Assembly: GCA_030608465.1 (NCBI GenBank) | Contig: JAUWEC010000005.1 | Location: forward strand, 1 to 35,340 | From: Chloroflexota bacterium | GTDB taxonomy: Bacteria > Chloroflexota > Anaerolineae > Anaerolineales > UBA11858 | Length of the DNA: 35,340 bases | Reading direction: 5' to 3' | Shown: positions 1 through 35,340 of the stretch, one piece after another | Layout: each line of letters begins with the position of its first letter | Position numbering within the stretch: position 1 is the stretch's first letter | Position numbers and translations under genes: made by a program | Notes under the pieces: model-generated | Told to the model about the DNA's origin: nothing | Databases searched by the model: none | The model's input: the letters and a program-made list of their open reading frames with translations, nothing else

Positions 1-86
1 TCCGCTTTAAAGATCCCGGTTTTCCTGCTGAGCAAACCCAGCAGAACAATGATCAGGATAGTGAACAAACTGGTCAGTACTTCCAT
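1..86 (-). CDS. AEC-type permease, N-terminal fragment (partial)
   Basis: Only the first 28 codons are inside the window; the gene continues past position 1. The peptide starts MEVLTSLFTILIIVLLGLL and continues SRKTGIFK. One hydrophobic helix followed by a short basic turn is how auxin-efflux-carrier (AEC) permeases usually begin. The ATG at 84-86 is preceded on the minus strand by GAGG about 7 nt upstream. A TATAAT box on the minus strand (155-160) lies about 70 nt upstream, and a perfect 8-bp inverted repeat (113-120 / 139-146) sits in the leader. Family assignment rests on the N-terminal pattern alone; another small-molecule permease family is possible. Confidence 0.5.
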   Translation of the reverse strand, partial: MEVLTSLFTILIIVLLGLLSRKTGIFKA

Positions 87-112
87 GAAAAAACCTCGAT
101 ATAAATTGATTT

Positions 113-160
113 GATATCCTTAAAGAAACTTTTCCTTCAGGATATCAGTTCGATATTATA
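113..160 (-). promoter_or_regulatory. Promoter -10 box and leader hairpin of the AEC-type gene
   Basis: On the minus strand TATAAT lies at 155-160; a weak -35 (ATGACT or TGACTG) is 17-18 bp further upstream. Downstream of it GATATCCT at 139-146 and its exact complement at 113-120 can form a leader hairpin before the gene start at 86. The -35 is poor, so the promoter call is moderate. Confidence 0.4.
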
Positions 161-220
161 CCTGTGGCGGAGGTATCCAGTCATCGTCTATGATAGTTTT
201 AATGATATTCTAAGAAACAC

Positions 221-256
221 ACTGAGGGTCCAGAAGTGCTTTTCTGGACCCTCAGT
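221..256 (-). terminator. Terminator hairpin of the lipoprotein gene
   Basis: A perfect 15-bp inverted repeat (221-235 / 242-256) with a 6-nt loop lies 25 bp past the stop of the minus-strand lipoprotein gene. On the minus strand it is followed by GTGTTTCTT, a modest T-rich tail. The long G+C-rich stem makes a termination role likely. Confidence 0.7.
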
Positions 257-280
257 AGAAAACAATTCAGAAATCTTTTT

Positions 281-1591
281 TTATTTCACGCAGAAACAAT
301 GGTAGACAAGGCTCCAGTCTTTCTGCATCTTCACATTCGAACCAGCAACATATGACCAGGAATCAGGATCCTGGGGCGAATCACCTTTAGCCCGACTGAA
401 TAATGCGCAATGAGAAGAGGGAGGTGATACTTTCGAACAACCTCCGGGATCTGTGCAAAAAACTATGGTTTTTTGCTGTTCCACGGTACCTTCATTGTAT
501 TGGCAATAACCGGGACCACAAGTATTCCAGCTGTCAAGGGCGATGCTGACCAGGGTGAAGGGCGGGTCCATGACATGGATGGGATCACTGTCCAGAGGGG
601 TTAATGGTTCCGTAGGATCATCTCCATTGACGTCTCCGCCAACATTAGCGGGATCAAATCCACCCCTGGTGGCAAATGAGCTGACCCTGACACCGGGTTC
701 CATTACTGAAAACTCATCTGTAGGAATGATCCAGAACAATGCATTTTCATGGATCACTGCACGGGCATTGGACTCAACGGGTTCCCAATTTTGGCCCATG
801 ACATAAGCATTCCAGGACTGGTTCACATTCATCCAGTCTATAATGTACCATTGATCAGAATTCTGCCAGTAATCCCAATTATAGGGCTCTTTATACGGGA
901 AGTTGTTGTCGGGGTTTCCGTCGGCATCAAAGACAGCCGCAAAAGTGTATGAAAGGTCTGGGTCATTTGTGATGATAGGGCCATCAAACACGCTGTAAAC
1001 CACATACCATTTGTTCCCGCTGCTCACCCCGGCTCCTTCGGGACAGATGGTGAACCAATCCTGATCTGGCGGAAGATTGGTGATGTCTTCATCACAAGGG
1101 AAGACAACGTCAGGAGGTGGACCGGACCAGGGTGAGTCAATTTCCAGATTCCAGTATCCCCATCCTATTATGTCAACTTGCGGCTCATTCAAACCTGCGG
1201 CCTCACCCATTATTGAGAAAACCCAGTCCCCATTTTCGTCTTGGAAAAATACTACTTTTACCCGGTCGTCATTCGACGCGGTTGGATACATGGAGTTAAA
1301 TCCCCAATCCAGTGAATATAACTTTAGATTGTCGTAGAGCTCTGTAAAGGGATCAGGTACTTGGGGGACATAAGGAGGGGGTTCCGGTTTAGAATCCTGG
1401 TCCTTATCGTTTGATGAACTTGCATCGATCAGATCATCCAGTAATTCATCAGCCTGTTTTCTCTCTTCTGAGATAAAACCAGGTGGACCAAAAGAGTTTT
1501 TTATAAAGGGACTGCAAGCGGAAGATATGATTAGAGTTGTTGTGAATATTAGAACAAGTGTCATGATAACGCTCTTATCCTTTGGCATCAT
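281..1591 (-). CDS. Secreted lipoprotein of unknown function (436 aa)
   Basis: I do not recognise a characterised family. The N-terminus is basic (MPKDKS), followed by a hydrophobic stretch ending in ...IISSAC, a lipobox-like site although Ser at -3 is unusual. A low-complexity charged linker follows (Asp/Ser/Lys/Pro, about residues 42-75). The mature domain is rich in Trp, Asp and Pro, typical of extracellular proteins. Several cysteines cluster in the last 90 residues (CGPGYC, FCTDPGGC, HCFC), suggesting disulfides or a metal site. Two adjacent ATGs open the frame. AAGGAG upstream lies 3 nt from the first and 6 nt from the second (1588), so the second may be the real start. The gene is monocistronic, with a strong hairpin terminator at 221-256. 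Confidence 0.75.
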   Translation of the reverse strand: MMPKDKSVIMTLVLIFTTTLIISSACSPFIKNSFGPPGFISEERKQADELLDDLIDASSSNDKDQDSKPEPPPYVPQVPDPFTELYDNLKLYSLDWGFNSMYPTASNDDRVKVVFFQDENGDWVFSIMGEAAGLNEPQVDIIGWGYWNLEIDSPWSGPPPDVVFPCDEDITNLPPDQDWFTICPEGAGVSSGNKWYVVYSVFDGPIITNDPDLSYTFAAVFDADGNPDNNFPYKEPYNWDYWQNSDQWYIIDWMNVNQSWNAYVMGQNWEPVESNARAVIHENALFWIIPTDEFSVMEPGVRVSSFATRGGFDPANVGGDVNGDDPTEPLTPLDSDPIHVMDPPFTLVSIALDSWNTCGPGYCQYNEGTVEQQKTIVFCTDPGGCSKVSPPSSHCALFSRAKGDSPQDPDSWSYVAGSNVKMQKDWSLVYHCFCVK

Positions 1592-1895
1592 TTACTCCTT
1601 ATTTTGGATTCCTCTTGACTGGCAAACTGATAGTTATGTTATTGAAATGCTCAATATTATTAGTAACTATTCTTGTCGACCAAGTATGTATTAAAAACTA
1701 CAACAGATAAAAACTTGAATAAAGAAAACATCATCCTAATAATAAACCCGGATGATGATGGAAAAACATGACTGCAATGGGGGGTGTAATGTATAGTCAA
1801 GCGTGAGGGTACAGCTAGGTTTCTTGTAGTGTACACAAGGAAAAGGAGGATGTCAATAAAAAGTTCATCACCGTCTGTGGCGAAAATCCTATTTC
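1592..1895. other. Intergenic region with a small inverted repeat
   Basis: This is an A+T-rich stretch between the divergent lipoprotein and thioesterase genes. It contains CATCATCC (1729-1736) and its exact complement GGATGATG (1750-1757). On the minus strand this hairpin is followed by TTTTCTTT, but there is no minus-strand gene upstream for it to terminate. AAAGGAGG directly abuts an ATG at 1849 that opens only a 17-codon frame, which I do not call. Nothing else is recognisable. Confidence 0.4.
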
Positions 1896-1898
1896 ATG

Positions 1899-1913
1899 TA
1901 TAATGCAGACATG
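1899..1913 (+). promoter_or_regulatory. -10 box placed for a leaderless thioesterase mRNA
   Basis: TATAAT at 1899-1904 is followed by exactly 6 nt (GCAGAC) and then ATG at 1911. Transcription starting about 7 nt after the -10 would begin at the A of that ATG. There is no Shine-Dalgarno sequence and no good -35 (TGTGGC at the 17-bp distance). The same spacing occurs at trmD and the second TPR gene. Confidence 0.5.
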
Positions 1914-2351
1914 TCCGATTACCGCGTTTTCCATCCTATATCTGTCCGCTATGGCGATCTAGATCCCCAGGGCCACGTCAATAACGCCGGCTTCTTAACC
2001 TATATGGAGGGTGCCCGTGTATCCTACATCCGCCGGCTCGGTTTGTGGGATGGAAAATCTTTCCTGGAGATTGGATTCATCCTGGCCCGCGTGGAGCTTG
2101 ATTATCAAGCTCCGATCCTGATGACCGATGAGGTTGAGGTTGGCGTGCGGGTCTCCCGCCTGGGCAATAAGAGCCTGGATATGGAGTACCTGATCAGAGA
2201 ATCGGACACCGGGAAGGTTTTTGCCGTAGGGAAAACTGTTCAGGTAATTTATGATTACCAGAGCGGTAAAACTATTCCCCTGCTTGTATCCTGGCGGGAA
2301 GCGATCCAGAACTTTGAAGGCGATTTAAATAACCAATTAGGCGATAGATGA
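1911..2351 (+). CDS. Hotdog-fold acyl-CoA thioesterase (4HBT/YbgC type)
   Basis: The 146-aa protein has the 4-hydroxybenzoyl-CoA thioesterase signature near its N-terminus: VRYGDLDPQGHVNN. The Asp in this motif is the usual catalytic residue, and the HVNN loop lies at the active-site helix. FLTYMEGAR and RVELDYQAPI match the rest of the hotdog fold. It probably hydrolyses acyl-CoA esters in the cytoplasm; the substrate cannot be told from sequence. An ATG at 1896 would add five residues (MYNAD), but it lies in front of and within the TATAAT box, so I prefer ATG 1911 as a leaderless start. The stop overlaps the next gene's start by 4 nt (ATGA), so the two are translationally coupled. Confidence 0.85.
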   Translation: MSDYRVFHPISVRYGDLDPQGHVNNAGFLTYMEGARVSYIRRLGLWDGKSFLEIGFILARVELDYQAPILMTDEVEVGVRVSRLGNKSLDMEYLIRESDTGKVFAVGKTVQVIYDYQSGKTIPLLVSWREAIQNFEGDLNNQLGDR

Positions 2352-3397
2352 AAAAATTACCAGACTTTGATCAGGCCTATCTAAACGAAATCCTGCTGGA
2401 GTTATTACATATCCCCAGCCCAACTGGATACACAGACCAGGTTATCAGTTATCTTGAGCGGCAGCTGGCGGCTTTTCCAGATTTAATCCTGCGGAGGACA
2501 GCCAAGGGTGCTCTGGTGGCGAGTTGGGCAGGTGAAGGAAAAACTGCCCTGCGAGGTTTAACCGCTCATGTGGATACACTGGGCGCGATGGTGAAGGAAA
2601 TAAAACCCAACGGGCGCCTGAAGCTGACCCAGCTGGGTGGATATTCCTGGAACACAATTGAAGGAGAAGGCTGTACGGTGTTTTCCAACGGCGGTGAACC
2701 GGTCCGTGGAACGGTACTGCTGAATAAAGCCTCCGGGCATGTTTTCAGCAAAGAAGTCAACACTACTGAACGCTCCGGAGCAACCATGGAGATACGGCTG
2801 GATTACCGGACCACTTCGGCAGAGGAGACTCGGGAATCCGGCATCCAGGTGGGGGATTTTATTGCCTTTGACCCTCGTGTTGAAACCACCCAGGGATTTA
2901 TCCGCTCCCGCCACCTGGATGACAAAGCAGCAGTTGCCTGTCTGGCAGCAGCAATCCAGGCCCTTAATAACGCTGGGCTAAGACCTGCCCAGGAGACGGT
3001 TTTCCTTTTCAGCAACTATGAGGAAGTTGGCCACGGGGCAGCCGCGGGTTTCCCGGAGGAGTTAAAGGAATTGGTCGTGGTTGATATGGCTGCGATTGGG
3101 GAAGGACAGACTTCAGACGAGTTCCATGCCACCTTGTGTGTAAAGGACTCTGGAGGACCCTACCACCATGGACTAAGTCAGCGCCTCCGATCCCTTGCTG
3201 ATGATTACAAAATTCCCTACAAGGTGGATATTTATCCCTACTATGGTTCTGATGGAGGAGCCTATTGGCGGGCAGGAGGAGATGTTGCGGTTGCCCTGAT
3301 CGGACCCGGGGTGGATGCCTCCCACAGTTATGAAAGAACCCACCAGGATGCTTTAATCGCCACTACCCAGGGGATCATTGCTTATCTTCTGAGTTAA
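2348..3397 (+). CDS. M42 family metallo-aminopeptidase
   Basis: The 349-aa protein fits the M42 glutamyl aminopeptidase/FrvX family of dinuclear-metal exopeptidases, which form large tetrahedral cytoplasmic particles that degrade peptides. Visible landmarks are IPSPTGY near the N-terminus, LTAHVDTLGAMV (first metal His/Asp), RHLDDKAAVACL (bridging Asp), NYEEVGHGAA (catalytic and metal Glu pair), VVDMAAIGEG, and a C-terminal SHSYERTH-type segment (ASHSYERTH). Length is normal for the family. Its ATG overlaps the thioesterase stop by 4 nt; the isoaspartate methyltransferase follows 24 nt later, so the three form a likely operon. The grouping with Pcm suggests peptide and protein turnover. Confidence 0.92.
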   Translation: MKKLPDFDQAYLNEILLELLHIPSPTGYTDQVISYLERQLAAFPDLILRRTAKGALVASWAGEGKTALRGLTAHVDTLGAMVKEIKPNGRLKLTQLGGYSWNTIEGEGCTVFSNGGEPVRGTVLLNKASGHVFSKEVNTTERSGATMEIRLDYRTTSAEETRESGIQVGDFIAFDPRVETTQGFIRSRHLDDKAAVACLAAAIQALNNAGLRPAQETVFLFSNYEEVGHGAAAGFPEELKELVVVDMAAIGEGQTSDEFHATLCVKDSGGPYHHGLSQRLRSLADDYKIPYKVDIYPYYGSDGGAYWRAGGDVAVALIGPGVDASHSYERTHQDALIATTQGIIAYLLS

Positions 3398-3421
3398 TCC
3401 AAACTCATTGAGGGTATTCTT

Positions 3422-4075
3422 TTGGGAAAAATTGATTTTCAGATAGCTAGGAAACGCATGGTTGAGAGGCAAATTGCTCGTCGGGGGATTACCTCGCCGC
3501 GCATCCTGGAGGCATTTTTAGACACCCCTCGCCATTTATTTATCCCTAAAAACCAGCACCTCTTTGCGTATGAGGATGGCCCTTTGCCGATCGGAAAAGG
3601 GCAAACCATTTCCCAACCCTATATAGTGGCCTATATGACTGAACACCTGAATCTAGCAGGTAATGAACGGGTGCTGGAAATTGGGACTGGGTCTGGATAC
3701 CAGGCAGCCATCCTGGGAAAGTTAGCAGCGGAAGTGCATACAGTTGAACGCCATCCTTCTTTGGCCGAAAGAGCCACCCAATTGCTGGCAGACCTGGGAT
3801 ATGAAAATATCCGGGTACACCTGGGGGATGGAACCATTGGGCTGTTGGAATTTGCTCCCTATGACGCGATCATGGTCACCGCAGCTGCGCCGGATGTCCC
3901 TGTTCCCCTGCTGGATCAGCTTGCCGATGGCGGACGGTTAATCATGCCGGTAGGGGGTAGGGCAGGCCAAGTTCTTCATCTCTACCAGCGCCGAGGAAAG
4001 GAAATTATCAAAGATGATCTCACCCCGGTCGCGTTTGTACCCCTGATCGGGGATCACGGCTGGCCAAGGGGGTGA
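3422..4075 (+). CDS. pcm: Protein-L-isoaspartate O-methyltransferase
   Basis: The protein methylates isoaspartyl residues in aged proteins with S-adenosylmethionine, starting their repair. The N-terminal RKRMVERQIARRGI and the P-loop-like LPIGKGQTISQPYIVAYM are Pcm hallmarks; VLEIGTGSGYQAAILGKLA is the SAM-binding motif I, and GDGT with YDAIMVTAAAP forms the following motifs. At 217 aa it is full length. The start is TTG at 3422, preceded by GAGGG at about 7 nt; the first ATG (codon 13) would remove conserved N-terminal residues. It is the last gene of the thioesterase-M42-pcm run. Confidence 0.93.
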   Translation: MGKIDFQIARKRMVERQIARRGITSPRILEAFLDTPRHLFIPKNQHLFAYEDGPLPIGKGQTISQPYIVAYMTEHLNLAGNERVLEIGTGSGYQAAILGKLAAEVHTVERHPSLAERATQLLADLGYENIRVHLGDGTIGLLEFAPYDAIMVTAAAPDVPVPLLDQLADGGRLIMPVGGRAGQVLHLYQRRGKEIIKDDLTPVAFVPLIGDHGWPRG

Positions 4076-4100
4076 ATTTCTAGCATTGGAATCCTGTGAT

Positions 4101-4197
4101 ATGACCCAGGGGAGCTGACTCTCCCCCTCAAGCATTAATTAGCTAGGGGCGACTCCTGTCTTGCGACCGGAGGAAGTGTTGAAGAGTGCCGGGTCAT
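4101..4197 (+). ncRNA. Structured RNA candidate downstream of pcm
   Basis: Three nested helices are visible. ATGACCC (4101-4107) pairs exactly with GGGTCAT (4191-4197) as a closing stem. Inside it, GGGGAG/CTCCCC (4109-4114 / 4121-4126) forms one hairpin, and GGC-G-ACTC / GAGTGCC (4148-4155 / 4184-4190) forms a second with one bulged G. A strong terminator follows at 4216-4240. The arrangement is a three-way junction of roughly 140 nt including the terminator. I could not match it to SRP RNA, RNase P, tmRNA, 6S or a riboswitch class. It may be an independent small RNA or simply the folded 3' end of the pcm mRNA. Confidence 0.35.
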
Positions 4198-4215
4198 CCC
4201 ATAACTTAAAGCTCA

Positions 4216-4240
4216 ACGCACCCGTCCTCGGGTGCGTTTT
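4216..4240 (+). terminator. Rho-independent terminator after pcm / RNA candidate
   Basis: ACGCACCCG (4216-4224) and CGGGTGCGT (4229-4237) form a perfect 9-bp stem with a TCCT loop, followed by TTTATTAT. This is a strong intrinsic terminator for plus-strand transcription. Confidence 0.9.
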
Positions 4241-4273
4241 ATTATATACCTCGCCCGGTGCCTGTCCTAAGTC

Positions 4274-4305
4274 CTTCGATACGACCTTTGGTCTACTCAG
4301 GATGA
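4274..4305. repeat. Decayed dispersed intergenic repeat
   Basis: On the minus strand this reads CATCCTGAGT ... TCGAAGGAC, the common intergenic TCCTGAG-TCGAAGG type repeat seen in many bacterial genomes. A 15-nt insert containing GACC-AAA-GGTC separates the two halves. A second copy without the insert is near 29312-29336. Confidence 0.45.
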
Positions 4306-4307
4306 AC

Positions 4308-4339
4308 TTGAAAAAGGGACGGGTGAGATAGCTTCCCGT
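4308..4339 (-). terminator. Terminator of rnj
   Basis: On the minus strand ACGGG (4335-4339) and CCCGT (4319-4323) form a short stem immediately past the rnj stop, followed by CCCTTTTTC. The stem is only 5 bp, so strength is moderate. Confidence 0.5.
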
Positions 4340-4342
4340 GAC

Positions 4343-5983
4343 TTACAGCCAGTTCATGGTAACAAGGACAACCGGCCGTTTTTTAGTTTTGCTGTAAAGG
4401 AAGGAACGGACAGTTTGAACCAATTCGTCATGTAAATCGCCTTTGGTATTTTCGACAACCCCAACGATTTTTTGCCGGGTCTGCTCAATGATATCATCAT
4501 CATCGTGTTTATATATAAATCCACGGGAGATGATCTCTGGTTCTTCGTGCAGTTTGCTATCTCTTTCCAAGACCAGACTGATCAACACGACCCCATCCTG
4601 GGCGAGCTGTTCTCGTTCCCGGACAACGCTGGGTCCGATTTCTCCTACGCGTGAACCGTCCACAAAGACATAATTACCCGGGATTCTGTCTTTGATTTCC
4701 AATTTTTCACCATCAAATTCAATGACCTCTCCATTTTCGATCACCAGCACATTTTCAGTTGGAAAGTCGGATTCCTCTGCCAGCACAGCGTGCTGTTTTA
4801 AATGTCTTAATTCTCCGTGTACAGGAATCAGGTATGTGGGATTAACGATATTCAGCATTAGCTTCATCTCGTCCTGGTTGGCATGTCCTGAGACATGAAC
4901 ACCTCCAGCAAGCGGTTCGTAAACAACATTTGCACCCCGGCGGAACAGGCGATTGATGGTTTTAAATACTGCTTCCTCATTGCCCGGGATGGCGTGGGAG
5001 GAAAGTACAATCGTATCGTCTTTGATCAGATCAAAACGTTTGTTGGTACCCCGGGAAAGCCGGCCCATGATTGAGTAGGGCTCTCCTTGGGAACCAGTTG
5101 CCATCAACACTACATCCTTGGGATTCATTTTTAAGGCTGATTCCAACCCGACTTCAATATCGGGAGGAATCTCCAGGTAACCCAATTTTTTTGCCATCTT
5201 GGAGTTTTTAGTCATGCTGTAGCCGACAAAAGCAATCTTGCGTCCATAACGGTCAGCAGTATCAATTACCTGCTGCATCCTTGACACCAGGGAGGCGAAG
5301 GAAGCCACGATAATCCGGCCCGGCGCTGACCTGAAAACTTTATCCAGGGAGTCATTAATTACCATTTCTGAAGGCGTCCACCCCGGTTTATCAGAGTTGG
5401 TGGAATCCGCCATTAAGGCAAGGACACCTCGCCCGGAGAATTCAGCCAGCTTGGCAAAATCTGTTGGCCATCCGTCAACGGGGGTAGGATCAAATTTATA
5501 ATCTCCTGTGTGAACGATTAATCCATCCGGGCAGGTTATGCCTAAACCGACGCTGTCTGGAATGGAATGGCAGACATGGAAGAATTCCACTTCAAAGGGA
5601 CCAATGTTCACCATTTCTCCTGCATGCACTGTTTGGATGCTAGTTTTGTCCAGCATCCCTTTTTCGGACAAATTGACTTCAATAAACCCCTTGGTGAGCG
5701 GAGTTGCGTAGACCGGGACATTCACTTCCTCCAGGACATACGATATAGCTCCCACATGATCCATGTGGCCGTGGGTGATGATAATACCTCTCACCAGGTC
5801 TTTGTTTTTCTTGATGTATTCGAAATCCGGGATGATGTAATCAATTCCCGGCATATCATGGTCGGGGAACATGATACCTGTATCTACGATGAGAATGTTC
5901 TTTCCATATTCGTAGACCATCATGTTTTTACCGACTTCCCCCAGACCTCCTAAGGGAATAATTCTTAATTTGTTTTTACTCAT
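4343..5983 (-). CDS. rnj: Ribonuclease J
   Basis: This is a metallo-beta-lactamase/beta-CASP ribonuclease combining endonuclease and 5'-3' exonuclease activity in mRNA decay and rRNA maturation. The metal motif THGHMDHVG is at residues 70-78 (His71, His73, Asp75, His76). A further metal His is in HVCHSIPDS, HTGDYKFDP supplies the Asp, and VHVSGHA and PVHGE carry the beta-CASP and C-terminal His residues. At 546 aa it has the usual length with the C-terminal dimerisation domain. The start ATG is preceded by AAGGA. The gene has its own promoter at 6218-6246 and a leader of about 230 nt with hairpins, so leader-based control is plausible. Confidence 0.96.
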   Translation of the reverse strand: MSKNKLRIIPLGGLGEVGKNMMVYEYGKNILIVDTGIMFPDHDMPGIDYIIPDFEYIKKNKDLVRGIIITHGHMDHVGAISYVLEEVNVPVYATPLTKGFIEVNLSEKGMLDKTSIQTVHAGEMVNIGPFEVEFFHVCHSIPDSVGLGITCPDGLIVHTGDYKFDPTPVDGWPTDFAKLAEFSGRGVLALMADSTNSDKPGWTPSEMVINDSLDKVFRSAPGRIIVASFASLVSRMQQVIDTADRYGRKIAFVGYSMTKNSKMAKKLGYLEIPPDIEVGLESALKMNPKDVVLMATGSQGEPYSIMGRLSRGTNKRFDLIKDDTIVLSSHAIPGNEEAVFKTINRLFRRGANVVYEPLAGGVHVSGHANQDEMKLMLNIVNPTYLIPVHGELRHLKQHAVLAEESDFPTENVLVIENGEVIEFDGEKLEIKDRIPGNYVFVDGSRVGEIGPSVVREREQLAQDGVVLISLVLERDSKLHEEPEIISRGFIYKHDDDDIIEQTRQKIVGVVENTKGDLHDELVQTVRSFLYSKTKKRPVVLVTMNWL

Positions 5984-6066
5984 ATTTCAATTCCTTCATT
6001 ATGTTTTCCTTCTGGGTTCGGTTCTTGCCGAATTCCCGGGAAGGTTATTTTTCTGATAATAAAATA

Positions 6067-6091
6067 CCCGGTCGGGACTTAACCGGCCGGG
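6067..6091 (-). promoter_or_regulatory. Terminator-like hairpin in the rnj leader
   Basis: CCCGGTCGG (6067-6075) and CCGGCCGGG (6083-6091) form a nearly perfect 9-bp stem with a 7-nt loop. On the minus strand it is followed by TATTTTATTATC. It lies inside the rnj leader, about 85 nt before the start codon, so it may act as an attenuator or end a short leader RNA of about 145 nt. Confidence 0.5.
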
Positions 6092-6174
6092 CAGTGCTTT
6101 TGGAAACTATTTTTTAGGAAAATATCTTGCGATACAACTTAAACCATATGGATCGTCTAGCATGTACAGTTTTT

Positions 6175-6237
6175 GCTGGTTTAACCAGCCGGGGTTTCTT
6201 TTCCAGAAACCGGAGTGATTCTAACAGCTAAACCCCG
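6175..6237 (-). promoter_or_regulatory. Hairpins around the rnj transcription start
   Basis: Two inverted repeats are visible: GCTGG-TTTAA-CCAGC at 6175-6189, and CGGGGTTT (6190-6197) complementary to AAACCCCG (6230-6237). The second spans the -10 box, so in DNA it could be a protein-binding dyad. The first lies wholly in the transcribed leader and would be an RNA hairpin. Confidence 0.4.
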
Positions 6238-6246
6238 TTTTGTCAA
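6218..6246 (-). promoter_or_regulatory. Sigma-70-type promoter of rnj
   Basis: On the minus strand TTGACA (6241-6246), a 17-bp spacer and TAGAAT (6218-6223) make a near-consensus promoter. Predicted transcription starts near 6211, giving a leader of about 228 nt before the rnj ATG at 5983. Confidence 0.8.
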
Positions 6247-6396
6247 AAGCAGGCAAGAACATCAAGGGAATAATTACCCGGATTGGTTCATATTGGATCC
6301 TTCGTTACAGGCAAAACTGGCTTGATTATACCCGCTGGAAGCAGCTGTTTTTCTGTATTTGGACTAGAACCGCTTACTACCTGTGTTAAAAAAATA
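6247..6396. other. Intergenic sequence between the rnj promoter and groEL terminator
   Basis: This is the upstream part of the 466-bp gap between groEL and rnj. I see no open frame with a credible start and no repeat. The other parts of the gap hold the rnj promoter and leader hairpins (6067-6246) and the groEL terminator (6397-6425). Confidence 0.5.
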
Positions 6397-6425
6397 TAGT
6401 GTGGATCAAATATCAATCCACACTA
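6390..6425 (-). terminator. Terminator of groEL
   Basis: TAGTGTGGAT (6397-6406) and ATCCACACTA (6416-6425) form a perfect 10-bp stem with a 9-nt loop. On the minus strand it is followed by TATTTTTTT, a classic intrinsic terminator 25 bp past the groEL stop. Confidence 0.9.
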
Positions 6426-6449
6426 CATATAGTTTTACAAAACAGCAGA

Positions 6450-8111
6450 TTACATCATGCTGGGCATGCCGCCGCCCATGCCGCCACCCATGCCTCCGGG
6501 CATCATATCGCCGTCTTCTTTCGGCTCGTCAGCAATAAGCGCTTCAGTGGTCAGGATCATTGCCGCAATGGATGCTGCATTCTCGAGCGCACCGCGGGTT
6601 ACCTTGGCAGGATCGATTACGCCGGTATCAATCATGTTAACGTACTTCTCACTGAGGACATCGTATCCAATATAGTTGTCTTTTTTCTCTTCCTGGTAAC
6701 GGCGTACGTTTTCCAGAATTACTGCTCCGTCTTTCCCTGCGTTTTCAGCAATTTTGCGCATGGGGAGGTCCAGAGCAAGGCGGACGATTTTTACGCCCAC
6801 CTGGGCATCAGCGTATTCCATCTTGAGCTTATCGATGGCCTTGGCAGCGTTAATCAGCGCCACACCCCCTCCCGGAACAATACCTTCCTCAACAGCAGCG
6901 CGTGTCGCGGAAAGGGCGTCTTCTACCCGGTGTTTCTTTTCTTTCAGTTCGGTTTCAGTCGCTGCGCCAACACGAATAATCGCCACCCCGCCGGAGAGTT
7001 TTGCAAGCCGCTCCTGTAGCTTTTCGCTGTCGTAGTCGCTGGTGCTGGAATCAATCTCGTTCCGGATTTGCTGGATGCGGGCCTTGATTTGTTTGTTGTC
7101 TCCCTTTCCGCCGACGACAGTGGTGTCATCTTTGGTGGAGATCACTTTTTCGGCATTACCCAGATCGTCAACAGTCGCGCTGTCCAGCTTGCGTCCCAGA
7201 TCTTCAGAAATCACGGTAGCGCCGGTCAGGATTGCGATGTCCTGGAGCATGGCTTTCCGGCGGTCGCCGAATCCAGGGGCTTTAATAGCCAGAACGTTAA
7301 TCATACCGCGGAGTTTGTTTAGTACCAGGGTGGCTAGAGCTTCGCCATCCACATCTTCAGCAACGATTACCAGATCCCGTTTACCCATTTGAACCAACCG
7401 TTCCAGTAAAGGAACCAGGTCCTGAGCAGCTGAAATCTTGGAGTCGTGGATTAGCAGGCTGGGTTCTTCAATAACCGCTTCCATGTCATCAGCATTGGTG
7501 ACGAAGTACGGGGAAAGGTAGCCGCGATCAAACTGCATACCTTCAACATACTCGGTTTCAAATGCCAGTGTTTTGGATTCTTCAACGGTGATCACGCCGT
7601 CTTTTCCGACTTTGTCCATTACATTTGCGATCAGTTCACCGATTGACCGGTCCTGGGCAGAGATGCTGGCCACGTTGCCGATTTCTTCTTTGGTAGTGAC
7701 ATCAATGGCACTTTTACCGATATCCTCGGAAACTGCCTTGGTGGCTGCTTCAATGCCCTGTTTCAATAGCATGGGATTGAATCCGGCTGCTAGGTTTTTC
7801 ATACCCTCGGTAACGATGGAATGAGCCAGCAGGGTTGATGTAGTGGTGCCGTCACCAGCGATGTCGTTGGTTTTAGTGGCTGCTTCTTTCAGCAGCTGGG
7901 CACCCATGTTTTCAAATTTATCCTTTAGCTCAATTTCCTTGGCAACGGTCACACCATCATGAGTGATTGTGGGGCTGCCGAAACTTCGGTCCAATGCTAC
8001 ATTGCGGCCTTTGGGACCCAAGGTGGTGATAACGGCTTTTGCCAATGTATCCATCCCGATCTGAAGTTTCCGTCGGGCTTCTTCTGAAAATACGATTTGC
8101 TTTCCTGCCAT
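6450..8111 (-). CDS. groL: Chaperonin GroEL
   Basis: This is the 60-kDa chaperonin, the tetradecameric ATP-dependent folding chamber of the cytoplasm. The sequence is canonical throughout: [15 protein letters not shown] near the N-terminus, [12 protein letters not shown] carrying the ATPase Asp, [23 protein letters not shown] in the apical domain, [12 protein letters not shown], and a Gly-Met-rich tail ([15 protein letters not shown]). At 553 aa it is slightly longer than most because of the tail. AAGGAG lies 9 nt before the ATG. No groES adjoins it, so the co-chaperonin must be encoded elsewhere. A strong promoter and a CIRCE operator upstream place it under HrcA control, and hrcA itself is about 4 kb away. 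Confidence 0.98.
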
Positions 8112-8211
8112 AGATTTCTACTCCTTCCTCACTAAAAAAGAATTCACGGTTGTAAGATAAATGCTTTTACTCCGATTCAACAGCAGGTTACCCTGATCTG
8201 ATACTGGAGTG

Positions 8212-8238
8212 TTAGCAGTCCATATATTTGACTGCTAA
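8212..8238 (-). promoter_or_regulatory. CIRCE operator of groEL (variant arms)
   Basis: TTAGCAGTC (8212-8220), a 9-nt spacer and GACTGCTAA (8230-8238) form a perfect 9-bp inverted repeat. This is the CIRCE layout (TTAGCACTC-N9-GAGTGCTAA) except that both arms carry G instead of C at arm position 7, with the compensating change in the partner arm. It lies just downstream of the groEL promoter, where HrcA would block transcription. Confidence 0.9.
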
Positions 8239-8250
8239 GTAGCGGGTATT

Positions 8251-8279
8251 ATGATAACTTTCTTCCAAATGAAAGTCAA
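8251..8279 (-). promoter_or_regulatory. Sigma-70-type promoter of groEL
   Basis: On the minus strand TTGACT (8274-8279), a 17-bp spacer and TATCAT (8251-8256) form a good promoter. The CIRCE operator begins 12 bp past the -10 box, covering the start of the transcript. Confidence 0.8.
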
Positions 8280-8380
8280 GTTTTACTAAAAGGCTTTTAT
8301 ATGATTCTTATAATAGTCTTAGACATCTGGATATAGCGAAATCCCGGTTTAACTCTGACCTGATAGATGAATCTGATGAA

Positions 8381-9721
8381 TTAAGGCGCCGGGGTAGCTT
8401 CTAATAAATAACAGATTGCCTCATTTTCAGCCACGATGCTCATCAAGGTGGGATCGCTGCTGAAATTTACTTTCAGCTCTGCCAGAATCTGTAATGCTTC
8501 CGGGCAATAATTCTGACCGGGACGGCTGAGTGCGGCAAGCACAGATCCGTAGCGGGCGTAATAATAAGCGACATCAAAATTATTGAGTTCCAATGCTTGT
8601 ACGGCAGCGCCGCCCACTTCGTTTTCTTCAGCCGAGCATCCAACTACCGCGCATTTCAAGACCGGTAGGGCGCCCTCATAATTCCTGGCCCGGACATAAA
8701 TATCCCCCAACTGACCGTAGGTGTTCGCGTTGGTGGGATTGATTGCTATGGCTTTTTCCCCATTTACCGCTGCAATGAAAAATTCCCCACTCCGGGAGTA
8801 GGTTTTGGCAATTGCGATATAAGGGAGCGGATCCTCAACCCCGTTGGACTGATTTATTGTGATTGCTTTGGCAAAATAATCTAATGCGGTGTCATATACT
8901 TTTAATGCCCGGTAGATGACACCGATCCGGATGTAAAGAAATGTCAGATTAGGGTTGATTTCGACTGCCTTCTCAAATTCCTCAATGGCATATCTGTATT
9001 CCCCCAGCGCTTCCAGCACAGTTCCGTAGACCCGATGAGTATCCATTAATTCCGGACCCTGGCTTACCGCCAGCCGGGCATGTTCTTCGGCCTGGGCTTT
9101 TTGATTTTGATCCAAAAGCACTTCCGCATAAAACGCCAGCGCCAGACTGTTGTTCGGGTCGAGGGTAATTGCCAGGTTAGCAGCCTGTTCAGCCTCATTC
9201 AGCCAACCCTGCTTTTCCTGATCACTGGCTGCTGCAGAAGTTGAGCTCCAGTCCAAGACCAAAGCGCGGATTGCCTGGACTGTGCTGTCACCCGGGGCCC
9301 CTTCTGCCGCAATTTGGATTTCCTGACGGGCCAGAGATAATCGTTCTGTCCGCTCTTCAGTGGTGGATAACAATGCTGAGGAATACGTCAACAGTCGTGC
9401 AAGTTCAGCTCGGACTTGGGCATTTTCCGGATGGAGCTCCAGTACCTCATAATAGGCATCAATAGCATCTTTCCCATCCGGATCGAATATCTTTCCAGCT
9501 TCAAAATACGCCTGCCCTTCCTGGACGAGAGAATCCACTGTCCTGGTCGCGGTCGGCGTGGGGAGAAACAGGGGTTCAAATTGACCTTCGGGGTCGTTTA
9601 CCTCCAATGCAAACCATAAACCGACCGCAATAACGGCAACCAAAATCAGGATGCGGTTTAAATTAAGGGTTGGTTTGTTTTTGCTGAATGTGGGCCGTTT
9701 TCCGGTTAGTTTTTGATCCAT
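8381..9721 (-). CDS. Membrane-anchored TPR protein (paralogue 1)
   Basis: The 446-aa protein has a basic N-terminus, one transmembrane helix at about residues 24-40 (ILILVAVIAVGLWFALEV) and a Pro/Thr linker (PLFLPTPTATRT), then tetratricopeptide repeats to near the end. Recognisable repeat pieces include AIDAYYEVLELHPEN, AIEEFEKAVEINPN, ALDYFAKAITINQ and AAVNGEKAIAINPTNANTYGQLGDIY. The TPR domain is probably extracytoplasmic and acts as a binding scaffold; no partner can be named. Four Cys in the C-terminal part (two in CAVVGC) may form disulfides. It lies 99 bp downstream of a paralogue with the same plan. No clear Shine-Dalgarno precedes the ATG. Confidence 0.85.
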   Translation of the reverse strand: MDQKLTGKRPTFSKNKPTLNLNRILILVAVIAVGLWFALEVNDPEGQFEPLFLPTPTATRTVDSLVQEGQAYFEAGKIFDPDGKDAIDAYYEVLELHPENAQVRAELARLLTYSSALLSTTEERTERLSLARQEIQIAAEGAPGDSTVQAIRALVLDWSSTSAAASDQEKQGWLNEAEQAANLAITLDPNNSLALAFYAEVLLDQNQKAQAEEHARLAVSQGPELMDTHRVYGTVLEALGEYRYAIEEFEKAVEINPNLTFLYIRIGVIYRALKVYDTALDYFAKAITINQSNGVEDPLPYIAIAKTYSRSGEFFIAAVNGEKAIAINPTNANTYGQLGDIYVRARNYEGALPVLKCAVVGCSAEENEVGGAAVQALELNNFDVAYYYARYGSVLAALSRPGQNYCPEALQILAELKVNFSSDPTLMSIVAENEAICYLLEATPAP

Positions 9722-9820
9722 TAGATTTGTGCTTGGTGCCTCAATTATGGTTGGTGGCTCATCCAGAAAAGTTCCTTTGCTGTAAAAAGAAGCTTACCGG
9801 GAAAGGTGATAGGGGAAAGA

Positions 9821-11035
9821 TCAGGGTGTCGGTGTGATTTCGGTCAGGTTTTCTGTGCAGATGGATAAGCCTTCGTTGGCGTTGATTACAGCTATGTCAT
9901 TTTCGGAAACCTGGCTGAGCATGATTTGAAATACCGGCACAGCTTCCTCGCACTTATTCATTCGCGCCAGCGTGAGACCATAGGCGGAAAATATTTCTAT
10001 TACCCGGGTTTTATAGGAAAGCGGTACACCTTCCACAATGTCCCCGTTTTCTGTTGTGCCGCCACGAACTGCCAGAGAAAGGTATATTAGCGCTTGATCG
10101 TATTCCCTGTTTCTGAAATAGAGCACACCTAGATTTCCCTGCATGAGCGGATTTGTTGGGGCATCCCTGACTGCCAGTTCACCATATTGGATGGCTTTAT
10201 TATAGATGCCATCAAGGAGATAGATGCGGGAAATCTCAAAATCCGGTGTAGGATCCGAGGGATTGAGAGCATTTGCCTGGCTGAAAGAGGTAACAGCTTT
10301 GTCATATTCCTGATTTGCATAATAACAATACCCCAGCATCAGGTGGAGATTAGGAATGGCATTGTTGATATTCAGGGCGCTTTGATATTCTCGAATTGCT
10401 TCACTGAAATTACCTGTCCAATACAACACATATCCCCGGGCTCTGTGGGTTTCCAGTAAATTTGGACCCAGTTCTAAGGCTAGGAGGGATTCTGCGCTGG
10501 CCTCTTCATAATTCTCGCTGTCGATCAGGATTTCCGCATATACTGCATGAGCCAGCGGGTTTTTTTCCGCCAGGGACAAAGCCCGTTCAATAGAAGCCTC
10601 CGCTTCGATCAGATCACCTAAAAAATCAAGCGCCCAGGCTTTCATTACGTGGCCGAGGGGATTGTCTGGACTGCGAAGCAAAGCTAATTCAGCGTTTTCA
10701 AGAGCTGCTTCTGGTTGTCCTGCCAGGATTTGCACTCTAGCCATAGAAACATAGAGGGAAGAATCTTCTGGATTTGCCAGTATAGCCTCCCGATAGGCTT
10801 CGATAGATTGGCTTAGTTTGCCTTCTTCAAAAAGCGCTTTTGCTCTGTTGGTATATGTTTCAGGATTCTCTGTTGGGGTTACACTTGGAATGAATAGCGG
10901 TGGAATTTCCGGAACAACTGTCTGGTTAAAATATACAATAACCCCAATGATCACTACCAGGACAATAATACGCCAGGGATTGGATCTCTTGCGAGGTTTT
11001 TTGGTCATTTTCCAACTACTTCCACTAAGGTACAT
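9821..11035 (-). CDS. Membrane-anchored TPR protein (paralogue 2)
   Basis: This 404-aa protein has the same architecture as its neighbour: a basic N-terminus (KKPRKRS), one transmembrane helix (IIVLVVIIGVIVYF), the linker PPLFIPSVTPTENP and a run of TPRs such as AIEAYREAILANPEDSSLY and AIREYQSALNINNAIPN. It ends in ITPTP. It is probably an extracytoplasmic scaffold; the partner is unknown. Start choice: the frame is open from a GTG at 11041. ATG 11035 lies exactly 6 nt after a -10 box in a good promoter, so a leaderless start is likely. ATG 11008, after a weak GGAAG, is the alternative and would give an N-terminus beginning MTKKPRK. Confidence 0.83.
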   Translation of the reverse strand: MYLSGSSWKMTKKPRKRSNPWRIIVLVVIIGVIVYFNQTVVPEIPPLFIPSVTPTENPETYTNRAKALFEEGKLSQSIEAYREAILANPEDSSLYVSMARVQILAGQPEAALENAELALLRSPDNPLGHVMKAWALDFLGDLIEAEASIERALSLAEKNPLAHAVYAEILIDSENYEEASAESLLALELGPNLLETHRARGYVLYWTGNFSEAIREYQSALNINNAIPNLHLMLGYCYYANQEYDKAVTSFSQANALNPSDPTPDFEISRIYLLDGIYNKAIQYGELAVRDAPTNPLMQGNLGVLYFRNREYDQALIYLSLAVRGGTTENGDIVEGVPLSYKTRVIEIFSAYGLTLARMNKCEEAVPVFQIMLSQVSENDIAVINANEGLSICTENLTEITPTP

Positions 11036-11071
11036 GCGCACATCTTACCACCGTCATTAAAATTGCGTCAA
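11036..11071 (-). promoter_or_regulatory. Promoter of the TPR gene pair (leaderless layout)
   Basis: On the minus strand TTGACG (11066-11071), an 18-bp spacer and TAAGAT (11042-11047) are followed by 6 nt (GTGCGC) and the ATG at 11035. Initiation about 7 nt past the -10 would start the mRNA at the start codon. Confidence 0.65.
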
Positions 11072-11125
11072 GGATTTCATCCAGCCTCCAAAGGGGATAG
11101 CCTGGCAGAAGAAACAGGTACTCAC

Positions 11126-11163
11126 TTGCGCAACAACTCTCTCTCGGCTAGAATGGGACCATG
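11126..11163 (+). promoter_or_regulatory. Promoter of trmD (leaderless layout)
   Basis: TTGCGC (11126-11131), a 17-bp spacer and TAGAAT (11149-11154) are followed by exactly 6 nt (GGGACC) and the trmD ATG at 11161. No Shine-Dalgarno fits in between, which supports a leaderless transcript. Confidence 0.65.
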
Positions 11164-11925
11164 AAGTTTGACGTTTTTACTCTCTTTCCGGAAGTTTTCC
11201 CCCCTTACCTGGATTCCAGTATTCTTCATCGCGCCCAGGAGATGGGATACCTCCAGGTGGATTTGCATAATATCCGGGATTGGACAACGGATAAACATCA
11301 TGTAACGGATGAGCCTCCTTACGGGGGAGGTGGGGGAATGGTCATGAAACCGGAACCAGTGTTTGCGGCGGTGGAAGGGACCTTGGGGGACCCACCCTGC
11401 TGTCCGGTGATTTTGATGACTCCCCAGGGAGAGCTGTTGACACAGGAGATGGCCAACAGCCTGGCAGAATATTCCAGGCTGGCTATTGTTGCCGGACATT
11501 ATGAAGGCGTTGATGAGCGAGTGCGTGAGCACCTGATTACCCGAGAAATCTCCATCGGAGATTATGTATTGACGGGAGGGGAACTTCCAACATTGGTTTT
11601 GATTGATACCCTTACCCGTTTGATCCCCGGAGTGTTGGGTAATCCGCAAGCTGCGGAAAAAGACTCGCATGCCAGTGGTTTACTGGAACATCCCCACTAC
11701 ACCAGGCCGGAAGAATATCGTGGCTGGAAAGTCCCGGAAATACTCAGGTCTGGACATCATGCCAAAATTGACCGCTGGCGGCGGAACCAGTCTCTTCGAA
11801 GAACCCAGGAAAGGAGGGCTGAGCTGTTGTCTAACCTGGATTTATCGGATGAGGATCAGGAATTTTTAAATCAGCTAAAGGATGCGGGTTCGTTTGATCC
11901 GGGCAATAAATCAGCGTCAGAATAA
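11161..11925 (+). CDS. trmD: tRNA (guanine-37-N1)-methyltransferase
   Basis: TrmD methylates G37 next to the anticodon with SAM, preventing +1 frameshifting; it is an essential SPOUT-family knotted dimer. MKFDVFTLFPEVF is the typical N-terminus. HHVTDEPPYGGGGGMVMKPEP, AGHYEGVDERV, EISIGDYVLTGGELP (trefoil-knot SAM loop) and LLEHPHYTRP are diagnostic. At 254 aa it is full length. In many bacteria trmD sits with rpsP-rimM-rplS; here it stands alone with its own promoter, immediately upstream of the heat-shock operon. Confidence 0.97.
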   Translation: MKFDVFTLFPEVFPPYLDSSILHRAQEMGYLQVDLHNIRDWTTDKHHVTDEPPYGGGGGMVMKPEPVFAAVEGTLGDPPCCPVILMTPQGELLTQEMANSLAEYSRLAIVAGHYEGVDERVREHLITREISIGDYVLTGGELPTLVLIDTLTRLIPGVLGNPQAAEKDSHASGLLEHPHYTRPEEYRGWKVPEILRSGHHAKIDRWRRNQSLRRTQERRAELLSNLDLSDEDQEFLNQLKDAGSFDPGNKSASE

Positions 11926-12125
11926 CATAACATTTAAGATAATTTTTTTATACTCAATTTAAAAATACTGTCATTAATTCTTCATTCTTGCCAGGATGAC
12001 ATTAATAGAGAAATTGTGTTACTCACGGCAGGGGAGACCCATCGGGTCACTTCTAAGTTCAGACAAATATCTTCGCTGTTCAAAAATCCCCCTATTTTTA
12101 TTAACTTCCTATAAGAAAAACCCTA

Positions 12126-12152
12126 TTAGCACTCGCTTTTCTTGACTGCTAA
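12126..12152 (+). promoter_or_regulatory. CIRCE element 1 upstream of hrcA
   Basis: TTAGCACTC (12126-12134), a 9-nt spacer and GACTGCTAA (12144-12152). The left arm is canonical CIRCE; the right arm has the variant base also found at groEL, leaving one internal mismatch. The right arm overlaps a TTGACT -35 box at 12142-12147. Confidence 0.85.
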
Positions 12153-12170
12153 GTACCCTCATGATAGACT
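12142..12170 (+). promoter_or_regulatory. Promoter of the hrcA-dnaK operon
   Basis: TTGACT (12142-12147), a 17-bp spacer and TAGACT (12165-12170) give a plausible sigma-70 promoter lying between the two CIRCE elements. The -35 is embedded in CIRCE 1, and CIRCE 2 covers the early transcribed region, so HrcA could block both binding and escape. Confidence 0.6.
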
Positions 12171-12181
12171 ATAAACCGATA

Positions 12182-12208
12182 TTAGCAGTCTGCCATCGAG
12201 AGTGCTAA
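12182..12208 (+). promoter_or_regulatory. CIRCE element 2 upstream of hrcA
   Basis: TTAGCAGTC (12182-12190), a 9-nt spacer and GAGTGCTAA (12200-12208). Here the left arm is the variant and the right arm is canonical, the mirror image of element 1. It ends 15 nt before the hrcA ATG. Confidence 0.87.
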
Positions 12209-12223
12209 ACGCTGAAAATTATT

Positions 12224-13261
12224 ATGGCTGGATTAACGGAAAGACAAAAATTAGTCTTGGCGCTGCTGGTTCGCGATTACATAGATACTGCCGAACCAAT
12301 CAGCTCTGGGCGTTTAGTGGCTAATTATCACCTGGATTTCAGCTCAGCCACAGTTAGAAATGAATTGGCAGCACTCGAGGGTAGGGGATTTTTGCTCCAG
12401 CCCTACACCTCTGCTGGCAGAGTACCTACCAAAGAAGGATACCGATATTTTGTCCAAAAATTAATGGGCGCAGATGAGCTGCCGGCACCTATTAAAGATA
12501 TGATCCGGCACCAGTTTTATCAGGTCCGGCATGATGTAGATGATTGGCTTTCACTGTCTGCCTCTGTTCTGGCTCAGCACAGCAAGATTGCATCGATTGT
12601 GACTCCGCTGCATACAGAGAAAGCCCGTTTAAAACACATTGCACTTTTATCAACCCGGGGACGTCAGGTGCTGCTGGTTATCATCCTGAACAGCGGAGAG
12701 GTCCATCAGCAAACGCTGGTTCTGGATGAAGTATTTCCCCAGGAACAATTAGATGCCAAAGCAGAACAGATCAATTTACTGGCATCCGGCATGGATGCCA
12801 AAGAACTGGAGGAAATCAACAGCGAAATACAGGACACTCCCTTGGAGGAAGTGTTTGCGGTTGTAAATCAGGTAATCAAACAAGCGGTAGTGATTTCTTC
12901 CGGGGAAGTTTACCGGGATGGATTAGCGAATATGCTTTCAGAGCCAGAGTTTTCTGAACCGGAGAAAGCAAAACAAACGCTGGAATTATTCGAGGACCGG
13001 GGAATGATGGATGATCTACTTTCCAGAACTGTGTTCGAAAGTGATGCCCCCGGTGTACATGTGATCATCGGTGGAGAGGATACCTGGGAACAGCTGGGAG
13101 ACTGCTCGCTGATCATCGCCCGATATGGTTCAAAGGAACATGCGATGGGCGCTGTGGGAATCATCGGTCCGCTGCGGATGGCATACAGCCGGGGCGTCTC
13201 TACGGTCCGGTTTGTATCAGATCTCATGAGCGAACTTATTTCAGAATCAATGAGCAGCTGA
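12224..13261 (+). CDS. hrcA: Heat-inducible transcription repressor HrcA
   Basis: HrcA binds CIRCE operators and represses groE and dnaK operons; GroEL keeps it active, linking derepression to misfolded protein load. The N-terminal winged helix is clear: LTERQKLVLALLVRDYIDTAEPISS, SSATVRNELAALEGRGFLLQPYTSAGRVPT and KEGYRYFV. The C-terminal part carries the GAF-like domain and ends in MGAVGIIGPLRMAYSRGVSTV, typical of the family. At 345 aa it is full length. No strong Shine-Dalgarno precedes the ATG. It heads the hrcA-grpE-dnaK-dnaJ-prmA operon and controls itself through two CIRCE elements just upstream. Confidence 0.97.
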   Translation: MAGLTERQKLVLALLVRDYIDTAEPISSGRLVANYHLDFSSATVRNELAALEGRGFLLQPYTSAGRVPTKEGYRYFVQKLMGADELPAPIKDMIRHQFYQVRHDVDDWLSLSASVLAQHSKIASIVTPLHTEKARLKHIALLSTRGRQVLLVIILNSGEVHQQTLVLDEVFPQEQLDAKAEQINLLASGMDAKELEEINSEIQDTPLEEVFAVVNQVIKQAVVISSGEVYRDGLANMLSEPEFSEPEKAKQTLELFEDRGMMDDLLSRTVFESDAPGVHVIIGGEDTWEQLGDCSLIIARYGSKEHAMGAVGIIGPLRMAYSRGVSTVRFVSDLMSELISESMSS

Positions 13262-13290
13262 AATCTAATTTGAAGGAGAATTATTCAGGT

Positions 13291-13872
13291 ATGAAAAACA
13301 AGAATGAGGAAAAGGAAAAACCGGAGATTGAAAAAGAGCAGAATGGTTCAGACTTCAATGAGGATAGTATCTTTGAAGACCAGGGAGTAGATTCTGAACT
13401 TGAGGAGCAGGTTATCGCTTTGCAAACAGCTCTGGACGAAATGGATAACAAAGCAGAGGAGTACCTGGATGGCTGGCAGAGAGCACGAGCTGAATTCGCT
13501 AATTACAAAAAACGTGTCCTGCGTGAAAACATGGATATCCGACAGGTAGCCCGGGGAGAAGTCATCAAACTGTACCTTGATATCGCTGATGATCTGGAAA
13601 GAGCTCTGCAGGAAAAACCAGAAACCGGGGAAAACGAGATATGGGCTGAAGGAATTGAGATCATTTTTCAAAAATTGCGCGCAAGACTTGAGTCGGAAGG
13701 AATCAAACCAATGAAGGCAATGGGGGAAGATTTTGATCCGAACATACATGAAGCGTTGATGAAGGAAGAAAGTGAGGAATTTGAAAGTGGCAAAATTATT
13801 GAGGTAATGCAGGAAGGATACTGGATAGGTGACAAGGTACTGCGACCGGCATTAGTGAGGGTAGCCGCATAA
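13291..13872 (+). CDS. grpE: Nucleotide exchange factor GrpE
   Basis: GrpE releases ADP from DnaK and acts as a thermosensor dimer. The first 45 residues are highly charged and disordered-looking. A long coiled coil follows (LEEQVIALQTALDEMDNKAEEYLDGWQRARAEFANYKKRV in pieces), then the beta domain with MGEDFDPNIHEALMKEE and VMQEGYWIGDKVLRPALVRVA. The 193-aa length is normal. The frame is open upstream to a TTG at 13270, but that codon overlaps the AAGGAG ribosome-binding site, so ATG 13291 is preferred. It lies 29 bp after hrcA and 48 bp before dnaK. Confidence 0.96.
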   Translation: MKNKNEEKEKPEIEKEQNGSDFNEDSIFEDQGVDSELEEQVIALQTALDEMDNKAEEYLDGWQRARAEFANYKKRVLRENMDIRQVARGEVIKLYLDIADDLERALQEKPETGENEIWAEGIEIIFQKLRARLESEGIKPMKAMGEDFDPNIHEALMKEESEEFESGKIIEVMQEGYWIGDKVLRPALVRVAA

Positions 13873-13920
13873 GAAGGAATTATCTGTCAATAAAGTAATT
13901 TGAAAAATTTGGAGGAAAAT

Positions 13921-15831
13921 ATGTCGAAAATAATTGGAATTGACTTAGGAACAACAAACTCTGCTGTTGCAGTGATGGAAGGTGGAGAGCCCACACTTAT
14001 CCCTTCTGCGGAAGGTGACCGCCTTGTTCCCTCTGTGGTGGCAATGAATAAGAATCATGAACGTCTGGTTGGCCGGCCGGCCAGAAACCAGGCTGTAGTA
14101 AATCCGGAAAATACAATTACATCTATTAAGAGATTTATGGGCGGCAAGGTTTCTTCCCCGGAAATTGGACGGGCAAGAAAAATGGTTTCCTATGAAATTA
14201 TTGAAGCTCCCAATGGAGATGTCCGGGTTTTGATGGATGAAAAAGAATATTCTCCGCCTGAAATTTCTGCCATGATATTAGCGAAAATCAAGGCAGACGC
14301 GGAAAACTATCTGGGCGAACCGGTTACCCAGGCAGTAATAACGGTTCCGGCTTATTTTAATGACAGCCAGCGCAACGCAACCAAAGACGCTGGAAAAATT
14401 GCCGGTCTGGAAGTTCTGCGGATCATTAACGAACCAACAGCTTCCGCTCTTGCCTACGGCCTTGATAAGAAACAAAACGAAGTAATCGCAGTTTATGACC
14501 TCGGAGGCGGGACTTTTGATATTTCCATCCTCGATGTTGGGGAAGGTGTATTCCAGGTCCGGTCGACCAGCGGAGACACATTCCTGGGCGGCGATGATTT
14601 TGACCCGAGGATTATTGATTATCTGGCGGATGAGTTCAAAAAAGAAGAAGGAATTGATCTTCGGGAACAACGTCAGGCACTCCAGCGGTTAAGAGAAGCG
14701 GCTGAGAAGGCAAAAATTGAGCTCTCAACTATGCAGCAAACTGAGATCAACCTGCCGTATATCACAGCGGATGCTTCAGGACCTAAACATCTGGTAAAGA
14801 AATTTAACCGCGCTAAACTGGAGCAGCTCACCGGCGATCTGATTGAAAAATCCATGAAACCGGTGAAACAGGCCCTGGATGATGCCGGCCTCTCCTCTTC
14901 AGATATCAATGAAGTGGTTATGGTTGGCGGCATGACCCGAATGCCAGCGGTGCAGGAAGCTGTAAGTGAATTCTTCGGTAAGGACACGCACAGAGGTGTG
15001 AACCCGGACGAAGTTGTTGCTATTGGAGCTGCCATCCAGGCAGGTGTTCTGGGTGGAGAGGTGGATGACCTGCTGCTCCTGGACGTAACTCCGCTGACTC
15101 TGTCAGTTGAAACTCTCGGCGGTGTGGCAACTCCGCTGATCGAGCGAAATACTACTATTCCTGCCCGGGAAAGCCAGACCTTTTCCACTGCCAGTGAAAA
15201 TCAGTCTCAGGTAGAAATCCATGTACTGCAGGGTGAGCGTGCCATGGCAGCTGACAATAAATCTCTGGGTCGCTTTATCCTGGATGGAATTCCCCCGGCA
15301 CCGAGAGGCATTCCTCAGATTGAAGTCACTTTTGACATCAATGCCAACGGTATTCTAGAGGTTACCGCAAAAGACAAAGCTACCGGGAAATCCCAGCACA
15401 TCACTATCACGGCCAGTTCGGGTTTAAGTGATGAAGAAGTGGAACAAATGCGAAAGGAAGCAGAGCGCCACGCTGAGGAAGACAAGGTCAATAAAGAACA
15501 GATTGAAACTCGCAACAACGCGGACACGCTGGCCTACACTGCGGATAAAACTCTGCGGGACCTGGGAGACAAGGTGCCGGCAGATATCAAAACTGACGTA
15601 GAGAGCAAAGTCGCCGAATTACGCACTGAACTTGAGAAAGAGACTATTGATACCGCTCGTTTGCGGGAACTGACAGACTCCCTTTCTTCTTCCCTTCAGA
15701 AGATTGGGGAAGCCGCTTACCAGAGCGTTGGTGAAGACAGTGACGGGATTCCCCAAGCGGATTCCGGGGAAGGAACCAACGAAGGTGGCGATGAAGACGA
15801 TGTTGTTGAAGGTGAATTTGAAGATGTCTAA
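13921..15831 (+). CDS. dnaK: Molecular chaperone DnaK (Hsp70)
   Basis: This is Hsp70, the ATP-driven chaperone working with DnaJ and GrpE, all three encoded together here. [19 protein letters not shown] (phosphate loop 1), [36 protein letters not shown] and [13 protein letters not shown] are the nucleotide-binding motifs; [17 protein letters not shown] marks the linker and substrate-binding domain. The C-terminus is acidic and ends EFEDV, close to the usual EEVD-like bacterial tail. Length is 636 aa from ATG 13921, which has a perfect TTGGAGG upstream. The frame also opens at TTG 13900, but that would pre-empt the ribosome-binding site. Confidence 0.98.
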
Positions 15832-15857
15832 TCCATTTGGATGAAAATAAACTCAAA

Positions 15858-15889
15858 ACCGGGGAAATTATCAATTTGCACTCCCCGGT
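15858..15889 (+). terminator. Hairpin between dnaK and dnaJ
   Basis: ACCGGGGA (15858-15865) and TCCCCGGT (15882-15889) form a perfect 8-bp stem with a 16-nt loop, followed by CTTTGGG. The T-tail is weak, so it may be a partial terminator or an mRNA processing and stability element that sets dnaK above dnaJ. Confidence 0.5.
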
Positions 15890-15945
15890 CTTTGGGTCTC
15901 AGGAAGGCTTAGCGGTATTTTGTAGGATTTCCAACGGTAACTGTT

Positions 15946-17079
15946 ATGGCAAAACGCGATTATTATGAAATATTGGGTGTGTCCCGAGGTGCATCGGAAA
16001 GCGAGCTTAAGAGCGCGTTCCGGAATCTGGCTAGGAAGTATCACCCGGATGTTAACGATGCTGCTGATGCGGAAGATAAGTTTAAGGAAATCAACGAAGC
16101 CTATGGGGTTCTGTCTGATGTAGATAAACGCGCAGCCTACGACCGCTTTGGACATCAAGGCGTAAGAGGTCCCAATGGCGGTCCAGGGTTTGAAACGGTT
16201 GATTTTTCAGATTTCGCGGATATCTTCGGGGACATGTTTGGTTTTGGTGGTTTTGGGGGACGATCCCGCACCGCAAGCAGAAATGCGCCGCGCAGAGGGG
16301 CTGATCTGCAGTACCAGGTGATCATTTCTTTTAAGGAAGCAGTTTTCGGGACAGAAGAAGAGATTGATATTACCAAAGATGAAACCTGCGGCACCTGCAA
16401 CGGCGATGGCGCGAAACCAGGTACGTCACCAAGAACCTGTTCAGAATGTCAAGGAAGAGGGGAAGTCAGACAAACCAGGCAAACGCTGCTGGGTTCTATG
16501 GTTCAGGTTATTACCTGTCCGGTTTGTTCTGGTCGGGGCAAAGTGATTGATACCCACTGTCCTACCTGTCACGGTAGGGGTAAGGTCCGAAATACCCGCC
16601 GTAAGAAAGTTAGTATCCCAGCGGGCGTAGATGATGGAACCCGCATCAGGCTGGCTGGAGAGGGACAGCCAGGAGAGAATCGTGGTCCTCACGGTGACCT
16701 ATATCTTATAGTCAGAGTAAGGTCGCATAAATATTTCCGGCGCAGAGATAATGATATTCTGCTGGATTTGAACATCAACATTGCTCAAGCCACGCTAGGG
16801 GCAGAAGTAAAAGTACCCACCGTGGATGGTGATGTAAAACTAAAAATACCTTCAGGAACGCAACCAGGCAAAATCATCCGCATGAGAGGAAGAGGAGTAC
16901 CATACCTTCGGAGCAACTCTCGCGGGGATCAGTTGGTGATTGTAAACGTGGCTATACCAAAACAGTTGGATGAAGACGAGAGGGACCTCTTTGAGAAGCT
17001 GGCAGAAAAAATGGACAGTGAAGTTCTTCCCCAGGAGAGGGGCTTTTTTGAAAAATTAAAGAATGTTTTAGGCGGATGA
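15946..17079 (+). CDS. dnaJ: Co-chaperone DnaJ (Hsp40)
   Basis: DnaJ delivers unfolded clients to DnaK and stimulates its ATPase. The J-domain is at residues 3-70 with the HPD tripeptide in KYHPDVN. A Gly/Phe-rich linker follows ([12 protein letters not shown]). Four zinc-binding repeats are intact: [24 protein letters not shown] and CPTCHGRG. The C-terminal client-binding domains end the 377-aa protein, a type I DnaJ of standard length. No Shine-Dalgarno is visible before the ATG. The gene is separated from dnaK by 114 bp containing a hairpin, so it may have a separate or processed transcript. Confidence 0.97.
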
Positions 17080-17107
17080 TATTCTTCTTTTGAGGGTTAA
17101 ATTATTT

Positions 17108-17145
17108 AAGTGCAAATCGAAGCATAAAGGCGGAGATTTGCACTT
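17108..17145 (+). terminator. Hairpin between dnaJ and prmA
   Basis: AAGTGCAAATC (17108-17118) and GATTTGCACTT (17135-17145) form a perfect 11-bp inverted repeat with a 16-nt loop, followed by TATATTTTGAT. It looks like a leaky terminator or an mRNA-stability hairpin. ATTTGCACT in its right arm also occurs in the hairpin loop before dnaJ (15874-15882). Confidence 0.55.
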
Positions 17146-17160
17146 TATATTTTGATAGTT

Positions 17161-18099
17161 ATGGAAAATAATCAAATTAAAAAATCATGGGTTATGATCA
17201 GTATCCTGGTTGAGCAAGAGTTGGCTGAACCCGTTGCAAGTGCCTTAAGTGGGATTGTGCCTGGGGGATTGGTATTAGAGCGTAACTATGGCGGAGTTTT
17301 CCCTCATGAGTTGGATATGGTAAAGGTTCCGGTACGGGTATATGGATATCTGCCGGTTGATAAAAAACTGGAGAATCGCCGGAAAGAAATCACCAAAGCG
17401 CTTAATAATCTGGCGGCAATTTCCCCTCTGCCTGATCCGGTTTATTCTCCCCTGGATGAGCAGGATTGGGCGACGGCCTGGCAGAAAGATTATCGCCCAA
17501 TTCCCCTCGGCTCACGCTTAATTGTGGTCCCCTCTTGGCTGGAAAATCCAGCGCCGGAGCGCATACCGGTTTATATGGATCCGGGCATGGCTTTTGGATC
17601 CGGAACCCATCCAACGACTCAGCTTTCCCTGATTCTGATAGAAGAATGTTTGGCTGAGAATCCCATTACAGAGATGCTCGATATCGGCTGTGGATCTGGG
17701 GTTTTATCCATCGCAGGGGCAAAGTTGGGGGCCAGCTCTGTATTGGGCGTGGATACCGACCCTGACGCAATTCGGGTTTCCCTGGCTAACGCGGAAAAAA
17801 ACCGGGAGGGTGATAAAGCCAATTTTGCCCTGGGGTCAGTAAAGGAATTAATTCAGAATGAATTTCAGTTTTCCCAAGCTCCCCTGGTTGTTGCGAATAT
17901 TATCGCCCCGGTTTTGACCAGGCTGTTCGAAGATGGATTAAGGGATATTGTCTCACCGGAGGGAAATTTGATATTATCCGGCATCCTGGAAGAACAGCTG
18001 TCCGTGATATTGACCCTGCTTGATGAACATGGATTCAACCTTAAGACCCAGCGCCAGCAGGGAGAGTGGATTGGCTTATGGGGGAGTAGAGAGAATTAG
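17161..18099 (+). CDS. prmA: Ribosomal protein L11 methyltransferase
   Basis: PrmA trimethylates ribosomal protein L11 using SAM. The N-terminal substrate-recognition domain is followed by the diagnostic DPGMAFGSGTHPTTQLSL, the SAM motif LDIGCGSGVLSIAGAKLGA, GVDTDPDAIRVS and VVANIIAPVLTRLF. The 312-aa length from ATG 17161 is typical. A TTG at 17152 would add MIV and cannot be excluded. No Shine-Dalgarno is visible at either start. prmA following dnaJ is a common gene order in Gram-positive-type bacteria. Confidence 0.94.
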   Translation: MENNQIKKSWVMISILVEQELAEPVASALSGIVPGGLVLERNYGGVFPHELDMVKVPVRVYGYLPVDKKLENRRKEITKALNNLAAISPLPDPVYSPLDEQDWATAWQKDYRPIPLGSRLIVVPSWLENPAPERIPVYMDPGMAFGSGTHPTTQLSLILIEECLAENPITEMLDIGCGSGVLSIAGAKLGASSVLGVDTDPDAIRVSLANAEKNREGDKANFALGSVKELIQNEFQFSQAPLVVANIIAPVLTRLFEDGLRDIVSPEGNLILSGILEEQLSVILTLLDEHGFNLKTQRQQGEWIGLWGSREN

Positions 18100-18192
18100 T
18101 AACAGCAGATTTTGCTGGATTTTCCCGTGTATAATATTGCTTGGAAGGGAAACCAACAATACGTAATAAACGAAATTCCTCAAGGAGTTATC

Positions 18193-18738
18193 ATGACAGA
18201 TCTCCATCCCGATATTAAACGAATTTTAATCACTGAGGATGAAATCCAGAAAAGGGTTGCCGAACTTGCAGCAGAAATTGATCGGGATTACCAAAATGCA
18301 GACCTAGTTGTATTAATCGGCATATTGAAGGGGGCGTTTATTTTTACAGCAGACCTCTCCCGGAAAATTGCAGTACCGCATATGGTAGATTTTATGTCTC
18401 TCTCAAGTTATGGAGACCAGGCTGTATTTGATGGGGCGGTTCGTTTGATCATGGATCTGAGAAAGCCGATCATGAATCAACATGTGATCGTTGTGGAAGA
18501 TATCGTGGATACCGGTCATACTATGAACTATCTCTATCAGACTCTGCAGGGAAGACATCCAGCATCGCTGAAAACTTGCACCCTGTTTAAAAAGGAACGC
18601 AACAGCCTGGAGATTCCCCTGGACTATGTTGGTTTTGACCTTCCAGATGTCTGGGTGGTTGGCTATGGGTTAGATTATGCTGATGCCCACCGAACGCTGC
18701 CGTACGTTGCTGAGTTGAAAAAAGAAGTTTACTCCTGA
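18193..18738 (+). CDS. hpt: Hypoxanthine phosphoribosyltransferase
   Basis: Hpt converts hypoxanthine (and usually guanine) plus PRPP to IMP (GMP) in purine salvage. The PRPP-binding loop VVEDIVDTGHTMNYL is unmistakable. LVVLIGILKGAFIFTADLSR, VDFMSLSSYGD and YVVGYGLDYAD-like WVVGYGLDYADAHR complete the family signature. ATG 18193 is preceded by AAGGAG at 5 nt, giving a normal 181 aa. The frame is open further upstream to a TTG at 18112, but that region holds a TATAAT box (18130-18135), so the short form is right. Hypoxanthine released by the nucleoside phosphorylase encoded at 24218 would be a natural substrate. Confidence 0.95.
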   Translation: MTDLHPDIKRILITEDEIQKRVAELAAEIDRDYQNADLVVLIGILKGAFIFTADLSRKIAVPHMVDFMSLSSYGDQAVFDGAVRLIMDLRKPIMNQHVIVVEDIVDTGHTMNYLYQTLQGRHPASLKTCTLFKKERNSLEIPLDYVGFDLPDVWVVGYGLDYADAHRTLPYVAELKKEVYS

Positions 18739-18768
18739 TCGCTTAAACCAGCCGATTAAAAGTACCTC

Positions 18769-18811
18769 AAAAACCGGGAAGGACCCCTGGAATATAATAA
18801 TCCCGGTTTTT
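18769..18811. terminator. Terminator after hpt
   Basis: AAAAACCGGGA (18769-18779) and TCCCGGTTTTT (18801-18811) form a perfect 11-bp inverted repeat flanked by A and T runs, so it can work in both directions. The 21-nt loop is longer than usual. Confidence 0.8.
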
Positions 18812-18840
18812 GATCCTGACCAGAAGATATCACACCGAAT

Positions 18841-19611
18841 ATGTCAATCCGAGAACGATCAATCCGGACAGAGGGAATAGTCCTACGGCGGAAGGATTTT
18901 GGGGAATCTGACCGTATTCTGGTATTGTTCACTAGAAAAATGGGACGGGTCTCGGTGATCGCAAAGGGAGCCCGAAAGCCCAGCTCAAAGATTTCTGGGC
19001 ATTTGGAACTCTTTATGCGGTCTTCTTTTTTAATCTCACGCGGACGGAATTTACATATCCTGACCCAGGCGGAAATGATTGAAGATTTTGAGCCTTTAAG
19101 AACGGATCTATCAGGGATAGGGAGAGGATCCTACCTGGTAGAGCTGGTTGATGCGGTTATTTACGAGGAGGGCAGCAACGTTAAACTTTATAACCTGCTG
19201 GTCTCTACCCTGGGTTCCTTATCCGCCGGAGAGGATCCAGAGATCATAATCCGCTATTATGAACTTCATCTGCTTGACCTGGTTGGTTTTCGTCCGGAAT
19301 TATTTGTTTGTGTGGAATGCGGGAAAAAAACCATTGAGCAAGATCAATTTCTTTCGGGAGAATTAGGCGGGACGGTATGCCCGGAGTGCGCCCTGGGTGT
19401 ACCAGTGGCGAGGATCCGGCCTGTATCCTACCGGGCATTAAAATACCTGAGGCATTTTCAGCGATCAGATATTAATAGCCTGATTTCTCTAAAGATACCT
19501 TCCGAGATTAAAGATGAGCTAGAAAAGCTAATTCATTATTATTTGACTCATACCCTGGAAGGTCATTTAAACAGCCCTGCTTTTATTAAACGCATCCAGG
19601 ACGGTCACTAG
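18841..19611 (+). CDS. recO: DNA repair protein RecO
   Basis: RecO loads RecA on SSB-coated DNA with RecR in recombinational repair. The N-terminal OB fold is typical: IRTEGIVLRRKDFGESDRILVLFTRKMGRVSVIAKGARKP. The helical C-terminal domain contains a zinc-finger-like pair, CVECGKK and VCPECA, found in many Gram-positive-type RecO proteins. Length is 256 aa. There is no Shine-Dalgarno before the ATG. TATCAC lies 7 nt upstream (18828-18833), so a leaderless start is possible but lacks a good -35. It lies between the hpt terminator and the RpiR promoter, so it is probably transcribed alone. Confidence 0.92.
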   Translation: MSIRERSIRTEGIVLRRKDFGESDRILVLFTRKMGRVSVIAKGARKPSSKISGHLELFMRSSFLISRGRNLHILTQAEMIEDFEPLRTDLSGIGRGSYLVELVDAVIYEEGSNVKLYNLLVSTLGSLSAGEDPEIIIRYYELHLLDLVGFRPELFVCVECGKKTIEQDQFLSGELGGTVCPECALGVPVARIRPVSYRALKYLRHFQRSDINSLISLKIPSEIKDELEKLIHYYLTHTLEGHLNSPAFIKRIQDGH

Positions 19612-19658
19612 GGAGCCATTTCCCCCCGCAGACAAATCTTTTATTAATCATTTCTGTC

Positions 19659-19687
19659 TTGACACCCACTTTTTCATTGTGTAGAAT
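19659..19687 (+). promoter_or_regulatory. Strong sigma-70-type promoter of the RpiR-ECF operon
   Basis: TTGACA (19659-19664), a 17-bp spacer and TAGAAT (19682-19687) are close to consensus. Predicted transcription starts near 19694, with a leader of about 50 nt before the regulator's ATG. Confidence 0.82.
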
Positions 19688-19716
19688 GAAGTAAACCTAC
19701 AACACATTATTTTTTA

Positions 19717-19732
19717 TGTAAGTAGTATTACA
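19717..19732 (+). promoter_or_regulatory. Candidate operator of the RpiR regulator
   Basis: TGTAA-N6-TTACA is a perfect dyad just upstream of the regulator gene and downstream of its promoter. Further TGTAG and CTACA half-sites flank the -10 region (19680-19705). Position suggests autoregulation; binding is inferred only. Confidence 0.4.
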
Positions 19733-19742
19733 ACATACGCCT

Positions 19743-20618
19743 ATGGCTCAAATCGAATCAAGTGTTTTTGATATGGGGTCAGTCATCAGGGGATATTATC
19801 CTTCTTTTACGCCTTCAGAAAAGAAAGTGGCGGATTTTTTCCTGGAAGACAACCCTGGGATTATTCGGATGACATTGGCAGATGTTGCTGCCGAAAGCGG
19901 CGTTAGTGACGCCAGTGTTCTCCGGTTTTGTAGATCCCTGGGATATAAACGCTGGCTTGAATTTAAGATTGATCTAACACGATCCCTTCACAGACCCTCT
20001 GAACAAATCCTGGATGAAGTAAATGAAAAGGACTCTCCTGGAGTTCTTGCTAAAAAGGTATTCCAAAACAGCATCCAGGCCATTATGGATACCCGTGCGG
20101 TACTTGATGAAGAACAATTCGAACGAGCCATTGAGTTGATATCCGGGGCTGAAAAAATATTAATTATAGGAGTTGGCACATCCGGTCCAATCGCACATGA
20201 AATGTATAATCGCTTTTTCAGGCTGGGTTTAAATTGCAAAGTGCAGACAGATTCTTACCTGCAGATGATGGAAAGTGCCCTGTTATCATCCCGGGATCTG
20301 GTAATTGTGATTTCCCAAACAGGAGATTCAACGGACCCTTTGAAGACCACAGCCCTGGCGAAATCCAGGGGTTGCTGCGTGATTGCCATTACTGGGAATT
20401 CCGGCTCAAAATTGACCGACTTTGCGGATGTAGTCCTCTTGTCTGTCTCCCATGAAAACCGGATTGAGACCATCGCCTCGAGGATTGCTCAATATGCCTT
20501 AACCCACGCACTGTTTATAGGTCTGGCTATGAGGAATATATCCGAGGCAGTGGAAAAGGATCAAATCATTTGGGATGCAATAATGGAAAGGAATTTTTTT
20601 CAGGGGAATATTCAATAA
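19743..20618 (+). CDS. MurR/RpiR-family regulator with SIS domain
   Basis: The 291-aa protein has an N-terminal helix-turn-helix of the RpiR type (FTPSEKKVADFFLEDN, MTLADVAAESGVSDASVLRFCRSLGYKRWLEFKIDL) and a C-terminal SIS sugar-isomerase-fold domain (EKILIIGVGTSGPIAHEMYNR, LVIVISQTGDSTD, AITGNSGSKLTDFADVVL). SIS domains of this family bind phosphosugars as effectors. It heads the operon containing the ECF transporter, isomerase and phosphorylase genes. A sugar phosphate of that route, such as a 5-deoxypentose phosphate, is a reasonable effector guess. Stop to next start is 18 nt. The promoter and a dyad lie just upstream. Confidence 0.9.
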   Translation: MAQIESSVFDMGSVIRGYYPSFTPSEKKVADFFLEDNPGIIRMTLADVAAESGVSDASVLRFCRSLGYKRWLEFKIDLTRSLHRPSEQILDEVNEKDSPGVLAKKVFQNSIQAIMDTRAVLDEEQFERAIELISGAEKILIIGVGTSGPIAHEMYNRFFRLGLNCKVQTDSYLQMMESALLSSRDLVIVISQTGDSTDPLKTTALAKSRGCCVIAITGNSGSKLTDFADVVLLSVSHENRIETIASRIAQYALTHALFIGLAMRNISEAVEKDQIIWDAIMERNFFQGNIQ

Positions 20619-20636
20619 ATTAGATCAGGAGCCGCA

Positions 20637-22334
20637 ATGACGGATGAAGCAATTTCGATCAAAGACCTTCGATTTCGATACCGGGATAAAAAGGAACTTG
20701 TGATTGATAATTTCTCCCTTGATATTCAGGGGGGTGAATTCCTTGTTATCATGGGGGCCAATGAAACCGGAAAGAGCACTTTGGTTTCTTTTTTTAATGG
20801 CCTTATTCCTCATTATACAAAAGGACCTATGAAAGGGGACGTTTTTGTCTGGGGCAAGAACACCAAGGATCACAAGGTCCCGGAATTGGCAGAGGATGTT
20901 GGCATTGTATTCCAGGATTTTGAAGCCCAGTTATTCTCTACTAATGTAGAGCTTGAGGTGGCTTTTGGACCGGAAAATTTTGCTATTGATCGGGAAGAAA
21001 TCAAACGGCGTATTCAAGAAAACTTGGAATTCGTTGGCCTGGAAGAATTCCGAAGGCGTTCTCCGGCCACTCTGTCTGGGGGACAAAAACAAAAATTAGC
21101 CATTGCATCGGTGTTGGCTATGGAGCCCAATATCCTGGTAATGGATGAAGCCACAACCGATCTAGATCCCATTAGCAAACAAGGAGTGTACGAGATAACC
21201 AATAAACTCCGCCAGCGGGAGGATATGACCCTGGTTGTGGTTGAGCATGATACGGAAGAAGTCCTGGATGCGGACCGGATTGCTTTAATGCGGGATGGCA
21301 AGCTGGCGGAATTAGGACCGGCACAAGAAATTCTTAGACGAGGTGATTTGCTGGCTGAGCTTGGGGTTATGCCTCTGGGTATCCCTCGATTCTTTGAGCA
21401 GATGGGCAGTTCGACGCTTCCCCTTACCCCTGAAGAAGGAAAACGGATTTTTGAAAAAGAAAACTGGAAAATTTCTAACACTCTCTACCGCGATCTGGTT
21501 GAAAAAGAACAGGGTGAGCTGTCCCAGAAAAAACAAGAGCCAATCATTCAGGTCCGCGATCTGAAGTATACCTATCCCAATGGAGTGGACGCTTTATCAG
21601 GTATAGACCTGGACATTTACAAAGGAGAAATCGTCGCCATTGTTGGGCAGAATGGAAGCGGAAAAACGACCTTAGCGAAACATCTTAATGCATTGTTAAT
21701 GCCAACAGAAGGAGAGGTTGAAGTCTATGGGAAAACCACGGCCGAGCAGGGGGTCTTTGAAATCGGGAAAAAGGTAGGGTATGTGTTCCAAAATCCGGAT
21801 CACCAGATTTTTTCCGAGCAGGTGTACGAGGAGGTTGTTTACGGACCGAGATTGAGAAATGTTCCTGAGGATGAGATTGAACTACGTGTAAAGGAATCCC
21901 TCAAAGCAGTTGGACTGGAAGGATTTGAAGAAGCAGACCCCTTCAGTTTAACTAAAAGCGGCCGGCAGCGAGTGGCAGTTGCCTCTGTTTTATCCATCCG
22001 GCCTGACGTCCTGATCCTCGATGAGCCGACTACCGGGCTGGATTATGACGGACAGCGGGGCATGATGGATATGGTGGTGGAATTAAATAAACAAGGAAGC
22101 ACTATTATCTTTATTACTCATCACATGTGGGTGGTTGCTGCCTATGCCGACCGGGTTTATGTAGTCAAAGATGGAAAAATTCTCCTGGAGGGATTAACCA
22201 GAGAAATATTTGCTGAGGAAAAGATCCTCAAAGATTCATTCCTCAGGCCGCCCCATTTTGTCCAGTTCAGCAATCTTCTTGGAAAAACATTCCTGTCGGA
22301 TTCTGAAATGATCTCCTGTATGGAGGGGAAATAA
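20637..22334 (+). CDS. ECF transporter double ATPase (EcfA1-EcfA2 fusion)
   Basis: The 565-aa protein carries two ABC ATPase domains in one chain. NBD1 (about residues 5-250) has Walker A GANETGKST (40-48), signature LSGGQ (near 144) and Walker B ILVMDEATTDLD. NBD2 (about 300-540) has Walker A GQNGSGKTT, Q-loop FQNPDHQIF and Walker B LILDEPTTGLD. Its signature is the degenerate LTKSGRQR in place of LSGGQ, so the two ATP sites are not equivalent. It powers an energy-coupling-factor importer with the EcfT encoded 3 nt downstream. CAGGAG precedes the ATG. Fused EcfA pairs are known; the substrate depends on the S component at 25128. Confidence 0.93.
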   Translation: MTDEAISIKDLRFRYRDKKELVIDNFSLDIQGGEFLVIMGANETGKSTLVSFFNGLIPHYTKGPMKGDVFVWGKNTKDHKVPELAEDVGIVFQDFEAQLFSTNVELEVAFGPENFAIDREEIKRRIQENLEFVGLEEFRRRSPATLSGGQKQKLAIASVLAMEPNILVMDEATTDLDPISKQGVYEITNKLRQREDMTLVVVEHDTEEVLDADRIALMRDGKLAELGPAQEILRRGDLLAELGVMPLGIPRFFEQMGSSTLPLTPEEGKRIFEKENWKISNTLYRDLVEKEQGELSQKKQEPIIQVRDLKYTYPNGVDALSGIDLDIYKGEIVAIVGQNGSGKTTLAKHLNALLMPTEGEVEVYGKTTAEQGVFEIGKKVGYVFQNPDHQIFSEQVYEEVVYGPRLRNVPEDEIELRVKESLKAVGLEGFEEADPFSLTKSGRQRVAVASVLSIRPDVLILDEPTTGLDYDGQRGMMDMVVELNKQGSTIIFITHHMWVVAAYADRVYVVKDGKILLEGLTREIFAEEKILKDSFLRPPHFVQFSNLLGKTFLSDSEMISCMEGK

Positions 22335-22337
22335 ACT

Positions 22338-23120
22338 ATGAATATTGATTTCTACCTGGATATTGATACCGTTATCCACCGTTTTGACGGCCGTACAAAG
22401 ATAATCCTCTTTCTGGTTTCTTTCTTGGCACTGGTGCTGTTTGAGGATCCGCTGTTCATTCTTCCGATCGCGTTGTTGATTCTTCTGCAGAACTTTTTAG
22501 CCCGAGCCTGGATGAATATCTGGCGCATGCGTTTTCTTCTGTTTCTTCTGACTTTCACAAGTATTATCATGTGGAATCTCTTTGCCAGCGGTGAAACACA
22601 CCTGTTCTGGTTTGTTGATCTTGAGTCCTTGTTGTACAGCACCGCCCGGACGATGCTTATACTTTTGATGATCATCAGCGGGTTGAACCTGCTCAGCACC
22701 ACCCGAAATGAGGAACTTGTCCTGGCAATGATAAAACTGGGCCTGCCATATCGGGTTGGATTCGCGATTTCTACCTCATTACGCATGGTCCCGACCATTT
22801 CCACTAGCATCTATACTATTTCACAGGCTCAACGCAGCCGGGGTTTGGATCTGGAAGGGGGAGGCATTCTGGAGCGCTTGAGAAAATTTATACCCATCTT
22901 AATCCCGGTGTTTATTTCCACTATCAGGGACACTAATATTTTCGGCATGGCACTGGAGTCAAAAGGGTTTGGTGCCCGGGAGGACCGAACTTATTATCTG
23001 GAAATGACCATGGATCGCACCGACTTCCTGGTCCTGGCTTTTTGTTTTCTAATCGTGGGTTTATCTCTCTACTTGGAATTTGCAGGATTTGGTGATATTG
23101 CTGGTTTAACAAAATTTTAG
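22338..23120 (+). CDS. ecfT: ECF transporter transmembrane coupling protein EcfT
   Basis: EcfT is the membrane scaffold that joins the two ATPase domains to the substrate-binding S component. The 260-aa protein begins FYLDIDTVIHRFDGRTKIILF, the usual EcfT opening (aspartate-rich segment, then D-x-R-x-K), and has several membrane helices (about residues 24-60, 68-90, 105-125 and near 235-252). The cytoplasmic coupling region carries the Arg-containing motifs AQRSRGLDL and ALESKGFGARE, which contact the ATPases. It lies 3 nt after the EcfA stop and 9 nt before the isomerase gene, so it is co-transcribed with both. Confidence 0.92.
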   Translation: MNIDFYLDIDTVIHRFDGRTKIILFLVSFLALVLFEDPLFILPIALLILLQNFLARAWMNIWRMRFLLFLLTFTSIIMWNLFASGETHLFWFVDLESLLYSTARTMLILLMIISGLNLLSTTRNEELVLAMIKLGLPYRVGFAISTSLRMVPTISTSIYTISQAQRSRGLDLEGGGILERLRKFIPILIPVFISTIRDTNIFGMALESKGFGAREDRTYYLEMTMDRTDFLVLAFCFLIVGLSLYLEFAGFGDIAGLTKF

Positions 23121-23129
23121 ACGCCAGAC

Positions 23130-24212
23130 ATGGCAGGTTTCAAAGGAGCTAAATTGATAGATTTACTAGAATTGGATCAAATGCTGCCGTTTGTTTTACG
23201 GCGGGATAATGTCGCCCGTTATGAAGATGGCGCTGTCCTTATTGGTGACCGCCGCAAGTACCCATTTTCTAAAGAATTTGTCCGCTGTGAGGACGTGGAA
23301 AGTGTAGCCCAAGCAATTGAAAACATGGTTACTCAGGGCGGCGGTCCGTGGATAGCAGCTGTCTTTGCTATGGTCATGGCTGCAAAAAAAATGGAATCCA
23401 AACCCCATCAGGAAACCTTGGATTTTCTATCGAAAGCAAAAGAACGTTTGGTTAAAACCCGACCCACCAATACCGCCATGGCTCGTCGATTGGGAGACAC
23501 CTTATCGGTTGTGAAAAACGCCCAGGAAGAAGGACGATCCATTGAAAAAGCATTGCTGGACTGGATAAAGAAGCTTCGTGATAAAGCTTATGAGAGTTAT
23601 GCCATTCGCTCCCGACTGGGAGCCGATTTGATTGAAGATGGGGATGGCATCTTAACCATGTGTTTTGCCGAGACAGCGTTTATTCTCGCTATGTCAATGG
23701 CAAAGAAAGATGGAAAAAATATCCATGTTTACACACCTGAAACCAGGCCTTACTTACAAGGTGCCCGGTTGACAGCACCCTGTCTGCATGAACTTGAAAT
23801 CCCGGTGCAGATAATTACCGATAATATGCCGGCATTTGTGATGTCTCAGGGAAAGATTCAGAAATATTTTACGGCAGCTGACCTGATTACCATGGATGGA
23901 CATGTGGTAAATAAAATCGGCACTTTCCAGAACGCAATTGCTGCTCATCACCATCACATTCCATATTTTGTGTTTATGTGGGGACCGGATTTTGAAAGCC
24001 CAGATCGTGAGTCAGTAGTAATTGAATACCGGGATCCGGCAGAAATCCGCTCCTGCCGGGGAACTCCAACAACGATTGATGAAATTGAAGCCTATTACCC
24101 GGCATTTGATATCACCCCTCCCCACATGGTAGCAGGTGTAATTACCAGGCATGGAATCTTAAGCCCGTATGATTTACGGCCTCATTTTGAAAAAGAACGG
24201 AGCAAGGAGTAA
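23130..24212 (+). CDS. MtnA-like sugar-1-phosphate isomerase (divergent)
   Basis: This belongs to the MtnA/eIF2B-alpha fold, which isomerises 5-methylthioribose-1-phosphate (and 5-deoxyribose-1-phosphate) to the ribulose form. Conserved features are TRPTNTAMARRL, ETRPYLQGARLTA, Asp251 in AADLITMDGHVVNKIGT and catalytic Cys178. Key loops differ from classical MtnA: RGAPAIG is QGGGPWIA, and CNTG after the catalytic Cys is CFAE. The substrate side chain may therefore differ. At 360 aa the length is normal. ATG 23130 lacks a Shine-Dalgarno; TTG 23154, in frame, has AAAGGAG at 5-6 nt and may be the true start (352 aa). It is followed 5 nt later by the phosphorylase gene. Confidence 0.82.
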   Translation: MAGFKGAKLIDLLELDQMLPFVLRRDNVARYEDGAVLIGDRRKYPFSKEFVRCEDVESVAQAIENMVTQGGGPWIAAVFAMVMAAKKMESKPHQETLDFLSKAKERLVKTRPTNTAMARRLGDTLSVVKNAQEEGRSIEKALLDWIKKLRDKAYESYAIRSRLGADLIEDGDGILTMCFAETAFILAMSMAKKDGKNIHVYTPETRPYLQGARLTAPCLHELEIPVQIITDNMPAFVMSQGKIQKYFTAADLITMDGHVVNKIGTFQNAIAAHHHHIPYFVFMWGPDFESPDRESVVIEYRDPAEIRSCRGTPTTIDEIEAYYPAFDITPPHMVAGVITRHGILSPYDLRPHFEKERSKE

Positions 24213-24217
24213 ACAAC

Positions 24218-24967
24218 ATGCCAGCAGCCATTATCGCCGGGACACTAATGTATGAAGTCCCGAATATGACTTTAGTAGAAAAAATAATCGACACACCTTA
24301 CGGTAGAGCATTGGTTTATGAAGTAAAGGGAGCCGGATCTGAAGTGTTATTCCTGCCCCGGCACGGATTAAAACACGATACGCCGCCGCATAATATTAAT
24401 TACAGGGCCAATCTTAAAGCCCTAGAAATTCTGGGTGTAAAACGGGTAATTGCTGTTAATGCTGTAGGATCGATTAATAAGGAAGTTGCTCCCCTTGACC
24501 TAGTGGTATTAAGCGATTATTTGGATTTCACCTCCGGTCGGGAATTGTCATTTTTTGACGGTGGTGATAGCGGTGTTAAGCATGTGGATATGAGCAAGCC
24601 TTACTGTTCATATTTAAGAGAAAAAATCCTGGCCCTGGCACCAACTTATCATATCCGCATCCATCCCCAAGGAGTTTATGTATGTACCAATGGCCCCAGG
24701 CTGGAATCCCCGGCAGAAATCCGGATGTATGACAGACTTGGTGGAGATGTAGTTGGGATGACTGGTTTACCTGAAGTTGTTCTGGCGAAAGAATTAGATC
24801 TTTGTTATGCATCTGTAGCCTTTTCAATTAACTGGGCAGCGGGTTTTATGGATACAATTGAATTTACATCCGATAAGGATGCATTAAAAAAGATGCAAAA
24901 AAACCTCTTGGAATTACTTTTGGAAACTATCGAAACCACTACAGATGAAGAGTGTTGCAATGAATAG
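24218..24967 (+). CDS. MTAP-family nucleoside phosphorylase, predicted 6-oxopurine (methylthioinosine) type
   Basis: The protein cleaves the N-glycosidic bond of 5'-modified nucleosides with phosphate, giving a 5-modified ribose-1-phosphate and free purine. Family motifs are LPRHGLKHDTPPHNINYRAN (phosphate site), NAVGSI, TNGPRLESPAEIRMY and MTGLPEVVLAKELDLCYA. Human-type MTAP reads TDYDCW at the base-recognition loop, whose two Asp bind the adenine amino group. Here it is INWAAG, so Asn205 and Ala207 replace them. That favours hypoxanthine-type bases, so methylthioinosine or 5'-deoxyinosine are better substrates than MTA. This fits the deaminase encoded at 26173. The 249-aa length is typical; GGAG precedes the ATG. 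The C-terminus ends ECCNE. Confidence 0.85.
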   Translation: MPAAIIAGTLMYEVPNMTLVEKIIDTPYGRALVYEVKGAGSEVLFLPRHGLKHDTPPHNINYRANLKALEILGVKRVIAVNAVGSINKEVAPLDLVVLSDYLDFTSGRELSFFDGGDSGVKHVDMSKPYCSYLREKILALAPTYHIRIHPQGVYVCTNGPRLESPAEIRMYDRLGGDVVGMTGLPEVVLAKELDLCYASVAFSINWAAGFMDTIEFTSDKDALKKMQKNLLELLLETIETTTDEECCNE

Positions 24968-24994
24968 AGGGTATTTCGCCTAATATTGGCACAA

Positions 24995-25015
24995 AACCAA
25001 ATTTTGGTTAACCAA
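24995..25015 (+). promoter_or_regulatory. Overlapping palindromes before the S-component gene
   Basis: AACCAAA-T-TTTGGTT (24995-25009) overlaps a perfect 12-bp palindrome TTGGTTAACCAA (25004-25015). The two share the middle arm, so two alternative hairpins or a double operator are possible. An orphan AAGGAGG (25023-25029) follows without an open frame. Confidence 0.4.
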
Positions 25016-25127
25016 GGGCGAAAAGGAGGGCTTATTGATCAAGTAATGCAGGAAAGAAAGAATTGGTTCATATACATTATTATTATTTCAACTAAGAAGC
25101 TTTTTGAAGTTAGAAAAGGAGAGAATG

Positions 25128-25961
25128 ATGAAAGAAGTCATAACCATGTGGAAAAATACCAGAATGGTCATTCTGGTTGCCCTATCAGCGGCAATTTATG
25201 CTGCCTTCCTGATTGTTTTTAAAGGCGGCATCGTCATTGTTCCCGGGATTACAGAAGTCCGCCCGGCGAATGTTTTCCCCCCTGTGTTTGGTCTGCTGTT
25301 TGGTCCTGCAGGTGCCTGGGGATCTGCAATCGGCAACTTGATCGGAGATATGTTTGGCGGTTCTTTGGGAATTGGCTCCATTTTCGGATTCTTCGGCAAT
25401 TTCTTCCTGGGGTTTGTGCCTTATAAGATGTGGGGTTCAGTCTTTGGGTTGGTGAAGAAAGAGGATATGTCCCTGAACATGGGTGATTGGAAAAAAATCG
25501 CTGCCTTCGAAATTGTGGCCTTAACATCTTCAGCCGCCTGCGCTATCATTATTTCCTGGTACCTGGACCTGGCTGGAATTGTTCCTTTTGCTTTCCTCGG
25601 TATCACCATTACTGTGAATAACTTTGCTGCCGCAGTAATCGTGGGTCCGATTTTGATCGCATTGCTTTACCCGCGTGTAAAACGGTGGGGATTGTTCTGG
25701 ACAGATGTGATGGATAAAGAAGACGTCAGCAAGGGATTCGCCACCAATCTTGGCTCACTTCTTATGATAATCGGCTCACTGGGAGGCTTGATTGTGGGGA
25801 TCCTGGTTGCGACCGGGGCAGCTGGACAGGAGCTTTACGGTTTTGCTGGCGCGTCTGGCCAAACCGCAGTCTGGGCGGCAGTACTGCCCTTCATTTTGAT
25901 GATCCTGGTTGCCAGCTTCATGCTTTCAGGTCAGGAGCAATTTGTAGACGAAGAGCTCTAA
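25128..25961 (+). CDS. ECF transporter substrate-binding (S) component
   Basis: The 277-aa integral membrane protein has about six hydrophobic segments and the ECF S-component pattern: a short basic N-terminus, a first helix (MVILVALSAAIYAAFLIVF), then EVRPANVFPPVFGLLFGPAGAWGSAIGNLIGDM in pieces. This Arg-Pro-Ala-Asn ... Gly-Pro-Ala-Gly-Ala-Trp-Gly motif is common in S components of unassigned specificity. It sits in the operon that encodes EcfA and EcfT, so it probably docks on them. Neighbouring genes suggest a 5'-deoxynucleoside or related purine nucleoside as substrate, but this is inference. Of two adjacent ATGs (25125, 25128), the second has better spacing (6 nt) from AAAAGGAG. A terminator follows. 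Confidence 0.82.
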   Translation: MKEVITMWKNTRMVILVALSAAIYAAFLIVFKGGIVIVPGITEVRPANVFPPVFGLLFGPAGAWGSAIGNLIGDMFGGSLGIGSIFGFFGNFFLGFVPYKMWGSVFGLVKKEDMSLNMGDWKKIAAFEIVALTSSAACAIIISWYLDLAGIVPFAFLGITITVNNFAAAVIVGPILIALLYPRVKRWGLFWTDVMDKEDVSKGFATNLGSLLMIIGSLGGLIVGILVATGAAGQELYGFAGASGQTAVWAAVLPFILMILVASFMLSGQEQFVDEEL

Positions 25962-25991
25962 AAGTGTCCTTCAAAGTATAGTTTTATCGAT

Positions 25992-26020
25992 CGGGACGGG
26001 TTAAATCATTACCCGTCCCG
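25992..26020 (+). terminator. Terminator of the RpiR-ECF operon
   Basis: CGGGACGGGT (25992-26001) and ACCCGTCCCG (26011-26020) form a perfect 10-bp stem with a 9-nt loop, followed by GTTTGTC. It is a strong stem with a short T-tail, 31 nt past the S-component stop. Confidence 0.8.
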
Positions 26021-26172
26021 GTTTGTCATTTGTGATCGGCAAGGATAAATGGGACCTGAGGAGTACAATTAGTTACTAATCAATGTTTAAATTAAATGAT
26101 CCAGCGAAATCACTTGCGACCCAGATTTTCTTGTAATATTTTCGGCTGGTCTAAAATATAAAAGGGTTATGA

Positions 26173-27480
26173 ATGGAAGAAAGCATGAAGGTAGATGTTT
26201 TAATTAGGGGGGGGACGATCCTTACCGTGGATCAGAAACATCGGGTGATTCACGATGGGGCAATAACGATATCCGGTGATGCCATCAGTGGTGTATATTC
26301 TTCAGATGAGATTCCACAGGAGCTGCAAGCCGGAAAGGTGATTCAAGCAGATGGAAAGGTTATCCTGCCTGGTTTGATCAATGCACACAGTCATTTAGCA
26401 ATGACGCTATTTCGGGGTTTTGTGGAGGATTTAATTCTCCAGCAATGGTTGGAAAGAGTTTGGAAATATGAGTTTTCTGTCTTGGATGATAAAGCGGTCC
26501 GAGCGGGATCAAAATTAGCTTTGGCTGAGATGATCAAATGCGGCATAACCTGTGCTCACGATATGTACTGGCATTTTGAGCAAACGATGGAAGTGTCAGA
26601 GGAGTATGGATTCCGGCTGCTTTCAGGTCCACCGATTACCGGTCTGGGTGATCAGAAGTTTGATGAGATGTTTGCCCAAGCAAGGAAAACTCTTGCTTGG
26701 CTGGACAGTCTTGAATTTGTGTACCCGATCATTCAAGCTCACAGCACTTATACAACCACTCCGAAAATGATGCACACCGTTAGGGAATTTAAAGAGGAGT
26801 ATGGGATCACCTTTACAACACATGCTTCCGAAAATCAAGCCGAGGTTGAGACCGTTTTGGAGAAATATCAACAAACCCCCATCCATTTATTGGCTTCCTA
26901 TGATTTGCTTGATCCGCATACCCTTCTGGCTCACTGTGTGATACTTGATAATGAGGAAATTGAATTATTGGCAGAGACCGGCACCCATGTAGTCCACTGT
27001 CCTGAAAGTAATCTAAAAATAGGGTCCGGGATTGCCCCGATTGCAGCGATGATAGAAAAAGGAATCAATGTGTGTATTGGCACAGACGGCGCGGCTTCGA
27101 ACAATGATTTAGATATTCTTGGTGAATTAAAAACCGCGGCTTTACTGCAGAAGGGAAGCAATCAAAATCCTGAACTGTTGACCACAGTAGAGGTGTTGGA
27201 GATGGGAACCATTAACGGAGCAAAAGCGTACCAGCTGGAGGAAGTCTTGGGCTCCCTCGAAGAAGGTAAAAAAGCTGATCTTGTAATAATGGATTTTGAC
27301 AAACCGCATCTTACTCCAGTCCATGATCCGGCTGCCAACTTGATTTATTCCTCGGGAAAATCCGATGTGGAGACCGTATTTATCAATGGAAAACTTCAAC
27401 TCGAGAACGGTCAGCTGACTGTAATCGATGAGGAAAAAATAATGGCTGAAGTCAGGTCGATCAGTAAACGTTTTTTGTAG
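26173..27480 (+). CDS. Amidohydrolase: MTA/SAH/5'-deoxyadenosine deaminase type
   Basis: The 435-aa amidohydrolase matches the MtaD/DadD deaminase group, which converts adenine nucleosides with a modified 5' position to inosine derivatives plus ammonia. Metal ligands are visible: HSH at 72-74, His217 and Glu220 in TTHASE, His254 in LLAHC and Asp305 in IGTDGAASNNDLDI. LPGLINAHSHLAMTLFRGFVEDLILQQWLE and HCPESNLKIGSG are typical of the group. AAGGG precedes ATG 26173 at 6 nt. It starts a new transcript after the terminator at 25992-26020; candidate promoter boxes near 26114-26160 are poor. The product would feed the 6-oxopurine phosphorylase encoded upstream. Confidence 0.87.
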   Translation: MEESMKVDVLIRGGTILTVDQKHRVIHDGAITISGDAISGVYSSDEIPQELQAGKVIQADGKVILPGLINAHSHLAMTLFRGFVEDLILQQWLERVWKYEFSVLDDKAVRAGSKLALAEMIKCGITCAHDMYWHFEQTMEVSEEYGFRLLSGPPITGLGDQKFDEMFAQARKTLAWLDSLEFVYPIIQAHSTYTTTPKMMHTVREFKEEYGITFTTHASENQAEVETVLEKYQQTPIHLLASYDLLDPHTLLAHCVILDNEEIELLAETGTHVVHCPESNLKIGSGIAPIAAMIEKGINVCIGTDGAASNNDLDILGELKTAALLQKGSNQNPELLTTVEVLEMGTINGAKAYQLEEVLGSLEEGKKADLVIMDFDKPHLTPVHDPAANLIYSSGKSDVETVFINGKLQLENGQLTVIDEEKIMAEVRSISKRFL

Positions 27481-27547
27481 CAAGACCGGACGATATTCAA
27501 TTTGTCAGAACAGGTGATCCGGACCTGTCAGGAAGGAGTTATTCGAG

Positions 27548-28180
27548 ATGCCCTATCAAGAAGAGCGGAAACAACTATTAAAAACTGTCCAACAAGCCTA
27601 CAAAGTTGATCTAATCAGGATGTCTGCCGGAAATATCAGCACCCGGGCAGCAAACGATATGGTGGCAATCACACCGAGTGGTATCAAGTACAGGTATATG
27701 AAAGCTGAAGATATATCTATAGTAGATCTGGAAGGCAATCTGGTAGAAGGACCAAAACCTTCCTCTGAAACACCGATGCATACCGCGATCTATAGAAATG
27801 TTCCCCGGACAGAAAGCATCTGCCATACCCATTCCATTTACGGAATGGTTTTTGCGATGCTGGAGGAAGATATTCCCCTGATGAATGTTGAACTAATGGT
27901 ATGTGGTGCCCCCCTCCCGGTAGCTCCCTGGGCTGCTCCTGGGACAGCTAAAGCAGGGGAAGTTACCGTGGATATTTTTCTGTCCCGCCCGGAGTTGAGC
28001 GTGATCCTGCTCCGCCAGCACGGATTGGTTGCGATAGGCAATTCCTTGGACCAGGCTTATGAAAAAGCCTATAACGCTGAAACTGGATTAGAGACATACT
28101 ATAAATCCCGGTTGCTGGGAACCCCCCAGCCGTTTACCCGGGATCAAATAAATGAGATAAAAGAAGTCTACGGAATTTAG
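27548..28180 (+). CDS. Class II aldolase (fuculose-phosphate aldolase type)
   Basis: The 210-aa zinc aldolase matches FucA/AraD-family enzymes that split ketose-1-phosphates to DHAP and an aldehyde. Visible active-site residues are AGNIS (phosphate loop), TPSGIKY, Glu74 in PSSETPMH, His93 and His95 in CHTHS, and His158 in LLRQHGL, the expected zinc set. Next to an MtnA-like isomerase, a nucleoside phosphorylase and a deaminase, the likely substrates are 5-deoxyribulose-1-phosphate or methylthioribulose-1-phosphate, as in DHAP shunts described in Rhodospirillum, E. coli and methanogens. AAGGAG lies 9 nt before the ATG; the gap to the deaminase gene is 67 bp, so they are likely co-transcribed. 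Confidence 0.88.
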   Translation: MPYQEERKQLLKTVQQAYKVDLIRMSAGNISTRAANDMVAITPSGIKYRYMKAEDISIVDLEGNLVEGPKPSSETPMHTAIYRNVPRTESICHTHSIYGMVFAMLEEDIPLMNVELMVCGAPLPVAPWAAPGTAKAGEVTVDIFLSRPELSVILLRQHGLVAIGNSLDQAYEKAYNAETGLETYYKSRLLGTPQPFTRDQINEIKEVYGI

Positions 28181-28192
28181 CGTATTTGTCAT

Positions 28193-28222
28193 CTTGGATT
28201 TAACAAATGTTACCTTCCAAGA
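28193..28222 (+). terminator. Possible weak terminator after the aldolase gene
   Basis: CTTGGA and TAACA pair with TGTTA and TCCAAG across a 2-nt loop, interrupted by a small internal loop. There is no T-run, so termination is uncertain. Confidence 0.3.
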
Positions 28223-28234
28223 CTAGGAAACATT

Positions 28235-28259
28235 GAATTAATCAATGGTAGAATTAATC
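28235..28259 (+). repeat. Direct repeat GAATTAATC in the lipoprotein promoter region
   Basis: GAATTAATC occurs at 28235-28243 and 28251-28259, a 16-bp period. The second copy overlaps a TAGAAT -10-like box (28249-28254). The first lies within ATTGA-N5-TCAAT. It may be a regulator site; no -35 is clear. Confidence 0.35.
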
Positions 28260-28320
28260 TACAGGTAGAAAAAGGCGGCAAATATCCTTCTATCAGACCC
28301 CAAATAAGTGTGGAGGAAAC

Positions 28321-28989
28321 ATGAAACTTAAGATTTTCTATCGTATCCTAATCTTTGTTGTGCTTTTAGTTTTGAGCACATCCTGCTCTGCGCTGAGTCT
28401 GGTTAATCCCCCGCCCGATACGGGTGACACGGGAGATGCGGGTGACACGGGTGACACTGGTGAGGTATTAACCTGTTATCATGCCACTAATTATGTACTC
28501 TCTTTTGATCATACCCTGACAGTCAATCATGAAGGGACCAGTCTGACCCACATTTTAAAACAAGGCGGGATAGCTTTATTAAGTGAAGCAAATTCTGGGG
28601 GACATGATGCAATAATCACAACCGCTTCTCCCCAAACGTTAAGTTTTGAATATATGGGGGTTCTGGGAGATTCTTGCTCCGTCGATGCGGCAGGAACGGT
28701 AAACGTTTCAGCGGAAGGTTATTGTGACGCGGGAGTGGTTTATCTCAACATCACGGAAGATTGGAGCAAGACTGAAGGGTCTATGACTTGTGATGATACT
28801 GTCATGCCCTTTTCTGCTCCCGGCTCTGCATTTACTCACTCAGGGGCTTCCGGTTTGGGGGAAGAATTTTTAATCACGGATGATTCTGCCGGGTATACCA
28901 CGATGCGGGAATTCCAAGGTGGTGAAGGATACCATTCTTGGACTTTGACGATGGATGTTGATCTTGTTCCTTTGGTACCCGAAGATTAG
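28321..28989 (+). CDS. Small secreted lipoprotein of unknown function
   Basis: The 222-aa protein has a hydrophobic signal segment (FYRILIFVVLLVLSTSC) ending in a lipobox-like Cys, with Ser at -3 as in the lipoprotein at 281. A short repeat of Asp-Thr-Gly units follows (DTGDTGDAGDTGDTG, about residues 37-51), probably a flexible acidic spacer away from the membrane. The mature domain has four Cys, is rich in Ser, Thr and Gly and looks like a beta-sheet protein; I do not recognise the family. GGAGG lies 4 nt before the ATG. It stands alone between the aldolase gene and the inverted-repeat element. Confidence 0.75.
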   Translation: MKLKIFYRILIFVVLLVLSTSCSALSLVNPPPDTGDTGDAGDTGDTGEVLTCYHATNYVLSFDHTLTVNHEGTSLTHILKQGGIALLSEANSGGHDAIITTASPQTLSFEYMGVLGDSCSVDAAGTVNVSAEGYCDAGVVYLNITEDWSKTEGSMTCDDTVMPFSAPGSAFTHSGASGLGEEFLITDDSAGYTTMREFQGGEGYHSWTLTMDVDLVPLVPED

Positions 28990-29045
28990 GTTAAACACGG
29001 GATCCGTAATCCAGTTATGGACTGAACCCCATAAACAGGACACAA

Positions 29046-29094
29046 AAAAAACACCTCTCGTATAAAATAAATACAGGAGGCGTTTTTGTTATTG
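29046..29094. terminator. Imperfect bidirectional terminator inside the element
   Basis: An A-run, ACACCTC..GTAT, a short loop, ATAC.GGAGGCG and TTTTTG form an imperfect hairpin flanked by A and T runs. It could end the lipoprotein transcript. Confidence 0.5.
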
Positions 29095-29119
29095 ATGAGG
29101 ATGGATCTTTCAAAAAAAC

Positions 29120-29155
29120 TGTCATCGCGAGGAGTTCAGAGACGAAGTAAACTCC
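29120..29155. repeat. Dispersed intergenic repeat (TGTCAT-CGCGAGGAG type)
   Basis: TGTCATCGCGAGGAG followed by GACGAAGTAAACTCC resembles the widespread TGTCATTGCGAGGAG..GACGAAGCAATCTC intergenic repeat. GGAGTT (29131-29136) and AACTCC (29150-29155) form its small dyad. Confidence 0.5.
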
Positions 29156-29230
29156 TGTTTATCACGATCTTTTACCAGGGGACTGCCCCGCCAGGGTGCT
29201 TCGCAAAAGTCCCGGCTTTGGGCTTGTGCC

Positions 29231-29254
29231 AAGCATCGACCTACGTCGATGCTT
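29231..29254. repeat. Perfect hairpin inside the element
   Basis: AAGCATCGAC (29231-29240) and GTCGATGCTT (29245-29254) pair perfectly across a CTAC loop. Confidence 0.6.
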
Positions 29255-29311
29255 AAGCTTTCCACTTATCCCGTAGACCACAGAAGATTAAGCGTCCCTG
29301 GAGAGAGAGTT

Positions 29312-29336
29312 TATCCTGAGTTTATCGAAGGGCTCA
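29312..29336. repeat. Dispersed intergenic repeat (TCCTGAG-TCGAAGG type)
   Basis: TATCCTGAGTTTATCGAAGG resembles the common TCCTGAG..TCGAAGG intergenic repeat. The copy at 4274-4305 is related but carries a 15-nt insert. Confidence 0.45.
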
Positions 29337-29375
29337 ACGTAGCTCCTGCTACGACTTTAGTCGGCACTAAAAACA

Positions 29376-29408
29376 AAACTGACGCCTTTGGAACTTAGAC
29401 GTCAGTTT
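29376..29408. terminator. Hairpin upstream of the right repeat end
   Basis: AAACTGACG (29376-29384) and CGTCAGTTT (29400-29408) form a perfect 9-bp stem with a 15-nt loop, followed by GTATAATTT. It may work as a terminator in either direction. Confidence 0.55.
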
Positions 29409-29535
29409 GTATAATTTACCCAGAGAGGGTTTTATTTATTTGTCCGTCTTGCGGGGTGCATACCAAGTTAGGATTACGGATCCTTTTATTAATCGATAGA
29501 GTTTTTTTATTCCACCAAGATTTTATTTTCTGCTA

Positions 29536-29997
29536 TTACCCGAGCTTGCCTTCAAGGACCAATTCAGCGCTTTCCAGGTTTTCTCCTTCATAAATATAAT
29601 ACTTTAATTCAAGCGGTATCACCTTTCCCAGCATTGCCTGGGCTGGACAATATGTGTCTGCTGACAGCTCCAGCGCCCGGGTCATTGCTTTCTCTGAAAG
29701 ATCTTTCCCTGCAGCGTGGTATTCAATTATAGCGTTTGTGAACACCTTGGGATGTTCCTCGGTCCGTTCAGTGAATACTTTGACGTGGAAATCTGAGATT
29801 TCCTGGCGTTTTTTACCCAAAATGGAAATGACGTCCATGGCTGTGCAGCCTGCCAGGCTGATAGCCATAAGTTCCATTGGACGAAATCCGTCATTATCTC
29901 CACCAACTTCCGGGGAGGAACCCAGGGGGACTTCAAACCCGGAGTCAGCAGCCCCAGTAAAAGACATTCGGCCTTTCCATTGCACTTTAACTTTCAT
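29536..29997 (-). CDS. OsmC family protein
   Basis: The 153-aa OsmC/Ohr-fold protein belongs to a family of Cys-based (hydro)peroxide reductases or related redox proteins. The two reactive-site Cys are in SLAGCTAMDV and DTYCPAQAML, the usual positions. EVGGDNDGFRPMELMAISLAGC is the standard family core, closest to the YhfA-like subgroup, whose function is less certain than Ohr. It starts 3 bp after the stop of the TlpA-like gene upstream on the same strand. The pair therefore forms an operon, likely for thiol or peroxide homeostasis, sensible in an anaerobe with oxygen-sensitive CODH/ACS. Confidence 0.9.
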   Translation of the reverse strand: MKVKVQWKGRMSFTGAADSGFEVPLGSSPEVGGDNDGFRPMELMAISLAGCTAMDVISILGKKRQEISDFHVKVFTERTEEHPKVFTNAIIEYHAAGKDLSEKAMTRALELSADTYCPAQAMLGKVIPLELKYYIYEGENLESAELVLEGKLG

Positions 29998-30000
29998 TGA

Positions 30001-30591
30001 TTACTCCTTTAAAAGAGGGGTGACATATTTTTCCAGGGTGGGGCCATTAATAGCTCCTAACCAGGCCAGCCGTAGATTTCCTTTCCTGTCAATCACAAAT
30101 GAGTTTGGCAGTGAACTGTGCTGAAATGTGATCAGGGATTTGTTTTCAGGATCCAGCAAGATCACAAAATCCAACCCCGCCTGCTCAACGAAATTCCTGA
30201 CCTCGGTTTCCGGTTCACCAGCCTCAATAGCAATAACTTGAAATCCCTGATCTTTATACTTGTCGTAGTAAGCTTTAAATTCTGGCATTTCCTCCCGGCA
30301 GGGAGGACACCATGTCGCCCAATTGTTTACCAGGATGACCTCTCCCCGAAAGTCAGTCAGAGAGACTTCGTTGCCGTCCAGATCAAACAGAGTTAATTCT
30401 GGGGCTGGCTGGTTAACTTCGACAGGAGGGAAGGTGAGGGCATCTATACTTTCATTTGCTTCACCTTGATTTGTGTTAAGGATCAGACCGACTGCGATCA
30501 GGGTAATTATGCCCAGTCCCGCCAGAATAATCGGGAGGAGATTGGGCTTTTGGCTGGTGTTTTTCTTCCCGGTGGCCTTCTTGCTCATCAT
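30001..30591 (-). CDS. Membrane-anchored TlpA/ResA-like thioredoxin
   Basis: The 196-aa protein has a basic N-terminus, one membrane helix (LLPIILAGLGIITLIAVGLIL) and an extracytoplasmic thioredoxin domain. The domain has the redox motif WCPPC in NNWATWCPPCREEMPEF and the cis-Pro region SLPNSFVIDRKG. TlpA/ResA proteins reduce disulfides, for example in cytochrome c maturation, or act as peroxiredoxin-like reductases. Start choice: AAGGGA lies 5 nt before ATG 30591 (8 nt before ATG 30588). A longer frame opens at ATG 30630 but has no ribosome-binding site there. It is the first gene of the tlpA-osmC pair. Confidence 0.9.
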   Translation of the reverse strand: MMSKKATGKKNTSQKPNLLPIILAGLGIITLIAVGLILNTNQGEANESIDALTFPPVEVNQPAPELTLFDLDGNEVSLTDFRGEVILVNNWATWCPPCREEMPEFKAYYDKYKDQGFQVIAIEAGEPETEVRNFVEQAGLDFVILLDPENKSLITFQHSSLPNSFVIDRKGNLRLAWLGAINGPTLEKYVTPLLKE

Positions 30592-31234
30592 GCTTTCCCT
30601 TATCGGATTTTGATAGTCTACTAAGAGCATTGATATTGTTCTATTGTACTATTTAGAGAACAGGAAAACGGATAATCTTACTCATATTTATCCTGGTAAA
30701 AAGCTGCTAGATTTCAAACAGGGATTTCGGGTTCTTCTTCTCCTATCCATTTTTGTAATTTACTTAACATCGCTGGATTACAGGGGATTTCGACACTCGT
30801 TGTTTCCTGAATAATCAATTCAACAGCAGGTTGTTTTACTGGTCATAACAGGGTGGATGGTATATAAATGTCACTTAAAATAGGTGAGTTTTGTCCCTCG
30901 AATTATTATATAGGACAATGATAAAAAAAAAGATTGCTGGTATACTTAGCGGAGAAAGTTGAGTTCAACTTTTGCTTCCATCAGCGATAACCAGTAAACA
31001 ATGACAAATATTGGTAAAGCATGTTGTTTGAACAGCGCTGAAGCTGTGGTAAATTGCACCCATATTTATCGGTATCAAGTTTTTGGATTTACCCAACCGG
31101 ACTTCAGGGAACTTTTACTCACAGAAAAACTAGGGAAGCACTATCCAGGACAGACTATTTTGACCTGGTGTGTTTCTCTATACTTTTAACTGTTTTAATT
31201 GCCATCTGAAAAAATTCGACAAAGGAGAGCATGA
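30592..31234. other. Large intergenic region upstream of the CODH operon
   Basis: This 643-bp A+T-rich gap separates the divergent TlpA and CODH operons. On the minus strand a 42-codon open stretch without ATG (30714-30842) looks somewhat protein-like. A promoter with TATACT at 30941-30946 points toward cooS. The leader from there to 31235 is about 280 nt. A 62-codon ATG frame (31001-31189) has no Shine-Dalgarno and odd composition, so I do not call it. I recognise no riboswitch. Confidence 0.5.
30938..30946 (+). promoter_or_regulatory. Extended -10 promoter candidate of the CODH operon
   Basis: TGG-TATACT at 30938-30946 is an extended -10 (TGn + hexamer). No good -35 exists at 17 bp (ATGATA). 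Predicted transcription starts near 30953. A GTTGAGTTCAAC-type palindrome follows close downstream (30958-30969). Confidence 0.45.
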
Positions 31235-31645
31235 ATGAAAACATTGTCTCTAGAACTCCCCGTAATGTATGGAGACCATCATGTAAAAGAAGTCAGACGG
31301 ATATTATTGGAAATTGAGGGCGTAAAGGATGTTTACGCCAGCAGCAGTTTCCTTGTTGTCGAAGTAAAATACGACGCAAAGAAAACTACCCCTGAAGACC
31401 TCACCGCTGTGCTGGAGAAAGCCGGGTATATTGGTGACCCCGGCATTCTGGTTGAACCATCCATACCTGCCAATTTACGTGAAGGAGATAAGCATTACCG
31501 TACAACATCATTCAGTGAAGAAACCGGGAATATTATTGGTTTTAAGCAGGAAGTGGCATATCAAGGACGCGCCCAGTGGCCGTGCCCGGGGCTTGGTTTA
31601 CTTAATGTGGTTGAGCCTCAAACTAAGGAGACTAATAATGGTTAA
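31235..31645 (+). CDS. HMA-like small protein preceding CO dehydrogenase
   Basis: The 136-aa protein begins with a ferredoxin-like HMA fold: KTLSLELPVMYGDHHVKEVRRILLEIEGVKDVYAS, then LVVEVKYD and TPEDLTAVLEKAGY in order. The metal-binding CxxC of heavy-metal-associated domains is absent; its loop reads MYGDHH. The C-terminal half is short and contains a single Cys in AQWPCPGLGLL. AAAGGAG precedes the ATG. Its stop codon lies inside the cooS start region (8-nt overlap), so translation of the two is coupled. That coupling suggests a role in CODH/ACS assembly, such as nickel or cluster handling, but function is inferred from position only. Confidence 0.75.
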   Translation: MKTLSLELPVMYGDHHVKEVRRILLEIEGVKDVYASSSFLVVEVKYDAKKTTPEDLTAVLEKAGYIGDPGILVEPSIPANLREGDKHYRTTSFSEETGNIIGFKQEVAYQGRAQWPCPGLGLLNVVEPQTKETNNG

Positions 31646-33644
31646 GAAGGAAAACAAAAAAACCTTAGAAGAGTATTCGCTTGATATAGCGACCCAAGAA
31701 ATGCTGGCTCGTGGTGAAGAATTGGGTTTAGAAACAGCCTTTACCCGTGCTGACAACATGAAGGCCTGTCCCATTGGAGCGGATGCGTTATGCTGCAAAA
31801 TCTGCAGTATGGGTCCCTGCCGAATTGTGAAAGCAGGACAAACCGGGATTTGTGGGGCGACAGCGGATACTATCCAAGCCCGGAATTTTATCCGTATGGT
31901 GGCTGCCGGAGCTGCAGCTCACTCTGATCACGGGCGTGACATGGCGTTTACTTTGAAAGAAACAGCCAACGGTGAAACTCAGGGTTATATTATTCGTGAT
32001 GTCGCCAAACTCCGGAACCTTGCCTCGAATTACAATATCCCCATTGAAGACCGCTCCCCCAACGAAATAGCCAATGATTTGGCGGATTTTTACATTGCCC
32101 AGTTTGGCCAGCAAAAAGGTCTGGTTGCACCGGTAATCCGGGCTCCAAAAAAACGCCGTGAAGTCTGGGAAAAAGTAGGAGTTCTTCCCCGCGGAGTTGA
32201 CCGTGAGATAGTGGAATGCCTGCACCGGACCCATATCGGCGATGACCAGGATGCAGAACATATCCTGGATCACGCGTTACGCACTGCTATCGGTGACGGC
32301 TGGGGCGGCAGTTTGATCGCCACGGACGTATCTGATATTTTATTTGGTTCCCCGGCCCCGATCCTGGGGGAAGCAAATCTTGGCGTTTTGAAAGATGACT
32401 ATGTCAATGTCGTTGTCCATGGACACGAACCCACCTTGAGCAATATGATTGTGGCCGCATCACAATCCCCGGATATCCTCGAATGTGCCCGGGCAGCGGG
32501 CGCTGAAGGAGTGAACATCTCAGGGATTTGCTGTACTGCAAATGAAGTCCTGATGCGTCAGGGTATCCCTGCCGCGGGGAACTTCCTGCAACAGGAATTA
32601 GCTATCATGACCGGTTCTGTGGAATCCATGGTAGTGGATGTTCAATGCATCATGCAGGCTATAGTTGGGCTGGCCGCAAATTTCCATACCGAGATCATCA
32701 CCACTTCCAAAAAAGTTAAAATCAAGGGCGCCACGCACATCGAATTTAATGAGAAGAAAGCCCTGGATATCGCCAAAGAGATCCTTCGCTCCGCAATCGA
32801 TAACTATAAAAACCGCGGCGAGACCCGAATTCCTGACCATCGTGAATCCCTCGTTCCTGGTTTTTCCCACGAATATATAAACTATGCCCTGGGAGGTACA
32901 TACCGGTCATCGTTCCGACCCCTCAACGATGCGATTATGTCCGGACGCATCCGAGGTCTGGTGGGTATCGTGGGCTGTAATAACCCTCGAGGCAAACACG
33001 ATGATTTGCATGTGAAATTAGCTGAGGAATTCCTTAAACAGGATGTTTTGGTTGTTGAAACCGGCTGTTCCTCTATTGCCAGCGCAAAGCAGGGTCTGAT
33101 GGTTGGCGAAGCTGGTTTGGACCAAGTAGGTCCCGGTTTGCGGGAGATCTGCGAAACGATTGGTATACCCCCGGTACTGCATATGGGTTCTTGTGTTGAT
33201 AACAGCCGCATTTTGACAGTCCTTGCCCAGGTTGTGGAAGAAGGCGGTTTGGGAGAGGATATCAGCGAAATCCCGGTTGTTGGCTTAGCGCCTGAATGGA
33301 TGAGTGAGAAAGCCATCTCTATCGCGACCTATGTTGTGGCATCAGGTGTCTATACCATCATGTCGGGTACAGCACCGTTAGATGAGAATCCAAAGGTGCC
33401 AGACAGCTCCATTGTTCCTCAACTGCTCAGCAGCGGTTGGACAGAAAAAGTTGGAGCCGGGTTAGAATTTATTCATGATTTCGACACGATCATAGAAAAA
33501 ACCCTGGAGCACATCGATAAAAAACGCGCTGACCTTGGCTTACCCGTTTATGATCCGGAAGCTTTCGGAAAAAGCGGGGATGCCCGGATGAATGAATTTG
33601 AAAAGATGTCTGTGAAAGATCGCCGCGAAGCAATTTACGGATAA
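31638..33644 (+). CDS. cooS: Anaerobic Ni-CO dehydrogenase catalytic subunit
   Basis: CooS/AcsA interconverts CO2 and CO at a Ni-4Fe-5S C-cluster, supplying CO for acetyl-CoA synthesis. All cluster ligands are present in the 668-aa protein: D-cluster Cys44 and Cys52; B-cluster Cys53, Cys56, Cys61 and Cys72 (CKICSMGPC); C-cluster His262 (VHGHEP), Cys297 or Cys298 (GICCTANE), Cys336 (DVQCIMQ), Cys446 (GCNNPRG), Cys476 (GCSS) and Cys518 (GSCVDNSR). The start is ATG 31638, 7 nt after AAGGAG; an upstream in-frame ATG at 31431 lies inside the preceding gene and is spurious. acsB follows 26 nt later, so CODH and ACS probably form one complex. Confidence 0.97.
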   Translation: MVKKENKKTLEEYSLDIATQEMLARGEELGLETAFTRADNMKACPIGADALCCKICSMGPCRIVKAGQTGICGATADTIQARNFIRMVAAGAAAHSDHGRDMAFTLKETANGETQGYIIRDVAKLRNLASNYNIPIEDRSPNEIANDLADFYIAQFGQQKGLVAPVIRAPKKRREVWEKVGVLPRGVDREIVECLHRTHIGDDQDAEHILDHALRTAIGDGWGGSLIATDVSDILFGSPAPILGEANLGVLKDDYVNVVVHGHEPTLSNMIVAASQSPDILECARAAGAEGVNISGICCTANEVLMRQGIPAAGNFLQQELAIMTGSVESMVVDVQCIMQAIVGLAANFHTEIITTSKKVKIKGATHIEFNEKKALDIAKEILRSAIDNYKNRGETRIPDHRESLVPGFSHEYINYALGGTYRSSFRPLNDAIMSGRIRGLVGIVGCNNPRGKHDDLHVKLAEEFLKQDVLVVETGCSSIASAKQGLMVGEAGLDQVGPGLREICETIGIPPVLHMGSCVDNSRILTVLAQVVEEGGLGEDISEIPVVGLAPEWMSEKAISIATYVVASGVYTIMSGTAPLDENPKVPDSSIVPQLLSSGWTEKVGAGLEFIHDFDTIIEKTLEHIDKKRADLGLPVYDPEAFGKSGDARMNEFEKMSVKDRREAIYG

Positions 33645-33670
33645 TTTGCTTGATAAGGAGAAGTTAAATA

Positions 33671-35340
33671 ATGTCTCGATATATTGCCACCCGTGCCATT
33701 CGCGGAGCTAATGCGTTAGTCATTGAAGCGGAAGCGATGCTTCAAAAAGCATTATCCGAGAAAGGCCCCGATACCATTATCGAATTCCCAAATACTGCTT
33801 ACTACCTGCCGCTAATTTATGGCATGACGGGGATCGAAGTCACTAAACTTGAACAGCTCGATGAAGTGCTCCGGATTGCCCGGAAATTACTGCACCCGGT
33901 TCCCGCAGAATCAAAGTGGACACCTTATCTGGGTGAAACTCTGGACAGCGGGATGTCCACTTTGTTAGCCGCAGAGATCATCGAAGCTATTCGATCGGTA
34001 TATCAACTTCAACCCGAGTTATACCCTGGATTTGAACTGGGCGGAGGGACGGAATATTCAGACCGAGACTTTGGAATGTCTGGACGGCTGAACGGCCCCA
34101 TTGATGATATCCAATTGCGGTCCTGGGGGATTCAATTGGTAGATGGGCGTATGCCTGGATTTGCCGCGATTGTAGGAGCCGCAAAATCCAACGAAGTCGC
34201 CGTGAAAATTGTCCGGGAGCTCCAGCAGCGCAACATTTTAACTTTCCTCACGGGGAATGTTAACGGCCGCAGCATCATCGACCAGCTTGTGGAAGAGGGT
34301 GTGGCTTTAGGGTATGACACCTATACGGTCCCCTTTGGCACAGACACCATTAGCGCAATCTATGCGCTTGGTTTTGCCACCCGCTCAGCCCTCACGTTTG
34401 GAGGACTTAAAGCAGGTCAAGCCCGGGATATCCTGGAATACAACCGGGACCGGGTTTTTGCTTTTGTGCTTGCCCTGGGGGAGGTGGATGATCTGAAATA
34501 TGCGGCTGCAGCCGGAGCACTCAACTTTGGATTCCCGGTGATTGCCGATACCGTGATCCCGGAAATATTACCTACAGGCATCACAACCTACGAACATGTT
34601 GTCAGCATGCCCTTCAATGAGATTGAAGGGGAAGATGATCTGGATCGGGCTACTAAACTGGTTCAAAAATGCATCCAGGTCAGAGGCGTGAAAATCAAGA
34701 TCACGGATGTTCCTGTCCCCGTGCCTTATGGATCTGCCTTCGAGGGAGAAGTTGTTCGCCGGGCAGATATGCGGATTGAATTTGGCGGTAAAAACTCTCG
34801 ATCCTTTGAGTACCTCTTCATGACGGATATTGAGGACATCACGGATGGGAAGGTAGATGTAGTTGGTCCCACATTTGATGATTTGGAAGACGGCGCCTCT
34901 ATGGATATGGCTGTGGTTGTTCAGGTGGCAGGGCGGGAAATGGAAATGGATTTTGAACCCGTCCTGGAACGTCAGATCCATGACTTTGTAAACGGCGCAT
35001 CTGGAATTCAGCACATTGGACAGCGGGATATTGTCTGGTGCCGAATTTCCAAGGCAGCAGCGGAGAAGGGATTTAACCTGGAACACTTCGGCAAAATCAT
35101 TCATGCTAGACTTCACGCAGATTTTGGCGCTGTTCTGGATAAAGTCCAGGTTACCGTGTACACGAAAAAAGACGACATGGAAACCTGGCTTGCGAAAGCC
35201 CGGGAAGCCTATGATTTCCGCAATAAACGACTGGCAGATATGGTCGATTCTTCAGTGGAAGAATTTTACTCCTGCACTCTCTGCCAAAGCTTTGCTCCTG
35301 ATCATGTCTGTGTAGTCAGTCCCGAGCGGTTGGGATTATG
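33671..35340 (+). CDS. acsB: Acetyl-CoA synthase (CODH/ACS beta subunit), partial at 3' end
   Basis: AcsB condenses CO from CooS, a methyl group from the corrinoid protein and CoA into acetyl-CoA. The frame is open from ATG 33671 (AAGGAGAAG upstream) to the window end, 556 codons without a stop. It begins ATRAIRGANALVIEAEAML and contains FPNTAYYLPLIYGMTG of the CODH-contacting N-terminal domain, so this is the bacterial long form rather than the archaeal short one. Further motifs are GRMPGFAAIVGAAK, AFEGEVVRRADMRIEFGG and ERQIHDFVNGASGIQHIGQRD. Three A-cluster Cys are seen: 535, 538 and 547 in CTLCQSFAPDHVC. The fourth, in the CGA motif after PERLGL, lies just past the window. Confidence 0.96.
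   Translation, partial: MSRYIATRAIRGANALVIEAEAMLQKALSEKGPDTIIEFPNTAYYLPLIYGMTGIEVTKLEQLDEVLRIARKLLHPVPAESKWTPYLGETLDSGMSTLLAAEIIEAIRSVYQLQPELYPGFELGGGTEYSDRDFGMSGRLNGPIDDIQLRSWGIQLVDGRMPGFAAIVGAAKSNEVAVKIVRELQQRNILTFLTGNVNGRSIIDQLVEEGVALGYDTYTVPFGTDTISAIYALGFATRSALTFGGLKAGQARDILEYNRDRVFAFVLALGEVDDLKYAAAAGALNFGFPVIADTVIPEILPTGITTYEHVVSMPFNEIEGEDDLDRATKLVQKCIQVRGVKIKITDVPVPVPYGSAFEGEVVRRADMRIEFGGKNSRSFEYLFMTDIEDITDGKVDVVGPTFDDLEDGASMDMAVVVQVAGREMEMDFEPVLERQIHDFVNGASGIQHIGQRDIVWCRISKAAAEKGFNLEHFGKIIHARLHADFGAVLDKVQVTVYTKKDDMETWLAKAREAYDFRNKRLADMVDSSVEEFYSCTLCQSFAPDHVCVVSPERLGL

Follow-up and report, generated by a model that had tools for sequence, protein, structure and literature searches.

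At the centre of the Wood-Ljungdahl pathway stands the step catalysed by CO dehydrogenase/acetyl-CoA synthase (CODH/ACS), an enzyme whose nickel-cluster loading is only partly understood. What role, then, does a small HMA-like protein play whose gene lies directly before cooS in a Chloroflexota bacterium? The locus is on contig JAUWEC010000005.1, of which we analysed a stretch of 35,340 nucleotides (the window; Table 1). A first-pass annotation had described the protein as an HMA fold with a replaced metal loop and had proposed, from its tight coupling to cooS, a dedicated CODH/ACS assembly or regulatory factor distinct from CooC.

Table 1. Features of the cooS-acsB region in the window
Feature	Position	Strand	Basis or remark
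DHH-type HMA-fold protein gene, 136 aa	31235..31645 (coding 31235-31642, stop TAA 31643-31645)	+	ORF, Pfam, AF2, Foldseek, relatives
MYGDHH loop, residues 11-16, replacing the MxCxxC metal loop	31265..31282	+	Sequence, phmmer alignment to CopZ
C-terminal tail, residues 67-136, holding WPCPGLG with the sole Cys	31433..31642	+	Alignment, AF2; conserved in sequence, low-confidence in the model
WPCPGLG motif, residues 115-121	31577..31597	+	Cys kept in 81/82 A-type rows
cooS, anaerobic CO dehydrogenase catalytic subunit, 668 aa, with conserved C-terminal extension	31638..33644	+	TIGR01702, 595.7 bits (cut-off 478)
acsB, acetyl-CoA synthase, truncated where the window and contig end	33671..35338	+	Pfam/NCBIfam models

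The predicted HMA fold and its altered metal loop

The presence of an HMA-like protein gene adjoining cooS was borne out by its open reading frame, Pfam, AF2 and Foldseek. The start first given, 31235, was correct, while the end had been set at 31660, beyond a stop codon that lies already at 31643-31645. The cooS ATG (31638-31640) falls inside the HMA gene, which ends at 31645, giving the 8 nt overlap that had been noted, and a GGAG stretch lies upstream of this ATG in the window sequence. No RNA elements were found in the window at Rfam gathering scores. Beside the operon, at 29536-30630 on the minus strand, lie an OsmC-like and a ResA/TlpA-like gene; the sister locus L027 has the same pair beside its operon, and L099 has an OsmC-like gene.

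Pfam model PF00403 (HMA) matched residues 11-65 with 28.0 bits (E 2.9e-6), passing the gathering score of 24.8. Two of five relatives were also above the cut-off (L046, 30.7; L016, 26.1) and three were below it (L013, 23.6; L051, 23.0; L106, 18.8). The NCBIfam copper models scored far under their cut-offs for the window protein (24.5 of 62 bits and 24.2 of 91 bits). An AF2 model from 86 aligned rows showed the order E-H-E-E-H with a fourth strand unassigned, and its block pLDDT was 90-96 for residues 1-60, 82 for residues 61-70 and 45-64 further on. A further model, built from 44 rows with L036 as the query, gave the same core and a tail pLDDT of 54-66; thus two models with different query rows both lose confidence after about residue 70. 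The best Foldseek match in the PDB was CopZ (2qif; E 4.7e-5, TM 0.91 by target length), and the top 50 matches listed comprised copper and zinc HMA proteins, MerP, CCS and a YajR domain. Furthermore, a PDB profile search at E <= 1 returned 38 sequences; all were metal proteins of the HMA type whose matches fell within the first ~80 positions, with none over the tail. Together, these results predict a ferredoxin-like HMA fold for the window protein, as had been proposed. The tail is conserved in sequence yet modelled with low confidence, which suggests that it is probably disordered and may fold on a partner.

Replacement of the metal loop by MYGDHH (residues 11-16) was confirmed: phmmer aligned GDHH to CQHC of CopZ, with the first Cys exchanged for Gly and the second for His. 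All 15 members found by BLAST have GDHH or ADHH where CopZ-type proteins have the CxxC of MxCxxC. The family alignment comprised 86 rows, 82 A-type and 4 B-type, in which M1, P9, D14, H15, H16, G29, S36, L60 and Y65 were invariant, the invariance of DHH being biased by the scan pattern, which itself contained DHH and supplied 80 of the rows. CxxC was absent from all 86 aligned members, with the same DHH requirement for 80 of them. Independently of the scan pattern, DHH was conserved in 15/15 BLAST-found members and in 13/13 members found from the cooS side, two sets that overlap.

The tails were more variable. A-type tails read F-R-H-T ... F-x-Q ... G-R-P-L-W-P-C-P-G, and the Cys was kept in 81 of 82 rows, the exception being L099 with VPG for CPG. 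The four B-type tails end in DLxMSG(D/E)xRK(Y/W) and have no Cys. The lone CPGLG cysteine noted earlier therefore holds for the window protein, where residue 117 in WPCPGLG is the only Cys, but not for the family as a whole (none of the four B-type rows). Since L099 and the B-type members do without it, the Cys is not essential, and the alignment points to the DHH loop rather than the Cys as the common family feature. The B-type ending SGDxRKY resembles the CooS extension described below, perhaps by chance. Two B-type copies, L015 (genome G002) and L012 (G015), both from one genus, have no cooS adjoining on the DNA seen, and the former is shortened to 55 aa by internal loss.

Between the window and L027, its nearest relative (88% identical), the HMA gene had a dN of 0.057 and a dS of 0.315 by the NG86 method (dN/dS ~0.18), which indicates purifying selection; the corresponding values for cooS were 0.014 and 0.318.

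Linkage to cooS and acsB

The idea of a dedicated factor predicts that the gene adjoins cooS elsewhere as well. When 400 Chloroflexota genomes were searched at the protein level, 22 had matches at E <= 0.001, and DHH members were present in 15 of these. Among the ten remaining HMA matches, CxxC was recognized by pattern in seven and by eye in one (L019), and two were ambiguous (L025 and L026). Thirteen of the 15 BLAST-found DHH members lie directly before cooS, the exceptions being L012 and L015. A genome-wide scan yielded 203 pattern matches and, from these, 146 relatives; the best 80 of the 146 were kept, a choice that under-samples the remote B-type members. We found that cooS follows directly downstream, on the same strand, in 80/80 of these kept relatives, 78 of which are titled Chloroflexota. 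A scan of viral contigs gave no relatives.

An acsB match follows cooS in 72 of the 80 loci, and the remaining eight end 0-9 nt past the cooS match, so that acsB was found in every locus that runs past cooS. In 71 of the 72, no more than 250 nt separate its start from cooS; in L045 the distance is 3.7 kb, and the stretch between the two genes (5570-9244) holds two long ORFs, of which one begins like a lipoprotein. One locus (L053) ends within acsB. In L046 the match covers 37 residues only (8431-8541) and is followed by unrelated DNA, and acsB looks cut off. These findings, with 80/80 kept relatives and 13/15 BLAST-found members at cooS, agree with the linkage expected of a gene dedicated to CODH/ACS and uphold that part of the earlier proposal. 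The argument from tight coupling fared less well. With automatic choice of start codons, the HMA and cooS genes overlap in 11 of the 80 loci, by 8 nt in eight of them; the gap is 0-15 nt in 53 loci, 16-50 nt in three and more than 50 nt in 13. Thus gene order is conserved, and overlap is not a family trait.

The same neighbourhood was then viewed from cooS. With at most three candidates scored per genome, 33 of the 400 Chloroflexota genomes had cooS at E <= 1e-40; 30 of the 41 matches were fetched as loci. A profile search found the DHH gene in 13 of these 30 loci, with DHH kept and acsB following in all 13. Among the other 17 loci, six from other lineages have acsB but no HMA gene (L121 and L127-L131), L132 has acsB and an upstream end cut by the contig, and ten have neither the HMA gene nor acsB within ~1.5 kb. 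The six cooS-acsB loci that lack the gene indicate that CODH/ACS does not generally depend on the HMA protein.

In a CooS tree of 38 rows (the 30 fetched loci and 8 of the 80 scan loci), 21 carriers of the HMA gene fell within one 22-row clade, with a support of 91/87, which is under the mark for firm support. The one other row in this clade was L132, the locus cut upstream. The tree suggests that the gene was gained once, in a single cooS-acsB lineage, and in that case linkage to acsB cannot be told apart from common descent. CooS itself showed a further feature of the carriers. The C-terminal motif SGDxxM... was found in 70 of 72 complete CooS adjoining the HMA gene, the exceptions being a shortened CooS (L058) and one with an insert (L105); over these 72, from L027 to L106, the extension reads SGDxRMxELExLP...AIYG. 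The full extension occurred in 0/16 non-carrier CooS, of which L125 alone has the SGD start, and one carrier of the HMA gene, L122, has a CooS without it. We regard the extension as a candidate docking site, although shared ancestry would explain its distribution equally well.

Outside Chloroflexota, the operon was found in L090 and L100, from metagenome-assembled genomes titled Deltaproteobacteria and Thermoanaerobaculia. A profile of the family (A2) was searched against 235 genomes of the first phylum and 247 of the second, of which 44 and 59, respectively, had matches at E <= 0.001. Strong matches came from the L090 and L100 genomes only (E 6e-52 and 2.4e-49), and the next best were 4.7e-8 and 3.2e-10; for many genomes of both phyla scoring was confined to the 17-18 best first-look candidates, and this absence is therefore not strict. 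All five weak matches inspected (L140 and L152-L155) had CxxC near the match and none had DHH. On the candidates scored, a spread across other phyla was rejected, and L090 and L100 may represent gene transfer or binning errors.

Several observations concern acsB and the genes after it. A protein with two CBS domains, as determined on a representative, is encoded downstream of cooS-acsB in 28/80 loci, for example in L030. In L027 (8437-12039) and L099 (8425-12072) the AcsB C-terminus is fused to a CdhD domain, giving a single protein of ~1200 aa, a fusion confirmed by Pfam, and the ORF L056_4 is likewise an AcsB-CdhD fusion; CdhD is the corrinoid protein small subunit. In L073 and L090 acsB and CdhD are apparently separate genes. 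The match of the window AcsB (residues 10-556) spans ~43-48 residues beyond the ACS profile or chain length, which suggests insertions within the N-terminal part relative to solved ACS.

Comparison with known metallochaperones and CODH accessory proteins

The closest known proteins are the CopZ/HMA metallochaperones (PF00403, TIGR00003, PDB 2qif and 1k0v), which share the ferredoxin-like core and can be aligned over about residues 1-66. The window family differs from them in having (G/A)DHH for CxxC, an additional conserved tail of ~45-70 residues and a location at cooS-acsB. CCS, the copper chaperone for SOD1, combines a SOD-like domain with a tail bearing CxC. It offers an analogy only, as a client-dedicated protein with an HMA domain and further segments (PDB 6fp6 and 1qup), whereas in the window protein the HMA domain lacks CxxC and the short tail contains a single Cys.

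CooC, the nickel-inserting ATPase, and its ACS paralogue are CODH/ACS accessory proteins found in the same genomes. According to the available part of a 2018 review (PMC6006190), CooC has a deviant Walker A motif, GKGGVGKTT, and a two-Cys metal site; the window protein has neither, and no such Pfam match was obtained. The same source describes CooT and CooJ as small nickel-binding proteins of CODH operons that are not ATPases, CooT being a beta-stranded dimer with Cys2 as nickel ligand and CooJ having a His-rich C-terminal domain with 16 His, and calls the roles of both still unclear. In contrast, residue 2 of the window protein is Lys and its predicted fold is the alpha/beta HMA type, and its three His (residues 15, 16 and 86) form no C-terminal cluster.

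Whole-genome searches of 22 genomes gave two CooC-type ATPase hits in 21, including the sister genome G882. Only G000 had no CooC-type hit; this assembly is 86% complete, and its sister has both. The idea that the HMA protein replaces CooC, hinted at by G000, was rejected on the strength of the other 21 genomes, which indicate that it acts beside CooC, so that the earlier distinction from CooC holds. CooC-type genes, mostly paired and with CxC, lie divergently upstream of the HMA gene in 21/80 loci (20 by a P-loop pattern), and a family of DUF3786 type, assigned on a representative, lies upstream in 16/80. In L106 (3490-5808, opposite strand) two CooC-type ATPases and a DUF3786-type protein form one divergent cluster. 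No paper treating both DUF3786 and CODH was found in the literature searched.

We also looked for earlier descriptions of such a protein. As far as its text was available, PMC13056359 surveys the neighbours of 1351 CODHs, among which it counts CooC, CooT and CooJ as well as FeS proteins, transporters and regulators, and its main text mentions none of the terms heavy metal, HMA, copper or Chloroflex. It reports only neighbours found in more than 10% of a clade, and a lineage-bound partner could therefore be passed over. The available part of PMC6344411 names CooC, CooT, CooJ, HypA and HypB and does not mention heavy metal, copper or CopZ, and that of PMC13240472 contains no mention of heavy metal, HMA, COG2608, CopZ or words beginning with chaperone. 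An HMA-type protein at cooS was not described in the literature searched, whose scope did not extend to supplements and most subscription journals.

Proposed role and its alternatives

The partnership of the HMA protein with cooS-acsB is well supported. As ligands, Asp and His are better suited to Ni(II) or Zn(II) than to Cu(I). We propose, with about even confidence, that the protein is an HMA-derived dedicated accessory factor for CODH/ACS assembly, either a metal carrier or a client positioner; metal binding, nickel as the metal, docking on CooS or CooS-AcsB, a shared message and a role in maturation are the parts of this proposal that we infer. The HMA/CopZ metallochaperone fold would have been taken up into the cooS-acsB operons of one clade of Chloroflexota, mostly Anaerolineae, with the Cu(I)-binding CxxC changed to (G/A)-D-H-H. 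The protein would be made just ahead of CooS from the same message and would use its tail, which is conserved and probably disordered, to dock on CooS in its nascent or apo form or on the CooS-AcsB complex. The Asp/His loop might then carry a metal ion of borderline character, Ni(II) being the likeliest, or the protein might position the client for the nickel-loading CooC-type ATPases. Several points count against this proposal: loss of CxxC can equally mean that the metal site was lost, the A-type (WPCPG) and B-type (...MSG(D/E)xRK(Y/W)) tails differ, the Cys is dispensable, the six cooS-acsB loci of other lineages lack the gene, B-type copies occur away from cooS (L012 and L015), and acsB is irregular in L046 and L045. 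A more specific version, possible though doubtful, is that the protein represents a third kind of nickel-handling factor beside CooC and CooT/CooJ in Anaerolineae and relatives. In this version a copper-chaperone fold would have had its Cu(I) site remodelled into an Asp-His-His site for Ni(II), and a client-docking tail would deliver nickel to CooS-AcsB at its C- or A-cluster site, or shield that site. As a small, easily expressed and lineage-specific protein, it offers a concrete handle on the question of nickel-cluster loading, and heterologous production of the Chloroflexota CODH/ACS in active form may require it.

Ranked second, and in our view rather unlikely, is a small subunit that stays in the CODH/ACS complex permanently, or a structural adaptor of it, in which the HMA fold serves as a protein-binding module without metal. 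This reading is in keeping with the missing CxxC, with residues that are fully or almost fully conserved throughout domain and tail (Y34-A35-S36-S37-F39, E74 and R89), with a conserved tail that probably folds on a partner, and with the CooS extension, present in 70/72 complete neighbours and absent in full form from the 16 non-carriers. HMA folds without CxxC also exist, and we take the YAM domain of YajR, which is in the Foldseek list, to be one. However, the strict D-H-H exactly at the position of the metal loop suggests chemistry over packing, and L122 carries the HMA gene without the CooS extension. A regulator or sensor of metal or redox state that modulates CODH/ACS activity or expression seems improbable: the gene does lie directly before cooS and a single tail Cys is conserved in 81/82 A-type members, but Pfam found no DNA-binding or catalytic domain in the window protein and the B-type members lack the Cys.

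The accessory factor is favoured over both of these, and two other explanations fall further behind. An ordinary copper or heavy-metal chaperone that stands beside cooS by chance is very improbable even though the best sequence and fold matches are CopZ-type, since the Cu(I) ligands of CxxC are missing in 86/86 aligned members (DHH being required for 80) and in 15/15 BLAST-found members, and cooS adjoins 80/80 kept relatives, which excludes a chance neighbourhood. The 8 nt overlap in the window would suit a leader ORF serving only the translational coupling of cooS, an explanation to which we give hardly any credence: such overlap occurs in just 11/80 loci and gaps exceed 50 nt in 13, and the gene shows purifying selection at the protein level and a predicted fold.
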